This document shows, one piece after another, positions 1 through 64,000 of a stretch of DNA of 64,000 nt; the first letter of the stretch is position 1; each line of letters begins with the position of its first letter. Below the pieces are notes generated by a model. That model made no database searches, was not told the DNA's origin, and saw only the letters and a list, made by a program, of their open reading frames with translations. Position numbers and translations under genes: made by a program. This DNA comes from Cellulomonas iranensis NBRC 101100 = JCM 18110 (GTDB lineage: Bacteria; Actinomycetota; Actinomycetes; Actinomycetales; Cellulomonadaceae), in assembly GCF_001552375.1 (NCBI RefSeq), contig NZ_BCRB01000001.1, positions 1 to 64,000 of the forward strand, given 5' to 3'.

Positions 1-26
1 CGTCCGCACGGGGGCCGAGGGGGCCG

Positions 27-3000
27 TCAGCGGCGGAAGGCCGCCTCGACGAGCTCCTTCTGCTCCACCGCGTGCTTCTTGGCCGAGCCCGCGGCCGGCG
101 ACGCCGACTCGGGCCGCGACACGACGCTCACCGGGCGCTCGACGACCTGCGGCAGGTGCGTCGACACGAACGTCCACGGGCCCTGGTTGCGCGGCTCGTC
201 CTGCACCCAGACCAGCTCGGCGCCGTCGAACGGCGCGAGCGCGTCGCGCAGCGCGTCGGGCTCGAGCGGGTACAGCTGCTCGAGGCGCACGATCGCGGTC
301 TGCTGGTCGCCCGACTGCACGCGGTGCGCCAGCAGGTCCCAGTAGACCTTGCCCGAGCACAGCAGCACACGGGTCACCTGGTCGGCCTTGGCCGACGCGA
401 GGTCGTCGCCGATCACGGTGCGGAACGTGCCGGACGTGAAGTCCTCGACCGACGACGTCGCTGCCTTGAGCCGCAGCATCGACTTCGGCGTGAACACCAC
501 GAGCGGGCGGCGCGGGCGCTGGTACGCCTGACGGCGCAGCAGGTGGAAGTGCGACGCGGGCGTCGACGGCTGCGCGATCGTCATGTTGTCCTCGGCCGCG
601 AGCTGCAGGAACCGTTCGATGCGCGCCGACGAGTGGTCGGGGCCCTGGCCCTCGTAGCCGTGGGGGAGCAGCAGCACGACCGACGAGCGCTGCGCCCACT
701 TCTGCTCGGCCGACGAGATGAACTCGTCGATGACCGTCTGCGCGCCGTTGACGAAGTCGCCGAACTGCGCCTCCCACAGCACGAGCGCGTCGGGGCGCTC
801 GACCGAGTAGCCGTACTCGAACCCGAGGGCCGCGTACTCCGAGAGCGACGAGTCGTACACCCAGAACTTCGCCTGGTCGGCCGACAGGTACAGCAGCGGC
901 GTCCACTCGGCGCCCGTCTCCCGGTCGTGCAGCACGGCGTGCCGCTGCACGAAGGTCCCGCGGCGCGAGTCCTGCCCGGCCAGCCGCACGGGGGTGCCCT
1001 CGACGAGCAGCGAGCCGAACGCGAGGATCTCGCCGTAGCCCCAGTCGATCGCGCCCTCGCGGCTCATCTGCTCGCGCTTGGCGAGCAGCTGCGCCAGCTT
1101 CGGGTGCACCGTGAAGCCCTCGGGCGGGCTCACGTGCGCCTGGCCGATGCGCTGCAGCACCGACGCCGGCACGGCGGTCTGCCAGCCGACCATGACGCCC
1201 GCGTCCTCGTGCTGCGACTCGGGCCGCTCGAGGCCGGCGACGGTCTCGCTGTCCGCCGCGGGCGGCGTCCAGCCGTCCTCGCGGGTCTCGGTGAACACCC
1301 GCTCGAGCTGCGACTGGTAGTCGCGCAGCGCCTGCTCGGCCTCCTCGAGCGTGATGTCGCCGCGGGCCACGAGCGTCTCGGTGTACGCCTTGCGCACCGA
1401 GCGCTTGGCCTCGATGAGGTTGTACATCAGCGGCTGCGTCATCGACGGGTCGTCGCCCTCGTTGTGCCCGCGGCGGCGGTAGCAGACGAGGTCGATGATG
1501 ACGTCGCGGTCGAACTGCTCGCGGTACTCGAACGCGAGCTCGGCGACCCGCACGACGGCCTCGGGGTCGTCGCCGTTGACGTGGAAGATCGGGACCTGCA
1601 GGCCCTTGGCCACGTCGGTCGCGTACTGCGAGGACCGCGACGACGACGGGCCGGTGGTGAACCCGACCTGGTTGTTGACGATGACGTGGATCGTGCCGCC
1701 CGTGCGGTACCCGCGCAGCTGCGCGAGGTTGAGCGTCTCGAACACCACGCCCTGGCCCGCGAAGGCCGCGTCGCCGTGGATGAGGATCGGCAGCACCGAG
1801 AAGCCGTCGCCGCCGAGGTCGATGCGGTCCTGCTTGGCGCGCACGATGCCCTCGAGCACCGGGTCGACGGCCTCGAGGTGCGACGGGTTGGCCGCGAGGT
1901 ACACCGCGGTCGTCGCACCGGACTCGGCCGTGAACACGCCCTCGGTGCCGAGGTGGTACTTCACGTCGCCCGAGCCCTGCACCGACTTCGGGTCCTGGTT
2001 GCCCTCGAACTCGCTGAAGATCTGCCCGTACGACTTGCCGGCGATGTTCGCGAGCACGTTGAGCCGGCCGCGGTGCGCCATGCCGATGCCGACCTCGTCG
2101 AGCCCGCCGTTCGCGGCGCGCGACAGGATCGCGTCGAGCAGCGGGATGAGCGACTCGCCGCCCTCGAGCGAGAACCGCTTCTGCCCGACGTACTTGGTCT
2201 GCAGGAACGTCTCGAACGCCTCGGCGGCGTTGAGGCGCCGCAGGATGCGCAGCTGGTCCTCGCGCGGCGTGCGCGCGTACCCGGACTCCAGGCGCTCCTG
2301 CAGCCAGCGGCGCTGCCGCGGGTCCTGCAGGTGCATGTACTCGGCGCCGACCGTGCGGCAGTACGAGTCGCGCAGCAGGCCGAGGACGTCGCGCAGCGTG
2401 GCGCGCGTCTTGCCGGTGAACCCGCCCGTGGGGAACGTGCGGTCCAGGTCCCACAGCGTCAGGCCGTGGTTCTGCACGTCCAGGTCGGGGTGCTTGCGCT
2501 GGCGGTACGCGAGCGGGTCGGTGTCCGCCATGAGGTGCCCGCGCGAGCGGTAGGCGTGGATGAGCTCGGCGATGCGGGCCGGCTTGATCGCCTCGGCGTC
2601 CGGGTCGTGGTTCGCGTCCCGCACCCAGCGCACGGGCTCGTACGGCACCCGCAGCGCCGCGAACACGCGGTCGTAGAAGCCGTCCTCGCCCAGCAGCTTG
2701 CGCCCGAGGATCCGCAGGAAGTCGCCGGACTGCGCGCCCTGGATGATGCGGTGGTCGTAGGTCGACGTGATCGTCAGGACCTTCGAGACGCCCATGCGGT
2801 TGAGCTGCTCGTCCGACGTGCCCGCGAACTCGGCGGGGTAGTCCATCGCGCCGACGCCGACGATCGTGCCCTGGCCCTGCATGAGGCGCGGCACCGAGTG
2901 CACGGTGCCGATCGTGCCGGGGTTGGTCAGCGAGATCGTCGTGCCGGCGAAGTCGTCGACCGTGAGCTTGGCGTTGCGCGCGCGCCGCACGACGTCCTCG

Positions 3001-3857
3001 TAGGCCGTCCAGAACTGCGCGAAGTCGAGCGTCTCGGCCTTCTTGATCGACGGCACGAGGAGCTGGCGCGTGCCGTCCGGCTTGGCCAGGTCGATCGCGA
3101 GGCCCAGGTTGACGTGCGCGGGCTGCAGCACGCCCGGCTTGCCGTCGACGAGCGTGTAGGCCGCGTTCATGGCGGGCATCTCGCCGACGGCCTCGACGAG
3201 CGCGAAGCCGATGAGGTGCGTGAACGAGACCTTGCCGCCGCGGCCGCGCGCGAGGTGGTTGTTGATGACGATGCGGTTGTCGACCATGAGCTTGGCCGGG
3301 ACGGCGCGCACCGAGGTCGCGGTCGGGACCTCGAGCGACGCCTCCATGTTGGTGACCACGCGGGCCGCGGGGCCGCGCAGCTTCTGCACGTCGTCGACGG
3401 GCTGCACGCCGTCGCCGGCGGAGCGGCGGGTCGCGACCTCGGCGTAGGGCGCGGTCGCGGGCTGCGCGGTCGCGACGGGCGAGGGACCCGTGGGCACCTC
3501 GGGCCGGGCGGGGGCCGCGGGCGCGTTCGCCGCCGCGGCCGGAGCGGGTGCGGCGGGAGCGGGTGCGGCGGTCGCCGGGTCGGACCCGCCCGTGGCGGCG
3601 TCCCCCGGCGGGGTGGCGGCCCCCTGACCCGGCGGCGTCGTCGCCGCGTCGGTCGTCCCGCCCGTCGTCGGGGCGGTGCTCGCGTCGCCGTTCGAGCCGG
3701 TGGACGACGTCTCGGGCTTGTAGCCCTCGAAGAAGTCCCACCAGGCCGGATCCACCGCGTTGCGGTCCTTCCGGTACTGCTCGTACAGCTCGTCGACGAG
3801 CCACTCGTTCGCGCCGAAGTCGGCACGGGGGGAGTCGGACTGCGCGTTCTGCGTCAC
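27..3857 (-). CDS. kgd: Multifunctional 2-oxoglutarate decarboxylase / dehydrogenase E1-E2 (Kgd)
   Basis: Actinobacterial fused 2-oxoglutarate enzyme of the TCA cycle: a thiamine-diphosphate E1 joined to an E2-type acyltransferase. In order there is a short E1 N-terminal helix region (residues 9-46, with [12 protein letters not shown]), an Ala/Pro-rich linker to about residue 140, an E2 catalytic domain containing [16 protein letters not shown], and a long E1 domain with [17 protein letters not shown] and [17 protein letters not shown]. The product is about 1276 aa, a normal length for the family. I chose the GTG at 3857 because the translation upstream of it has no E1-like sequence, while VTQNAQSD leads directly into the conserved start; the Shine-Dalgarno sequence (GGAAG) is weak and distant. 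The reading frame is open upstream to 3992. A minus-strand TAGTGT at 3922-3927 could be the -10 element. It is transcribed toward the left edge and complete. Confidence 0.95.
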
Positions 3858-4054
3858 GCTGGGATCGCCCACTTCCGGTGCGCGGTACCGGACCGCGCCG
3901 TCGCCAGTTCTGTTGATGACAACACTACGTGGTCGCCTGGGTCCCAGGCCCCTTGCGGACCGTGCGTGGCGGTATCTGCGCAGCCTCTTCACCCCGACGC
4001 CGCGCGTGCGTCAACGCCGGGGAAATCGCGGGGCAAGCGGGCGTGCTGACCGGC

Positions 4055-5143
4055 TCAAGCGCGGGTCGCGGGCGTGGCCGGCAGACGGACGCGCATGGTG
4101 CACCCCGACGCGGAGTCGGCGACCTCGACCGAGCCGCCGTGCAGCTCGACGGCCCACCGCACGATCGCGAGCCCCAGGCCCGTCCCGCCCGTCGAGCCCT
4201 GGCCCGTGAGCGCCGGAGTGTTGCCCCGCACGAACCGTTCGAACACGTGCGCGCGCTGCTCGCGCGCGATGCCCGGGCCGTGGTCGACGACGTCGATCTG
4301 CACGTCCTCGCCGACGCGGCGCGCGACGACCTGCACCTCGTCGTCCTCGGGCGAGTGGCGCGCCGCGTTCTGCAGCAGGTTCGCCACCACCTGGTGCAGG
4401 CGCTCGGGGTCCGCCGGGACGGTCAGGTCGGCCGGCTCGACGTCCACGCCGAACCGCAGCCGCTTGGCCGCGCCGACCAGCGACGCCTCGTCGGCGGCCT
4501 CGCCGAGCAGGTCCGCGAGCGGCACGTCCTGCGTGCGCAGCTCCATCGCGCCCGCCTCGACCCGCGACAGGTCGAGCAGCGACGACACCAGGCGCGAGAG
4601 CCGCTCGGTCTGCGCCAGCGCTGTCGCGAGCGTCGCCGGGTCGGGCTCGCTCACGCCGTCGACCATGTTCTCGAGCTGGGCCTGCAGCGCCGTCACGGGC
4701 GTGCGCAGCTCGTGCGACACGTTCGCGACGAGCTCGCGCCGGAACGTGTCGAGCTGCTGCAGGTCGTCCGCCATGGTGTTGAACGCCTCGGCGAGCTGCC
4801 CGACCTCGTCACGGCTGGTCGAGCGCACGCGCCGGCTGTAGTCGCCCGCCGCCATGGCGCGCGCGGCCACCGTCATCTCGCGCAGCGGCGAGGTCATGCC
4901 GCGCGCGAGCAGCTGCGTGAGGATCAGCGACAGCACGATCGCCAGCGGCAGCGTCCTGCTGGGCCCGAGCGAGCGCCCGTAGCCCCACCAGATGACGAAC
5001 GCGGCGATCGTCACGGTCGACGCGACCAGCACGCCCAGCTTGATCTTGATGCTGCGCAACGGGTCCAGCGGGCGCACGTCGGGCAGGTGCCAGCGGTCGT
5101 CGCCGCGGACGTGCCGGGCGGGGGGCGACGACGGCGAGGTCAC
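4055..5143 (-). CDS. Two-component sensor histidine kinase
   Basis: Membrane sensor kinase of 362 aa. Two hydrophobic segments (about residues 33-53 and 64-80) are followed by a HAMP domain (about 80-133), a dimerisation/phosphoacceptor domain with H144 in ANVSHELRTP, and a HATPase domain with the N box (NLLQNAARHS), DHGPGIA and GGTGLGLAIVRW. The extracytoplasmic loop is only a few residues, so a large external sensor domain is absent and the input may be intramembrane or via HAMP. The GTG start overlaps the stop of the upstream response regulator as GTGA, so the two are translationally coupled and should be cognate partners. A reading frame extending far upstream of this GTG covers the regulator gene in another frame and is not real. 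The stimulus cannot be deduced. Confidence 0.9.
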   Translation of the reverse strand: MTSPSSPPARHVRGDDRWHLPDVRPLDPLRSIKIKLGVLVASTVTIAAFVIWWGYGRSLGPSRTLPLAIVLSLILTQLLARGMTSPLREMTVAARAMAAGDYSRRVRSTSRDEVGQLAEAFNTMADDLQQLDTFRRELVANVSHELRTPVTALQAQLENMVDGVSEPDPATLATALAQTERLSRLVSSLLDLSRVEAGAMELRTQDVPLADLLGEAADEASLVGAAKRLRFGVDVEPADLTVPADPERLHQVVANLLQNAARHSPEDDEVQVVARRVGEDVQIDVVDHGPGIAREQRAHVFERFVRGNTPALTGQGSTGGTGLGLAIVRWAVELHGGSVEVADSASGCTMRVRLPATPATRA

Positions 5144-5889
5144 GACGCGTCGTCCGCCGGGGTGCCGTCGTCCGCGGGCTCGAACGCGTAGCCCACGCCG
5201 TGCACGGTGCGGATCAGGTCCGGCCCGAGCTTGCGGCGCAGCGCCTTGACGTGGGAGTCGACCGTGCGCGTGCCGCTCGCGTCGACCCAGTCCCACACGT
5301 CGGCGAGCAGCCGCTCGCGGGTCAGCACGGTGCGCGGCGACGACGCGAGCGTGAGCAGCAGGTCGAACTCCGTCGGGGTGAGGTGCACCTCGCTGGTGCC
5401 GCGCAGGACGCGGCGCTGCGCGCTGTCGATCGTCACGTCGCCGACGACGAGCGGCGGGTCGGGCTGCTGCACGGTCGCGAGCTCGGCGGCGCGCGCCGCG
5501 CGCTCGGTGCGGCGCAGCAGCACCTTCGTGCGCGCCACGAGCTCGCGCATCGAGAACGGCTTCGTCATGTAGTCGTCCGCGCCGACGCCGAGCCCCACGA
5601 GCATGTCGGTCTCGTCGTCGCGGGCCGTGAGCATGAGCACCGGCACGGGCCGCTCGGCCTGGATCTGCCGGCACACCTCGAGCCCGTCGATGCCGGGCAG
5701 CATGACGTCGAGCACGACGACGTCGGGCTGCAGCCGCGCGGCCGCCGCGACGCCGGCGTGGCCGTCGCCGACCGACTCGACCGTCCACCCCTCGGCGGCG
5801 AGGCGGTGCACGATCGCCTGCGCGATGGCGGGCTCGTCCTCCACGACGAGCACCGTGGTGGTGCCCGGGCGCGACACGGTGGTGACCAT
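5140..5889 (-). CDS. OmpR/PhoB-family response regulator
   Basis: DNA-binding response regulator of 249 aa. The receiver domain starts at TVLVVEDEP; D61 (in VVLDVMLPG) is the expected phosphorylation site and K110 (in DDYMTKPF) the conserved lysine. The C-terminal winged-helix domain contains LTPTEFDLLLTL, ERLLADVW and RTVDSHVKALRRKLG, typical of the OmpR/PhoB class. The ATG at 5889 is preferred because residues upstream of it are unlike the family. No Shine-Dalgarno sequence is visible and a weak CACTCT lies 6 nt upstream, so the transcript may be leaderless. It is co-transcribed with the sensor kinase that follows (4-nt overlap) and divergent from the CNNM pair beginning at 6184. Confidence 0.93.
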   Translation of the reverse strand: MVTTVSRPGTTTVLVVEDEPAIAQAIVHRLAAEGWTVESVGDGHAGVAAAARLQPDVVVLDVMLPGIDGLEVCRQIQAERPVPVLMLTARDDETDMLVGLGVGADDYMTKPFSMRELVARTKVLLRRTERAARAAELATVQQPDPPLVVGDVTIDSAQRRVLRGTSEVHLTPTEFDLLLTLASSPRTVLTRERLLADVWDWVDASGTRTVDSHVKALRRKLGPDLIRTVHGVGYAFEPADDGTPADDAS

Positions 5890-6183
5890 GGGGCCAGAGT
5901 GGCACACGGACCCGTGCGCGGGCCCGGCGAGCCACGCGGTCGTCCGGTCTGTCCGTAGGATGTCGCTCACCATGAGCAGCTCGAGTCGCTGCCGGCATCG
6001 CGTCCCCGTCGCGCCCAGCGCGCGCCCGGGCCGTCACGGGGGTCGGGCCCCCGTGCGACGCGAGCGAGCCGGCACCTCCTCGTCCCCCCGCACCCGCTCC
6101 CGACGTGCCGCCGCGCGGCACCACCGGGCGGGTCCGCCACGCGCCGGCACGTCCCGCGCCGGCACCGCGCACGTGGTCGCCGC

Positions 6184-7503
6184 GTGCTGACCGACTGGCT
6201 CCTCGTGGGCCTCGGCGTGCTCCTCACGGCCGGGACCGCGGTGTTCGTCGCCGCCGAGTTCTCGCTCGTGACGCTCGACCCCGGCCTCGTGGAGCAGCAG
6301 ACCCCCGAGGACGACACGCGGGGGCGCTCGGTCCTGCGGGCGCTGCGGCACCTGTCGACGCAGCTGTCCGGCGCGCAGGTCGGCATCACGATCACGACCG
6401 TGCTGCTCGGGTACACGACGCAGCCGGCGGTCGTGCGGCTGCTGGGCGTGCCGCTGGAGGCCGCGGGCGTCGCCGGTGCCGCGGTCACCGCGATCGCCGC
6501 CGTCGTCGGCCTCGTCCTGGTCAACGGGTTCTCGATGCTGTTCGGCGAGCTGGTCCCCAAGAACTTCGCGATCTCGCGGCCGCTCGGCACCGCGCGGCTC
6601 GTCGCGCCCCTGCAGGCGGGCTTCACGTCCGCGCTGCGTCCCGTGATCGCCGCGACCAACGGGACCGCGAACACGATCCTGCGGCGCGTCGGCGTCGAGC
6701 CGCGCGAGGAGCTGTCCGGCGCGCGGTCCCCGGCCGAGCTCGCGTCGCTCGTGCGGCGCTCCGCCGAGCAGGGCACGCTCGACGCCGCGACCGCCACGCT
6801 GCTCACCAACTCGATCGACTTCTCGACGCTCACGGCGGTCGACGTCATGACCGACCGCACACGGCTCGTCGTCGTGCGGCGCGACGACTCCGCCGCCGAC
6901 GTCATGGCGCTGTCCCGCCAGACCGGGCACTCGCGGTTCCCCGTGATCGGGGACTCGGTCGACGACGTCGTCGGGTTCGTGCACCTGCGCAAGGCGATGG
7001 CCGTGCCGCACGACCGGCGCGCCGAGGTGCCGGCCGCGGCCCTCATGGTCGACGCGCCGCGCGTGCCCGAGACCGTGGGGCTCGGGCCGCTGCTGGTCGA
7101 CCTGCGCGGGCAGGGCCTGCAGATGGCCGTCGTCGTCGACGAGTACGGCGGCACGTCCGGCGCCGTGACCCTCGAGGACGTCGTCGAGGAGCTCGTCGGC
7201 GAGGTCGCGGACGAGCACGACCGCACGCGCAGCAGCCTCGCCCGTCAGGGCGACGGGTCCTGGGTGCTGCCCGGCGTCCTGCGCCCCGACGAGCTGCACG
7301 AGGCGACCGGGCTGCGCGTGGCCGACGACGGCCCCTGGGAGACCGTGGGCGGGCTGCTCATGGCGCGCCTCGGCCGCATCCCGGTCGAGGGCGACGAGGT
7401 CGTGGAGGGCCACGTGCGGCTGGTCGTCGAGCGCATGGACGGCCGCCGCGTCGAGCGCGTGCGCGTCAGCGACCTCACCGACGACGCGACGCAGGAGGCG
7501 TGA
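6184..7503 (+). CDS. CNNM/CorC-family membrane protein with CBS pair (full length)
   Basis: Integral membrane protein of the former hemolysin-like UPF0053 family, thought to act in magnesium or cobalt homeostasis or efflux. The 439 aa comprise a DUF21/CNNM membrane domain (about residues 1-190, with VFVAAEFSLVTLDPG and GELVPKNFAISRP), a CBS pair (about 205-330, with TDRTRLVVVRRDD and VVVDEYGGTSGAVTLEDVVEELVGEV) and a C-terminal transporter-associated CorC domain (about 345-430). The start is the GTG at 6184, which leads directly into the first membrane helix; no clear ribosome-binding site is visible. Its stop overlaps the ATG of the next gene (TGATG), so the two are translated as a coupled pair and may form a heteromeric complex. 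Confidence 0.9.
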   Translation: MLTDWLLVGLGVLLTAGTAVFVAAEFSLVTLDPGLVEQQTPEDDTRGRSVLRALRHLSTQLSGAQVGITITTVLLGYTTQPAVVRLLGVPLEAAGVAGAAVTAIAAVVGLVLVNGFSMLFGELVPKNFAISRPLGTARLVAPLQAGFTSALRPVIAATNGTANTILRRVGVEPREELSGARSPAELASLVRRSAEQGTLDAATATLLTNSIDFSTLTAVDVMTDRTRLVVVRRDDSAADVMALSRQTGHSRFPVIGDSVDDVVGFVHLRKAMAVPHDRRAEVPAAALMVDAPRVPETVGLGPLLVDLRGQGLQMAVVVDEYGGTSGAVTLEDVVEELVGEVADEHDRTRSSLARQGDGSWVLPGVLRPDELHEATGLRVADDGPWETVGGLLMARLGRIPVEGDEVVEGHVRLVVERMDGRRVERVRVSDLTDDATQEA

Positions 7504-8546
7504 TGGACAGCACGCTCGCGCTCACCCTGGCCGTGGTCCTGCTCGCGGCGAACGCGTTCTTCGTCGGCGCCGAGTTCGCGCTGATGTCGGCGCGGCGCTC
7601 GTCGATGGAGCCGCTCGCCGAGAGCGGGGACCGCCGCGCGGCGACCGTGCTGTGGGCGATGGAGCACGTCTCGCTCATGCTCGCCGCGGCGCAGCTCGGC
7701 ATCACCATCTGCTCGACCAGCCTGGGCCTGGTGGCCGAGCCCGCGATCGCGCACGCGATCGAGGGGCCGCTGCAGGCGCTCGGCGTGCCCGGGTCGTTCA
7801 CCCACCCGATCGCGTTCGTCCTCGCGCTGCTCGTCGTGGTGTACCTGCACGTCGTGCTCGGCGAGATGGTGCCCAAGAACCTCGCGGTGTCCGGCCCCGA
7901 CCGGGCCGTGCTGCTGTTCGGCCCGCCGCTGGTGTGGGTCGCGCGGGTCATGCGTCCGGTGATCGTCGCGCTCAACTGGCTGGCCAACCACGTGCTGCGG
8001 CTGTTCCGGGTGGAGCCGCGCGACGAGGTCGCGTCGGCGTTCACGGCGCAGGAGGTGCAGTCGATCGTCGAGCGCTCGCAGGCCGAGGGCCTGCTGGCCG
8101 ACGAGCAGGGCCTGCTCGCGGGGGCGATCGAGTTCTCGGACCGCACGGCCGCGCAGGTCATGGTGCCGCTCGACGAGCTCGTGACCGTCGACGCGTCGGG
8201 CACGCCGGACGACATCGAGCACCTGGTGGCCCGCACGGGCTTCAGCCGGTTCCCGGTCGTCGACGACGCGGGGCTGCCCACCGGCTACCTGCACATCAAG
8301 GACGTCCTCTACGCCGACGGGCAGACGCGGACGGCGCCCGTGCCGGCGTGGCGCGTGCGGACGCTCGCGGTGGTGACGCCGGACGACGAGGTCGAGACGG
8401 CGCTCGCGGCCATGCAGCGCTCGGGGTCGCACCTCGCGCGCGTCGACGACGGCGGACGCACGGCCGGTGTCGTGTTCCTCGAGGACATCCTCGAGGAGCT
8501 CGTGGGCGAGGTCCGCGACGCGATGCAGCGCGGCCAGCTGCACTGA
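7503..8546 (+). CDS. CNNM-family membrane protein with CBS pair, lacking CorC tail
   Basis: Second CNNM/UPF0053 protein, 347 aa. It has the same membrane domain (FFVGAEFALMSARRS, LGEMVPKNLAVSGPD) and CBS pair (VMVPLDELVTVDA, GVVFLEDILEELVGEV). It ends shortly after the second CBS motif, so the C-terminal transporter-associated domain of its neighbour is missing. The start codon shares its A with the stop of the previous gene. The two are paralogues with different C termini, an arrangement common in Actinobacteria. The transported ion and direction cannot be read from the sequence. Confidence 0.9.
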   Translation: MDSTLALTLAVVLLAANAFFVGAEFALMSARRSSMEPLAESGDRRAATVLWAMEHVSLMLAAAQLGITICSTSLGLVAEPAIAHAIEGPLQALGVPGSFTHPIAFVLALLVVVYLHVVLGEMVPKNLAVSGPDRAVLLFGPPLVWVARVMRPVIVALNWLANHVLRLFRVEPRDEVASAFTAQEVQSIVERSQAEGLLADEQGLLAGAIEFSDRTAAQVMVPLDELVTVDASGTPDDIEHLVARTGFSRFPVVDDAGLPTGYLHIKDVLYADGQTRTAPVPAWRVRTLAVVTPDDEVETALAAMQRSGSHLARVDDGGRTAGVVFLEDILEELVGEVRDAMQRGQLH

Positions 8547-8705
8547 GCAGCGCGGGGCGGCGACGGGCCGCGGGACGTCCGGCCCAGGCCGTGCCCGCCC
8601 CGAGGTTGTGACATGGCCCGTGAGAGATCGGTGAAGGCGCGGCGTGTCGAGCGGCGTGTCGCGAGGTGTGTCCGGATCGGGTCGGGCATGTGACCTGATC
8701 GGGTC

Positions 8706-8735
8706 TTGGAGCCGACGGCCGGGTGCCGTTATGGT
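8706..8735 (+). promoter_or_regulatory. Probable sigma-70-type promoter of the M15 carboxypeptidase gene
   Basis: TTGGAG at 8706-8711 and TATGGT at 8730-8735 are separated by 18 bp, about 55 nt before the GTG start. The 160 bp to the left (8547-8705) contain no gene I can support. Confidence 0.4.
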
Positions 8736-8790
8736 TCCGTGACCGCATCGGGGGACCGATGGCAACCGGGGACGTCGGAACGGAGGTGTC

Positions 8791-9624
8791 GTGGGATCCC
8801 ACCGAGCGGAACCTGCCGCACGTGTGCGCCGTTCTCGCGGCGTCCCCGCGACCCGCACCCCCGTCGACGCGCTTCCCGTCGAGGCCACCGCGGCCGCGCC
8901 GCGCCGCCGCTCCGCGACCGTGCTGGGCCGTGGCGGGGTGCTGACCGCGCTCGTCGCGGTGACCGTCGTGGTCCCCGTCTCGCAGGGCATGGCCGACGGC
9001 CAGGTCGTGGTGGGGACGGCCGCGAGCGCGTCCACCCGGGTCGACGGCCCGTCCACCGTGTCGGCGCTGACGGCGATGCCGCTGTCGGACCTGCCGCCCA
9101 CCGCGCTGGTCTCCGCCGACGGCACGCCCCGCGTGCGCGAGCTCGTCGCGTCGCGCGGCGAGGAGCGCTCGGCGCTTCCCGGCTGCGACGGCTCGGTCCG
9201 CCCGTCGGGCGAGAACGGTCTGCTCGCCACCAAGGACCTGTGCACGCTGTGGGACGGTCGCACGCAGATGCGCGCCGACGCGGCGGTCGCGCTCGCGGAG
9301 CTCAACGAGGTGCACATCGCGAAGTTCGGCACGGACCTGTGCCTGAGCTCGGGCTACCGCACGCTCGCGCAGCAGAAGGCCGTCAAGGCCGAGAAGGGCG
9401 GCCTCGCGGCGACGCCCGGCAAGAGCAACCACGGCTGGGGGCTCGCCGTCGACCTGTGCGGGCTGCAGAACTCCTCGGTCAAGATGGCGTGGATGAACGA
9501 GATGGCCGGCACGTTCGGCTGGGAGAACCCGTCCTGGGCGCGCAAGGGCGGCTCGGGTCCGTTCGAGCCGTGGCACTGGGAGTACACCAAGGGCGTCAAG
9601 TCCGACGGCGAGTACTACGGCTGA
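8791..9624 (+). CDS. Secreted M15B D-alanyl-D-alanine carboxypeptidase (VanY-like)
   Basis: Zinc peptidase trimming D-Ala from peptidoglycan stem peptides outside the membrane. The 277-aa product has a basic N-terminal region, one hydrophobic segment (about residues 49-66) serving as a signal or anchor, a low-complexity Ser/Thr/Ala stretch, and a C-terminal M15 domain with SNHGWGLAVD (H214 and D221 as zinc ligands) and PWHWEY (H262). The GTG at 8791 follows GGAGG with only 4 nt spacing. The gene stands alone between the CNNM pair and a convergent epimerase. The long N-terminal basic extension before the membrane segment (48 residues) is unusual for a classical signal peptide, so a membrane-anchored form or a later start is possible. 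Confidence 0.88.
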   Translation: MGSHRAEPAARVRRSRGVPATRTPVDALPVEATAAAPRRRSATVLGRGGVLTALVAVTVVVPVSQGMADGQVVVGTAASASTRVDGPSTVSALTAMPLSDLPPTALVSADGTPRVRELVASRGEERSALPGCDGSVRPSGENGLLATKDLCTLWDGRTQMRADAAVALAELNEVHIAKFGTDLCLSSGYRTLAQQKAVKAEKGGLAATPGKSNHGWGLAVDLCGLQNSSVKMAWMNEMAGTFGWENPSWARKGGSGPFEPWHWEYTKGVKSDGEYYG

Positions 9625-9776
9625 CGTCGTCCCGCCGGCACCCGCGAGGGTCGGCGTCGAGGCGTGCGCCGCGCTCGGCCTGACACGGCCGTCCTCCTGA
9701 CGGAGCAGGCGTCGCGACGCGTCCGTCCCCGCGACGCGCACGGACGTCGGCCGTGCCCCGGCCCGTGCCGGGACGC

Positions 9777-9810
9777 CACGGGCGGGCCCGCCGCAGCGGA
9801 CCCGCCCGTG
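9777..9810 (-). terminator. Hairpin terminator between convergent genes
   Basis: A 10-bp stem (CACGGGCGGG at 9777-9786 with CCCGCCCGTG at 9801-9810) with a 14-nt loop lies 25 nt past the epimerase stop. It could serve either strand; there is no T tract. Confidence 0.6.
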
Positions 9811-9834
9811 CTCGTGCGCCGACGCGCGTCGTGC

Positions 9835-10749
9835 TCAGCGCAGCTGGAGGCCCCAGCGCACCTCGTGGGTCGTGCCCGGCTCGAGCTCGACCAGCAGGTC
9901 GCCCGTGCGGAACGCGTCGGCCACGCACGTCATGGGCTCGACCGCGACGCCGCGGCGCTCGATGCCGGGGATGCCGTCGCCCGTGCAGACCTGCCACGCG
10001 GGCAGGGTCGCGTCGGCCCACACGGCGACCGTGCGGCCGTCGGAGCCGGTGAGGGCCGCCCACGTGCGGCCCTCGGCGTCGGGCGTGACGTCGAGCCACG
10101 CGTCGTCGAGCGCGACGCCCGCGAGGGGCTTGCCCTCGCGCAGGTCGTAGTCGCCGGCGACCGCCTGCGTGCCGATCGGCAGGAGCCGGTCGTCGACCGT
10201 GACGCGGCGCGCCGCGTCGAGGCGCAGCGTGCTCGCGTCGACACCGCCCGGGCCGGGGGACAGCCACGGGTGGAAGCCGACCCCGTAGGGCGCCACGCCC
10301 TCGCCGAGGTGCGTCGTCGCGACCGTGACGGTCAGGCCGTCGTCGGCCAGGCGGTACGTCACGTCGAGGCGCAGCGGCCACGGGTAGCCGGGCGTGGGGA
10401 CGAGGTCGTGGCGCAGCGTCACCGCGTCGTCCGCGGCCTCGACGACGTCGAACCGCGCGTACGCGACGAGGCCGTGCAGCGCGGTGAGGCGCTCGTGCTC
10501 GGTCAGCGGGACCTGGTACGTCACGTCGCGGAAGCGGTACGTCGCGTCGCGCAGCCGGTTGGGCCACGGCGCGAGCACCGCACCCGAGAAGGCCGGCGCG
10601 ATCGTGCCGACGTCGAACGGCAGGAGCACGTCGCGCTCGCCGACCCGGTACTCGCGGACGCTCGCCGCGACGGACGTGACGACGGCGACCTGGTCACCGT
10701 GCCGCAGCACGTGCTGGTCACCCGTGGGAGGAGGAGTGTTCACGCTCAC
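9835..10749 (-). CDS. Aldose 1-epimerase family protein
   Basis: Galactose-mutarotase-like enzyme of 304 aa, interconverting anomers of free aldoses, likely cytoplasmic (no signal peptide). Family signatures in order are FSGAVLAPWPNRLRD (sugar-binding Arg), LHGLVAYARFDV (first His), APYGVGFHPWLSP (catalytic His region) and GVAVEPMTCVADAFR (C-terminal Glu region, acting as the base in the family). The ATG at 10749 has GGGAGGAGTG just upstream, a good ribosome-binding site. It is monocistronic and converges with the carboxypeptidase. Substrate preference cannot be told; the xylan and arabinan genes elsewhere in the window suggest pentoses or galactose but do not prove it. Confidence 0.88.
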   Translation of the reverse strand: MSVNTPPPTGDQHVLRHGDQVAVVTSVAASVREYRVGERDVLLPFDVGTIAPAFSGAVLAPWPNRLRDATYRFRDVTYQVPLTEHERLTALHGLVAYARFDVVEAADDAVTLRHDLVPTPGYPWPLRLDVTYRLADDGLTVTVATTHLGEGVAPYGVGFHPWLSPGPGGVDASTLRLDAARRVTVDDRLLPIGTQAVAGDYDLREGKPLAGVALDDAWLDVTPDAEGRTWAALTGSDGRTVAVWADATLPAWQVCTGDGIPGIERRGVAVEPMTCVADAFRTGDLLVELEPGTTHEVRWGLQLR

Positions 10750-11008
10750 AACCTAGCGGCGCACGCGCGTCCGGCCACGGGACCGGCGGTGCGCGTCGCG
10801 CCCCGGCGCGCGGGGCGGCCCCGTCGGTCCGGCCGCCCGACCGGACCGCCGGGTGGATCACCCGGACAGGTGATCCGGGTCACCCGACGGGCCGTGCCTG
10901 TGGACGACCCGACCCGCCGCGCGGCGTGATGCCCTACCGTGACGCCCGAATCGGACGAACCAGACACCGGCGTGCGTCGGTGCAGGTGGCACGGCAGGGG
11001 GCGGCGGC

Positions 11009-12232
11009 ATGGACGGGGTGGCGATCCTCGAGAGCGAGGTGCGCGAGCTCATCCGACGCCGCGGCGTCGACCCCGTGCGCGACCGCGCGGGCGTCGTCGC
11101 GCTCGTCCACGCGGCCATGGCCGACTACGACGAGCGCTCGCTGCTCGGAGCGGTCCCCGCGCTCGGCGACGCCGCCGCCGCGCACAAGGCCGTCGTCGAC
11201 GCCGTCGCCGGCCTCGGGCCCCTGCAGCGGTACCTCGACGACCCCGAGGTCGAGGAGATCTGGATCAACAGCCCCTCGCAGGTGTTCGTCGCGCGGCGCG
11301 GCGAGCCCGAGCTCACCACGACGATCCTCACCGACGCGCAGGTGCGCGACCTGGTCGAGCAGATGCTCAAGGTCTCCGGCCGGCGCCTCGACCTGTCGAG
11401 CCCGTTCGTCGACGCGTCGCTGCCGGGCGGGGAGCGCTTGCACGCCGTGATCCCCGACGTCACGCGGCGGCACTGGTCGGTCAACATCCGCAAGTACGTG
11501 GTGCGCGCCACCAGCCTCGACGACGTGGTCGCCCTCGGGTCCCTCACGCCGCAGGCCGCGGCGTTCCTGCACGCGGCCGTGCGGGTCGGGCTCAACGTCC
11601 TCGTCTCGGGCGCCACGCAGGCCGGCAAGACGACGATGCTCAACGCGCTCGCGGGCGCCGTCCCGCCGCGCGAGCGCGTCATCAGCTGCGAGGAGGTCTT
11701 CGAGCTGCGTCCCGCCGTGCGCGACTGGGTCGCGATGCAGACGCGGCAGCCGAACCTCGAGGGGACCGGCGAGATCACGCTGCGTCGCCTCGTCAAGGAG
11801 GCGCTGCGCATGCGCCCCGACCGCCTGCTCGTCGGCGAGGTGCGCGAGGCCGAGGCGCTCGACCTGCTCATCGCGCTCAACAGCGGCGTGCCGGCGATGT
11901 GCACGATCCACGCGAGCTCGGCGCGCGAGGCGCTCACCAAGCTGTGCACGCTGCCGCTGCTGGCCGGCGAGAACATCTCCGACCGGTTCGTCGTCCCCAC
12001 GGTGGCGTCGTCCGTGGACCTCGTGGTCCACCTCGAGCTCGACGCCCGCGGCCGTCGACGCACGCGTGAGGTCGTCGCCGTCCCCGGGCGGGTCGAGGCC
12101 GGCGTCGTCGAGACGGCCGACCTCTTCACCACGCGCGACGGCGTCCTGGTCCGCGGCGACGGCTTCCCGCCGCACCCGGAGCGGTTCGCGCGAGCGGGCG
12201 TCGACGTCGCGTCCCTGCTGCGGAGGTCGTGA
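11009..12232 (+). CDS. tadA: Tad pilus secretion ATPase (TadA/CpaF)
   Basis: Hexameric secretion ATPase that powers assembly of Flp/Tad pili. The 407-aa protein has the CpaF N-terminal domain with PLQRYLDDPEVEEIWINSP, Walker A GATQAGKT (201-208), the Asp box and Walker B near RPDRLLVGEVREAEALDLL, and the TIHASSAREAL His box. The ATG at 11009 is preceded by AGGGGG. It is first of a seven-gene operon (11009-15647) with TadB, TadC, a Flp-like pilin and TadE-like proteins. The usual actinobacterial upstream partner, the CpaE-like septum-site protein (ssd), is not here: the preceding gene is the unrelated epimerase on the other strand. Confidence 0.93.
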   Translation: MDGVAILESEVRELIRRRGVDPVRDRAGVVALVHAAMADYDERSLLGAVPALGDAAAAHKAVVDAVAGLGPLQRYLDDPEVEEIWINSPSQVFVARRGEPELTTTILTDAQVRDLVEQMLKVSGRRLDLSSPFVDASLPGGERLHAVIPDVTRRHWSVNIRKYVVRATSLDDVVALGSLTPQAAAFLHAAVRVGLNVLVSGATQAGKTTMLNALAGAVPPRERVISCEEVFELRPAVRDWVAMQTRQPNLEGTGEITLRRLVKEALRMRPDRLLVGEVREAEALDLLIALNSGVPAMCTIHASSAREALTKLCTLPLLAGENISDRFVVPTVASSVDLVVHLELDARGRRRTREVVAVPGRVEAGVVETADLFTTRDGVLVRGDGFPPHPERFARAGVDVASLLRRS

Positions 12233-13095
12233 GCGTGGGCGTCGTGGTGGGCCTGCTGCTGGGTGTCGGGCTGGCGTGCGTGTGGTGGTCGTGGTGGCCG
12301 CGCGCGGGCGGTGTCGTGGGTCGCTCCGGCGGCTGGGCGGCGCGCGTGCAGGACGTGCTCACGCAGGCCGAGGTGACGGGCGTGTCGCCGGGCGGGCTGG
12401 TCGCGGCGAGCGCCGCCGTCGGGCTGGTGGTCGCGGCGGCATCGTTCCTCGTGGTGCCGGTCCCGGCCGTCACCGGGTGCGTCGCGGCGTTCGCCGCGGG
12501 TGCGCCGTGGGCCCTCGTGCGGGGCCGTGCCCGCCGGCGCCTCGCCCGGGCGCGCGAGCTGTGGCCCGACGTCGTCGACCACCTCGCGTCGGGCGTGCGC
12601 GCGGGGCTCGCCCTGCCGGAGGCGGTGGCCCAGCTGGGCGACCGGGGCCCGGCCGAGCTGCGCGCCCCGTTCCGGGCGTTCGCCGAGGACTACCGCGCGA
12701 CGGGTCGGTTCGCCGACAGCCTCGACGCCCTCAAGGACCGCCTGGCCGACCCGGTCGCCGACCGCATCGTCGAGGCGCTGCGGCTCACGCGCGACGTCGG
12801 CGGCACCGACCTGGGGCGCCTGCTGCGGACGCTGTCGTCCTTCCTGCGCGACGACCTGCGCACGCGGGGCGAGCTCGAGGCGCGGCAGGGCTGGACCGTG
12901 TACGCCGCGCGGCTCGCCGTCGCCGCGCCGTGGGTCGTGCTGGGCATGCTCGCGTCGCGCCCCGAGGCCATCTCGGCGTACGACTCGCCCGCCGGTGCCG
13001 TGCTGCTCGTCGCGGGTGCCGTCGTCACCGTCGTCGCCTACCGGCTCATGGTGCGCGTCGCGCGCCTGCCCGACGACCCGCGGGTCCTGCGGTGA
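12229..13095 (+). CDS. tadB: Tad pilus inner-membrane platform protein TadB
   Basis: Membrane platform protein of a Tad/Flp pilus, 288 aa, T2SF domain family. Two N-terminal hydrophobic segments (to about residue 95) precede a cytoplasmic helical domain with ELWPDVVDHLASGVRAGLALPEAVAQL, then two C-terminal membrane segments. The GTG at 12229 overlaps the ATPase stop as GTGA, but GGAGG (12222-12226) sits only 2 nt before it; the next in-frame GTG at 12235 has better spacing and may be the true start (286 aa). It pairs with TadC, which follows with another 4-nt overlap. Confidence 0.88.
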   Translation: MSVGVVVGLLLGVGLACVWWSWWPRAGGVVGRSGGWAARVQDVLTQAEVTGVSPGGLVAASAAVGLVVAAASFLVVPVPAVTGCVAAFAAGAPWALVRGRARRRLARARELWPDVVDHLASGVRAGLALPEAVAQLGDRGPAELRAPFRAFAEDYRATGRFADSLDALKDRLADPVADRIVEALRLTRDVGGTDLGRLLRTLSSFLRDDLRTRGELEARQGWTVYAARLAVAAPWVVLGMLASRPEAISAYDSPAGAVLLVAGAVVTVVAYRLMVRVARLPDDPRVLR

Positions 13096-14021
13096 GCCCG
13101 GCGCTCCTCGGCGGGCTCGTCGGCCTGCTCGGCGGCTGCGGCGCGGTCCTCGTCGTCGCGCGGCTGCGCGCGCGACGCATCACGCTCGACCAGCGGGTCG
13201 GCCCGTACCTGCGCACGCGCGGCACGTCGTCGCTGCTGCGCGCCGAGCCCGTGCGCGGACCGTGGGGGGTCGTCGAACGGATCGTCGCCCCGTTCCTGGC
13301 GGACGGGGTGCGCGTGGTCTCCCGGCTCGGTTCCTCCTCGGCCGAGCTGCGCCGCCGGCTCGCCCGTGCGGGCAGGTCCGACACGGTCGAGCAGCTCCGC
13401 GCGCAGCAGGTCGTCGCCGGGTCGCTCGGCCTCGCGGCCGGGCTCGCGCTCGCCGTCCTGCTCGCGGCCACGCGCGGCGGGGCGGTCGTGCCGCTCGTCG
13501 CACTGGTCGTGGTCGCGGGCCTCGTCGGCGCGCTGGCCCCGGACTGGTGGCTCGGCCGGCAGGTGGCCCGGCGCGAGGCGCGCCTGCTCGCCGAGATGCC
13601 CACGGTCACCGAGCTCCTCGCGCTGGCCGTCGGAGCGGGCGAAGGGGCGACCGGCGCGCTCGAGCGCGTCGTCCGGCAGACCCACGGCGAGCTGGCCGAC
13701 GAGCTCGCGCGGACGCTCGCCGACGCGCGCGCCGGTGCGCCCCTCGCGAGCGCGCTGCAGGGTCTGGCCGACCGCACGGGCCTGCCCGCGCTCGCGCGCT
13801 TCGCGGAGGGGGTCGCCGTCGCGGTCGAGCGCGGCTCGCCGCTCGCGGACGTGCTGCGCGCGCAGGCGCAGGACGTGCGCGAGGAGGGGCGTCGGGCGCT
13901 CATGCAGACGGGCGGGCGCAAGGAGGTGCTCATGATGGTGCCGGTGGTGTTCCTGATCCTGCCGGTCACCGTCGTGTTCGCCGTCTTCCCCAGCGCGGTG
14001 GTCCTGCGGGTGGGGCTGTGA
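13092..14021 (+). CDS. tadC: Tad pilus inner-membrane platform protein TadC
   Basis: Second T2SF-domain platform protein, 309 aa. A first N-terminal helix is followed by two membrane segments (near residues 110-150), a cytoplasmic domain with LLAEMPTVTELLALAVGAGEG, and a C-terminal helix in which VPVVFLILPVTVVFAVFP is typical of TadC. The GTG start overlaps the TadB stop (GTGA). Membrane topology and gene order identify it as the TadB partner in the pilus motor. Confidence 0.88.
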   Translation: MSPALLGGLVGLLGGCGAVLVVARLRARRITLDQRVGPYLRTRGTSSLLRAEPVRGPWGVVERIVAPFLADGVRVVSRLGSSSAELRRRLARAGRSDTVEQLRAQQVVAGSLGLAAGLALAVLLAATRGGAVVPLVALVVVAGLVGALAPDWWLGRQVARREARLLAEMPTVTELLALAVGAGEGATGALERVVRQTHGELADELARTLADARAGAPLASALQGLADRTGLPALARFAEGVAVAVERGSPLADVLRAQAQDVREEGRRALMQTGGRKEVLMMVPVVFLILPVTVVFAVFPSAVVLRVGL

Positions 14022-14084
14022 GCCCGCCCGCCGTGCACGAGGAGGCGTCGTCCGGCGTGCTCCTGACGACGACGGAGGTCGAGG

Positions 14085-14297
14085 ATGAAGATCTGGCAGC
14101 GGACGTGGGACGCGTTCGTGCGGCGCACCGGACCGGCGGCGGGGGAGCGCGGCGACCGGGGCGACGTGCCCGGCTGGGTGCTCGTGACGCTCATGACCGC
14201 CGGGCTGGTCGCCGTGCTGTGGTTCGTCGCCGAGGACGCGCTGCGCGGCCTGTTCGTCGAGGCCGTGAACGGCGTCTCGCCGCGCTCCGGCGGCTGA
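14085..14297 (+). CDS. Small Flp-like pilin (DUF4244 type)
   Basis: Seventy-residue protein with a short basic leader, Gly-Asp region and one hydrophobic helix (about residues 31-49, GWVLVTLMTAGLVAVLWF), matching the DUF4244/Flp pilin-like proteins that follow tadC in Actinobacteria. It is the likely pilus subunit, processed at the Gly before the helix and polymerised by the TadABC machinery. The ATG at 14085 has GGAGG at 14075-14079. A second open frame runs through the whole gene in another phase and continues into the TadE-like gene (see next entry). Confidence 0.8.
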   Translation: MKIWQRTWDAFVRRTGPAAGERGDRGDVPGWVLVTLMTAGLVAVLWFVAEDALRGLFVEAVNGVSPRSGG

Positions 14298-14329
14298 GCG
14301 CCGCGCGGCGAGACGACGCCGGGGCCGCC

Positions 14330-14680
14330 GTGGTCGACTTCACGCTCGTCGGTGGTCTCGTGGTGGTGCTGTTCGTCGCGGTGGTGCAGCTCGCGCTGGT
14401 GCAGCACGTGCGCAACACGTGCGTCGACGCGGCGGCCGAGGGTGCCCGGTACGCGGCGCACGTCGGGCGCGCGCCCGCCGACGGCGCCGCTCGCGCGGGT
14501 GACCTGCTGCGCTCGTCGCTCGCCGCGTCGTACGCGAAGGACGTGACGGCGGACGAGGTCGTCGTCGACGGCCTGCGCCTGGTGCGCGTCACGGTGCGCG
14601 CCCCGCTACCGGTGGTCGGGCTGCTCGGCCCGGCCGGCGTCATGGAGCTGCGCGGGCACGCCCCCGTGGAGGACGCGTGA
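14330..14680 (+). CDS. TadE-like pseudopilin (start uncertain)
   Basis: TadE-family minor pilin. The product begins around AAVVDFTLVGGLVVVLFVAVVQLALVQ, a typical TadE membrane helix with the pre-helix acidic residue, followed by an extracellular domain of about 85 residues. The start is not settled. GTG at 14330 is the first conventional codon after the pilin gene but falls inside the conserved N terminus. CTG at 14294 would overlap the pilin stop as CTGA, like other joints in this operon. A GTG at 14018 overlapping the tadC stop is also in frame, but the extra residues look non-coding and overlap the whole pilin gene. The end is firm: the stop overlaps the next GTG. Confidence 0.75.
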   Translation: MVDFTLVGGLVVVLFVAVVQLALVQHVRNTCVDAAAEGARYAAHVGRAPADGAARAGDLLRSSLAASYAKDVTADEVVVDGLRLVRVTVRAPLPVVGLLGPAGVMELRGHAPVEDA

Positions 14681-15171
14681 GCGCGGCGTCGCGCCGGTGG
14701 GTCGGCCGGCTGCGGCGGTGGGCCGCGCGACGGGTGCGCACCGGCGGTGACGACGGCAGCGCCCTCGTCGAGTTCCTCGGCGTCACGCTCGTGCTCCTCG
14801 TCCCGACCGTCTACCTCGTGCTCGTGCTCGGACGCGTCCAGGCCGCGACGTTCGCCGTCGAGGGTGCCGCGCGCGAGGCCGCGCGCGTGTACGTGGCGGC
14901 CGACGACGCGGCGCAGGGCGCCGAGCGTGCCGTCACGGTCGTCGGCGTCGCGCTCCGCGACCAGGGCTTCGACGACGACGCGGCCGGTGCGCTCGCGCTC
15001 ACGTGCTCGGCGTCCCCGTGCCTCACGCCCGGTGCCGAGGTCGCGGCGACCGTGGAGGTGCGCGTGCCGCTGCCGTTCGTGCCCGCGTTCGTCGCAGACG
15101 CCCTTCCCCTCGAGGTCCCCGTGAGCGCGCAGCGCGTCGCACCGGTGGACGCCTACCGGGTGGCGCGGTGA
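14677..15171 (+). CDS. TadE-family pseudopilin
   Basis: Second TadE-like protein, 164 aa. A basic cytoplasmic leader precedes DDGSALVEFLGVTLVLLVPTVYLVLVL (about residues 25-51), the canonical TadE helix with the conserved Glu, then an extracytoplasmic domain with a Cys pair (TCSASPC). The GTG start overlaps the previous stop (GTGA). It is expected to be a minor component of the pilus tip or base. Confidence 0.85.
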   Translation: MSAASRRWVGRLRRWAARRVRTGGDDGSALVEFLGVTLVLLVPTVYLVLVLGRVQAATFAVEGAAREAARVYVAADDAAQGAERAVTVVGVALRDQGFDDDAAGALALTCSASPCLTPGAEVAATVEVRVPLPFVPAFVADALPLEVPVSAQRVAPVDAYRVAR

Positions 15172-15647
15172 GGACGCTCGCCAGGGCGGTCCGCGCACGC
15201 GCGTGGGGCGGGCCGGACGACGGTCAGGTGATGCTGCTGTCCCTCGGCTTCGCGGTGGTCGCGCTCGCGCTCGTCCTGGTCGTCGGTGCCGCGACGGGGG
15301 TGCACCTCGACCGCAAGCGGCTGCTCGCCACCGCCGACCTGGCCGCGCTCGCCGCGGCCGACCAGGTCAGCGAGCGGTACTTCGAGCCCGGCGGCGGGCG
15401 CGGGTCCGCCGGGGTGCCGCTCACCGACGCGTCCGTGCGGGCCGCGGTCGAGCAGTACCTGGCGGACCACCCCGACCCCGTCGCACGGTGGGACGGCGTG
15501 CGGGTCCTCAAGGCGTCGACGCCCGACGGCCGCACCGCGCGCGTCCGCCTCGGCGCCGTCACGCGGCCGCCGCTCGTCACGTGGGTGACGGCGCCGTGGT
15601 CGGACGGGATCGCGCTCGAGGTCGAGTCCGTGGCGCGCGCGTCGTGA
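15168..15647 (+). CDS. TadE/TadG-like protein of the pilus operon
   Basis: Last gene of the pilus operon, 159 aa. It has one N-terminal helix (GQVMLLSLGFAVVALALVLVVGAATGV) followed by HLDRKRLLATADLAALAAADQ, the Tad-like motif seen in TadG and in the actinobacterial secretion-neighbourhood TadE-like family. It is coupled to the upstream gene by a GTGA overlap. A convergent TetR gene ends 15 bp beyond it. Confidence 0.8.
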   Translation: MRTLARAVRARAWGGPDDGQVMLLSLGFAVVALALVLVVGAATGVHLDRKRLLATADLAALAAADQVSERYFEPGGGRGSAGVPLTDASVRAAVEQYLADHPDPVARWDGVRVLKASTPDGRTARVRLGAVTRPPLVTWVTAPWSDGIALEVESVARAS

Positions 15648-15661
15648 CCTCCGCGGACCGC

Positions 15662-16249
15662 TCAGGCGACCTTCCGGTGCGCGTGCGCCGCCACCTCCAG
15701 TGCGATCGTCGCGAGCTCCGCGATGTGCCGCAGGTCCTCGGCGGTCGCGCCGTCGCGCGCCTGCTGGCTCATGCCCTGCAGCGTCGCGCCCGTGAACCGG
15801 GCCATGGCCTCGGACACGTCGGGCCGCTGCGCCATCGCCAGGACGTTCTCACGGCGCATCGTCGCGAGCCGCTCCGCGACGTGACGGTTCGCCTCGGTCA
15901 CGGTCACGGCAGCGCTGATGACGAGGCACCCGCCGGGGTAGTCGCGCGACGGGTAGTGCTCGGCCGCCTCGAACAGCACGCGCCGCAGCATCGCCAGGCC
16001 GTCCCGCTCCTCACGGATCGCCGTGCCGAGGAACGCCCCGTGCGTCTCGTTGTAGCGACGCACGACCGAGAAGAACAGCTCCTCCTTGGAGCCGAACGCC
16101 TTGTAGAGGCTCGGCGGGTTGATCCCCATCGCCTCGGTCAGCGACGCGAGCGACGCGCCCTCGTAGCCGTGCTCCCAGAACACGGCGAGGGCCGCGTCGA
16201 GCGCCTCCTCGACGTCGAAGCGCCGCCCCTGACCTGCGCGACCAGACAT
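15662..16249 (-). CDS. TetR-family repressor
   Basis: One-component regulator of 195 aa. The N-terminal helix-turn-helix (about residues 13-58) contains ALAVFWEHGYEGASLASLTEAMGINPPSLYKAFGSKEELF, a classical TetR DNA-binding domain; the C-terminal helical domain resembles the TetR_C subgroup with YPGGCLVISAAVTVTEAN. The ATG at 16249 has GAAGGA upstream; the frame continues upstream to 16399 but without domain content. It diverges from an SDR-led operon, and a perfect palindrome lies between them (16388-16403), so it most likely represses that operon and perhaps itself. The inducer is unknown. Confidence 0.9.
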   Translation of the reverse strand: MSGRAGQGRRFDVEEALDAALAVFWEHGYEGASLASLTEAMGINPPSLYKAFGSKEELFFSVVRRYNETHGAFLGTAIREERDGLAMLRRVLFEAAEHYPSRDYPGGCLVISAAVTVTEANRHVAERLATMRRENVLAMAQRPDVSEAMARFTGATLQGMSQQARDGATAEDLRHIAELATIALEVAAHAHRKVA

Positions 16250-16387
16250 CGGTGTCCTTCCCGCCTCGTGCTCCCGGTCCACGTCGACCCGGTCCGGGCG
16301 GGGCCGAGGTCGCCGACGACCCCCGCCGTCCTCGTCACGAGCGTAGTCGCGGGGGCGGACCTCCCGAACCGGTACGAGATCGACTCT

Positions 16388-16403
16388 TGTAGTGATCACT
16401 ACA
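16388..16403. promoter_or_regulatory. Perfect 16-bp palindrome, probable TetR operator
   Basis: TGTAGTGATCACTACA is a perfect inverted repeat in the 173-bp gap between the TetR gene and the SDR gene, 20 bp before the SDR ATG. TTGTAG at its left edge could be the -35 element of the SDR promoter, so bound repressor would block it. The short distance to the ATG suggests a leaderless or nearly leaderless SDR transcript. Confidence 0.75.
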
Positions 16404-16422
16404 CGTATGCCACTCTACCCGC

Positions 16423-17220
16423 ATGAGCCACGAGAGCACAGCACAGGGCATCGAGCAGGAGGCCGCGAGGGTCGCCGTCGTGACCGGCGCGAGCCGCGGG
16501 ATCGGCCGTGCGATCGCCACGCGCCTCGCGCGGGACGGGTTCGCGGTCGGCGTCCACTACGGGTCGAACCCCGAGGCCGCGGCCGAGACCGTCGCCGCGA
16601 TCCGGCGCGACCACGGCACCGCCTACGCCTTCCGCGCCGACCTCGCGGCGGACGACGTCGCCACCGCCTTCTGGGACGCGCACGACAAGGCGGCCGCCGA
16701 GGCCGGGATCGACGCGCACCAGATCCACACGCTCGTGAACAACGCCGGCGTGACGCTGCGCGGCACCATCGAGGACTTCGACCCGGCCGACCTCGAGCTC
16801 CAGCAGCGCATCAACGTGACCGCGCCGTACCTCCTGGTGCGCGAGGCGCTCGGCCGCCTGCGCGACGGAGGGCGGATCGTCAACATCTCGTCCGGCGTCA
16901 CGCGCATCGCGTTCCCCGAGATCATCGGCTACGCCATGACCAAGGGCGCGATCGAGGCCTTCACCCTCACGCTCGCCAAGCACCTCGGCGCGCGGGGCAT
17001 CACGGTGAACGCCGTCGCGCCGGGCGTCATCGACACCGACATCAACGCCAGCTGGTTGCGCGACAACCCCGAGGCGATCGCCCAGGTCGCCGCGAGCACC
17101 AGCCTCGGGCGCGTCGGGCGGCCCGACGACGTCGCGGGCGCCGTCGCGTTCCTCGCGTCCGACGACGCGCGGTGGGTCACCGGGCAGGTCCTCGACGCCA
17201 CCGGGGGCACCCAGCTCTGA
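16423..17220 (+). CDS. Short-chain dehydrogenase/reductase
   Basis: NAD(P)-dependent oxidoreductase of 265 aa. Cofactor motif TGASRGIG (21-28), NNAG near residue 105, and the catalytic Ser-Tyr-Lys set in VNISSGVTRIAFPEIIGYAMTKG place it in the classical SDR family; VTGQVLDATGG near the end is typical of FabG-like members. It is the first gene behind the TetR operator and heads a cluster with a VOC protein, a BBE oxidase and a sugar-phosphate cyclase, so a cyclitol or sugar ketone is a plausible substrate. No ribosome-binding site is obvious; the ATG is the only reasonable start. Confidence 0.9.
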   Translation: MSHESTAQGIEQEAARVAVVTGASRGIGRAIATRLARDGFAVGVHYGSNPEAAAETVAAIRRDHGTAYAFRADLAADDVATAFWDAHDKAAAEAGIDAHQIHTLVNNAGVTLRGTIEDFDPADLELQQRINVTAPYLLVREALGRLRDGGRIVNISSGVTRIAFPEIIGYAMTKGAIEAFTLTLAKHLGARGITVNAVAPGVIDTDINASWLRDNPEAIAQVAASTSLGRVGRPDDVAGAVAFLASDDARWVTGQVLDATGGTQL

Positions 17221-17256
17221 CCGACCAGCACGGCCACGACACTGACAGGGGGGCAG

Positions 17257-18144
17257 ATGTCGCACGCACCGACACGGGGGATCGACCACTTCGGGCTCAC
17301 CGTCGCGAACCTCGACGACGCGGTCAGGGACCTCGGGGACGCGCTCGGCGCAGGGCTCTGCTACGTCGAGGGGCCCCTCGACGAGCCGTACCCGGGGTGG
17401 ATGACGGAGAAGCTGGGCGCCCGGGGGGCGTTCACGCTGCGGGTCGCGGCCGTGAACGCGCGCGCCGTCAACCTCGAGCTCTTCGAGTACGCCGGGGACG
17501 GGCCGCGCCGTCCCGGTCCGCTGCCGGGTCAGGCGGGCGGCTTCGCGCTGCTGCAGCGCACGCCCGACCCGACCGCCGCCGCGCGCGAGCTCGCCCGCGT
17601 GGCGGCCGTGCGCCCGGCGCACGCCCCGGGCGGGTTCGAGGTGCTGCTGCCGTCGGGGATCGCGCTCGCGCTGCAGCCCGGGAAGGACGAGCTGCTCGGC
17701 GCCCTGTTCGTGCATCGGGGAGACGTCGCGCCGTTCGTCCACGAGCTGCAGTCGGTGCTCGGGCTGCGGCGGACCGGCGGCGTCGACGCGTTCGGCGCCC
17801 GCGGCGTCGTGCTCGCGGGGGAGTGCGGCGCGGCCGTCGCGGTGCTCGACGCCCCCGGTGCGGGACCGCGTCCCGCCAACAGCGACGTCGGCGGGCACCA
17901 CGTGGCCTTCCACGCCGACGACGTCGACGCGGCGCGCGCGGCGCTCCTCGAGGCGGGGGGGTTCGTGCCGCTCGGCGAGCCCGAGACGATCACGGACGGC
18001 CCGATCGCGGGCGACCGCTGGAACTACGTGCTGTCACCCACCGGGGTGCAGCTCGAGCTCATCAACCTCCCCGACGGCACCCTGCCGTACGAGGACGGTG
18101 CGGCGCACACCCGCACCCCGATCGCACGGAGGGTCCCCGCATGA
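17257..18144 (+). CDS. Tandem VOC (glyoxalase-fold) protein
   Basis: Vicinal-oxygen-chelate protein of 295 aa made of two modules. The first starts GIDHFGLTVANLDDAVRDLG and ends near VNLELFEYAG; the second contains GGHHVAFHADDVDAARAAL and GVQLELINLPDG. His and Glu positions in these strands are the usual metal ligands. VOC proteins next to valiolone-type cyclases in other clusters (ValD, CetB) epimerise 2-epi-5-epi-valiolone; here that role is inferred from the neighbour at 20964. Alternatives are a dioxygenase or a resistance protein. The ATG at 17257 follows AGGGGGG with good spacing. Its stop overlaps the oxidase ATG. Confidence 0.8.
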   Translation: MSHAPTRGIDHFGLTVANLDDAVRDLGDALGAGLCYVEGPLDEPYPGWMTEKLGARGAFTLRVAAVNARAVNLELFEYAGDGPRRPGPLPGQAGGFALLQRTPDPTAAARELARVAAVRPAHAPGGFEVLLPSGIALALQPGKDELLGALFVHRGDVAPFVHELQSVLGLRRTGGVDAFGARGVVLAGECGAAVAVLDAPGAGPRPANSDVGGHHVAFHADDVDAARAALLEAGGFVPLGEPETITDGPIAGDRWNYVLSPTGVQLELINLPDGTLPYEDGAAHTRTPIARRVPA

Positions 18145-19754
18145 CCACCACCTCACGACGCGCGTTCCTCGGCGCGGGCACGGCGACGCTCGGGGCTGCG
18201 GCGCTCGCCGGGTTCGGGCTCCGGGGCCTCGACGCGCCGCCCGAGGACGCGCGTCCGCCCGCGCCGGGTCCGTACCGGGTCGTCACCCCGGCCTCCGAGC
18301 AGTGGGAGGACCTGCGGCAGGGCACCAACCTGCGGTGGATCGGGTCGCCGCGACGGATCGCCTTCCCGCGGGACGCGAGCGAGGTCGCGGCCGAGATCCG
18401 GACGATCCAGCGGCTAGGGCTGAGGCCCGCCGTCCGTAGCGGCGGCCACGGGTACGAGAGCTTCGTCTCGAACGACGACGTCACCGCGATCATCGACCTC
18501 GCGGCGATGAACCAGGTGCGCTGGGACCCGCGCCGGCGCGCGTTCGAGGTCGGTGCGGGGGCCCAGCTCGGCGCCGTGTACCAGCTGCTCTACAAGCAGT
18601 GGGGCGTGTACGTCCCGGCAGGCAACTGCCCCACCGTGGCGGCCGGTGGACACATCGCGGGCGGCGGCTACGGCAGCATGAACCGCCGCGACGGCCTCGT
18701 CGTCGACCACCTCGCCGCGGTCGAGGCCGTGCACGTGCGCGCGAACGGCACGGTGCGGACGTCCGTCGGGACGCGCGACCCCCGCAGCCCCGACCATGAG
18801 CTGTGGTGGGCCTACACGGGCGGTGGCGGCGGCAACTTCGGCGTCGCGACGCGGTACTGGCTGCGGTCGCCGGCGGCCGCGGGCGACCGGCCCGAGGCCG
18901 CCCTGCCCACCCCGCCGCGGCACGTGATCCTCTCGACCGTCGCGTGGCGGTGGGACGACCTCGACGAGGCGAGCTTCGGGCGGCTGCTCGCGAACCACGG
19001 GCGGTGGCACGAGGAGCACAGCGCGGCCGGCACGCCGGAGGCCGGCCTGTTCTCGCAGCTGAAGACCTGGCACCGCGCCAACGGCACGATCACCCTGGAC
19101 ACGGTCGTCGACGCGGGCGTGCCCGACGCGGACGGCGTCCTCGACCGTCACGTAGGAGCGCTCTCACAGGGCATCCCGGTGCCGACCGTGCTGCAGCGTC
19201 GACGCGTGCCCTGGCTGCAGGGGACGCAGTGGACCGGCTTCACCGGACCCGACCCGACGCGCAGGTTCGACGGCAAGTCCGCGTACCTGCGTCGCACCTG
19301 GACCCCGACCGCGGTCGCGGCGGCCTACCGCGCCCTGACCGACCCGTCGTTCTCCCACCCCGGCGCGCTGCTCATGATCGCGTCCTACGGCGGGGCGGTG
19401 AACACCGTGGCCCCCGACGCGACCGCCGTCGCGCAGCGTGACTCGATCATCAAGTTCCAGGTGGTGTCCATCTGGGACGACCCCGAGGACGACGCCGCGA
19501 ACCTGGCGTGGACCCGCTCGACCTACGCCGCCATGTTCGCGGACACCGGCGGCGTCCCCGTCCCGAACGCCGACACCGACGGCGCCTTCGTCAACTACGC
19601 CGACACCGACCTCGACGACCCGGCCCACAACACCTCGGGCCTCAGCTCGCTCGACCTCTACTACAAGCACAACCTCCCGCGCCTCGTCCGGGCGCGGGCG
19701 GCCTACGACCCGAAGGGACTCTTCAGCCATGCACAGAGCCTCCCGGTCAGCTGA
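18141..19754 (+). CDS. Tat-exported FAD oxidase, berberine-bridge (BBE) family
   Basis: Flavin-dependent oxidase of 537 aa. The N terminus TTSRRAFLGAG with a following hydrophobic stretch is a twin-arginine signal, so the enzyme should be exported folded with its cofactor. The FAD-binding domain has RSGGHGYESF (H103) and GNCPTVAAGGHIAGGGYG (C163), the two residues that covalently hold FAD in BBE-type oxidases, so bicovalent flavin is expected. The C terminus carries the BBE motif, with YYKHNLPRLVRARAAYDPKG. The family oxidises sugar, cyclitol or alkaloid alcohols. ATGA overlap with the VOC gene and GGAGGG at 18128-18133 fix the start. Confidence 0.92.
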   Translation: MTTTSRRAFLGAGTATLGAAALAGFGLRGLDAPPEDARPPAPGPYRVVTPASEQWEDLRQGTNLRWIGSPRRIAFPRDASEVAAEIRTIQRLGLRPAVRSGGHGYESFVSNDDVTAIIDLAAMNQVRWDPRRRAFEVGAGAQLGAVYQLLYKQWGVYVPAGNCPTVAAGGHIAGGGYGSMNRRDGLVVDHLAAVEAVHVRANGTVRTSVGTRDPRSPDHELWWAYTGGGGGNFGVATRYWLRSPAAAGDRPEAALPTPPRHVILSTVAWRWDDLDEASFGRLLANHGRWHEEHSAAGTPEAGLFSQLKTWHRANGTITLDTVVDAGVPDADGVLDRHVGALSQGIPVPTVLQRRRVPWLQGTQWTGFTGPDPTRRFDGKSAYLRRTWTPTAVAAAYRALTDPSFSHPGALLMIASYGGAVNTVAPDATAVAQRDSIIKFQVVSIWDDPEDDAANLAWTRSTYAAMFADTGGVPVPNADTDGAFVNYADTDLDDPAHNTSGLSSLDLYYKHNLPRLVRARAAYDPKGLFSHAQSLPVS

Positions 19755-20961
19755 CCAGCCCGCAGGCGCGCCGCACGGTCGCCTCGACGCGCTCACCGGC
19801 CTGCGCTTCCTCGCCGCGCTGGTCGTCGTCGTCTTCCACCTGTCCCTCAACCGCTTCTTCCTCGACGCACCCGCGCTCGTCGACCCCCTGCAGGGCGTGC
19901 TGCGCAACGGTGGCTGGCTCGGCGTCACGTTCTTCTTCGTCCTGTCGGGCTTCGTCCTCACGTGGTCCGCGCGTCCGGGGGACACCCCCGGCCGGTTCCT
20001 GTGGCGCCGCGTCGCGAAGATCGTGCCCAACCACGTGGTGACGTTCGCCGTGGCCCTGGCCGTCGCAGGCCTCGGGGGTGCGCTCGTGTGGGAGGCGGGC
20101 GCCAACCTGCTCCTGCTGCACTCCTGGGTGCCGCGCGACACGGCCTTCTTCAGCATCAACCACCCGAGCTGGTCGCTGTCCGCCGAGATGGTCTTCTACG
20201 CGCTCTTCCCGGTCACCCTGCCGCTCGTCGCACGCGTGCCGCGGCGCCACCTGGTCACGGCCGGGGCGGCCCTGGTCGTGGTCGTCGTGCTCCTGCCGCT
20301 GGTGGCCCGGCAGCTGCCGGTCGGGGCGGTCTTCGGCCCCGCGCACGCCCAGTCGCCGCTGCTCGGTGCCTCCGTGCTGCAGGTGTGGTCGGTGTACGCG
20401 TTCCCGCTGGTCCGGTTCCTGGAGTTCGCGCTCGGGATGCTCGCGGCCCGCGCGGTGCGGGAGGGTGCGCTGCCCCGCGTGCCCGTGGTCGTGGCGCTCG
20501 GGCTCGTCGCCGCCGGCTACCTGCTCAGCCTGGTCGTGCCCGTGCTGTGGACGCTCGACGCCGTGTTCGTGCTGCCCGTGACGGCGCTGGTCGTCGCGGT
20601 CGCGCAGGCTCCGACGCCGCCCGCCGTGCTCACCACGCCCCTGGCGGTCCGGCTCGGCGAGATCTCGTTCGCGCTCTACATGGTGCACGACATCGTGCTC
20701 ACCGCCACGCGCCGCTTCGTCCCCGCGGCAGGCCTGCCGCCGCTCGGGGCGGCCCTGCTGGTCGCGCTCGTCCTCGCCGTCAGCCTCGGCGCCGCCTGGG
20801 CCCTCTGGCGCTGGGTCGAGACGCCCGCCAACACGCGCCTGCGGGCGTTGCGGCTGCCGTCGCGAGACGCACGCCGCCGACCCGCAGCCCCCGCAGCACC
20901 CGCCGTTCCCGCCGTCGTCCCGCTCACCGTCCCCGCCACCGCGTCGTCACAGGAGGTCTGA
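19729..20961 (+). CDS. Membrane acyltransferase, OafA/acyltransferase-3 family
   Basis: Polytopic O-acyltransferase of 410 aa with about ten membrane helices. It shows the family signature LTGLRFLAALVVVVFHLSLNRFF (H37 is the expected catalytic residue), GFVLTWSAR followed by FLWRRVAKIVPNH, and SWSLSAEMVFYALFP. The family moves acetyl or other short acyl groups onto exported sugars, polysaccharides or macrolides. The ATG at 19729 lies inside the 3' end of the oxidase gene (26-nt overlap), with AAGGGA upstream. The tail after the last helix is Pro/Ala rich. In this cluster it may acylate the cyclitol product during or after export. Confidence 0.88.
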   Translation: MHRASRSADQPAGAPHGRLDALTGLRFLAALVVVVFHLSLNRFFLDAPALVDPLQGVLRNGGWLGVTFFFVLSGFVLTWSARPGDTPGRFLWRRVAKIVPNHVVTFAVALAVAGLGGALVWEAGANLLLLHSWVPRDTAFFSINHPSWSLSAEMVFYALFPVTLPLVARVPRRHLVTAGAALVVVVVLLPLVARQLPVGAVFGPAHAQSPLLGASVLQVWSVYAFPLVRFLEFALGMLAARAVREGALPRVPVVVALGLVAAGYLLSLVVPVLWTLDAVFVLPVTALVVAVAQAPTPPAVLTTPLAVRLGEISFALYMVHDIVLTATRRFVPAAGLPPLGAALLVALVLAVSLGAAWALWRWVETPANTRLRALRLPSRDARRRPAAPAAPAVPAVVPLTVPATASSQEV

Positions 20962-20963
20962 TC

Positions 20964-22103
20964 ATGACCATCGCCAGCGCCTGGACCGTGTCCGCCCACC
21001 AACCCGTGGAGTACCGCGTCGAGACCACCACCGACGTGCTCCACCCGGACAACCCCGCCCTGCTCGACGGTGAGCGCGGCGCGCGTCGCCTCATCGTCAC
21101 CGACAGCACGGTCGACGAGATCTACGGCGACCGCATCCGGGCCTACGCGCGGACGAACCTGCGCGATCACCAGGTCCTCGTCCTCCCGCACGGCGAGGCC
21201 AGCAAGCAGTGGTCCGCCGTCGAGACCGTCCTGGAGGCGGTCGACGCGTTCAAGCTCGACCGGCGCCGTGAGCCGATCATCGCGATCGGGGGCGGTGTGC
21301 TCACGGACATCGTCGGCTTCGCCAGCAGCATCTACCGCCGGAGCACACCGTTCGTCCGGGTGCCGACCACGCTCATCGGGATCGTCGACGCGAGCGTCGG
21401 GGTCAAGACCGGCGTCAACTTCCGGACCGGGAAGAACAAGATCGGGACCTACTTCGCGGCCTCGCGCAGCGTCCTCGACACGACGTTCCTCGCGACCCTC
21501 GACGCCCGGCACGTGTCCAACGGGCTCGCGGAGATCCTCAAGATCGCGCTCATCAAGGACGAGCGCCTGTTCGACCTGCTCGAGGCCCACGGATCCACCG
21601 TGCTGCGGTCGCGCTTCCAGTCCGGCACCCCCGTCGAGCGGGAGGTCCTCGAGCGGGCGATCGGCGGCATGCTCGACGAGCTCCGCCCCAACCTCTGGGA
21701 GCACGTGCTCGAGCGCGTCGTCGACTACGGGCACACGTTCAGCCCCACGATCGAGATGCGCGCGCTGCCCGAGCTCCTGCACGGCGAGGCGGTCGCGCTC
21801 GACATGGCGCTCACCACGGGCATCGCGCTGCACCGTCGGCTCGTGACCCCGGAGCAGGCCGACCGCGTGTTCACGACGCTCACGGGTCTCGGGCTGCCGA
21901 CCACGCACCCGGCGATGCGGCTCGACGACCTCGTCCGTGCGCTCGAGGACACGACGCGGCACCGCGACGGGCGGCAGCGCCTGCCGCTGCCCGTCGGCAT
22001 CGGCGCCGCGACGTTCGTCGACGACGTGACGCGCGAGGACATCGCCGCGGGCCTGCAGGCCGTCGCGGTCCTCTCGACGGCCGGGCTCGAGGCGACGGCG
22101 TGA
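20964..22103 (+). CDS. Sedoheptulose-7-phosphate cyclase, 2-epi-5-epi-valiolone synthase type
   Basis: Dehydroquinate-synthase-fold cyclase of 379 aa that should convert sedoheptulose 7-phosphate to a C7 cyclitol. NAD-binding GGGVLTDIVGF starts at 109; metal ligands by family alignment are E190 (in LAEILK), H257 and H273. It reads VDYGHTFSP where true dehydroquinate synthases read NFGHTFGH, and YRRSTPFVRVPTTLIG with GVKTGVNF; both are features of the AcbC/ValA group. Whether the product is 2-epi-5-epi-valiolone, 2-epi-valiolone or desmethyl-4-deoxygadusol cannot be decided by eye. AGGAGG at 20951-20956 lies 7 nt before the ATG. The GTG of the next gene overlaps its stop. Confidence 0.87.
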   Translation: MTIASAWTVSAHQPVEYRVETTTDVLHPDNPALLDGERGARRLIVTDSTVDEIYGDRIRAYARTNLRDHQVLVLPHGEASKQWSAVETVLEAVDAFKLDRRREPIIAIGGGVLTDIVGFASSIYRRSTPFVRVPTTLIGIVDASVGVKTGVNFRTGKNKIGTYFAASRSVLDTTFLATLDARHVSNGLAEILKIALIKDERLFDLLEAHGSTVLRSRFQSGTPVEREVLERAIGGMLDELRPNLWEHVLERVVDYGHTFSPTIEMRALPELLHGEAVALDMALTTGIALHRRLVTPEQADRVFTTLTGLGLPTTHPAMRLDDLVRALEDTTRHRDGRQRLPLPVGIGAATFVDDVTREDIAAGLQAVAVLSTAGLEATA

Positions 22104-22837
22104 ACGTCACCGGTCTCCCGGCGCCGCCGCCGCGGACCCCTGCCGTGCACGCCGTGATCCACGGCGTGCACGGCAGCCCCGGCCGCACCGGATGGAAGGC
22201 GTTCTACACGCGACGCCACCTGCAGTCGCCCACCGAGGCCGTCGAGTGGGCCACGCTGCCGCCCGACGCGGTGAGCGGAGAGCACCGCCACACCCGGACC
22301 GAGGAGATCTACCTGGTCCTCGACGGCGAGGGCGAGTTCTTCTTCAACGGTCGTCCGCACGCGGTCCGTCGCGGGTCGCTCGCGCTCACGCCGCCGGGCA
22401 ACACGCACGGCCTGCGCAACACGGGCGACCACGACCTCAGCTGGTGGGTCGTCGAGACGCTCGCCCCGGCCACGCAGGCCGCCCTCGCCGCCCCGGCACC
22501 GCCGGGGCCCGTCACCCCCCGGAGCCGCCCCGTGCCCGTGCACCTCACCGACCTGACCGTCACGCCCCACGTCGACACCACGACCGTCTTCGACGGCCCG
22601 CTGGTGGCCGTCGACCGCCACGTCCTGCTGGCGGGGGAGGAGCTGGTGACGGGGGCCGACAGCAGCGAGATCGCGGGGTTCGTGAACGCCGGCTCCGCGG
22701 TCCTCGACCTGCCCGGCGCGACCAGCAGCGTCACGGCGCCCGCCGCGTTCCTCGTCCCGGCCGGGACGCGCGGGCGGCTGACGGCCGCCGAGGAATGCGA
22801 GCTGTTCACGGTCGAGCTGCGCGTGGGGCCGGCATGA
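22100..22837 (+). CDS. Cupin-domain protein (bicupin-like)
   Basis: Small-molecule enzyme or sensor of the cupin fold, 245 aa. The first half has a metal-binding cupin motif: GEHRHTRTEEIYLVLDGEGEF gives HxH and Glu ligands, and PPGNTHGLRNTG gives the last His. The second half (from about residue 140) looks like a further beta-barrel without clear metal ligands. It is translationally coupled to the cyclase (GTGA) and followed by a second cupin. Isomerisation, epimerisation or ring modification of the cyclitol is possible, but no direct evidence is available. Confidence 0.75.
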   Translation: MNVTGLPAPPPRTPAVHAVIHGVHGSPGRTGWKAFYTRRHLQSPTEAVEWATLPPDAVSGEHRHTRTEEIYLVLDGEGEFFFNGRPHAVRRGSLALTPPGNTHGLRNTGDHDLSWWVVETLAPATQAALAAPAPPGPVTPRSRPVPVHLTDLTVTPHVDTTTVFDGPLVAVDRHVLLAGEELVTGADSSEIAGFVNAGSAVLDLPGATSSVTAPAAFLVPAGTRGRLTAAEECELFTVELRVGPA

Positions 22838-23187
22838 TCGTCACGCGCGTCGACCCCGACGACACGTGGACGTGCCTCGTGCGTCGCGGCATGCTCCACA
22901 GCGAGACCGAGTCGGTCGAGCACCACCGGCTGGGTGCCGGCGAGCGGCTCTCCTTCGACGCCCCGCACGGCGTCGACGAGCTGGTCGTGGTCCTGTCCGG
23001 CGAGGTGGACGTCGACGGCGGCACCGCCGGCCCGGGGAGCGTCGTGCTCGTGCCGGAGGGCGCCGGAGGCGAGCTGACGGCCCGCGTGCCGACCGCGGTG
23101 CTGAGCGTGCGGGGGCTCGCGGCCCGCGTCACGGCGGCGCTGCCGCCCCGCGTGCCCGAGCTGCCGGTGGCCGAGCGTGCCGTCTGA
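22834..23187 (+). CDS. Small cupin-like protein
   Basis: Beta-rich protein of 117 aa with a cupin outline (LGAGERLSFDAPHGVDELVVVLSGEVDVDGG and GPGSVVLVPEGAGGELTA), but lacking the HxH...E metal set. It may be a non-metal or ligand-binding cupin, or a partner of the preceding cupin, with which it overlaps by 4 nt (ATGA). The function is unknown. Confidence 0.65.
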   Translation: MIVTRVDPDDTWTCLVRRGMLHSETESVEHHRLGAGERLSFDAPHGVDELVVVLSGEVDVDGGTAGPGSVVLVPEGAGGELTARVPTAVLSVRGLAARVTAALPPRVPELPVAERAV

Positions 23188-24418
23188 CCTGCGGGACGCG
23201 GCCGCGCGCGCGGCTCTGCCCGTCGCCGTGTTCTTCGCCGTGACCGTCGAGATGGCGCCGGTGGGAGCCGTCTCGACGATCGCGCGCGACCTGGGCGCGG
23301 GCGTCGAGCGCGTCGCGCTCGGGTCCACCGCGTACGCCGCGGCGACCGCCGTGGTCGCGGTCCCCGGCGCGCTGCTGCTGCGCGCCGCGCCCCTGCGGCG
23401 TGCGGTCGTCGTCGCGGGCGCGGTGTTCGCGGCGGCTGCCGCGCTCAGCGTCGCCGCTGCGGACCTGCCGGCGTTCCTCGTGACGCGTGCGCTCACCGGC
23501 GTCGCGCACGGGTGCTTCTTCCCGCTCGCGCTCGCGCTGGCGGCACGCTCGTCGGGGCGGCCCGAGCGGGCGGTGGCCCACGTGCTGCTGGGCAACGCGG
23601 GTGCCCTCGCGCTCGGCGTCCCGGTGGTCGAGGCGCTCTCGACGTGGTCGTGGCGCGTGCCGCTCCTGGTCGCGGCCGTGGCCGTCGCGCTCGCCGCGGC
23701 CGGTGCGCCACCCGAGCGCGTGCGTGCCGCGGCCGCCGACGGTCGTGCTGGCGGCGCGCCGCCCGGTGCGGTGCTGGCGCTGGCCGCGGCGTTCGCGCTC
23801 GCGCTGGCGGGGCACTTCACCTTCTACACGTTCCTGACGCCGCTCGCGGAGAGCGCCAGCAGCTCCGCGACGGCGGCGCTGGGCGCGTACGGCGTCGCGG
23901 TCGTGGTGGCCGCGCTCGTCGCGGGTCCGCTGTCCGGACGGTCCCGACTGCCGCGGGCGTGCGCCGTGGCCGCCGTGGAAGGTGTGCTGCTGGCGGCGCT
24001 CGCGGCGACCGGTGCGCCCGTGGCCGTCGTCGCGGCGGGCGTCGTCGCAGGGCTGTGCTTCGGTCTGCTGCCCGCCCTCGTGCAGTCGGAGATGCTCGCG
24101 ATCGCGGGCGACCGCGCGACGCTCGCCTCGGCGGTCGCCGTCGTCGCGTTCAACGTCGGCATCGCCGCCGGTGCCGCCCTGGGCGGTGCGGCGTCGTCGC
24201 GCGGACCGGGCGCGCCGCCGCTCCTGGGCGGTGCGCTGCTCGTGGCCGCGGCGGTCGCGATCGCCGCGTGCGCCGTCGTGCAGCGGCCGGCACGGCGGTC
24301 TCCCGGGCACGGGTCTCCCGGGCACGCGGGCGGCGGCGTCCCCGCGGTGCCCGGCAGGTGGGGCGCACCGGCGCGGGACGGCGACGGGGCCCGGCGACTC
24401 GTGCGGCGCGGGGGGTAG
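23177..24418 (+). CDS. Major facilitator superfamily transporter (exporter-like)
   Basis: MFS protein of 413 aa with about twelve hydrophobic helices. [22 protein letters not shown] at the N terminus and [26 protein letters not shown] (an A-like loop) resemble the DHA1/AraJ-type sugar and drug efflux group. The GTG at 23177 overlaps the end of the upstream cupin gene by 11 nt. The hydrophilic C-terminal tail after the last helix is Gly/Pro/Arg rich. As the last gene of the cyclitol cluster it is the obvious export candidate for the product. Confidence 0.85.
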
Positions 24419-24521
24419 CAGACCCGCGCCGTCGCGCCGCAGGCGGTGTCGGGCCCGCGCCTTGCCGCACCCGGCACCCCGCGCGACGATCGGAGCACGG
24501 CCGAGCCTCGGGGAGGGCGCG

Positions 24522-25412
24522 ATGGGCACGCACGTGGTGGTCGGGTACGACGGGTCGCCGGAGGCGGTCTCGGCGGTGCGGTGGGCGGCGGTCGCGGCCC
24601 ACCGGCTGGGCGCGGAGCTGCGGGTCGTGCACGTGTGGGGGCTGCAGGGGCAGCTCGACGTGCCGCCGCTGCGCACCGCGTCGGCGTACGTCCGGCAGGG
24701 TGCGCAGGAGGTCGCGGACGAGGGCGCGCAGGTCGCGCGCGAGCAGTCGCCCGGGCTCGCCGTCACCGCGGTCCTCGACGACGGCCCGCCCGCGCGCACG
24801 CTCGTCGGGCTCGCGCAGGACGCACGGCTGCTCGTCGTCGGACGGCAGGGCGCGGGGCGGCTGTCGGGCGTGCTGCTCGGGTCGGTGTCGCTCGGCGTGC
24901 TGCAGCACGCGCCGTGCCCCGTCGTGGTGGTGCCCCGCACGCAGGTCGCGCCGCAGCCCACCGGGCACGTCGTCGTCGGCGTCGACGGGTCGGCGGCCTC
25001 GTTCGCCGCGGTCGACGCCGCCGTCACGGGCGCCGACGCGATCGCCACCAGCACCGCGACCCGGCTCACCGTCGTCGCGTGCTGGCAGGAGCCTCCCACC
25101 AACCGCTCGCTCGTGTCCTGGCTCGCCGAGCAGCCCGGCACGTCGCCGGCCGACCTCGCGCGGCAGGCCGCCGAGCGGGCGCTCGACGCCGCGCTCGTGC
25201 GGCTCGCGGGCGCCGAGGGCGTCACCGTGGACGGCGTCGTCGCGGAGGGGCCGGCGGCCCGCGTGCTCGCGCAGCACGCCGAGCGCGCCGACCTGCTCGT
25301 CGTCGGCACGCGGGGCCTCGGCGGCCTGGGCGGGCTCGTGCTCGGCTCGGTCAGCCAGTGGCTCGTCGCGCGTGCGGCGTGCCCCGTCCTCGTCGCGCGC
25401 GGCGCCGCCTGA
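24522..25412 (+). CDS. Tandem universal stress protein (UspA domains)
   Basis: Cytoplasmic stress protein of 296 aa containing two Usp domains. Each begins with a VVVGxDGS strand (residues 5-12 and about 147-154) and ends with the ATP-binding glycine pattern: [17 protein letters not shown] and [17 protein letters not shown]. Both motifs are intact, so ATP binding in both halves is expected. GGGAGGG at 24511-24517 precedes the ATG. It is separated by 103 bp from the MFS gene and is probably its own unit. Paralogues of this type respond to dormancy, hypoxia or redox stress in Actinobacteria; the trigger here is not visible. Confidence 0.9.
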
Positions 25413-25660
25413 ACCCCGCCGCGCCTCAGACGGGCCCGGGTGGCGTGCCGCCGCGCACCACCGGCCGGGCGGGCACCACGGCCCGGCCGCCCGCGCCGAC
25501 CACGGGCGGGGCGACGGGCAGGTCGCGCGCGTGCCGGCGGGCGCCGACGGACGCGCCGCGGACGAGCCGGGCCGCGTCGTCGCGACGCGTCACGACCCGG
25601 TGTCGCCCCCGCGTCGTCCGGGCGCGTCGCCGCACGCCCGTTCGTGCGGCGCGGAGCGGG

Positions 25661-25666
25661 TAGCCT
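25661..25666 (+). promoter_or_regulatory. -10 element of a leaderless prfB promoter
   Basis: TAGCCT lies 8 nt before the prfB GTG, leaving no room for a Shine-Dalgarno sequence, as expected for a leaderless actinobacterial transcript. The rest of the 260-bp gap after the Usp gene shows nothing else I can support. Confidence 0.5.
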
Positions 25667-25674
25667 GGACCGCC

Positions 25675-26790
25675 GTGGCCACCACCGACTTCCCCGCCGA
25701 GCTCCGCGACCTGCGCACCACGCTGGACTCCATCGAGTCGGTGAGCGACCCCACGGCGCTGCGGGCGAAGATCGCCGAGCTCTCCGAGCAGGCGTCCGCC
25801 CCCGACCTGTGGGACGACCCCGAGGCCGCCCAGAAGGTCACGAGCGCGCTGTCCGCCGCGCAGTCCGAGCTCGACCGCGTCACGCGCCTGCGCGGCCGCA
25901 TCGACGACCTCGAGACGCTCGTCGAGATGGCCGCCGAGGAGGACGACGAGGACACCCTCGCCGAGGCCGAGGCCGAGCTCGTCGGCATCCGCAAGGACCT
26001 CGGCGAGCTCGAGGTCCGCACGCTGCTCGCGGGCGAGTACGACCAGCGCGAGGCCGTCGTCACGATCCGCGCCGGCGCCGGCGGCGTCGACGCCGCCGAC
26101 TTCGCCGAGATGCTGCTGCGCATGTACCTGCGCTGGGCCGAGCGCCACGGCTACCCGACGACCGTGCTCGACACGTCGTACGCCGAGGAGGCCGGGCTCA
26201 AGTCCGCGACGTTCGAGGTCAAGGCGCCCTACGCGTTCGGGCACCTGTCGGTCGAGGCCGGCACGCACCGCCTCGTGCGGATCTCGCCGTTCGACAACCA
26301 GGGGCGACGTCAGACGTCGTTCGCCGCCGTCGAGGTCATCCCGCTCATCGAGCAGACCGACTCCATCGAGATCCCCGAGTCCGAGATCAAGGTCGACGTG
26401 TTCCGCTCGTCCGGCCCCGGCGGGCAGTCCGTCAACACGACCGACTCCGCGGTCCGCATGACGCACATCCCCACCGGCATCGTCGTGTCGATGCAGAACG
26501 AGAAGTCGCAGATCCAGAACCGCGCCGCCGCGCTGCGCGTCCTGCAGTCGAGGCTCCTGCTCGTGCGCAAGGCCGAGGAGGACGCCAAGAAGAAGGAGCT
26601 CGCGGGCGACATCAAGGCGTCCTGGGGCGACCAGATGCGCTCGTACGTGCTGCAGCCGTACCAGATGGTCAAGGACCTGCGCACCGAGCACGAGGTCGGC
26701 AACCCGGCCGCGGTGTTCGACGGCGACATCGACGACTTCATCGAGGCCGGCGTGCGCTGGCGCCGGGCGCAGCAGGTCGCGGACGCCTGA
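25675..26790 (+). CDS. prfB: Peptide chain release factor 2
   Basis: Class I release factor of 371 aa that reads UGA and UAA stop codons. Its anticodon-like tripeptide is SPF (204-206 in [10 protein letters not shown]) and the peptidyl-hydrolysis GGQ is at 249-251 ([10 protein letters not shown]). The coding frame is continuous, so the programmed +1 frameshift used for autoregulation in many bacteria is absent, as is usual in Actinobacteria. The GTG at 25675 is preferred because the protein begins there as in relatives and a TAGCCT sits just upstream. A strong hairpin follows. Adjacency to ftsEX and smpB is the common actinobacterial order. Confidence 0.97.
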
Positions 26791-26800
26791 GCCCGCCGAC

Positions 26801-26826
26801 CCGTCCCGGACGCACGTCCGGGACGG
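26801..26826 (+). terminator. Strong hairpin terminator after prfB
   Basis: A perfect 12-bp stem (26801-26812 with 26815-26826) around a 2-nt apex begins 11 nt after the prfB stop. There is no T run, as is usual at this GC content. Confidence 0.8.
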
Positions 26827-26978
26827 AACGGGACGAGTCGGGCGTCGCGCGTGATTCACAGGCGACGGGGCGGCGTGTCCTGCGCCCGAGCGGGTGAACG
26901 CCTTCCTACCCTCGATGGGGCTCGCGGACCGCGGGCCGTCGGGGGCGTGCCCCCCGAGAGGACGAGGCGAGGTCGGTC

Positions 26979-27668
26979 GTGATCCGGTTCGAGAACGTGA
27001 CGAAGGTCTACGCGCGCGGCGCACGGCCCGCGCTGGACCGGGTGACGCTCGACGTCGAGCGCGGCGAGTTCGTGTTCCTCGTGGGCGCGTCCGGGTCCGG
27101 CAAGTCGACGTTCCTGCGGCTCGTGCTGCGCGAGGAGCGCGCGTCGGCCGGCAAGGTGTTCGTCGCCGGCAAGGAGCTCGGGACGCTGTCCGGCTTCAAG
27201 GTCCCGCACCTGCGCCGGCAGATCGGCGCGGTCTTCCAGGACTTCCGCCTGCTGCCCAACAAGACCGTCTTCGAGAACGTCGCGTTCGCGCTGCAGGTCA
27301 TCGGCAAGCCGCGTCACCACATCCTCACGACCGTGCCCGACGTGCTCGACATGGTCGGGCTCGCCGGCAAGGAGAAGCGTCGCCCGCACGAGCTGTCGGG
27401 CGGTGAGCAGCAGCGCGTCGCGATCGCGCGCGCGTTCGTCAACCGGCCGTCGATCCTGCTGGCCGACGAGCCCACCGGCAACCTCGACCCGACGACGTCC
27501 CTGGGGATCATGCGCCTGCTCGACCGCATCAACCGCACCGGCACCACGGTCGTCATGGCCACGCACGACGACGAGATCGTCGACCAGATGCGCAAGCGCG
27601 TGGTCGAGCTGTCGACCGGTGAGCTCGTGCGCGACCAGTCGCGCGGCGTCTACGGCTCGGACCGCTGA
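26979..27668 (+). CDS. ftsE: Cell-division ABC ATPase FtsE
   Basis: ATPase of the FtsEX complex, 229 aa, at the division septum inner face. Walker [10 protein letters not shown] (36-44), Q loop in [20 protein letters not shown], signature LSGGEQQR, Walker [13 protein letters not shown] and the switch His in MATHDDE are all intact. The GTG at 26979 follows the purine-rich GAGGCGAGG. A TACCCT at 26907-26912 may be the -10 of the operon. ftsX follows after 12 nt, then the M23 hydrolase gene, consistent with FtsEX controlling the hydrolase by ATP-driven conformational change. Confidence 0.97.
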
Positions 27669-27680
27669 GGGGATCGGGAG

Positions 27681-28595
27681 ATGCGCGCCCAGTTCATCCT
27701 GTCCGAGATCGGCATCGGCCTGCGCCGCAACCTGTCGATGACCGTGTCGGTCGTGCTCGTGACGTTCGTGTGCCTGACCTTCCTCGGTGCCGCCGCGCTG
27801 CTGCAGACGCAGATCGGCAAGATGAAGGACGACTTCTACGACAAGGTCGAGGTCTCGGTCTTCCTGTGCCCCGAGAACTCCGCGGCGCCCACGTGCGCGG
27901 CCGGTGAGGTGACGCAGGAGCAGCGCGACGACATCCTCGCGGCGCTCGACGCGCCCGACGTCGCGCGCTACGTCGAGCAGATCTTCACCGAGTCGAAGGA
28001 GGAGGCGTACGAGACGTTCAAGCGGCAGTGGGGCGACCAGTTCTGGGCGTCGGCCGCCACCGCCGACGACATGAACTCGTCGCTGCGCATCAAGCTCACG
28101 GACCCCGAGCAGTACCAGGTCGTCGCCGACGTCGTGTCCGGCCGCCCGGGCGTCGAGTCGGTGCAGGACCAGCGGCGGCTGTTCGACAACCTCTTCCTCG
28201 TGCTCGACCGCGCCACGTGGGCCGCCGGCGGGCTCGCCGCGATCATGCTGCTCGCGGCCGTGCTGCTCATCACCACCACGATCCGGCTGTCCGCTCTCAG
28301 CCGCCGCCGTGAGACCGGCATCATGCGCCTCGTCGGTGCGTCCACGCTGTTCATCCAGCTGCCGTTCATGCTCGAGGGCGCGATCGCTGCGACGCTCGGC
28401 GCGGGGCTCGCGATCGGCGGCCTGTGGCTCGGGGTCGAATACCTCGTCACCGACTGGCTCGGCAAGTCCGTGACGTGGATCCCGTACGTCGGGACGTCGG
28501 ACGTCCTGACGATCGCACCGCTCCTGGTGCTCGTCGCGTTCGTGCTCGCCGCGATCTCGTCCCTCGTCACCCTCAGCCGCTACACGAAGGTGTGA
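27681..28595 (+). CDS. ftsX: Cell-division membrane protein FtsX
   Basis: Permease-like partner of FtsE, 304 aa. One N-terminal helix (about 20-42), a long extracytoplasmic domain (about 43-175) with two Cys residues (FLCPENSAAPTCAAG) that may form a disulfide, and three C-terminal helices follow the FtsX topology. AGAIMLL-type and LSRRRETGIMRLVGAS sequences mark the cytoplasmic coupling loop. GGGAG precedes the ATG. It does not transport; it transmits FtsE ATP hydrolysis to a periplasmic murein hydrolase, here probably the next gene. Confidence 0.96.
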   Translation: MRAQFILSEIGIGLRRNLSMTVSVVLVTFVCLTFLGAAALLQTQIGKMKDDFYDKVEVSVFLCPENSAAPTCAAGEVTQEQRDDILAALDAPDVARYVEQIFTESKEEAYETFKRQWGDQFWASAATADDMNSSLRIKLTDPEQYQVVADVVSGRPGVESVQDQRRLFDNLFLVLDRATWAAGGLAAIMLLAAVLLITTTIRLSALSRRRETGIMRLVGASTLFIQLPFMLEGAIAATLGAGLAIGGLWLGVEYLVTDWLGKSVTWIPYVGTSDVLTIAPLLVLVAFVLAAISSLVTLSRYTKV

Positions 28596-28597
28596 GC

Positions 28598-30016
28598 ATG
28601 CGCCGACCCGACCGTCCCTCCCGCACCCGCCGCGCGCTGCACGCAGGCGTCGCGCTCGTCGCCGCGCTCGCGGTCGCCGTCCCGGCGCTCGTCGCCGGCT
28701 CGGCGCCGGCGCTCGCCGACGACCTGTCGAACAAGCGCGCCGACGTCGAGCGCCGCCAGGCCGAGGCCGACCAGCGCGCCGCGGCCCTCGAGGAGACGCT
28801 CGAGGAGCTCGGCGGCGAGCTCGCGGACGCGGTCGCCCGGCTCGCGGAGGTCGAGGCGCAGCTGCCCGCCGCGCAGAGCAGGCTCGACGAGGCCGTCGCC
28901 GCCGCGCAGGCCGCGCAGCGCGAGGCCGAGATCCTCGCCGCACGGCTGCAGGCGGCGCGCGACGAGGAGGCGTCGATCGGCGACCAGATCGTCGTCGACG
29001 GCGAGCGCGAGCAGGAGATCCGTGCGGCCATCGGCCAGATGGCGCGCAGCGCCTACCAGGGCGGGCGTGACGTCTCCAGCATGAGCGTGATGCTCGACGC
29101 GGAGAGCTCGCAGGACTTCGTCCGCAAGTACGGGCTCGTGTCCACGGCGATGCGCACGCAGACGCAGGTGCTCGACGAGCTCACCGAGCTCGCGGCCCGG
29201 AACAAGAACGCGCAGGCGCGGCAGCAGGCGGTGCGCGAGAAGGTCGACGAGCTCAAGGCCGCGGCCGACCAGAAGCTCGCCGAGGCGCAGCAGGCGCAGG
29301 CCGAGGCGGCCAGCGCCAAGCAGGCGCTCGACCAGCTCGTGGCCGAGCAGCAGGAGCGCCAGGCGGCCATCGCGGGCCGCAAGGCCGAGGTCGAGGCGCA
29401 GGCCGCGGCCGCGGACGCCGAGCGGGGCAAGCTCGCGGGCGAGCTCGCGCAGATCGTCGAGCAGCAGCGTCAGCAGCGCGAGGCCGAGGAGGCTGCGCGG
29501 CGCGCGGCCGCCCAGAACAACAACAACAACGGCGGCGGTGGCGGCGGTACGGGTACCGGTGGCGGGGGCGGCGGCACGAGCCCGCAGCCCGGCGGTGCGC
29601 GCCCCGGCGCGAAGTTCGGCAACCCCACCGCGCACAACCCGATCTACGTGACCTCCGAGTACGGCATGCGCATGCACCCCGTGCTGGGCTACATGCGCAT
29701 GCACGCCGGCATCGACCTGCGCGACCGGTGCGGCGAGCCCGTCTACGCGGGCCGCGACGGGACCGTGCAGTGGGCCCGGTTCCGCAGCGGGTACGGCAAC
29801 CAGGTGATGGTCGACCACGGCTGGGTCGACGGGTCGTCGCTCATGTCGAGCTACAACCACATGTCGTCGTTCGTCGTCGGCGCCGGGGCGCGCGTGAGCG
29901 CCGGCCAGCTGCTCGGCTACGCGGGAAACACCGGCACGTCGGCGGCCTGCCACCTGCACTTCGAGGTGTACGTCAACGGCTCGACGACCAACCCGCGGCC
30001 GTACCTGGGGCTGTGA
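28598..30016 (+). CDS. Secreted coiled-coil M23 peptidoglycan endopeptidase
   Basis: Cell-wall hydrolase of 472 aa. A signal peptide ends after ALA at residue 40. A long coiled coil (about 45-300) rich in Gln, Ala and Glu heptads is followed by an Asn-run and Gly-rich linker (about 305-330), then a LytM/M23 domain with HAGID (H369, D373) and HLHFE (H452, H454), the zinc and catalytic residues. The architecture matches EnvC- and PcsB-like hydrolases activated by FtsEX, and the gene starts 2 nt after the ftsX stop. In mycobacteria the FtsEX partner is an NlpC/P60 enzyme; here the M23 type occupies the place. All catalytic residues are present, so it is a true enzyme, not an EnvC-like activator. 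Confidence 0.93.
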   Translation: MRRPDRPSRTRRALHAGVALVAALAVAVPALVAGSAPALADDLSNKRADVERRQAEADQRAAALEETLEELGGELADAVARLAEVEAQLPAAQSRLDEAVAAAQAAQREAEILAARLQAARDEEASIGDQIVVDGEREQEIRAAIGQMARSAYQGGRDVSSMSVMLDAESSQDFVRKYGLVSTAMRTQTQVLDELTELAARNKNAQARQQAVREKVDELKAAADQKLAEAQQAQAEAASAKQALDQLVAEQQERQAAIAGRKAEVEAQAAAADAERGKLAGELAQIVEQQRQQREAEEAARRAAAQNNNNNGGGGGGTGTGGGGGGTSPQPGGARPGAKFGNPTAHNPIYVTSEYGMRMHPVLGYMRMHAGIDLRDRCGEPVYAGRDGTVQWARFRSGYGNQVMVDHGWVDGSSLMSSYNHMSSFVVGAGARVSAGQLLGYAGNTGTSAACHLHFEVYVNGSTTNPRPYLGL

Positions 30017-30153
30017 CCTGCGCGTCGTCCGCGGATTCCCGTGGGACGACGCGGGTGGGCGCCGGTAGTGTCGGACGTCGGCGGTCGTGAGGACTGCCGC
30101 GACGACCGCCCGCGAACCGGGCACGGGACAGCACAGGGACGGAGGGCCGCGCG

Positions 30154-30630
30154 GTGGCGAAGGCGAAGGTGGACGGCCGCACGATGGTCGCCGCCAACCG
30201 CAAGGCGCGGCACGACTACCTGATCCAGGACGTGTTCGAGGCCGGCCTGGTGCTCACGGGCACCGAGGTCAAGGCGCTGCGCGCCGGCCGCGCGTCGCTG
30301 GTGGACGGCTGGGGCGAGATCGAGTCGGGCGAGGCGTGGCTGCACGGCGTGCACATCCCCGAGTACTCGCAGGGCACGTGGACCAACCACGCGCCGCGGC
30401 GCAAGCGCAAGATGCTGCTGCACCGCGAGGAGATCGAGCGGCTCGAGGCGCGCACGCGCGAGAAGGGGCACACGATCGTGCCGCTCGCGCTGTACTTCCT
30501 CGACGGCCGCGCCAAGGTCGAGATCGCGCTGGCGATCGGCAAGAAGGACTGGGACAAGCGCCAGGCCCTGCGCGAGCGGCAGGACAACCTCGAGGCGCAG
30601 CGAGCGATGAGGGAGCGACGCGACCGGTGA
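30154..30630 (+). CDS. smpB: tmRNA-binding protein SmpB
   Basis: SmpB, 158 aa, delivers tmRNA to stalled ribosomes. It opens with the beta-barrel start [32 protein letters not shown] and has the C-terminal basic tail ([13 protein letters not shown]). GGAGGG at 30141-30146 precedes the GTG. TAGTGT at 30066-30071 is a possible -10. The cognate tmRNA gene is in this window at 39100. Its stop overlaps the GTG of the DUF2207 gene. Confidence 0.97.
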
Positions 30631-32546
30631 CCGACGTGCGTCCGGACGGATCCGACCCTGTTCTGGCGCGTGCGGTGCGGCGGCTCGCCGTGCTCGCCCT
30701 CGTGCTCGTCGTGGCGCTGGGGGTGATCCTGCTCGCGCCGCCCGTGGCGCTCGCGGCGCCCGCGCCCGGCGACCTGTCCAGCGGGCGGGAGATCACGCGC
30801 TACGACGTGACGGCCGACGCGGCCGTCGACGGCAGCGTCGACGTGCGCATCGAGCTCGACTTCGACTACGGCGACGACCCGGGGCACGGGCCGTACCTCA
30901 CGTTCCCGACGCGGGTGTCCTACGACGACGAGCAGGACCGCGTGTTCGAGTTCAGCGACGTGCGGGCGTCGAGCCCCACGGGCGCGCCGGCCGGCGTGGA
31001 CCGCGAGGACGAGACGTCGGCGATGGTCCTGCGCATCGGGGACGAGGACGTCGACGACGTCACGGGCGTGCAGACGTACGTCGTGACCTTCACCGTCGAC
31101 GGCTGGATCAACCCCGCGAACGCGCAGCACTCGGGCGACGAGCTGTACTGGAACGTCATCGGCCCCGGGTGGGAGATCCCGCTGTCGCAGCTGTCGGTCA
31201 CCGTGTCGGGGCCCGCGCCCGTCGAGGGCGCCGCGTGCTTCGTGGGCCCGTACGGCTCGACGACGCCCTGCCGGTCGGTGACGACCGACGGGGGGACGGC
31301 GTCGTTCACGCAGGACGTCGTGACGGTCGGCGACCAGCTGACGACCGTCACCGGGTGGCCCGGCGGCACGTTCCCGGGCGTGCAGCCGATCCTGCGCCCC
31401 AAGCCCGACCCGACGCTGCCGCTCGCACCGGCCAACCCCGCCGGGGCGTTGGCGGGCGCGCTGCTGCTGGTCGGCAGCGGCCTGGTCGTGCGGCGCGTGC
31501 GCCGCACGGGCCGGGACCGCGCGTACCTCGGCCTGACGCCCGGGCTGCGCCCGGCCGACGGCCAGGAGGTCGCGACGGGGTACCGCGACCGCCGCATGCC
31601 CGTGAGCGTGCAGTTCCAGCCGCCGCAGGACGCGCGGCCGGGGGAGATCGGCACGCTCGTCGACGAGAAGGCCGACCCCGTCGACGTCACGGCGACCATC
31701 GTCGACCTCGCGGTGCGCGGCTGGCTGCGCATCGAGGAGGTGCCGCGGTCCAACCCGAAGAAGAAGCCCAAGGACTGGACGCTGGTGCGCCTGCGCGCCG
31801 GCACCGAGGGTCTGCTGCCGTTCGAGGCGTGGCTGCTGTCCGACCTGTTCGAGGAGGAGGACCGCGTCCAGCTGTCCGACCTGAGCACGACGTTCGCGTC
31901 GTCGCTCGCCAAGGTGCAGGACATGATGTACGAGCACGTCGCGAGCGTCGGCTGGTTCCGCGGCAACCCCAAGAAGGTGCGCAACGCGTGGCTCGCATCG
32001 GCGTTCGGGATCATGGGGCTCGGCGTCGCGGTGGCGCTCGTCGCGATGGCGATCGAGACGGTCCCCGGGCTGGCGCTCGTGGGCATCGCGATCACGCTGG
32101 TCGGGGTGCTGGTGCTCGCGGTGTCCAACCGGGCGCCCGCGCGCACGGCCGACGGCACCGCGGTGCTGGCCCAGGCCCTCGGGTTCCGCCGGTACCTCGC
32201 GACGGCCGAGGCGAACCAGCTGCGGTTCGAGGAGGGCGAGGACGTCTTCAGCCGGTACCTGCCGTACGCGATCGTGTTCGGCCTGACCGACCGGTGGGCG
32301 CGCGTGTTCGCCGAGCTCGCCGCGCAGGGGCGCGTGCTCGAGCAGCCCGGCTGGTACGTCGGGTCGTACGCGCCGACCGCGCACGCGTTCTGGGCCACGG
32401 GGTTCGTGGGCGCGCTCGACCGCTTCGAGTCCGTCGCGACGTCGGCCATCACGGCACCCACGCCGGGGTCCTCGGGCGGGTCCGGGTTCAGCGGCGGCGG
32501 GTTCTCCGGCGGTGGCGTCGGCGGCGGGGGCGGCGGGGGCTGGTGA
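30627..32546 (+). CDS. DUF2207-domain membrane protein
   Basis: Membrane protein of 639 aa. An N-terminal signal or anchor (about residues 15-38) is followed by an extracytoplasmic beta-rich DUF2207 domain (about 45-240), a helix near 265-282, a cytoplasmic winged-helix-like region ([22 protein letters not shown]), two further helices ([18 protein letters not shown] and a second) and a final region ending in a Gly-rich tail with a terminal Trp. Topology and tail are standard for the family, whose function is unknown. The GTG overlaps the smpB stop (GTGA), so it is translationally coupled to a trans-translation factor, although a functional link is not established. Confidence 0.85.
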
Positions 32547-32577
32547 GCCCGCGCCCGTGACGCGTGCCGCGGCCGGT

Positions 32578-32602
32578 GCGGCCGGTCGGGTCAGCCGGCC
32601 GC
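32578..32602. terminator. Hairpin between convergent genes
   Basis: An 8-bp stem, GCGGCCGG (32578-32585) with CCGGCCGC (32595-32602), around a 9-nt loop. It covers the stop codon of the NDH-2-like gene and lies 31 nt after the DUF2207 stop, and could terminate either. Confidence 0.4.
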
Positions 32603-33940
32603 GTCGCGTGCGCCGAGCGCGGCGTCGCCCGTGCGGCGCAGCACGTTGCGCGCCACCACCTGCTGCCACGTCGACGCGCGCTCGGCGCGGCCCCGCCCGA
32701 CGAACGACACCGCCCAGTGCAGCAGGGTCGTCAGCCGGTTCTTGAAGCCCACCAGGTACACGAGGTGCACGCCGAGCCACAGCGCCCACGCGGCCACGCC
32801 CGCGGTGCGCACGGGCCCCACCTGCGCGACCGCGAAGAACCGCGACACCGTCGCCATGCTGCCCTTGTCGCGGTAGACGAACCGCTGCCCCGTCGGCTCG
32901 CCGCGCACGCGCGCCGCGATCTGCCCGGCCGCGTGCTGCCCGCTCTGGATCGCGACCTGCGCGACGCCCGGCAGGTCGTCGAGGCTCATGAGGTCCCCGA
33001 CGACGAACACCTCGGGGTGGCCCGGCAGCGTGCAGTCCGGCGCGACGCGCACGCGCCCGGCCCGGTCGGTCTCGGCGCCCGACCGCTCGGCGAGCACGCG
33101 CCCGAGCGGCGCGCCCGCGACACCCGCCGCCCACACCTTGCACACCGTCGGGATCTCGCGGCGGCGGCCGTCGGCGTCCTCGACCGTCACCGACCGGGCG
33201 TCGAGCTCGACGACCTTCCAGCCCGTCCACAGCTCGACGCCCAGCCGGTCGAGCTCGCGCGCCGCGGCCGACGCGAGCCGCTCCGGGTACCCGGGCAGCA
33301 CGTGCTCCACCGGGTCGACGAGCAGCACGCGCGCGCGGGCCGGGTCGGCGCGGCGGAACTGCCCGGGCAGCACGCGGTGCGCGAGCTCGGCGACCTGCCC
33401 CGCCATCTCGACGCCCGTCGGCCCGGCGCCGACCACGACGAACGTCAGCAGCCGGTCCGCGACCTCGGGGTCGTCCGTGAGCTCGGCCAGCTCGAACGCC
33501 CCCAGCACGCGCGCGCGGACCTCCATCGCGTCGTCGAGGCTCTTGAGACCGGGCGCGTGCTCGGCGAACTCGTCGCGGCCGAAGTACGACTGCCCGGCGC
33601 CTGCCGCCACGACCAGCGAGTCGTAGCGCGTGCGGACCTCGCCCAGCGGTGAGCGGTGCACGACCTCGCGCGCGTCGAGGTCGACGTCCTCGACCACGCC
33701 CAGCAGCACGCGGGCGTTGCGCTGGCGCCGCAGCACGTCGCGCGTCGCGGGTGCGATCTCGCCCGACGACAGGATGCCCGTCGCCACCTGGTAGAGCAGG
33801 GGCTGGAACAGGTGGTGGTTGACGCCGCTGATGACCGTGACGCGCACGCCGGGCACGTCCGCCAGCGCGCGCGTCGCGAACAGGCCGCCGAACCCGGACC
33901 CGACGACGACCACGTCGTGCGGGCGCTGCGTCGGTGCCAT
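32591..33940 (-). CDS. ndh: Type II NADH dehydrogenase-like FAD oxidoreductase
   Basis: Single-subunit flavoprotein of 449 aa. FAD-binding VVVGSGFGGLFATRAL is at the N terminus, the second dinucleotide fold TFVVVGAGPTGVEMAG is central, and CKVWAAGVAGAPLG and EVFVVGDLMSL complete the NDH-2 signature. The C terminus has a hydrophobic patch (AAWALWLGVHLVYLVGF) and an amphipathic helix that anchor NDH-2 to the membrane inner face. It should oxidise NADH and reduce menaquinone without proton pumping. AGGAGG directly upstream supports the ATG at 33940. Close relatives include NADH:flavin and sulfide:quinone reductases, but the sequence fits NDH-2 best. Confidence 0.88.
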   Translation of the reverse strand: MAPTQRPHDVVVVGSGFGGLFATRALADVPGVRVTVISGVNHHLFQPLLYQVATGILSSGEIAPATRDVLRRQRNARVLLGVVEDVDLDAREVVHRSPLGEVRTRYDSLVVAAGAGQSYFGRDEFAEHAPGLKSLDDAMEVRARVLGAFELAELTDDPEVADRLLTFVVVGAGPTGVEMAGQVAELAHRVLPGQFRRADPARARVLLVDPVEHVLPGYPERLASAAARELDRLGVELWTGWKVVELDARSVTVEDADGRRREIPTVCKVWAAGVAGAPLGRVLAERSGAETDRAGRVRVAPDCTLPGHPEVFVVGDLMSLDDLPGVAQVAIQSGQHAAGQIAARVRGEPTGQRFVYRDKGSMATVSRFFAVAQVGPVRTAGVAAWALWLGVHLVYLVGFKNRLTTLLHWAVSFVGRGRAERASTWQQVVARNVLRRTGDAALGARDAAG

Positions 33941-34160
33941 GGCGGCCTCCTGGTCGCGGTCGGGGGTCGTGCCTCGACGCTACGGGCGCCGCGCGCCGGA
34001 CGCGCGTCGGTGGGCGGTTCGGACGCCCTGCGGACCCGGTGCGTCCGGCGCCCCGCGGCGGCAGGACGTCGTGGGCGCCGTCACGGGCGTGGGCGCCGTT
34101 CAGGTTGCCGGCGTGGCGTCCTCGGGCGAGCGTGGAGGGGACGCCGACGAGAGGACCCGC

Positions 34161-34394
34161 ATGACGGCCAGCACCCCCGACCCGGATCCCGACACCACGC
34201 CCGGCCTCGAGCCCGGCGGGTCGGTCGCGCCCGGGGACACGCCGCCGGTGGAGTCGTCGACGTCGGGTGCGTCGGACCGGCAGCCGCCGACCGGGTCGAC
34301 CGGGGCCAACTGGGTCGCCTACGCCGTCGTCGGGGTCGCCGTGGTGCTCGTGGGTCTGTTCTTCGTCGGGTACGTGGTGGGCCTCGCGGACTGA
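34161..34394 (+). CDS. Small single-helix membrane protein
   Basis: Protein of 77 aa with a Pro/Asp/Thr-rich, disordered N-terminal half and one C-terminal helix (about residues 51-73, WVAYAVVGVAVVLVGLFFVGYVV). GAGAGGA at 34150-34156 lies 4 nt before the ATG. Codon use matches neighbours. I do not recognise a family; topology suggests an N-in or N-out tail-anchored protein. Confidence 0.6.
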   Translation: MTASTPDPDPDTTPGLEPGGSVAPGDTPPVESSTSGASDRQPPTGSTGANWVAYAVVGVAVVLVGLFFVGYVVGLAD

Positions 34395-34683
34395 CGCGAC
34401 CGGCCACGGGTCGCGAGGCGCGGGCGTGACGCGTGCGTCGACGGCGGTGGCCGGTGCGACGTCGGTCGGGGCGCCCGGGCGGTCCGGCGTCGGAGCGGGT
34501 CCCCCGGCGCGGGGAGTGTGTGGCGTTGCGGCTGTCAGGTGGCCGCAACGCCGCACGGCATCGACGGTCGTCGGCGACAGCGGGGCTCGGTCACGCGCTC
34601 GGCAGGGCGCCAGGACGGCGAGCCGCCGGGCACGGCTCCGCGCGAGGGACCACCGTCCCGGGTACGCGACGTGGGCCCACCGT

Positions 34684-34689
34684 TAGCGT
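34684..34689 (+). promoter_or_regulatory. -10 element of a leaderless promoter; otherwise empty 300-bp gap
   Basis: TAGCGT ends 6 nt before the ATG of the YwiC-like gene, so the transcript is probably leaderless. The rest of 34395-34683 holds no gene, repeat or structured RNA I can support. Confidence 0.5.
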
Positions 34690-34695
34690 GACCCG

Positions 34696-35478
34696 ATGAC
34701 CGCACCGCCGACGTCCGTGACGGCGACCGTGCCGCGAACCCCGCGACGCCGCCGGCCGTCGCAGGGCTGGGTGCCGCGGCAGCACGGGGCGTGGGCGATG
34801 CTCGTGGTCCCGCCGGTGGTCGGCGCCACGATGGCCGGCTGGACGTGGCGGCACGCGCTGCTGATGGCGGCGTGGCTCGTCGGGTACCTCGCGTACCACG
34901 CCGCGGGGATCTGGCTCCGGTCGGGACGCCGCGCACGGTACGTGCGCCCGGTCCTCGTCTACGGGGGCGCCGGTGTCGTGCTGCTGGCCGCGCTCGTGGC
35001 GTCGGCTCCGCGGCTGGTGCTGTGGTCGCCGGCGTTCGCGGTGCTGCTCGGCGTGAGCCTCGTGGCGTCGCTGCGGCGGGCCGACCGGTCGTGGTGGAAC
35101 GACACCGTCACGATCCTCGCGGCGGCCCTGCTGACGCCCGTGGCCGCCGGGCTCGGTGCGTCGGTGGTCGCACCGGGCCGACTGTGGACCGCCACGGCGG
35201 TACTCGCCGCGTACTTCTTGGGCACCGTCCCGTACGTGAAGTGCCTCATCCGCGACCGCGACGACCCGCGCGTGCGCCGCGTGTCCGTCGCGTACCACGT
35301 CGTGGTCGCGGTGCTCGGGGCGCTGCTCGACCCCGTGCTGGGTGCGGTCGGCGTGCTGCTCGTGCTGCGTGCCGTCGTCGTGCCGTGGCGGTGGACGCGG
35401 CTGCGTCCCGGACCGATCGGCGCGGGCGAGGTCCTCGCGACCGTGGTCGTCACGGTGGCGGTGCTGCTGCGGGTGTGA
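34696..35478 (+). CDS. YwiC-like integral membrane protein
   Basis: Polytopic membrane protein of 260 aa with about seven helices. The N-terminal motif [20 protein letters not shown] and PYVKCLIRDRDDPRVRRVS in the central loop are typical of the YwiC-like family, whose members resemble UbiA prenyltransferases in layout. The function is unknown. Its 3' end overlaps the convergent membrane-protein gene by 29 bp. Confidence 0.8.
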   Translation: MTAPPTSVTATVPRTPRRRRPSQGWVPRQHGAWAMLVVPPVVGATMAGWTWRHALLMAAWLVGYLAYHAAGIWLRSGRRARYVRPVLVYGGAGVVLLAALVASAPRLVLWSPAFAVLLGVSLVASLRRADRSWWNDTVTILAAALLTPVAAGLGASVVAPGRLWTATAVLAAYFLGTVPYVKCLIRDRDDPRVRRVSVAYHVVVAVLGALLDPVLGAVGVLLVLRAVVVPWRWTRLRPGPIGAGEVLATVVVTVAVLLRV

Positions 35479-36220
35479 CGTCGCCGGCCCGGGGAGGGAC
35501 ACGGAAGCCGAGCAGCATCGTGACGATCCCGGCGAGCGCGGTGATCGACCCGGCCCGGACGGTCATCGGCCCCGGGCCTGGTCGCGTCCACGCGTCGACC
35601 AGCAGCGGGAGGAGGCCGCGCGTCGCGCCGTCGCGGGACTCGGCGGCCGTCACGGCGTCGACCGCGCCGCCGCCGATCAGCAGGGCGAGTCCCGCCACGA
35701 TGACCACGACGCCGATCGCCACGACGCGGTCGCCGCCGACGGACCGCGCCGCGACCCGGGCGAGCAGCGCGATGCCGCCCAGCAGCATCGCCGGGACGCC
35801 CACGGCCAGCGCCACGACGGGCCACACGAGGTGGACGCCCGTCGCGACGAGCAGCGCGTCGCCCCACGGCGACTCGAAGCCGACAGTCGCCGCGACGACC
35901 CCCAGCAGGCAGCCGTGGACCAGGCTGAGGCCCAACGACCACCACACGGACGTGACGGTCGTGTCGTAGCAGCGGGCCCACCGCGGGCCCGACGTCCGGC
36001 GCCACGTGCCGACGAGCATCACGACGACGGCCGACGCCGTGACCAGGGCCGAGACCAGCGAGCCGGTGTCGCCCGACGGTCCCAGGGTGCGTGCCGTGAG
36101 GGACACGACGAGAGCCGTGACGGGCGCCCACCAGGGCAGCGAGCGCCACGGGACACCGGCGGCGCGTGAGACGACCCGGGGGTCGAGGTCCGGGGAGCCC
36201 TGATCTCGTGCGCCTGCCAC
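35450..36220 (-). CDS. Polytopic membrane protein, unknown function
   Basis: About 256 aa with six or more hydrophobic segments. I do not recognise a family. The start is set at GTG 36220 because a minus-strand TACGGT at 36228-36233 sits 7 nt upstream, a leaderless pattern repeated elsewhere here; GTG at 36229 is an in-frame alternative that overlaps this element. It is convergent with, and overlaps, the YwiC-like gene. Confidence 0.7.
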   Translation of the reverse strand: MAGARDQGSPDLDPRVVSRAAGVPWRSLPWWAPVTALVVSLTARTLGPSGDTGSLVSALVTASAVVVMLVGTWRRTSGPRWARCYDTTVTSVWWSLGLSLVHGCLLGVVAATVGFESPWGDALLVATGVHLVWPVVALAVGVPAMLLGGIALLARVAARSVGGDRVVAIGVVVIVAGLALLIGGGAVDAVTAAESRDGATRGLLPLLVDAWTRPGPGPMTVRAGSITALAGIVTMLLGFRVPPRAGDVTPAAAPPP

Positions 36221-36317
36221 GGCCGACACCGTAGTGACGCGGCGGTGCCCCGGGTGTGCGGTTGGTGGGCCACCCGGACACGAGACGTGCGCTGCACGAC
36301 GTGCGAGCCCTGGTGCG

Positions 36318-37379
36318 TCAGGTGCCGAGGATCTCCGCGAGGTCGAACCGTACGGGCTCGTCGAGCTGCGCGTACGTGCACGAGCGCGGGTCGCGGTCGG
36401 GGCGCCAGCGGCGGAACTGCGCGGTGTGCCGGAACCGGTCGCCCTCCATGTGGTCGTAGGCCACCTCGACGACCAGCTCGGGGCGCAGCGGCACGAACGA
36501 CAGGTCCTTGGTGGCGTTCCAGCGGCTCACCGCGCCCGGCAGGCGCTGCCCGGCGTGCGTCTGCTGGTCGGCCCAGCCGCCCCACGGGTGCGCGGCGAGG
36601 TCGACGTCGCGGTACGGCCCGAGGTCGTCGAGCAGCGTGCGACGTCGTGCCATCGGGAACGACGCGCTCACGCCGACGTGCTGCAGGTGGCCGTCGTCCG
36701 CCCACAGGCCCAGCAGCAGCGACCCGACCACGTCACCCGACTTGTGCCACCGGAAGCCCGCCACGACGCAGTCCGCCGTGCGCTCGTGCTTGATCTTGAA
36801 CATCGCGCGCTTGTCCGGCTGGTACGTGCCGTCGAGCGGCTTGGCGACGACGCCGTCGAGGCCCGCGCCCTCGAACTGCTCGAACCAGCGTCGCGCCTCG
36901 GCGAGGTCACCGGTCGCGGGCGTCACGTGCACGGGCGGACGCGCGTCGGCCAGCGCCTCGACGAGCAGCGCGCGACGCTCGGCGAACGGACGGCCCGTGA
37001 GGTCATCGTCGCCGAGCGCGAGCAGGTCGAACGCGACGAACGACACCGGTGTCTGCTCGGACAGCAGCTTCACGCGGCTCGCCGCGGGGTGGATGCGCTG
37101 CTGCAGCGCGTCGAAGTCGAGCCGGTCGCCCGTGACCAGGACGATCTCGCCGTCGACCACGCACCGCTCGGGCAGGTTCGCACGCAGCGCCTCGACGAGC
37201 TCGGGGAAGTACCGCGTCATCGGCTTCTCGTTGCGGCTGCCCAGCTCGACCTCGTCGCCGTCGCGGAACACGATCGTGCGGAACCCGTCCCACTTCGGCT
37301 CGACGTGCCCCACGTCCGGGATCTCCTTGACGGACTTCGCGAGCATCGGCGCGACGGGCGGCATCACCGGCAGGTCCAT
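36318..37379 (-). CDS. ligC: ATP-dependent DNA ligase, LigC type
   Basis: Nucleotidyltransferase of 353 aa. The adenylated lysine is K29 in EPKWDGFR, followed by ELGSRNEK (motif Ia/III region), CVVDGEIV (motif III/IIIa), DGVVAKPLDGTYQ (motif IV) and FKIKHERTADCVVAG (motif V), then an OB-fold domain. There is no polymerase or nuclease domain, and size and order match mycobacterial LigC, which acts in short-patch base-excision repair and backup end joining. The ATG at 37379 is preferred; the frame is open for a further 52 residues without domain content. Ku and polymerase partners are not in the window. Confidence 0.9.
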   Translation of the reverse strand: MDLPVMPPVAPMLAKSVKEIPDVGHVEPKWDGFRTIVFRDGDEVELGSRNEKPMTRYFPELVEALRANLPERCVVDGEIVLVTGDRLDFDALQQRIHPAASRVKLLSEQTPVSFVAFDLLALGDDDLTGRPFAERRALLVEALADARPPVHVTPATGDLAEARRWFEQFEGAGLDGVVAKPLDGTYQPDKRAMFKIKHERTADCVVAGFRWHKSGDVVGSLLLGLWADDGHLQHVGVSASFPMARRRTLLDDLGPYRDVDLAAHPWGGWADQQTHAGQRLPGAVSRWNATKDLSFVPLRPELVVEVAYDHMEGDRFRHTAQFRRWRPDRDPRSCTYAQLDEPVRFDLAEILGT

Positions 37380-37506
37380 CCGCCCATCGTGCGGCACGCC
37401 ACCGACACGTGCACAGGTGGCGCGTAGGTCCGCCCCAGCCCGCGTCCGGGACCGTGCTGTTGCCTGGTGGCAGCGGGCGCCGCAGGGGCGCCGACAGGAG
37501 GACACC

Positions 37507-38112
37507 ATGGACGACCGAACGACCCCGCCGGGCACGCCGGCGAACCCGAACCCGAACCCCGACCCGACTGCCGCCGCCGGGGCTCCGACGGGCGCAGGTG
37601 GCTCCGGCGCGGCCGCCGCGTCGTCCGGCGCCCCCGGGCAGGCGGGCCCGGGAGCTCCCGCCCCGGGTGGGCCCGCGCTGCCCGCGCCCGGCTACGTGCA
37701 GCCGGCGTACGTGCCGCCCGCAGGTGCCGGGGGACCGGCGGTGCCCGGTGCCGCGCCGGCCGTGCCCGCTGCGCCCGCCCGCCCGCGGCGGACCGTGAGC
37801 GCGGTCGTCGCGGCCGTGCTCGCGGCGGCGGCGCTCCTGGTCGGCCTCGTGGTGGGCGGCGGAGGTGTCGCCCTCGCCACCTTCGGGCACGGCGTCGGGA
37901 CCCACCGCGGCCCCGGCGCGTTCGCGGGCGTCCCCGACCACGACGGTGACCGCGACGGACGGCTGCCGGACGGCGGTGACCGGCCCGGCCGTGCGCTGCC
38001 CCGGGGCTCCGACGACGGATCGTCCGCGCCGCGCGACGCGCTGCCCGGTGGCGCGGGGGACGACGCGCAGCCCGGCGGGCAGGGCGACGGCGGGTCGTCC
38101 GAGGGCTCCTGA
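37507..38112 (+). CDS. Pro/Ala/Gly-rich single-helix membrane protein
   Basis: Protein of 201 aa with a Pro/Ala-rich disordered N-terminal region (about 1-95), one helix (about 97-122, VSAVVAAVLAAAALLVGLVVGGGGVAL) and an acidic Gly/Asp-rich extracytoplasmic tail. AGGAGG at 37496-37501 precedes the ATG. No domain recognised; the layout is common among actinobacterial envelope proteins of unknown role. Confidence 0.7.
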   Translation: MDDRTTPPGTPANPNPNPDPTAAAGAPTGAGGSGAAAASSGAPGQAGPGAPAPGGPALPAPGYVQPAYVPPAGAGGPAVPGAAPAVPAAPARPRRTVSAVVAAVLAAAALLVGLVVGGGGVALATFGHGVGTHRGPGAFAGVPDHDGDRDGRLPDGGDRPGRALPRGSDDGSSAPRDALPGGAGDDAQPGGQGDGGSSEGS

Positions 38113-38128
38113 GCTCACCCGGGCGCAC

Positions 38129-38157
38129 GCACCGGGGCCGCTTCCCGGCCCCGGTGC
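38129..38157. terminator. Bidirectional hairpin terminator
   Basis: An 11-bp perfect stem (38129-38139 with 38147-38157) with a 7-nt loop lies midway between two convergent genes (stops at 38112 and 38213). Confidence 0.75.
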
Positions 38158-38212
38158 AGGGCCGTCGTCGGGCGCAGGTCGCGCGGCCCCGTGGGGCGGG
38201 AGCTCGAACCCG

Positions 38213-38896
38213 CTAGTACGACTCGCTGCGCTCGACGACACCCACCCCGTGCGCCTGGCCGTACCGGTGGAGCGTCTGCGAGAACGCGGGGTAGGCGTCC
38301 TCCGCGACGAGGCGGAAGGGCAGCACGAGCTTGGCGCCCTTCACGGTCGCCGCGGGCGACCCCGTCGCGGCGAGCCGGGACCGGAGCAGCGCCGCGTCGC
38401 GGGCCTCGAGCTCGATCCGGCCGGTCAGCCCTTCGGCGTTCTGCGCGGCCGCGGCGACCTGCTGGCCCACCTGCGTGTTCCCCCGCGCGTGGTTGTCCGC
38501 CTGCTTCTTGGCACGGAGCACGACGATCACCCGGGACAGCTCCTCCCACGCCAGCTCGACGCCGTCGCGCGTGCGCAGCCCGGACGGCCCGGCGGTGACG
38601 AACGGCGGCCTCGTCGCCTCCCGGGCAGCGGTTGCCACGCGCCTGCCGCGGAGCACCACGAACAGCGCGAACAGCACGCCGACGCCGAGCAGGAACCACC
38701 CGGCACCGGCGCCGCCGGCGGGGCCGCGGAACGCCAGGACCGCCACCGCGAACGCGCCGACGCCGATCGCGGCGAGCAGGATCAGCATGCCGAGGTTCCG
38801 GCTCCGGTACGTCGTCGCCTGCCGCGCGCTGGCGGCGAGCGCGACGCCGTCCGTCGGGGTGCCGGGGGGAGTGGTGAGGTCGTCTCCGGTCGCCAT
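38213..38896 (-). CDS. Two-helix membrane protein with PH-like cytoplasmic domain
   Basis: About 227 aa. Two adjacent helices (about residues 35-83) are followed by a soluble region (PPFVTAGPSGLRTRDGVELAWEELSRVIVVLRAK) that resembles bacterial PH-like domains by its beta pattern. The ATG at 38896 is the most probable start; the frame continues upstream without domain content. The function is not recognised. Confidence 0.65.
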   Translation of the reverse strand: MATGDDLTTPPGTPTDGVALAASARQATTYRSRNLGMLILLAAIGVGAFAVAVLAFRGPAGGAGAGWFLLGVGVLFALFVVLRGRRVATAAREATRPPFVTAGPSGLRTRDGVELAWEELSRVIVVLRAKKQADNHARGNTQVGQQVAAAAQNAEGLTGRIELEARDAALLRSRLAATGSPAATVKGAKLVLPFRLVAEDAYPAFSQTLHRYGQAHGVGVVERSESY

Positions 38897-39031
38897 GGCC
38901 CGATGGTAGGGAGGCCCGCCACGACGCGACAGGGGTGCTCCACCACGCGGGACACGACCGCGCAGGTGGCCAGGGCGGTCCGGGCCGCCCACGCCCGCGG
39001 GAATCACGGAGACGCCCCGGTGGTTGTGACG

Positions 39032-39084
39032 TAGGCTTGACCTCGTCGGACGCGCCCCCGGGTGCGTGCGGCGACTGCTTGACA
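39032..39084 (+). promoter_or_regulatory. Possible ssrA promoter elements
   Basis: TAGGCT at 39032-39037 (with TTGTGA at 39024-39029 just before) and TTGACA at 39079-39084 are the only promoter-like strings upstream of ssrA. With TAGGCT as -10, the primary transcript would carry a leader of about 55 nt removed by RNase P. TTGACA lies too close to the mature 5' end to be a -35. Confidence 0.3.
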
Positions 39085-39099
39085 ACTGAACACACCCAT

Positions 39100-39466
39100 G
39101 GGGGTGATCGGTTTCGACGGTGATCGTCGAGCCAGGTGAAGCGGGTCGAGGATGCACGGTTATCTCGTAAACGCTCCGTGCGACTCATAGGTGCCGATTC
39201 CAAGCGCACCGACTTCGCCCTCGCCGCCTGAGCGAGCCTCGAAGTCCGTCGGCCTAGACATGCTCTCGGTCTAGTTCCCGGCGTCATCTAGAGAGCCACT
39301 GCTGTCCGTCCTCGTCGGTGGGGCGGGCGGGACTCTTAGCCGACTGAGCCCGTCCACGTCTTGTCCGCGTGATCGTGGGGGCTGAGAAAATCTACTGCGG
39401 ACTGCACCCGGAGAAGCCCTGGTCCCACGTCATCGGACGCGGGTTCGATTCCCGCCACCTCCACCA
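39100..39466 (+). ncRNA. ssrA: Transfer-messenger RNA (ssrA)
   Basis: tmRNA of 367 nt that rescues stalled ribosomes with SmpB. The 5' end GGGGGTG (39100-39106) pairs with CACCTCC (39456-39462), including the G3-U70 wobble that specifies alanine; discriminator A39463 and an encoded CCA (39464-39466) follow. GGTTTCGAC (D-arm region) and GGTTCGATTCC (T arm) are intact. The tag frame starts at GCC 39193 and reads ADSKRTDFALAA before TGA 39229-39231. The one-piece form is typical outside alpha-proteobacteria and cyanobacteria. Confidence 0.98.
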
Positions 39467-39474
39467 TGAAGTGT

Positions 39475-39571
39475 TTGCAGGCTGCGCGCGATGTCTTTGC
39501 ACATCGTGTGTCGCGGCTGCAAGCAGCGAATGACGAACGGCCCTGTACCCTCGACGGGTGCAGGGCCGTTC
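39475..39571 (+). terminator. Two tandem hairpins after ssrA
   Basis: Hairpin one, 39475-39522, is imperfect: outer TTGCAG pairs CTGCAA, inner CGATGT (39489-39494) pairs ACATCG (39501-39506). Hairpin two is a 16-bp stem with one G-U pair (39535-39550 with 39556-39571) and a 5-nt loop. Together they should terminate ssrA. The stretch 39572-39826 shows nothing else I can support. No integrase was found, although ssrA 3' ends are frequent attachment sites. Confidence 0.6.
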
Positions 39572-39826
39572 GCATGCTCACGCCGGTCGCCTGCGGTGGT
39601 CGGCCGGGTTCGTCTCCTCGGTCGCCTCCGCCTGCTCCCGGTGAGGTGCGCGCACCCGTTGTCGACCGGCTCCGGCGGCAGGCGCTCCTGTTCCGCGGAC
39701 GGCGTCGGGCGCACAGGGGCGGTCGACTTCTGAGGCGAGTCGAGGCGACGTCGTCACCCCACGCGACGGCCTGGTCGCCGTGCTCGCGGATGTCGCGGGT
39801 GGGAGGCGGGTCCTTCGCTCACGGGA

Positions 39827-42187
39827 TCAGGCGCCCCTGGGCGGCACCAGCCAGTGTCCACCGACGGACCAGCCGAGCAGCCGTCGTCCCGTGCCGCCCT
39901 CGGCGACTCCGAGCTCGTCGAAGCGGCCGCCGGCGAGCACGTGCGCCAGGCCGTCGACGACCGGCCGCAGCTGCGAGGCGTTGCCGGTGGCCGTCGCGTC
40001 GTGGAGCCGTCGCACCGCCGAGGCCTGGGACGGCTCGTCGCAGAAGCTCAGGAGGTAGATCGCCTGGCGCCACCCGTAGGCGATGTTCTTGACGGCCTGC
40101 AGCGCGGCGTGGTGCTGGTCCGGGAGGTGCGCGTGTGCGTGGAGCATCCAGGAGAACACCCGCTCGGCCAGCTCGGGGGCACGTTCGCGAAGCGTCGGCT
40201 CCAGGTCGAGCGCGAAGGTCAGGACCGCGAGATTGTGGGTCGTCAGGATCTGGCTCTGCTCGAGCACTGCCCCGTTCGCCGCCACGCTCCACGAGCGGCC
40301 GACGGCGCCCGCCTCGCGTGCCCGCGTGCGGCACAGCGTGGCGAAGTCGTCAGCCGTCTCCTTGCCCCAGCGCCTGCGAGCCTTCCGCGCCCAGCCGCTC
40401 GGCGGAGGAGCAGCCGCCCAGGTCTCCGGGCCCGGCAGGTCGTAGTAGCGGGCGTAGAGCGATCCGTGCAGGCCCTCGCTCGCCGCGCGGGCAGCGGTCC
40501 GCCACTTCGTTGTGAAGGTCCCCATGAAGATGTCCGCTGCGACCTCGTCGACCAGTGCAAGGCGCACGTCGGCCACGCTTGCGAGCGCGCCGAGCTCACG
40601 CACCAGCGGGTTGGGCAGGATCGTCTCCGGGAATGAGTCCAGCGCGAGCAGGACTGATCTGGTCAGGGCCTGCCGAGCGGGTCTCGACGAGCTGCTGCGG
40701 TCGCGGAAGCCAGACACCGCGGCGACCCACGGCAGCTCGTCAAAGCTCACCTGGTGCTCGAGGTCCAGCAGCAGCAGGCTGCGCCGACGCCGGAACGCCG
40801 AGTAGGTGCGCGCATGCAGACCTGCGAGCACCGGGTCGGCGATGCCCGCCGACACGTACGGAGCCGTCACCTGAGGCAGGACCGTGGCGAGCACCTCACC
40901 GGAGCCGATGACCCCGCGGGCGATGAGCTCCTCGACGGGCGCCTCGAGGGCACGGCTGACCTTCCGCACCACGGAGGGCGGCACAGGTGCATCTTCAGAG
41001 AGCGCCGGCTCCTCCGCACGGGAGATGGCCGCGACGACCCGATCAAGGTCGGGCAGGCCGCTCTCGGCCGGGAACTGGTCGAGTCGGTTCGCCACGAGGT
41101 GCGCCAGAGCGGCGTGCGTCGGCCGAGCCGCAACCACGGCCTGCACCGCACGCAGCGCCGCGCGCGCCTCACTGCCCGGCGCGCCGTGCCGGGTGATCGT
41201 GTTGGCCAACGCCCGACGAACCCAACCCACGTCGCGGCCGGAGAGGCCGGCGCCGTCGTCCCCGGCCGCCGCGAGCGCGCGACGGAGCCTGCTGAAGTTG
41301 CTCTTGGAGTGCTGGTGCCGGCTCGACACCGCGGCCCGCTCGACCGTCTCGACGTAGCGGGCCAGCCACGCCGCGCGCCGCACCGCCCAGTCGTCCGGGT
41401 ACCGTCTGGCCGGCCAGCCACCCTCCACGCGGGTGGTGCCGTCGCCGTCGACGAGGCGTGGCAGTTCGCCATCGACAGTCGCGGCCCACAGCGCGACGAG
41501 GTCGTCGTACAGCGGGTCCCACAGCGTGAGCGTCTCTCGCATCGCGACGATCTGCGCCGGGGGCGTGGACGACCGCAGCCCCGACCGGATCGCCCCGACG
41601 GTCTCCAGGTGGACACCGGTTCCGGTGGGCACCGCCCGCTCGGTGAGATGGGGGGTGAACCGCAGCCGACTCAGGAACGGGCCGATCTCTGCCAAGAGGT
41701 CCAGTGCGGCCTCGACGTTCCCGTGATCGACCAGGAGGGCGATCACGGCGAGCGCCGCGTGCTCGGGAAGGTCGATGCGGTAGCGGTCATGTGCCAGTGC
41801 GGCCAGCAGCTCCGACTGTCCGGCGTCGCTGAGGTACCAGAAGTTCAGCCGCTCGCGCGACGTCGAACCGGGTCCTGGAGGCAACGCGGCGAGTCGCGAC
41901 GTCTCCGCTTCGTCGAGTGGTTGCTCAGCCAGCAGGCGTCCGGTCGCGAAGCCGCCGGTCACGACCTCCAGGGTGACCCAGGCGGGCATGCCCGCCACAG
42001 GCGTACGCGAGCCGACCCCCAGCTCGCCGCCTGCCATTCCGTCGAGCACCGCGCGCCAGCGGTCAGCTCTGGCCGTGGCGCGGGCCCGCGTGGCGGCGTC
42101 CTTGCTCGTGGCCGCCGTGCGCAGGGCGGCCCGTAGTCGACCTGCCGCGTACCAAGGCGAGGCTTCGGCCTGAGGCTCGTCGTGCAT
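39827..42187 (-). CDS. Large protein of unknown function behind a tRNA-like leader
   Basis: A 786-aa soluble, largely helical protein with no signal peptide or membrane helix. I do not recognise the family. Striking segments are RERLNFWYLSDAGQ (about residue 115), LWDPLYDDLVALWAATVDGELPRL in the centre, and QILTTHNLAVLTFAL, HLPDQHHAALQAVKNIAYGWRQAIYLLSF near the C terminus, which look conserved rather than filler. The ATG at 42187 has GAGGAG 5 nt upstream. Base composition looks lower in GC than flanking genes, consistent with transfer. Two tRNA-shaped sequences end 23 nt before the start on the same strand, leaving no space for a separate promoter, so they are probably in the mRNA leader. 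An RNA-linked or defence role is speculative. Confidence 0.85.
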   Translation of the reverse strand: MHDEPQAEASPWYAAGRLRAALRTAATSKDAATRARATARADRWRAVLDGMAGGELGVGSRTPVAGMPAWVTLEVVTGGFATGRLLAEQPLDEAETSRLAALPPGPGSTSRERLNFWYLSDAGQSELLAALAHDRYRIDLPEHAALAVIALLVDHGNVEAALDLLAEIGPFLSRLRFTPHLTERAVPTGTGVHLETVGAIRSGLRSSTPPAQIVAMRETLTLWDPLYDDLVALWAATVDGELPRLVDGDGTTRVEGGWPARRYPDDWAVRRAAWLARYVETVERAAVSSRHQHSKSNFSRLRRALAAAGDDGAGLSGRDVGWVRRALANTITRHGAPGSEARAALRAVQAVVAARPTHAALAHLVANRLDQFPAESGLPDLDRVVAAISRAEEPALSEDAPVPPSVVRKVSRALEAPVEELIARGVIGSGEVLATVLPQVTAPYVSAGIADPVLAGLHARTYSAFRRRRSLLLLDLEHQVSFDELPWVAAVSGFRDRSSSSRPARQALTRSVLLALDSFPETILPNPLVRELGALASVADVRLALVDEVAADIFMGTFTTKWRTAARAASEGLHGSLYARYYDLPGPETWAAAPPPSGWARKARRRWGKETADDFATLCRTRAREAGAVGRSWSVAANGAVLEQSQILTTHNLAVLTFALDLEPTLRERAPELAERVFSWMLHAHAHLPDQHHAALQAVKNIAYGWRQAIYLLSFCDEPSQASAVRRLHDATATGNASQLRPVVDGLAHVLAGGRFDELGVAEGGTGRRLLGWSVGGHWLVPPRGA

Positions 42188-42210
42188 GAGACTCCTCGAA
42201 CGGGAAAGGG

Positions 42211-42282
42211 ACCTGAAGGCGAGAGTCGAACTCGCACCCTCCCGGGTGACAGCCGGGTGCTCTTCCGGTGAGCTACTCCAGG
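42211..42282 (-). tRNA. tRNA-Asp(GTC)-like element in leader of the 786-aa gene
   Basis: Folds as a 72-nt tRNA: acceptor CCTGGAG with CTTCAGG (one G-U), D arm GCTC/GAGC with GG in the loop, anticodon arm CCCGG-CTGTCAC-CCGGG (anticodon GTC), variable loop AGGGT, T arm GCGAG-TTCGACT-CTCGC. Odd features: the 5' base is C, position 73 is T rather than the G needed by aspartyl-tRNA synthetase, and no CCA is encoded. It may be a non-aminoacylated mimic. Confidence 0.7.
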
Positions 42283-42287
42283 ACGAG

Positions 42288-42359
42288 ACATGGAGGCAGG
42301 ATTCGAACCTGCACCCTCCCGGTCCGGAGCCGGGCGATCTGCCATTGATCCACTCCATG
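42288..42359 (-). tRNA. tRNA-Arg(CCG)-like element in leader of the 786-aa gene
   Basis: Folds as a 72-nt tRNA: perfect 7-bp acceptor CATGGAG with CTCCATG, D arm GATC-AATGGCA-GATC, anticodon arm CCCGG-CTCCGGA-CCGGG (anticodon CCG), variable loop AGGGT, T arm GCAGG-TTCGAAT-CCTGC. The A15-T48 and G18/G19 contacts are available. The 5' base is C, position 73 is T, and no CCA is encoded. Anticodon stem and variable loop are identical to the neighbouring element 5 nt downstream, so one likely arose from the other. Confidence 0.7.
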
Positions 42360-42373
42360 CAGCGTGCGACGCC

Positions 42374-42402
42374 ACGGTAGATGCTCGCGCTGGGCACGTC
42401 AC
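42374..42402 (-). promoter_or_regulatory. Probable promoter of the tRNA-like leader and 786-aa gene
   Basis: On the minus strand GTGACG (42397-42402) and TACCGT (42374-42379) are 17 bp apart, and TACCGT lies 14 nt before the first tRNA-like 5' end. This predicts one transcript containing both tRNA-like elements and the gene. Confidence 0.5.
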
Positions 42403-42780
42403 GCCGATTCAGGTCGCGGATCGGCCGGGCGTCCGGATCGCCCTGAGATGCCATGCGGGTCGTGTGGAGAATGGTGGGCGGACGGCGTTCTGTGCGCTCG
42501 ACCGTCAGTGGCGCGGCGCTCGTCGACCTACGTCGCCGGGGCGTCGTAGGGCGAGATCCATGCGGTTCTGTGGATGAACTTGCTGTCGACGACATGCATG
42601 AGACCCGTCGACTCTCAAGCGCGCTCGTGCAGATCGGGCCCGACCAGGACCTGGTCGTCTGCCACCTGTTCGTCGTCGACGAGGATCACCGTGGGCAACA
42701 TCATTCCGCCACCACCCCACCATGACGCTCTCGCTCACGTTCTTTCGTGGACGAGCAGCGGTCCAGGAAGCGAGCAGACA

Positions 42781-42808
42781 ACGAGCCCGCCGGCGACGGC
42801 GGGCTCGT
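42781..42808. terminator. Isolated hairpin in a gene-free 550-bp stretch
   Basis: An 11-bp perfect stem (42781-42791 with 42798-42808), 6-nt loop. The region 42403-42910 has no gene I can support: short open frames on both strands lack family features. The hairpin could close an unrecognised plus-strand transcript or mark an island edge. Confidence 0.45.
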
Positions 42809-42910
42809 CGTGCGTCCGGGCCCCGTTCCGCGCCGCGGTAGGCCCGGCCGGCGACACCGCGGCTGCACGCGTCGCGCGGGGCACCGTCACCCCGCTGGCA
42901 CGATGGTCCG

Positions 42911-44125
42911 GTGGCACACGACGACGCGACGCTGATCATCCGGGACGTGCGGCCGTGGGGCGGTGACCCGTCCGACGTGGGCGTCGCGGGGGACCGCATC
43001 GTCTGGGTCCGGCCCACGCAGGACGGGACGACGACGGAGGCCGAGGTCGTCGACGGGCGCGGGCTGCTTGCGCTGCCCGGCCTGGTGAACACCCACGCGC
43101 ACGCCGACAAGAGCTGGTGGGGTCTGCCCTGGCAGTCCTACGGCGGCGAGGGCGGCACGCAGGGGCGGATCGCGCACGAGCGCGCCCGCCGTGACGAGCT
43201 CGGCATCCCGAGCGCGCCGGTCGCCGAGCGCGTGCTGCGCGAGTACCTGCGCACCGGCACCACGCGCGTGCGGACCCACGTCGACGTCGACCTCGGGGTG
43301 GGGCTGCGCGGCATCGACGCGGTGCGCGAGGCGGCTGCCGCGCTGGACGGCGCGATCGAGCTGACCGTCGTGGCGTTCCCGCAGGACGGCGTGCTGCGCC
43401 GACCGGGCGTCCTCGAGCTGCTGGACCGGGCCGCCGCCGCGGGTGCGGAGCACGTGGGTGGTCTCGACCCGGCGCTGATCGACCGGGACCCGGTGGGGCA
43501 GCTCGACGGGCTGTTCCGGATCGCCGCGGAGCACGGCTGCGGGCTGGACATCCACCTGCACGAGCCCGGCGACCTGGGCGCGTTCGAGATCGAGCTGATC
43601 CTCGACCGCGTGGAGCGGGACGGGATCGCGCCCGGCAAGGTCAACGTCGCGCACGGGTTCGCGGTCGTCGACGTCGACGCGGCGCGGCGTCGTGACCTGC
43701 TCGACCGGATGGGGGCGCTCGGCGTCACGATGACGACCGTCGCGCCGGTGCGCATGCGGCAGCTCCCGCTGGCGGAGATGGACGCGACCGGGGTGCGGTT
43801 CGGGTTCGGCACCGACGGCATCCGGGACCTGTGGAGCCCCTACGGCGACGGCGACCTGCTCGGCATCGCGTGGCAGTACGCGCGCGCCGGCGGCGTGGTG
43901 CGGGACGAGGACCTGCGCCGGGTCGTCGAGATCGCGACCCGTGACGGCGCGCCGTTCGTGACCGACGAGGTGCACGACCTGGTGCCCGGTGCGCGCGCGG
44001 ACGTCGTGCTGCTCGACGCGGAGAACCCGATGGACGCGCTGGTCCGGAGGGTGCCGCGCGCCGTCGTCGTCGCGGGCGGGCGCGTGGTCGACCTGGCCGC
44101 GCTCGCCGCGCGACCGTGGGAGTGA
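42911..44125 (+). CDS. Amidohydrolase, cytosine-deaminase-like
   Basis: Metal-dependent hydrolase of 404 aa with the CodA/TRZ layout. NTHAHADKSWWG gives HxH metal ligands, TRVRTHVDVDLG and GLDIHLHEPGD further His positions, VNVAHGFAV the active-site His, and FGTDGIRDLWSPYGDGD the Asp. Together these fit deamination of a pyrimidine, pterin or guanine-like substrate in the cytoplasm, but specificity cannot be set. The GTG at 42911 lies 6 nt after a CACGAT -10-like string with no ribosome-binding site, suggesting a leaderless transcript. It stands alone; no transporter gene is adjacent. Confidence 0.85.
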   Translation: MAHDDATLIIRDVRPWGGDPSDVGVAGDRIVWVRPTQDGTTTEAEVVDGRGLLALPGLVNTHAHADKSWWGLPWQSYGGEGGTQGRIAHERARRDELGIPSAPVAERVLREYLRTGTTRVRTHVDVDLGVGLRGIDAVREAAAALDGAIELTVVAFPQDGVLRRPGVLELLDRAAAAGAEHVGGLDPALIDRDPVGQLDGLFRIAAEHGCGLDIHLHEPGDLGAFEIELILDRVERDGIAPGKVNVAHGFAVVDVDAARRRDLLDRMGALGVTMTTVAPVRMRQLPLAEMDATGVRFGFGTDGIRDLWSPYGDGDLLGIAWQYARAGGVVRDEDLRRVVEIATRDGAPFVTDEVHDLVPGARADVVLLDAENPMDALVRRVPRAVVVAGGRVVDLAALAARPWE

Positions 44126-44150
44126 CGAGCCGCACGAGCGAGCGTGCGCC

Positions 44151-45116
44151 TCACGCCGGGTGCTGCTCGCGCGGCGCGCCGGCCCGGGCGTGCTTCGTCG
44201 CGTAGAGCGCCGCGTCGGCGCGGCGCAGCAGGTCCGGCACCGAGTCGTCGGGGGTCGCGACGGCGATCCCCGCGCTCCACGGGGCGGGGGAGACGGCGCG
44301 CGTGCGCTCGACCCACGCGGTGGCGCGCGCCTCGTCGTACCCGGGGAGCGCGACGACGAACTCGTCGCCGCCCGTGCGCCCGATGACGGCCGCGGACCCC
44401 CGGAGCGCCGAGCGCCACGTCGCCACGAGCGAGGCGAGGACCTCGTCGCCCGCGTGGTGGCCACGCGTGTCGTTGACTCCCTTGAAGTCGTCGACGTCCG
44501 CCGACACGAGCGCCAGGGGCGCACCCGAGCGCCGGGCGTGCCGCAGCAGGACGCCCACGCGGGCGAACAGCGTGCGGCGCGTCAGCGCGCCGGTGAGGTC
44601 GTCGGTCGTGGCGTGGTGCCGCAACCAGTGCGTCACGTAGCCCAGCAGCGACGTCGACGCGACGGTCACGACCATCACGGACAGCCAGGACATCGGGTGG
44701 AACGGCGCTGCCGCGTTGGCCATGCCGACGGTGGTCACGGCGAGCGCGAAGCCGACCAGCGGCACGGCCTGCCGCGCGGGGAAGGCGAACGCGGCGAGCT
44801 GCGCCGCGGTGATGAGGCCGAGCGACACCGAGATCATGCCCTCGGCGGTGCGGCAGCACGCCACGAGCACGCCCAGCCCGACCATGCCCGTCGCGAGGAG
44901 CGCGGGCTGCGTCCACCGGCGGTCGGGCAGCACCAGCGTCAGCCCCGACAGCGCCGCGAGCAGCGCCGCGACCGTGACCCACGGCACCACCGACGCCTGC
45001 GGGTTCACGGACCAGCCGAGCGCGACGAGCACGATCACGGCCATGACGCCGAACATGACCGCGAGCAGGCCGCGGCCGCCGTGCAGCCGCGGCATCGACT
45101 CGTCGACCAGACCCAT
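44151..45116 (-). CDS. Membrane GGDEF diguanylate cyclase
   Basis: Protein of 321 aa with about six N-terminal membrane helices (to about residue 155) and a C-terminal GGDEF domain. TTDDLTGALTRRTLFARVGVLLRHAR opens the domain, VSADVDDFKGVNDTRGHHAGDEVL carries the metal/base-binding Asp residues, and RTGGDEFVVALPGY is an intact active site, so c-di-GMP synthesis is expected. No RxxD inhibitory site is seen five residues upstream. A CATAAT element 6 nt before the ATG indicates a leaderless transcript. No EAL or PilZ partner is in the window. Confidence 0.9.
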   Translation of the reverse strand: MGLVDESMPRLHGGRGLLAVMFGVMAVIVLVALGWSVNPQASVVPWVTVAALLAALSGLTLVLPDRRWTQPALLATGMVGLGVLVACCRTAEGMISVSLGLITAAQLAAFAFPARQAVPLVGFALAVTTVGMANAAAPFHPMSWLSVMVVTVASTSLLGYVTHWLRHHATTDDLTGALTRRTLFARVGVLLRHARRSGAPLALVSADVDDFKGVNDTRGHHAGDEVLASLVATWRSALRGSAAVIGRTGGDEFVVALPGYDEARATAWVERTRAVSPAPWSAGIAVATPDDSVPDLLRRADAALYATKHARAGAPREQHPA

Positions 45117-45220
45117 GCTCGGATTATGAGTCCGGCGCGCCGCGGTGTGACGACGCCGGACGGGTGAGACCGCGCACCGGGCGGGTGCCTGCCGCGCTCG
45201 CGCGCCACGACCGCGCGCGG

Positions 45221-45250
45221 GAGGCCCGCACCCGGGCGGGTGCGGGCCTC
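45221..45250 (-). terminator. Hairpin terminator after the MDR oxidoreductase gene
   Basis: A 13-bp perfect stem (45221-45233 with 45238-45250), 4-nt loop, lies about 60 nt past the minus-strand stop at 45309. Confidence 0.75.
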
Positions 45251-45308
45251 CGTCGGTCGGGCCGTCGCGCGTCGTGTCGCGCGGTCCCGGTCCTCGACTC
45301 GTGCGGGC

Positions 45309-46319
45309 TCAGCCGTCGACGCGGACGAGCATCTTGCCGGTGTTGGCGCCGCGCATCATGTCGAGGAACGCGTCGACGGTGTGCTCGATGCCGTCGACGA
45401 CCGTCTCGTCGTAGGCGATCGTGCCGGCGCCGAACCAGCCGGTCATGGCCTGCGTGAACTCGGGCGCGAGGTGCAGGTACCCGGCGAGCGTGAAGCCCTG
45501 GAGCGTGAGGCCGCGCGTGATGACGTTCGCGAGGTTGTCCGGCCCCGGGGCGCGGGTGGTCGTGTTGTAGCCGGAGATGGCGCCGCACAGCGCGGCGCGG
45601 CCGCCGTCGTTGAAGGCGTCGAGCGCGGCCTCGAGGTGGTCGCCGCCCACGTTGTCGAAGAACACGTCGATGCCGTCGGGTGCGGCGGCGGCGAGCTGGC
45701 CGCGCACGTCGCCGTCCTTGTAGTTGAACGCGACGTCGTAGCCGTAGCGCGACGTCAGCGCGTCGACCTTCTCGGCGCTGCCGGCGGACCCGATGACGCG
45801 GCCCGCGCCGAGGAGCTTGGCGATCTGCCCGACGCTCGACCCGACGGCACCGGCCGCGCCGGACACGAACACCGTGTCGCCCTCGCGCAGGCCGGCGATC
45901 GCGGTGAGCCCGACGTAGGCGGTGAGGCCGGTCATGCCGAGCACGTGCAGGTGCACCGAGAGCGGCACGCCGGGGATCTCGGCGACGGCGCGGAACGTCG
46001 AGGCGGGGGCCTGCACGGCGTCGCTCCAGCCGTGCTGGTGCAGCACGGCGGTGCCGACGGGCAGCGACGGGTCGGCGGACTCGACGACCCGGCCGACGGC
46101 ACCGCCCGTGACGGTCTCGCCGAGCGCGTACGGCGCGACGTAGCTGCGGGTGTCGTTCATGCGGCCGCGCATGTAGGGGTCGACCGAGACGAACGCGTTG
46201 CGGACGCGGACCTCGCCGTCCTGCAGCGGGCCGTGCGTGACCTGCACGGTGCGGAAGTCGTCGTGGGTCGGCCAGCCCTGCGGGCGGGCGGCGAGCTGGA
46301 TCTGGGTGCTGACGAACAT
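45309..46319 (-). CDS. Zinc-free MDR NADP-dependent alkenal/one oxidoreductase
   Basis: Medium-chain reductase of 336 aa in the CurA/leukotriene B4 dehydrogenase group. SVDPYMRGRMND at the N terminus is diagnostic, the cofactor fold is VFVSGAAGAVGSSVGQIAKLLGA, and VFFDNVGGDHLEAALDAF and GAISGYN follow; no zinc-ligand Cys is seen. It should reduce alpha,beta-unsaturated carbonyls with NADPH in the cytoplasm. GGAG precedes the ATG at 46319. A perfect palindrome at 46441-46468, 120 bp upstream, is the likely operator. No regulator gene is adjacent. Confidence 0.9.
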   Translation of the reverse strand: MFVSTQIQLAARPQGWPTHDDFRTVQVTHGPLQDGEVRVRNAFVSVDPYMRGRMNDTRSYVAPYALGETVTGGAVGRVVESADPSLPVGTAVLHQHGWSDAVQAPASTFRAVAEIPGVPLSVHLHVLGMTGLTAYVGLTAIAGLREGDTVFVSGAAGAVGSSVGQIAKLLGAGRVIGSAGSAEKVDALTSRYGYDVAFNYKDGDVRGQLAAAAPDGIDVFFDNVGGDHLEAALDAFNDGGRAALCGAISGYNTTTRAPGPDNLANVITRGLTLQGFTLAGYLHLAPEFTQAMTGWFGAGTIAYDETVVDGIEHTVDAFLDMMRGANTGKMLVRVDG

Positions 46320-46440
46320 GCGGTGCTCCGATGCTGTGCCGGTGGCGCGGAGCGGGCGCGTCGCGGGCGGTGGCCCGGACGCGGCGGGGTGCGCGGGGGT
46401 CGGGTCGACGGGCGCGCGCTCGCACCACCAGTTCTGAACT

Positions 46441-46468
46441 GACCGGTCCACTATATAGTGGACCGGTC
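46441..46468. promoter_or_regulatory. Perfect 28-bp palindrome, probable TetR-type operator
   Basis: Half-site GACCGGTCCACTAT (46441-46454) is followed exactly by its inverted repeat. The centre contains TATAGT on each strand, so the site may overlap -10 elements, most likely of the oxidoreductase gene on the minus strand. The stretch 46469-46718 holds nothing else. The cognate repressor is not encoded nearby. Confidence 0.75.
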
Positions 46469-46718
46469 GGTCTGCAAGCTGGCTCGCGTCCGGACGTGGC
46501 GCCGCACGGGCGCGCGTGGCCGCGCTCTGCACGGTGCCCGTCGCGGTCGCGCCGGTGGTCGCGCGACGTCTCGCGGCGGCCGCGCGGAGCCGACCGTGAC
46601 GGCTTTCACCCGCCCGGCGGGACGTCGCGCAGGGCGGTGCGTCCCGATGCGCCCGGTTCGTCCCGCTCGCTCCGTGACGACGCGCGAGACGCGGCACGAC
46701 GGACGCCCCCGGAAGCCG

Positions 46719-46724
46719 TAGCGT
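46719..46724 (+). promoter_or_regulatory. -10 element of the receiver/PIG-L operon
   Basis: TAGCGT lies 38 nt before the GTG at 46762, with the AGGAGG ribosome-binding site (46750-46755) between. A leader of about 30 nt is predicted. Confidence 0.4.
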
Positions 46725-46761
46725 GACCACGACGCTGCTGGTGGGGGCTAGGAGGTCGGCA

Positions 46762-47856
46762 GTGGCCGAGCAACGCACGAAGGTTCTCGTGGTCGAGGAC
46801 GACGGTGACACCGCGGGGTTCTTCCGCACGGTGCTGGAGCGACGCGGCGGCATGGACGTCACCGTGTGCGGGGACGCCGTCTCGGCGCTCGCGGAGGTTG
46901 CGCGGCAGACGCCCGACGTGATCCTCACCGACATCCAGATGCCCGGCATGAGCGGGCTCGAGCTGCTCGGCGAGCTGCGCGCGCAGGCGCCCGGCGTGCC
47001 CGTCGCGGTGATGACGGCGTTCGCGTCCGTCGACTACGCGGTCGAGGCCCTGCGCCGCGACGCCGACGAGTTCCTCGTCAAGCCCGTGACCGCCGCGCAG
47101 CTGCTCGAGAAGGTCACCGGGCTCGCCGCGGAGGCGCGCCGCCGCCGCGACGCCGCGGGCGCGCGCGACGTCGTGCTCGCGATCGGCGCGCACCCCGACG
47201 ACGTCGAGATCGGCGTGGGCGCGACGCTCGCGTCGCACCGCGCCGCGGGCGACGCCGTCGTCATCCTCACGCTGTCCGGCGGCGCGGTCGGCGGCGACGC
47301 CGACGTCCGACGCCACGAGGCGCTCGCCGCTGCGGGCGTCATCGGTGCGCGCCTGTACCTGCACGACTTCGAGGACACCCGCATGGACCCCGCGAACGGT
47401 CTCATCACCGTCATCGAGGACACCGTGCGCGAGGTGCAGCCCACCGTCGTGTACACGCACTCGTCGCACGACCGCCACCAGGACCACCGCGCCGTCCACG
47501 AGGCCACGATGGTCGCGACGCGGCGCGTGCCCGCCCTCGCGTGCTTCCAGAGCCCGTCGTCGACCATCGACTACCGGCCCAGCCGGTTCGTGCCCGTCGA
47601 CGGGTTCGTCGAGACCAAGCTGCAGATGCTCGCGGCGTTCGCGTCGCAGGCGCACCGCGACTACATGGCGCCCGACGCCGTGCGGGCCACCGCGCGCTAC
47701 TGGTCGCGGTTCGGCACGGGCACGTACGCCGAGCCGCTCGAGACGGTGCGTGCCGCCGCGATGCTGTCGGGGCTCGCGGCCACCACGTCCACGGCGGGCA
47801 TCGCCGCCGCCGCGACGCTGCCCGAGCAGACGGCAGCAGGGGAGGGGACCGCATGA
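46762..47856 (+). CDS. Response-regulator receiver fused to PIG-L deacetylase
   Basis: Two-domain cytoplasmic protein of 364 aa. The receiver (about 6-125) has D57 in VILTDIQMPG and K107 in EFLVKPV, so phosphorylation is expected. In place of a DNA-binding output, the second domain (about 135-345) is a PIG-L/LmbE zinc deacetylase with AHPDD (143-147) and HSSHDRHQDHRAVH (233-246). The family removes N-acetyl groups from GlcNAc-linked lipids, mycothiol precursors or sugars. GTG 46762 is preferred over an upstream ATG at 46723 because AGGAGG lies 6 nt before it and the conserved start follows. It heads a six-gene coupled operon that ends in a histidine kinase, the probable phosphodonor. Confidence 0.9.
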   Translation: MAEQRTKVLVVEDDGDTAGFFRTVLERRGGMDVTVCGDAVSALAEVARQTPDVILTDIQMPGMSGLELLGELRAQAPGVPVAVMTAFASVDYAVEALRRDADEFLVKPVTAAQLLEKVTGLAAEARRRRDAAGARDVVLAIGAHPDDVEIGVGATLASHRAAGDAVVILTLSGGAVGGDADVRRHEALAAAGVIGARLYLHDFEDTRMDPANGLITVIEDTVREVQPTVVYTHSSHDRHQDHRAVHEATMVATRRVPALACFQSPSSTIDYRPSRFVPVDGFVETKLQMLAAFASQAHRDYMAPDAVRATARYWSRFGTGTYAEPLETVRAAAMLSGLAATTSTAGIAAAATLPEQTAAGEGTA

Positions 47857-48830
47857 CCCGCACCACCCGCGTGCTCGTGACCGGGGCCGGCGGGCCCGCC
47901 GGCGTCGCCGTGATCCGCTCGCTGCTGCGCCGCGGCGACGTCGAGGTCCTCGCGGCCGACATGGACCGGTGGGCCAGCGGGCTCTACCTGGTCCCCGCCG
48001 ACGCGCGCCGCCTCGTGCCCGCGGGCCGGGCCGACGACTTCGTCGACACCGTGCGGCGCGCGTGCGCCGACGACCGGGTCGACGTCCTGATCCCCACCGT
48101 CGACGTCGAGCTGCCGCGGCTGGCCGCGGTGCGCGACGAGCTCGCCGCCGCCGGGACGCTGCTCGCCGCGCCGTCGCTGCGCACGCTCGACACGTGCCTC
48201 GACAAGCTCGCGCTCGCGCACGCCTGCACCGGTGCTCTGCGGGTGCCCCGCACCGAGCTGCTCGGCACGCCGCAGGCGCTGTCCGGGTGGCAGTTCCCCG
48301 TGATCGTCAAGCCGCGCCGCGGCGCGGGATCGCGCGGCGTGCGGACCGTCGCCTCCGAGCGCGAGCTCGACGCGGTGCACGACGAGGACGACCTGCTGGT
48401 CCAGGAGCTCCTCCCCGGCCAGGAGTACTCCGTCGACGTCTTCGCCGACTCGACCGGCCACGTCGTCGCCGCGGTGCCGCGCGCACGGCTGCGCGTCGAC
48501 TCGGGCGTCGCGGTGGCGGGTGTGACGCTGCACGACGACGAGCTCGTCGCGACCGCGGCCGCCGTGGCCCGCGCCGTCGGCCTGACCTCGGTCGCGAACG
48601 TCCAGCTCAAGCGCGACGCCGACGGCGTGCCCGCGCTGCTCGAGGTCAACCCCCGGTTCCCCGGGGCGATGCCGCTCACGATCGCCGCCGGGGTCGACAT
48701 GCCGTCGCTCCTGCTCGACGACGTCCTCGGACGCGCCGTGCCGCGGCACGTCGCGCACACCGAGATCGCGAACGTCCGCTACCTCGAGGACGTGTTCCTC
48801 GGCGTGGACGAGGTGCTGCCCGCCCCATGA
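47853..48830 (+). CDS. ATP-grasp ligase (carbamoyl-phosphate-synthase-like)
   Basis: Cytoplasmic ligase of 325 aa. An N-terminal dinucleotide-like fold begins VLVTGAGGPAGVAVIRSL; the ATP-grasp part has FPVIVKPRRGAGSRGVRTV (the Lys and Gly loop), LLVQELLPGQEYSVDVFAD, and the metal-binding PALLEVNPRFPGAMPLT. It should form an amide or ester bond between a carboxylate and an amine or hydroxyl, acceptor unknown. GGGGAGGGG and an ATGA overlap fix the start. Next to a PIG-L deacetylase, it may acylate the amine that deacetylation exposes. Confidence 0.88.
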   Translation: MTRTTRVLVTGAGGPAGVAVIRSLLRRGDVEVLAADMDRWASGLYLVPADARRLVPAGRADDFVDTVRRACADDRVDVLIPTVDVELPRLAAVRDELAAAGTLLAAPSLRTLDTCLDKLALAHACTGALRVPRTELLGTPQALSGWQFPVIVKPRRGAGSRGVRTVASERELDAVHDEDDLLVQELLPGQEYSVDVFADSTGHVVAAVPRARLRVDSGVAVAGVTLHDDELVATAAAVARAVGLTSVANVQLKRDADGVPALLEVNPRFPGAMPLTIAAGVDMPSLLLDDVLGRAVPRHVAHTEIANVRYLEDVFLGVDEVLPAP

Positions 48831-49555
48831 CGCAGCCCCGCCTCGACGGCGACCACCACGTGCACTCGACGTTCTCGGACGACGCCCGCAGCACACCGGC
48901 CGAGAACCTCGCCGCCGCGCGCCGGGCCGGGCTCCGCGAGATCCGCATGGTCGACCACGTCCGCGCGTCGTCGACGCACGTGCCCGCCATGCTCGCCGCG
49001 GTCGCCGCGCTCCCGGCCGTCGAGGGGCTGCGCGTGCTCACCGGCGTCGAGGCGAAGATCCTCGACGTCGCCGGGACGATCGACGCGCCCCGTGACGTGC
49101 TCGCCGCGCTCGGGACGCCCTCGGGCGCCGACCGCGTGCTGCTCGCCGACCACCAGGTCCCCGGGACGGACGGGCCGTGGAGCCCGTCGACGACCCTGTG
49201 GCTGCTCGACGAGGGTCGCGTCACGCGCGCCGACGTCGTCGAGCTCGTGGTGACGGGCACGCTGCGCGCCGTCGAGCGCGCCGGGCGCGCGCAGCTCGCG
49301 CACCCGTTCTCGATCCTGCCGAAGGTCGGGATCGCCGAGGACGACGTCCCGGACGACCTGCTGGACGCGCTCGCGGGCGTGCTCGTCGCGACCGGCACGC
49401 CGGTCGAGGTCAACGAGAAGTGGCGCTGCCCGGGTCCGCGCGTCGTCGCGCGCCTGCGCGCCGCGGGCGTCGCGCTCGTCGCGTCGACCGACGCGCACCA
49501 CGCGGACGACGTCGGCGTCTACCGCTGGCTGCGCGGCGCGCAGGGGACGGCGTGA
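48827..49555 (+). CDS. PHP-domain phosphoesterase
   Basis: Metal-dependent phosphoesterase-like protein of 242 aa. DGDHHVHSTFSDDA gives the first HxH cluster; VDHVRASS, GVEAKIL, ADHQVPG, AHPFSILPKVG and STDAHHADD complete the PHP metal centre. The family hydrolyses phosphate mono- or diesters, for example histidinol phosphate or nucleotides. The ATG overlaps the ATP-grasp stop, and the next GTG overlaps its stop. The substrate is not known; a sugar-phosphate or lipid-phosphate is suggested only by context. Confidence 0.85.
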   Translation: MTQPRLDGDHHVHSTFSDDARSTPAENLAAARRAGLREIRMVDHVRASSTHVPAMLAAVAALPAVEGLRVLTGVEAKILDVAGTIDAPRDVLAALGTPSGADRVLLADHQVPGTDGPWSPSTTLWLLDEGRVTRADVVELVVTGTLRAVERAGRAQLAHPFSILPKVGIAEDDVPDDLLDALAGVLVATGTPVEVNEKWRCPGPRVVARLRAAGVALVASTDAHHADDVGVYRWLRGAQGTA

Positions 49556-51042
49556 GCTGGCCCGCGGTCGGGCACGACGTGCTCGTCACGTTGCTCGTCG
49601 TGCTCGTCGTCGTCGGGATCGTCCCCGCGCTCGCGGGCGTCTACCAGTACCTGCTCGTACCGGTGCACGGCCTGCGCAACCACCTGCGGCGCGCGGCCTC
49701 GCACCTGCCGCGCGTCGCCGTCGTCGTGCCCGCCTGGAACGAGGGCGCCGTGCTCGCGGCGTCGCTCGAGCGGCTCATGCGCCTCGAGTACCCGGCGGAC
49801 CGGCTGCGCGTGTACGTGGTCGACGACGCGAGCACCGACGACACGCCCGACGTCGTGCGCGCGAAGGCCGCCGAGCACCCGGGGCGCATCCACCTGCTGC
49901 GGCGTGAGCAGGGCGGCCAGGGCAAGGCGCACACGCTCAACCACGGCATCGAGCACCTGCTGCGCGACGACTGGATGCAGGCGCTGCTCATCATGGACGC
50001 CGACGTCATCTACCGGCCCGACTCGTTGCGTCGCATGACCCGGCACCTCGCGGACCCGCAGGTCGGCGCCGTGACCGCGTACATCCGCGAGGGCAGCGGG
50101 CGGCCCGGCGCCGTCGCGCGGTTCATCGGCTACGAGTACGTCACCGCGCAGGCGTGCGCGCGCCGCGCGCAGAACGTCATGGGCGCCGTCGCGTGCCTCG
50201 CGGGCGGTGCGCAGCTGCACACGCGCGCCAACCTCGAGGCGATCGGCGGCCGCATCGACACCTCGACGCTCGCCGAGGACACGTTCTCGACGTTCCTCAC
50301 GCAGCTCGACGGCCGCACGGTCGTGTTCGACGGCCAGGCCGTCGTGCTCGCCGAGGAGCCGGACTCGGTGCGCGCGCTGTGGAAGCAGCGCGTGCGCTGG
50401 GCGCGCGGCAACGTGCAGATCACCGCGCGGTTCCGCCGCACGTGGTTCCGGCCCGCGCGCGGGCACCGGCTCGGGCGGCTCGACTTCGGGCTCGTCTGGT
50501 TCTCGGTGTTCGCGCTGCCGTTCACGCTCGTCGCGGCGTCCACGGGGTTCATCGGCCTGTACTTCGTGTCGCCGGGCACCGCGCAGACCCTGTTCGGGCA
50601 GCTGTGGTGGTTCGGGCTCGGCACGTACCTGTTCATCACGATCACGACGCTGCTGGTCGACCTCGACACCGCGCGTCGCTCGTGGTTCGAGGGCCTGCTG
50701 TTCCCCGGCGTGGGTGCGCTCGTGCTGGTCGTCGCGTCGGCGACGCCCGGGTTCTGGCTCGACACCGTGCCCGCCTGGCTCGGGATCACGCTGACGCCCG
50801 CGGGCGTCGAGGCGTGGACCCTGCTGCTCTACTCGTGGCCGGTGCTGTCGATGGTGCTCGCGCGGCTGATCCGCGACGTCGAGGGCACGCGGCTGCTCGG
50901 CTGGGCGTCGCGACCCCTGCTGTACCTCGTGGGTTACGGACCGCTGCTGTGCGCCATCACACTGGACGCGTACGTGCGGGAGTGGCGCGGAGCGGCGCAG
51001 ACGTGGGACAAGACCGAGAAGACGGGCAGGGTCACGGCATGA
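49552..51042 (+). CDS. Processive membrane GT2 glycosyltransferase
   Basis: Inner-membrane glycosyltransferase of 496 aa in the cellulose/hyaluronan/poly-GlcNAc synthase group. One N-terminal helix precedes a cytoplasmic GT-A domain with VVVPAWNEG, VDDAST, MDADV, LAEDTF and KQRVRW, covering the UDP-sugar, metal, acceptor (ED) and QxxRW motifs of processive enzymes; four or more helices follow. It should polymerise and may export a polysaccharide. GlcNAc is a reasonable guess because a PIG-L deacetylase heads the operon, by analogy with poly-GlcNAc systems. The GTG overlaps the PHP stop. Confidence 0.9.
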   Translation: MSWPAVGHDVLVTLLVVLVVVGIVPALAGVYQYLLVPVHGLRNHLRRAASHLPRVAVVVPAWNEGAVLAASLERLMRLEYPADRLRVYVVDDASTDDTPDVVRAKAAEHPGRIHLLRREQGGQGKAHTLNHGIEHLLRDDWMQALLIMDADVIYRPDSLRRMTRHLADPQVGAVTAYIREGSGRPGAVARFIGYEYVTAQACARRAQNVMGAVACLAGGAQLHTRANLEAIGGRIDTSTLAEDTFSTFLTQLDGRTVVFDGQAVVLAEEPDSVRALWKQRVRWARGNVQITARFRRTWFRPARGHRLGRLDFGLVWFSVFALPFTLVAASTGFIGLYFVSPGTAQTLFGQLWWFGLGTYLFITITTLLVDLDTARRSWFEGLLFPGVGALVLVVASATPGFWLDTVPAWLGITLTPAGVEAWTLLLYSWPVLSMVLARLIRDVEGTRLLGWASRPLLYLVGYGPLLCAITLDAYVREWRGAAQTWDKTEKTGRVTA

Positions 51043-51212
51043 ACGCACACCGGCACGCCGACGGACCGCAGGCGTGGGCGCGCCTGACCGACGACGCCCT
51101 GCGCCACGAGATCGAGGCGAACCGGCGCGCGGAGCGCTGGTTCACGGTGGCCGGCGCGTGCGCCGCGCTGCTGACCGTCCTGGTCGTCCTGGTCGTCGCG
51201 GCCGTCCGATGA
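51039..51212 (+). CDS. Small single-helix membrane protein of the GT operon
   Basis: 57-aa protein with a charged N-terminal half (LTDDALRHEIEANRRAERW) and one helix at residues 36-56. It is joined to both neighbours by 4-nt ATGA overlaps, so a genuine small subunit is likely. It may stabilise the glycosyltransferase or kinase in the membrane, as short PgaD-like proteins do. No homologue recognised. Confidence 0.75.
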   Translation: MNAHRHADGPQAWARLTDDALRHEIEANRRAERWFTVAGACAALLTVLVVLVVAAVR

Positions 51213-53047
51213 GCCCGTCCCGCCGCGACGCCGTCGACGCGGCAGCCCTCGAGGACGCCGCGCCGCGCGAGGACGAGAAGGCCTCGACCGCCTCGCCGCA
51301 GCCGGAGCTGCGCTACCTCGGCCCGGTCGCGCGGTACCTCGGCTCGGGCGCGTCCGTGGTCGAGCGGCAGCTGCCGTTCGCGATCCTCATGACGCTCGCG
51401 CTGCTGGCGCTGCTCTCGCCGGGGCTCGAGGCGACCTCCGGCTCGGCGGTGGTCCTCGCGGCCGCCGTCACCGTCGCGTGCCTCGTGCTCGCGGCCTTCG
51501 TGCCGTGGGAGCGGCTGCCGGAGTGGGCGCCCGAGGCGCTGGCCCTCCTGCAGTTCGTCGCGGTCGCGGCCCTGCGGCAGGGGTCCGGCGGCATGACGTC
51601 GCCGTTCGCGGGCATGGTGCTGCTGCCCGCGCTCGCGCTCGCCGCGCGCGCCGGCATGGTCGGCGTGCTGCTCGGCACGCTGGGCGCGGCTGCGACCGTG
51701 CTGCTCGGGCTCGCGCTGAGCCCCTCGACGCACGCCTCCCAGACCGTCGTCGTCCGCAGCCTGTTCGTCGCGGCCATCGCCCTCATCATCGGGCTCGTCG
51801 TGCAGGAGTCGACGGCGCGCCTGCGGCAGCGCAACAAGGTGCTCGCGCGGCTGCAGGCCGAGCAGGCGGACGCGCTGCGCCGGACACGGGAGGCGGCCGC
51901 GTCGCTCGGCAAGTCCGTGTCGCTGCGCCGCGCCGCGCACCAGCAGCTCGTGTCGGTGATCGACTCGGCCACCGAGCAGGCGATCATCGCGACCGACGCC
52001 GACGGGATGGTCGAGGTGTTCAACGCGGGCGCCGAGCGGCTGCTCGGGTTCGCGCAGGGCGAGGTCGTGGGGCGGCGGTACCTCACCGAGTTCCACCTGC
52101 TCGACGAGCTGCTCGAACGCGACCCGCAGGACGGTGCGCCGCCCGCGGCGTCCGACCACCCCACGCTGCTGCGGTCGGTCCTGGCGCCGCGCGCGGCGGC
52201 CGGCAAGGACGTACGGGACTGGACGTACGTGCGTCGCGACGGCTCGCACGTCACGGTGCACCCCGCGGTGACGCGCCGCACCGACCACGACGGGGCGGTC
52301 GTCGGCTACGTCGTCGTCGCGACCGACGTGACGGCGGACCGCGAGGCCGCGCGGCTCAAGGACCAGTTCGTCGGGCTCGTGAGCCACGAGCTGCGGACCC
52401 CGCTGACGGCCGTGCTCGGCTACGTCGAGCTGCTGCTCGACGAGACCGAGGAGCTGACGGAGGACCAGCGCGAGTACCTGCAGATCATCGACCGCAACGC
52501 GCGCCGTCAGCTGCGCCTCGTGAGCGACCTGCTGCTGACCGCCCAGATGGACGCGGGCACGTTCTCGATCTCGCCGCAGCCCGTGGACCTCGCGACGATC
52601 GCCGCGGCGTCGCTCGCGACCGCGGCGCCCGCGGCGGCCGCCGCCGGGATCACGCTCGAGAGCGACCTCGCGCCGACGCCCGCGCACGCCGACCCCCTGC
52701 GGCTCGGGCAGGCGGTCGACAACCTCGTGGCCAACGCGCTGAAGTTCACCGACCGCGGCGGCACGGTGCGTCTCGTGGTGCGCCCGCAGGCCGACGGCGG
52801 CGGGCGGCTCGCCGTGAGCGACACCGGGATCGGCATCCCGCCCGACGAGCTGACCCACCTCACGGAGCGCTTCTACCGCGCGAGCACGGCGACGCGGCGG
52901 GCGGTGCCCGGCGTGGGCCTGGGGCTCGCGATCACGCGTGCGGTCGTGGAGGCGCACGGCGGGCACGTCGGCGTGACGAGCGCGGTCGGCGAGGGCACGA
53001 CGTTCACGGTGACCCTGCCGCCCGCGCCGTCGGCCGCAGGGGCGTGA
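51209..53047 (+). CDS. Membrane PAS sensor histidine kinase of the GT operon
   Basis: Kinase of 612 aa. About five or six helices (55-200) form a membrane sensor, a coiled linker follows (205-245), then a PAS domain (about 248-375, TEQAIIATDADGMVEVFNAGAERLLGF), a HisKA domain with H393 in VSHELRTPLTAVLGY, and a HATPase with NLVANALKF, DTGIGIPPDE and GVGLGLAITRAV. The ATG overlaps the small-protein stop. As the only kinase in the operon it most likely phosphorylates the receiver of the PIG-L fusion, putting deacetylation under signal control. No separate DNA-binding regulator is present. Confidence 0.92.
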   Translation: MSPSRRDAVDAAALEDAAPREDEKASTASPQPELRYLGPVARYLGSGASVVERQLPFAILMTLALLALLSPGLEATSGSAVVLAAAVTVACLVLAAFVPWERLPEWAPEALALLQFVAVAALRQGSGGMTSPFAGMVLLPALALAARAGMVGVLLGTLGAAATVLLGLALSPSTHASQTVVVRSLFVAAIALIIGLVVQESTARLRQRNKVLARLQAEQADALRRTREAAASLGKSVSLRRAAHQQLVSVIDSATEQAIIATDADGMVEVFNAGAERLLGFAQGEVVGRRYLTEFHLLDELLERDPQDGAPPAASDHPTLLRSVLAPRAAAGKDVRDWTYVRRDGSHVTVHPAVTRRTDHDGAVVGYVVVATDVTADREAARLKDQFVGLVSHELRTPLTAVLGYVELLLDETEELTEDQREYLQIIDRNARRQLRLVSDLLLTAQMDAGTFSISPQPVDLATIAAASLATAAPAAAAAGITLESDLAPTPAHADPLRLGQAVDNLVANALKFTDRGGTVRLVVRPQADGGGRLAVSDTGIGIPPDELTHLTERFYRASTATRRAVPGVGLGLAITRAVVEAHGGHVGVTSAVGEGTTFTVTLPPAPSAAGA

Positions 53048-53105
53048 CGCGGGCGCGCCGGGTGCCCTGCGCCGGGCCCGCGCGCGGCCGGGGCAGAATG
53101 CCCGC

Positions 53106-54683
53106 GTGGCCGACGACGTCCTGACGACACCCCCGCCCGCCGACCGGCAGCCCGCCGGGGACCGCCCGGAGGCGGCGCCCCCGGCCGAGGGGGTGTTCAC
53201 CAACCCGGTGGTCTGGCAGGACTTCGCCGACGGCGACGTCATCCGCGTCGGCGACGTCTACTACTACTCGGCGTCGACCATGCACTACTCGCCGGGCGCG
53301 CCGATCCTGCGGTCGTACGACCTCGTGCACTGGGAGCACGCGGGCCACTCGGTGCCGCGTCTCGACTTCGACGACGAGCGCTACGGCCTGGTCGGCGGGC
53401 ACCGGTACGTCAAGGGCATCTGGGCGTCGACCCTGGGCTACCGGCCCGGCGACGCGACGTTCTACTGGTACGGGTGCGTCGAGCAGGACCGCACGTACCT
53501 GTTCACGGCGCCCGCGGTCGAGGGGCCGTGGACGCGCCGCGCGCGCCTCGAGACGCCGTACTACGACGCGGGGCTGCTCGTCGACGACGACGACACGCTG
53601 TACGTCGCGTACGGGAACACCACGATCAGCGTCGCGCAGCTCAGCGCCGACGGGACGCGCGAGGTGCGTTCGCAGGTGGTGCTCGAGACGCCCGCGAGCA
53701 TCGGCGTGCTCGAGGGCGCCCGGTTCTACAAGGTCGACGGGACGTACTACGTCTGGCTGACGCGCCCCGCGAACGGGCAGTACGTGCTGCGCTCGGCGTC
53801 GCCCTGGGGGCCCTACGAGCTGCGCGAGGTGCTGCTCGACCTGCCGGGGCCGGTCGAGGGCGGCGGCGTGCCGCACCAGGGCGGGCTCGTGCGCACGCCC
53901 GCGGGGGACTGGTGGTACATGGCGTTCACCGACGCCTACCCGGGCGGTCGCATGCCGACGCTCGCGCCCGTGACGTGGGAGGACGGCTGGCCGGTGCTCG
54001 GCACGGTCGACGGCCGGTGGGGCACGACGTACCCGCGTCCCGCGCTCGGGCCCGGGCCCGGGGTGGAGCCGCTCACGGGGGCGGACACGTTCCCCGGTCC
54101 GCGGCTCGCGCCGCGCTGGGAGTGGAACCACGACCCCGACGTCGAGCGGTTCACGGTGGGCGACGGCCTGCACCTCACGACCGCGACGGTCACCGACGAC
54201 CTGTACGCGGCGCGCAACACGCTGACGCACCGGCTGCAGGGACCGACCTCGACCGTCACGGTCGAGCTGGACCTGGCGGGCACGCTGCCCGGCGACCGCA
54301 CGGGGCTCGCGATGCTGCGCCAGACGTCCGCCTGGGTGGGCGTGCGGCACGAGGCGGACGGCTCACGCCGGGTCGTCATGACCGACGGCCTGACGATGGA
54401 CGCGTCGTGGGACACCGTGAGCACCGGGACCGAGCGCGCGGCGGCGCCGCTGACGGGGGCGCGCGTGTGGCTGCGCGTCGAGGCCGACGTGCGGCCCGGC
54501 GGTGCGGGGGCGGCCTTCGCGTGGAGCGCCGACGGCCGGACGTTCGCGCCGCTGGGCCCGTCGTTCGCGCTGGACGCCGACTGGCGGTTCTTCATGGGGT
54601 ACCGCGTCGGGATCTTCCACCACGCGACCGTCGCGCTCGGCGGGACCGCGACGGTGCGGCGGTTCGAGCTCGCGACGCCGTGA
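53106..54683 (+). CDS. Cytoplasmic GH43 beta-xylosidase/arabinofuranosidase
   Basis: Glycoside hydrolase family 43 enzyme of 525 aa with no signal peptide, so it acts on imported oligosaccharides. After a Pro-rich start the catalytic beta-propeller begins NPVVWQDFADGDVIRV (Asp base region), has YYDAGLLVDDDDTLYVAYG (pKa-modulating Asp) and GVLEGARFYK (general acid Glu), and is followed from about residue 320 by a C-terminal concanavalin-like domain (RWEWNHDPD, FMGYRVGIF). CAGAAT ends 6 nt before the GTG, suggesting a leaderless transcript. It closely resembles the secreted enzyme at 54868 throughout both domains. Confidence 0.9.
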   Translation: MADDVLTTPPPADRQPAGDRPEAAPPAEGVFTNPVVWQDFADGDVIRVGDVYYYSASTMHYSPGAPILRSYDLVHWEHAGHSVPRLDFDDERYGLVGGHRYVKGIWASTLGYRPGDATFYWYGCVEQDRTYLFTAPAVEGPWTRRARLETPYYDAGLLVDDDDTLYVAYGNTTISVAQLSADGTREVRSQVVLETPASIGVLEGARFYKVDGTYYVWLTRPANGQYVLRSASPWGPYELREVLLDLPGPVEGGGVPHQGGLVRTPAGDWWYMAFTDAYPGGRMPTLAPVTWEDGWPVLGTVDGRWGTTYPRPALGPGPGVEPLTGADTFPGPRLAPRWEWNHDPDVERFTVGDGLHLTTATVTDDLYAARNTLTHRLQGPTSTVTVELDLAGTLPGDRTGLAMLRQTSAWVGVRHEADGSRRVVMTDGLTMDASWDTVSTGTERAAAPLTGARVWLRVEADVRPGGAGAAFAWSADGRTFAPLGPSFALDADWRFFMGYRVGIFHHATVALGGTATVRRFELATP

Positions 54684-54714
54684 GGTCCGTCCGTGCCGTG
54701 ACCCCGCACGTGTG

Positions 54715-54730
54715 GTGAAACGCTTCGACA
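54715..54730. promoter_or_regulatory. LacI-like operator candidate upstream of the secreted GH43 gene
   Basis: GTGAAACGCTTCGACA contains GAAACGCTTC, an 8-of-10 palindrome with the central CG usual in LacI-family or cre-type operators. It lies just before a possible -35. No LacI gene is in the window. Confidence 0.4.
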
Positions 54731-54742
54731 CCGCGTGAGGTC

Positions 54743-54772
54743 TTGTCGGCGGCGGCGCGCCGTGGGCAGCAT
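54743..54772 (+). promoter_or_regulatory. Possible promoter of the secreted GH43 gene
   Basis: TTGTCG (54743-54748) and CAGCAT (54767-54772) are 18 bp apart, between the two operator-like sites. The -10 match is weak. Confidence 0.3.
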
Positions 54773-54814
54773 GACGCCATCCCGCCGTGCACGACACCGA
54801 CGTCGTGCGACATG

Positions 54815-54830
54815 GTGTGAACGATCACAC
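54815..54830. promoter_or_regulatory. LacI-type operator candidate in the GH43-RICIN leader
   Basis: GTGTGAACGATCACAC has perfect 6-bp arms around ACGA, a typical LacI-family operator for hemicellulose genes. It lies 37 bp before the ATG, where bound repressor would block transcription. Confidence 0.6.
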
Positions 54831-54867
54831 GACGTCGTCGGCGGTGCGCCCGCCCGAGGAGCACGCC

Positions 54868-58573
<3,706 letters not shown>

Positions 58574-58585
58574 CGTCGAGAGACA

Positions 58586-58621
58586 GCCGCCCCCGCACCG
58601 GGTCGACGGTGCGGGGGCGGC
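58586..58621 (+). terminator. Strong hairpin terminator after the xylanase gene
   Basis: A 15-bp perfect stem (58586-58600 with 58607-58621) with a 6-nt loop, 13 nt after the stop. Confidence 0.85.
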
Positions 58622-58673
58622 CCCACGTCCGGGGGCGCGCGTCGTCGGGCCGCAGCGTCCGCGCGGACCCGCG

Positions 58674-59654
58674 TCAGCGGCTCGTCGTGGCGTCCCACGC
58701 GAACGACGCGAGCCAGTGCGTCGCCACGAAGTCGTCGTTCGCGAGCGACGTCAGGCCCGCGGCGAGCAGCCGGTCGCCCGCATCGCGCAGCGCGCTCTCG
58801 TCGAGCGCGCGGGCGAGGCGGAACAGCGCACCGGCGCGCGAGAGGTTGAGGCCGTCGAGGTGCACGGCGTGCCCGTCGGTCGGGTCGACCACGCGCGCGG
58901 GTGCGGTGAGCTCGTCCGGCCGCGGCAGGAACGCCGCGAACCACGGGGCGAGCTCGTCGGGCGGCAGCACGCGGGCCATGAGGTCGGCCTCGGCGAGGCC
59001 GGGGGACAGGAAGTCGTGCCCGCTGCGCTCCCACGCGGCGGGCCAGCCGCGGTCGGCGCCGTACAGCCGGCGCGCGTGCGTGCGCAACGCGTCGGCGGCG
59101 TCGTCGTGCCCGAGGTCGTCGGCCGCCGTGAGCAGCAGCGCGAGCCCGAACGCGGTGTTCGAGTGCACGCCGTGCCGCACGGGGTGCTCGGTGCGCGCCA
59201 CCCACGGCACCACGAGGTCGAGCACCGTGCGGGCCAGCGGGGCGGTCGCCTCGGCCCACGCGGCCGCGGCGGGGTCGCCGGCCGCGCCGGCCGCCGCGCA
59301 CGACGCCGCGAGCCGCGCGGCCCACGCCCAGCCGTACGGCCGCTCGAACGCGGGGTGCGCGCGCAGGTACGCGACCTCGCCCGCGACCCGCTCCGGGGTG
59401 AGGTTCGCCGACAGCAGCGCACGCAGCGCGTCGTCCTCGTGGCCCGCGGCGAGCACCTCGACGCCCAGCCAGTGCATGTGGACGCACGAGTGCCAGTCGA
59501 ACGACGTGTGGAACGCGGGGTACAGCTCGGCGGGCGTGCGCACGTCGGCGGGCGACCCCGCGAGGTGCACGAGGTGGTACGGCCACGGCGTCGTGAGGTT
59601 CGCGCGGACGACGGCGGCGTAGCGGTCGGGCGGGGGCGGGGCGGGGTGCGTCAC
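58674..59654 (-). CDS. DUF2891 protein
   Basis: Cytoplasmic protein of 326 aa matching the DUF2891 family by SFDWHSCVHMHWLG, GVHSNTAFGLALLL, SGHDFLSPGLAEADLMARVLP and HLDGLNLSRAGALF. The repeated His and aromatic motifs and helical pattern suggest an (alpha/alpha)-barrel, as in some glycosidases, but its activity is unknown. The GTG at 59654 follows GAGAGG. It lies 20 bp after the DoxX gene on the same strand and downstream of GH127, so it probably belongs to that unit. Confidence 0.82.
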   Translation of the reverse strand: MTHPAPPPPDRYAAVVRANLTTPWPYHLVHLAGSPADVRTPAELYPAFHTSFDWHSCVHMHWLGVEVLAAGHEDDALRALLSANLTPERVAGEVAYLRAHPAFERPYGWAWAARLAASCAAAGAAGDPAAAAWAEATAPLARTVLDLVVPWVARTEHPVRHGVHSNTAFGLALLLTAADDLGHDDAADALRTHARRLYGADRGWPAAWERSGHDFLSPGLAEADLMARVLPPDELAPWFAAFLPRPDELTAPARVVDPTDGHAVHLDGLNLSRAGALFRLARALDESALRDAGDRLLAAGLTSLANDDFVATHWLASFAWDATTSR

Positions 59655-59674
59655 GCACCCAGCCTCTCGCGAGG

Positions 59675-60115
59675 TCAGCGCCGCGGGTGCGCGCGCCACG
59701 CGCGCCACGCGCCGGTCGACCACAGCGCCCACACCACGAGCAGGCCCTGGAACGGCAGCCGCGCGAGGCGCTTGGCGTCGGTGTCGAGCCCGAAGCCGTC
59801 CTTGCCCTCGAGGTACTGCGCGACGTTGCCCGGGAAGATCGCGACGAAGAACGCCGCCGCGGCCGCGCCGACCCACGGCCGGTAGCGGCGCGGCGCCACG
59901 ACCAGGACCGTGCCGAGGGCGATCTCGACGATCCCCGACCCGACGACCACGGCGTCGGTGCCCACCGGCACCCACGCGGGCACCTGCGCCTGGAACTCCT
60001 CGCGCGCGAACGTCAGGTGGCTCGTGCCCGCGAACGCGAGGAAGCCGCCGAGCGCCACGCGCCCGATCGTGCGGGCGACGCCGCCAGCCGTGCGGTCGCC
60101 GTCGTGGGTCGCCAT
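59675..60115 (-). CDS. DoxX-family membrane protein
   Basis: Four-helix membrane protein of 146 aa. ALGGFLAFAGTSHLTFAREEFQAQVPAWVP is typical of the DoxX/DUF417-like group, followed by GIVEIALGTVLVV and FPGNVAQYLEGKDGFGLDTD. Members act in redox or thiosulfate handling, but the link to arabinan use is unclear. GGCAGGA precedes the ATG. Confidence 0.82.
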   Translation of the reverse strand: MATHDGDRTAGGVARTIGRVALGGFLAFAGTSHLTFAREEFQAQVPAWVPVGTDAVVVGSGIVEIALGTVLVVAPRRYRPWVGAAAAAFFVAIFPGNVAQYLEGKDGFGLDTDAKRLARLPFQGLLVVWALWSTGAWRAWRAHPRR

Positions 60116-60263
60116 GCGCGTCCTGCCTCGGGGTCGGGCTCGGTCCGACCGGGCGACCGGGCCGGTCCCAGGCTACGGCGGCGGTCGCGGCGCGGCAGGT
60201 CGTGCGCGCGCCGACGCCCGCGGTGCGCCCGGGTGGGGCGGCGCCGCGGGCGTCGGGGACGCG

Positions 60264-62186
60264 TCAGACGGTCGGCAGCCAGACCCGCATCGTCGACGGC
60301 CCGCGCTCGGCCCACGCGTGGTACGGCACGAGCGGCACGAGCCGCGGCGCGTCGGGTGCGGGCGCGGGGTCGTCGCCGAACGGCCACGTCACGTCGGGCA
60401 GCGGGCGCGTCGCGACGGGGACGAGCACCGCGCCGTCGCGCTCGACGGGTGCGGCGTCGGTCGTGACGACGGCCGCGGCCACGTCCTGCCCGAGGTCGGT
60501 GGACTCGAGCGCGAGGACCAGCGGCCCGCGCTCGACCGCGACCTGCCCGCGCACCGCGTCGACGCGCGGGTCGGCGAACGTCCAGCGCGCGCGCACCGGC
60601 AGGTCGAGCACGACCTCCTGCCCGGCGGCCGGCCCGGGGACCGCGACGTACCCGGGCGCCGCCGCCTGCGACGTGCCGTCGGCGAGCGTGACGCTCGCGC
60701 CCTGCGCCCACGCCGGGACACGCAGCGTGAGCGTCCAGCCGCCCGCGGGCGCCTCGACCGCGCGGACCGTCACGCGACCGTCGTGCGGGTAGGCCGTCGT
60801 CACCTCGAGGGCCGCCGTGCGGCCCGCCGTCAGCTCGGTGCGCACCGTCGCCGGCGCGTACTGGTGCAGCTGCACGCCGTCGTCGTCGACCGTCGCGACG
60901 TACGTGCCGAGCGTCGCGACCGTGCGCGTGACGTTGGTCGGGCAGCACGACACCGCGAAGAACGGCGCGCGCAGGCTCGACGCCGCGCGGGGGCTCACCT
61001 CGTCCGGCGCGACCTCACGGCCGGGCACGCGCTGGTGCAGCGTGTTCGTGTAGTAGAACGCCCGGCCGTCCTGCGCGGGCGACGTCGCGACGACGTTGTA
61101 GAGCGTGCGCTCGACCGCGTCGGCGTGCCGCGCGTCGCCGTCCTGCAGCAGCAGGCGGTGGTTCGTCATGACCGACGCGATGCCCGCGCACGTCTCCGAG
61201 TACGACCGGTCCGGCGGCAGCTCGAAGTCGGCGCCGAACGACTCGCCCTCGTGGTGCGCGCCCATGCCGCCCGTCAGGTAGGTGCGCCGCGCGAGCGTCG
61301 TGAGCACCTGCCCGGTGACGGCCGCGAGCAGCTCGTCGTCGCCGTCCTCGACCGCGAGGTCCGCGGCGCCCGACGCGAGGTACAGGGCCCGCACGGCGTG
61401 CCCGTCGAGCACGGTGGCCTCGCGCACCGGCACGTCGTCCTGGAAGTACTGCGGGCCGAAGTCGATCTCGCCGAGCACGCCGTGCCCGCGCCGCTCGACG
61501 AACAGCCGCGCCTGGTCGAGGTACCGACGCTCACCGGTCACGCGGTACAGCTCGACCAACGCGACCTCGATCTCGGGGTGGCCGCACACGCCCTGCTGCG
61601 GGCCGTCGGCGCCGAACTCGCGGCACACCAGGTCGGCCGCGCGGATCGCGACGCGCACGATCTCGTCGTCGCCGAACGTGCGGGCCCGGGCCACGCCCGC
61701 CTGCACCAGGTGCCCGATGCAGTACAGCTCGTGGCCCCACTCGAGGTCCGACCACCGCGGCTGCTGCCCGGGGCGGCCGAACATCGTCGAGACGTAGCCG
61801 TCGGGCTCCTGCGCCGCGGCCACGCGCGCCGCGATCGACCGCAGGCGCCGGTCGAGGTCGGCGTCGCCCGTGCGTCCGACCTCCCAGGCCATCGCCTCGA
61901 GCAGCTTGTACGTCTCGGAGTCGGAGAACTCCCGACCCCGGCGGTCGCGCGGCAGCCGCCCCTCGACGGCGGCGTCGAAGTTGCCCGTCCAGCCGAGCCG
62001 CTCGAGCCAGCCCTCGACGTGCGTGATCATCGTGCGCGCGTTGAGCGCCTGCAGGTCGCCCCAGAAGCCGCCCGTGATCGTGACCTCGTCGAGGCCGAGC
62101 GGGCGCCAGCGGGCGCGGGACGGGACGGCCGGGCGGCCGTGCTGGTGGGGGCCGACGCGCAGGTCGACGGTCTCGGACGAGGGCAT
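60264..62186 (-). CDS. GH127 beta-L-arabinofuranosidase
   Basis: Cytoplasmic retaining glycosidase of 640 aa that removes beta-L-arabinofuranose. The zinc-thiolate active site of the family is intact: E331 and C333 in YSETCA, and C414/C415 in VSCCPTN, of which one Cys acts as nucleophile. GHPEIEVALVELYR supports the (alpha/alpha)6 barrel. There is no signal peptide. GGAG precedes the ATG at 62186. It lies 64 nt downstream of the ABC permeases, so it should process the sugar they import. With GH43 and GH10 enzymes nearby it makes the locus an arabinoxylan or arabinan module. Confidence 0.92.
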   Translation of the reverse strand: MPSSETVDLRVGPHQHGRPAVPSRARWRPLGLDEVTITGGFWGDLQALNARTMITHVEGWLERLGWTGNFDAAVEGRLPRDRRGREFSDSETYKLLEAMAWEVGRTGDADLDRRLRSIAARVAAAQEPDGYVSTMFGRPGQQPRWSDLEWGHELYCIGHLVQAGVARARTFGDDEIVRVAIRAADLVCREFGADGPQQGVCGHPEIEVALVELYRVTGERRYLDQARLFVERRGHGVLGEIDFGPQYFQDDVPVREATVLDGHAVRALYLASGAADLAVEDGDDELLAAVTGQVLTTLARRTYLTGGMGAHHEGESFGADFELPPDRSYSETCAGIASVMTNHRLLLQDGDARHADAVERTLYNVVATSPAQDGRAFYYTNTLHQRVPGREVAPDEVSPRAASSLRAPFFAVSCCPTNVTRTVATLGTYVATVDDDGVQLHQYAPATVRTELTAGRTAALEVTTAYPHDGRVTVRAVEAPAGGWTLTLRVPAWAQGASVTLADGTSQAAAPGYVAVPGPAAGQEVVLDLPVRARWTFADPRVDAVRGQVAVERGPLVLALESTDLGQDVAAAVVTTDAAPVERDGAVLVPVATRPLPDVTWPFGDDPAPAPDAPRLVPLVPYHAWAERGPSTMRVWLPTV

Positions 62187-62250
62187 GACGAGCTCCGGGG
62201 GTGGTTCGGTCCGGCGGTGCCGGGGCGGGCGGTGGGGGACGGGGCGCGGG

Positions 62251-63069
62251 CTACTTGACCGCGCCGACCGTCAGGCCGTCCTTGAGCTGGCGGTAGGTGA
62301 GGCTGAAGACGACGAGGATCGGGACGGACGTCAGCACGGCCAGGGCCATGAGGCCGGGCCAGTTGATGCCGAACGCCGAGACCTGCTGCGCGAGCAGCGC
62401 GCTGAGCGGGTAGCTGCCGGGCGTGAGGTAGAAGTTCACGGCGTAGAGGAACTCGCCCCACGCGAGCAGGAAGATCAGCGTCCCGACGGTGAAGACGCCG
62501 TTGCGTGCGACGGGCAGCACGACCTGCCAGAACGTCCGCAGGATCCCGGCGCCGTCGATCGACGACGCCTCCTCGAGCTGCGGCGGGACGGCCCGGAAGA
62601 ACGGGCGCAGCAGCAGCGTCGCGAACGGGATCAGCAGGGCCGCGTCGGCCAAAATCACCGCGGCCGTCGTGTCGAGCAGGCGCCAGCTGCTGAAGATCTG
62701 GAACAGCGGGATGACGGTCGCGGTCTGCGGCATCATCTGCAGCACGATCAGCATGCCGAGCCCGACGGTCGGCAACCAGCCGGTCGTGCGCGCCAGGCCG
62801 TAGGCGGCCGGCACGGCGATCGCCAGGACGAGCGCGGTCGCGCCGACGGCGATGGTCGCGGACTGCCCCATCGCGCGCCACAGCGTCGGCGTGATCGCCT
62901 CGCGGTAGGCGTCGAGGGTGGGGGAGAAGACGAACGTCGACGCGCGGTCGAACACGTCGCCCGAGCTCTTGACCGACGTGAGGAGGATCCACAGGATCGG
63001 CACGCCGTACATGAGCGTGAGGAGCAGCTTGGTGGCCACGGCGACCGGGCCGGCCTTCACCTGGTTCAT
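62251..63069 (-). CDS. Sugar ABC transporter permease (MalG-like)
   Basis: Carbohydrate uptake permease of 272 aa with six helices. The EAA loop is EEASSIDGAGILRTFWQVVLPVARNGV, the ATPase contact. TSVKSSGDVF after the first helix is typical of the MalG group. The ATG overlaps the stop of the other permease (ATGA). The ATPase gene is not in the window; many Actinobacteria use a shared MsiK elsewhere. Confidence 0.92.
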   Translation of the reverse strand: MNQVKAGPVAVATKLLLTLMYGVPILWILLTSVKSSGDVFDRASTFVFSPTLDAYREAITPTLWRAMGQSATIAVGATALVLAIAVPAAYGLARTTGWLPTVGLGMLIVLQMMPQTATVIPLFQIFSSWRLLDTTAAVILADAALLIPFATLLLRPFFRAVPPQLEEASSIDGAGILRTFWQVVLPVARNGVFTVGTLIFLLAWGEFLYAVNFYLTPGSYPLSALLAQQVSAFGINWPGLMALAVLTSVPILVVFSLTYRQLKDGLTVGAVK

Positions 63070-63971
63070 CCGTGCGCCTCCTCCTTGCGGATGCTGCGGG
63101 CGTACAGGACGGCCAGCACGAGCACGCCGAGCACGGCGACGACGGACGTCGCGGCGCCCAGGCCGTAGTCGTAGCGGACGAACGCCTGCAGGTAGCCCAG
63201 GAACGGCAGCGTGTTGGTGGCGGTGCCGGGCCCGCCGTAGGTCATGACGTAGATGAAGTCGAAGCTGCGGAACCCGTAGACGAGCGTGAGGATCAGCAGC
63301 ACGAGCGTCGTGGGCCGCACCGACGGGACCATGATGTGGCGCACCTGCTGCGACTTGGTCGCGCCGTCGAGCTGCGCGGCCTCGAAGACCTCGGGGTCGA
63401 TCGTCAGCAGGGCCGCGCGGTACACGAGCGCGTTGAACGGGATGACGGCGAACGAGTTCACGAACGCCACGGCACCGAGCGCCCAGTACTGGTCGTAGAG
63501 GAACGGCACGGGCGTGTCCCGCAGCCCGGTGGCGAGCAGCACGGTGTTGACCAGGCCGGAGTCGGCGAGCAGGAACTTCCACACCGACCCGTTGACGACC
63601 GGGGGCAGCGCCCACACGAACACCATGAGGGCGAGCAGCGCGCCCGACCACCGGCCCGACGTGCGCAGCGCGATCGCGCCGCCCAGGCCGAGCCCCATGC
63701 CGAGCACCGTGACGACCACGACGAACACCGCGGTGCGCGACAGCGCCGCGGTCGTGTCGCCGGACTCGAACCCGGCGCGCAGGTTCTCCAGGCCCGTGTA
63801 CGCCCAATCGGCGTTGAGGGTCGCGGCGGTGACCTTCGAGACGGCCATCCGCAGCAGCGTGACGAGCGGGTAGATGCTCAGCAGGCCGAGGAACACGGCG
63901 GCCGGGAGCAGGAACAGCATCCGGGTCTGCCGCGGCGGGCGGCGCCGCGGCCCAGGGGCCGGGCGGGTCAC
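63066..63971 (-). CDS. Sugar ABC transporter permease (MalF-like)
   Basis: Partner permease of 301 aa with six helices. The EAA loop reads EAAQLDGATKSQQVRHIMVPSVRPT. The start is GTG 63971; its GTGA overlap suggests it is coupled to a gene, probably the solute-binding protein, whose last codons lie at the window edge, though that gene cannot be identified. The pair should import arabino- or xylo-oligosaccharides for GH127 and the cytoplasmic GH43. Confidence 0.9.
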   Translation of the reverse strand: MTRPAPGPRRRPPRQTRMLFLLPAAVFLGLLSIYPLVTLLRMAVSKVTAATLNADWAYTGLENLRAGFESGDTTAALSRTAVFVVVVTVLGMGLGLGGAIALRTSGRWSGALLALMVFVWALPPVVNGSVWKFLLADSGLVNTVLLATGLRDTPVPFLYDQYWALGAVAFVNSFAVIPFNALVYRAALLTIDPEVFEAAQLDGATKSQQVRHIMVPSVRPTTLVLLILTLVYGFRSFDFIYVMTYGGPGTATNTLPFLGYLQAFVRYDYGLGAATSVVAVLGVLVLAVLYARSIRKEEAHG

Positions 63972-64000
63972 GGCCCGCCCGGCCGCCGGCGCGAGCGAGG

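Follow-up and report, generated by a model that had tools for sequence, protein, structure and literature searches.

In the genome of Cellulomonas iranensis, two tRNA-like folds lie in tandem directly upstream of a gene for a large protein, an arrangement that raises the question of whether these are ordinary tRNA genes that precede the gene by chance or RNA that belongs with the protein. The window analyzed here is a whole stretch of 64,000 nucleotides from contig NZ_BCRB01000001.1. A sequence-only reading of it had described a promoter-like pair, GTGACG-17-TACCGT, tRNA folds of Arg(CCG) and Asp(GTC) type separated by 5 nt, a 23-nt gap with GAGGAG, and a 786-aa frame ending at 39827. All of these are present in the sequence at the coordinates given, and both folds are called as tRNAs by ARAGORN and by Rfam RF00005 (Table 1). 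We refer to the elements and the gene together as the cassette.

Table 1. Positions of the cassette features and of the insertion site in the window; element coordinates are counted through position 74
Feature	Position	Strand	Basis
-35-like hexamer GTGACG	42397..42402	-	sequence; weak
-10-like hexamer TACCGT	42374..42379	-	14 nt before element 1
tRNA-like element 1, type I, anticodon CCG, C1-G72, T73 C74	42287..42359	-	ARAGORN, RF00005, model R2
tRNA-like element 2, type I, anticodon GTC, C1-G72, T73 C74	42210..42282	-	ARAGORN, RF00005, model R2
Shine-Dalgarno-like GAGGAG	42192..42197	-	sequence
786-aa protein gene, mostly helical, family unassigned	39827..42187	-	translation, alignment, AlphaFold2
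3256-bp insertion at the ssrA 3′ end, holds the cassette	39470..42725		uninterrupted site in congener G007 (L144)
tmRNA gene ssrA, the insertion site, outside the cassette	39100..39466	+	ARAGORN; RF00023, 156 bits

ARAGORN reports element 1 as tRNA-Arg(ccg) at 42287-42359 and element 2 as tRNA-Asp(gtc) at 42209-42282. Their RF00005 scores are 65.5 and 62 bits (cut-off 29), and the covariance model R2, in whose training set of 27 elements both are included, scores them at 92.4 and 87.9 bits. In the window, and likewise in all 10 loci given (chosen from 131), the elements matched no Rfam 15 family other than RF00005. The two elements have in common the anticodon stem CCCGG/CCGGG and the variable loop AGGGT, and C1, T73, and the lack of CCA, all noted at first reading, also hold in the window. 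The lack of CCA does not extend to other loci, as CCA at 74-76 is encoded in 10 of 62 different elements. The host genome contains 48 RF00005 matches, both window elements counted in, and it has further tRNA-Arg(ccg) and tRNA-Asp(gtc) genes among its ordinary tRNAs, so that the two elements are unnecessary for decoding.

Linkage of the tRNA-Like Elements to the Gene

Homologues of the protein were found in 3 of 57 relatives besides the source genome itself, and at 13 loci in a contig scan limited in reach to close relatives. Within the class, 27 of 394 genomes (source included) and 8 of 138 genera have the gene, as do 6 of 72,556 plasmid records. A sample drawn from the phylum (396) gave five matches, of which three were already known, one was full-length and from outside the class (L087), and one was marginal (E 8e-4 over 48 positions) and excluded from the counts; with L087, the family spans two bacterial classes. 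A phage origin of the cassette was rejected, as none of 50,697 phage records matched and viral contigs likewise gave no match.

Leaders were scanned with a cloverleaf descriptor at 49 of 53 loci, leaving out L018, L024, and L042 (duplicates of genes already included) and L045 (a C-terminal fragment). At least one tRNA-like element stands directly upstream of the gene in all 49. There is one copy in 36 loci, two in 10, and three in 3, and the covariance models reveal weaker second copies in L002, L033, and L037. Of 300 control windows, 6 passed the descriptor's threshold and none attained a score of 20.5, a level reached by 48 of the 49 leaders. Since every one of the 49 homologous loci carries the element, the arrangement is not due to chance. 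The recurrence of tRNA-like folds upstream of homologues, on which the sequence-only reading had staked its interpretation, is thus seen throughout the scanned loci and again at L087, found afterwards; the lone homologue without such a leader is L045, a C-terminal gene fragment present as a second copy in G381.

Two covariance models were built, one per element type (the types are described below): R1 was trained on 35 elements of type II and R2 on 27 of type I. Each matches 51 of the 52 sources given, many of which contributed to its training, and misses L045; among the matches listed, all lie in leaders. Outside the training set, L087 scores 97.5 bits with R2 and L071, in genome G360, 85.9 bits with R1. 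When the class was scanned (394 genomes), 25 R1 matches reached 75 bits; they fall in 20 genomes, 19 of which have the protein. In the twentieth, G360, the element is followed by ∼21 codons, MTNGYALGQLGKAFRTATTHE, that resemble the start of the family, and then by an inserted stretch whose transposase and rve integrase domains resemble those of IS3-type elements. In the next R1 tier (at most 70 bits) are one type I element and tRNA-Val(tac), the latter at each of the nine further loci checked. With R2, 10 matches reach 87 bits; they come from 8 genomes, all of them protein-bearing. The next R2 tier (at most 77 bits) lies in protein-less genomes. Elements above these scores are present in all 27 protein-bearing genomes, and none was found apart from the gene or its remnant in the 394 genomes (strict filters, 12 candidates scored per genome). 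The joint travel of mimic and protein across many genera points to an RNA-protein partnership. Cassette genes are broken in several genomes.

Two Types of tRNA Mimic

The elements have the cloverleaf with 7/4/5/5-bp stems. Standard pairs fill 99.7% and 99.1% of the pair cells in the two element types, in alignments that lean toward the cloverleaf because they were taken from the cloverleaf descriptor. Changes on both sides of a pair occur in 58 and 44 cells, compared with 17.8 and 12.4 in shuffles, in a statistic that counts related sequences more than once, and when the structure is slid, the paired share drops to 33%–50%. Covariation, strong in either type, supports the cloverleaf. Minimum-energy folding of the leader plus coding start, performed on five type II leaders and the window, gave the full cloverleaf in none of the six, with z-scores that were all positive (0.2 to 1.3); these results count against easy folding of the cloverleaf. 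Pairing of the T-arm with the coding start, which the minimum-energy folds suggested, was discarded, being no better than with far or shuffled sequence across 49 loci (mean z of 0.28 and 0.15 for type II, 0.63 and 0.12 for type I).

Type I elements have the D-loop AGNGGNA in most cases and the T-loop TTCGANN, with G18 G19 and TTC in 27 of 27. Type II elements mostly have an AGNAGNA D-loop and a GGCRGNA T-loop, with GGC in 34 of 35 and A in place of G18 in at least 90%; G19 and C56 are retained, and G18, U54, U55, and A58 are altered. The C1-G72 pair is present in all 62 different elements, compared with 3 of 45 ordinary tRNAs of the source genome, all three of them tRNA-Pro (46 ordinary genes were found, of which one was not parsed). 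There are 13 different anticodons among the 25 type I elements with 7-nt loops, two more type I elements having 6-nt loops, and 15 among the 35 type II elements; CTA is one of them. The variable anticodons and the invariant C1-G72 indicate that these are not decoding tRNAs, in agreement with the initial view of the window elements as mimics distinct from ordinary tRNA-Arg and tRNA-Asp. That ordinary tRNA genes precede the gene by chance is accordingly highly improbable. The ARAGORN and RF00005 calls would fit such an explanation, as would the G18 G19 and TTC retained in type I; the linkage at 49 of 49 loci, the start codon that abuts the element, the 6-nt loops, and the type II T-loop without TTC all speak against it.

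In an unrooted tree of 41 proteins, in which long branches are flagged among L003, L004, and L049, a single branch with 100/100 support separates type I (18) from type II (23). The genus of the window has both types (L001 is type I, L002 and L003 are type II), which suggests that the cassette has moved by horizontal transfer.

Putative Promoter, Predicted Shared Transcript, and Start Codon

The -10-like hexamer of the window belongs to a recurrent pattern. At 39 of 49 loci, a TANNNT motif is placed such that its end lies 8–15 nt ahead of the first element; shuffles show this in 4.2% of cases and random 60-mers in 0.5%, and the other 10 loci do not have it. Of the promoter-like pair described in the sequence-only reading, the -10 part therefore has counterparts elsewhere, and the GTGACG -35 part was not seen by eye in other leaders. 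The pattern would be accounted for by a sigma-70-type promoter before the elements.

In 23 of 28 type II loci, the ATG lies 2 nt (10 loci), 3 nt (6), or 4 nt (7) past position 72 of the element; in L037, the abutting element is the second, weaker one. The proteins at these loci start with M followed by D, N, E, or S. The final 30 nt of these 23 leaders are free of TANNNT, and inspection by eye of the 16 nt listed ahead of the abutting starts showed no Shine-Dalgarno sequence. At the five remaining type II loci, as at the type I loci, a candidate start is preceded by a purine-rich, Shine-Dalgarno-like stretch, also judged by eye. With the ATG so close to position 72, element and mRNA are predicted to share a transcript: judged from this placement, element and gene should be on one transcript in the streptomycete form, and they very probably are at loci outside it. 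The original argument, that another promoter has no room ahead of the gene and that the mRNA should contain the folds, is supported to this extent, most strongly in the streptomycete form.

A Protein Without a Match to Known Families

The family alignment, with 17 rows, shows 37%–56% identity, and the AlphaFold2 model is mostly helical (mean pLDDT 80.5, pTM 0.63). The protein is not basic, having 87 K+R and 87 D+E, a balance that speaks against the RNA partnership proposed below. No Pfam family, TROVE included, was detected by hmmscan with 17 and 30 members (E ≤ 1 and 0.5), and no PADLOC family in the 17 proteins tested. NCBIfam likewise gave no family; the one match among 30 members, to an EF-P lysine-ligase model, has an E-value of 0.21 and is regarded as a chance hit. 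The family searches found no aminoacyl-tRNA synthetase domain, and neither Pfam nor PADLOC gave a match to a ToxN/AbiQ/TenpN-type nuclease. The protein thus matches no known family, and its biological role is probably a dispensable, mobile function.

The order of the parts, with one to three copies of RNA ahead of the gene, is that of a type III toxin-antitoxin pair, in which a tandem RNA antitoxin lies upstream of the toxin on one transcript, and the carriage of the cassette on plasmids would also fit. A pair of this kind is nevertheless improbable here, as the protein has no Pfam or PADLOC family and is far larger than ToxN-type toxins, about four times the size of ToxN. Decay does not discriminate this reading: elements survive beside broken genes, and the L045 gene fragment is without an element.

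Proposed Processing and Possible Roles of the Mimic

The reading that we tentatively prefer, with a little under an even chance of being right, is that of a self-contained mobile cassette in which the tRNA mimic is cut from the mRNA and then partners the protein of the same transcript. From a single sigma-70-type promoter, the transcript would start a few nucleotides before one to three mimics and continue into the gene. RNase P would cut at the 5′ end of the mimic and the tRNA 3′ endonuclease after position 73 or 74, and the freed mimic would be a dedicated partner RNA (ligand, cofactor, or inhibitor) of the co-transcribed protein. For the streptomycete form, cleavage on the 3′ side would yield an mRNA whose 5′ end is at the AUG or at most two nucleotides away, such that release of the RNA and formation of a leaderless, translatable mRNA would be one act. 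Since protein and RNA are adjacent, matching trees would follow from co-inheritance without binding. The roles suggested at first reading are likewise hypothetical, be it gating through RNase P/Z, the CCA-adding enzyme, or uncharged tRNA, a guide, repair, or anticodon-nuclease function, or action against phages.

The enzymes of tRNA maturation usually read a TTC T-loop, and the absence of TTC from type II mimics argues against their routine processing. Position 74 is C in all 62 elements and likewise in 44 of the 45 parsed ordinary tRNAs of the source genome, the single exception looking misparsed. C74 was therefore dropped as a special mark of the mimics, and, being ordinary in tRNA genes, it proves nothing on processing by itself. 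Cuts mapped within the CCA of CCA-encoding tRNAs are reported to separate the two Cs, both in S. coelicolor and in P. acnes (PMC4681348; PMC3848588). After a cut of this kind following C74, the mRNA would open with the AUG itself at 10 loci and have 1–2 nt ahead of it at 13; with CCA encoded in only 10 of 62 elements, this cut is a prediction and not a result.

Leaderless mRNAs are common in S. coelicolor, where the cited part of one study counts 264 with leaders under 10 nt (PMC4681348). This, together with the abutting ATG and the missing Shine-Dalgarno sequence at 23 of 28 type II loci, would also suit a gate that acts in cis only, whereby the fold blocks or shields the mRNA start, tRNA-type processing, or a stress-induced lack of it, sets translation, and the free RNA has no role. 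We consider such a gate unlikely, though a serious contender. Type I loci and five type II loci have the Shine-Dalgarno-like stretch, and additional copies far upstream in L053, L041, and L040 are hard to account for. Moreover, it is the element farther from the start codon that is better kept in type I: in the nine two-element loci, mean identity is 0.89 among promoter-side elements and 0.85 among gene-side ones, and single-element loci have the promoter-side kind in 12 of 12. A second cloverleaf thus intervenes in 9 of 21 type I loci, and the better-kept promoter-side element fits a free RNA better than a start-codon gate.

The anticodon loop bears on another proposal, that the mimic is bait for tRNA-cutting nucleases or a sensor of tRNA stress, with cleavage of the loop altering expression of an effector protein. 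C32 U33 is constant, in a search whose descriptor permitted just five dinucleotides at 32-33, and positions 34-37 are among the most variable. The cassette is patchy, sits at ssrA in the window, and is broken in several genomes, as are many conflict genes, and induction of an RNA-repair operon together with cut tRNAs is described in the cited part of PMC7790460. Variation at 34-37 is, however, equally expected without constraint, and PADLOC, which recognized none of the 17 proteins, gave one weak oxidoreductase model on 10 of the 26 listed neighbours. A bait or sensor is, in our estimate, quite unlikely.

If the preferred partnership of freed mimic and protein holds, the cassette might be a mobile ribonucleoprotein system of a new class, found in Actinomycetota, with tRNA maturation as the switch for the protein via a leaderless mRNA, a broader claim that is possible, if rather doubtful. 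The cassette offers a clear test of whether tRNA-processing enzymes generate leaderless mRNAs, and it defines a protein family that is easily pulled down with its presumed RNA. In addition, the association of one protein family, in two bacterial classes, with a full cloverleaf that is retained for its own sake and has its anticodon free amounts to a natural experiment on the functions of tRNA-like RNA beyond decoding.

Comparison with Known Systems

Ro60 is a helical-repeat protein and in this resembles the mostly helical protein of the cassette. Analogous to the cassette, the Ro60/Rsr and YrlA operons pair a protein gene with a tRNA-like RNA, encoding an RNA-binding protein and a small RNA, part of which is a tRNA-like domain, according to the cited part of PMC7790460. 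In contrast, the cassette protein matches neither TROVE nor another Pfam family, and the cassette RNA would be the 5′ end of an mRNA and is a whole cloverleaf. Type III toxin-antitoxin systems of the ToxIN kind and AbiF-linked RNAs have structured RNA copies upstream of one gene on one transcript, a layout that position predicts for the cassette as well; in the cassette, the RNA is a tRNA mimic instead of a pseudoknot, and the protein is unrelated by profile search. In the translational operator of E. coli thrS, the leader imitates tRNA arms and is bound by the encoded synthetase. The cassette shares the tRNA-imitating mRNA leader but has a full cloverleaf and no detectable synthetase domain, and binding of its RNA by the protein is something we infer. 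The pseudo-tRNA tRNA-Other of Bacillus cereus, also a tRNA-like element, lies beside a genomic island and was proposed to be part of a larger regulatory RNA; it differs in occurring in bacilli, and the cited part of the report names no dedicated protein gene in the same transcript (PMC3399842). The RNA-protein unit was not found described in the open-access literature or the family libraries searched. The feature is real and conserved, and to the extent of these searches it is undescribed.

Insertion at ssrA and Neighbourhood

By comparison with congener G007, the cassette in the window is a 3256-bp insertion at ssrA. The ssrA query of 467 bp is matched in G007 at 97% identity, and there the gene's 3′ end is joined without interruption to sequence that corresponds to the window from 42709 onward, with 42726 the first window position past the insertion. 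The sequence CACCATGA is present at both borders of the insertion, within imperfect repeats of the ssrA end. The insertion comprises the cassette and about 0.3–0.4 kb on either side, and inspection of the sequence revealed no integrase between its borders.

Neighbours of the cassette vary between genera. An operon partner was sought in 17 loci and the window and rejected, since no neighbour family recurs across genera except for one match, window 51074-53047, which is common to the window and L009 and lies ∼9 kb from the 786-aa gene. A defence island was also rejected on the PADLOC result for the nearest neighbours given above. Pfam assigned families to 7 of 10 listed downstream genes, mostly metabolic or regulatory. 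Among these genes is a tyrosine integrase, which adjoins L009.

Leader and flanking sequences

Many transcripts with type I elements, the tRNA mimics with a normal T-loop, carry a near-leaderless mini-ORF, ATG GAG TAG, at their start, because the acceptor strand of the first element, CATGGAG, is followed by TAG. In the window TGG stands in place of TAG, and the frame continues into the 786-aa protein gene. At the homologous locus on an Embleya plasmid, the ATG directly adjoins the last of three type II elements, which have GGCRG instead of the normal T-loop sequence. Genome G381 holds a second copy of the gene, a C-terminal fragment (L045) with which an element was not detected.

An imperfect 22-nt repeat (82%) has one copy in the start region of the gene and the other 412 bp upstream of it. 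Sequence comparison with the congener G007 revealed a second difference at the ssrA site: a segment of ∼0.9 kb on the upstream side of ssrA is unmatched in the congener, where the flanking matches lie only ∼40 nt apart.

The tRNA-Met called by ARAGORN in the window is without Rfam support and is probably a false call. A second tRNA-Ala(cgc) is present in the same genome (L106), its T-loop falling outside the TTC search pattern.

Coordinates of the features described
Feature	Position	Strand
tRNA-Met call	window 18451-18543	minus
Segment absent from G007	window 38036-38979	
Repeat, gene-start copy	window 42178-42199	
Repeat, upstream copy	window 42590-42611	
Type I first element with CATGGAG and TAG (example)	L006:4825-4897	
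Type I first element with CATGGAG and TAG (example)	L008:4886-4958	
Type II elements, Embleya plasmid	L053:1520-1859	
Locus L106, with the second tRNA-Ala(cgc)	G000:C89:12000-13720
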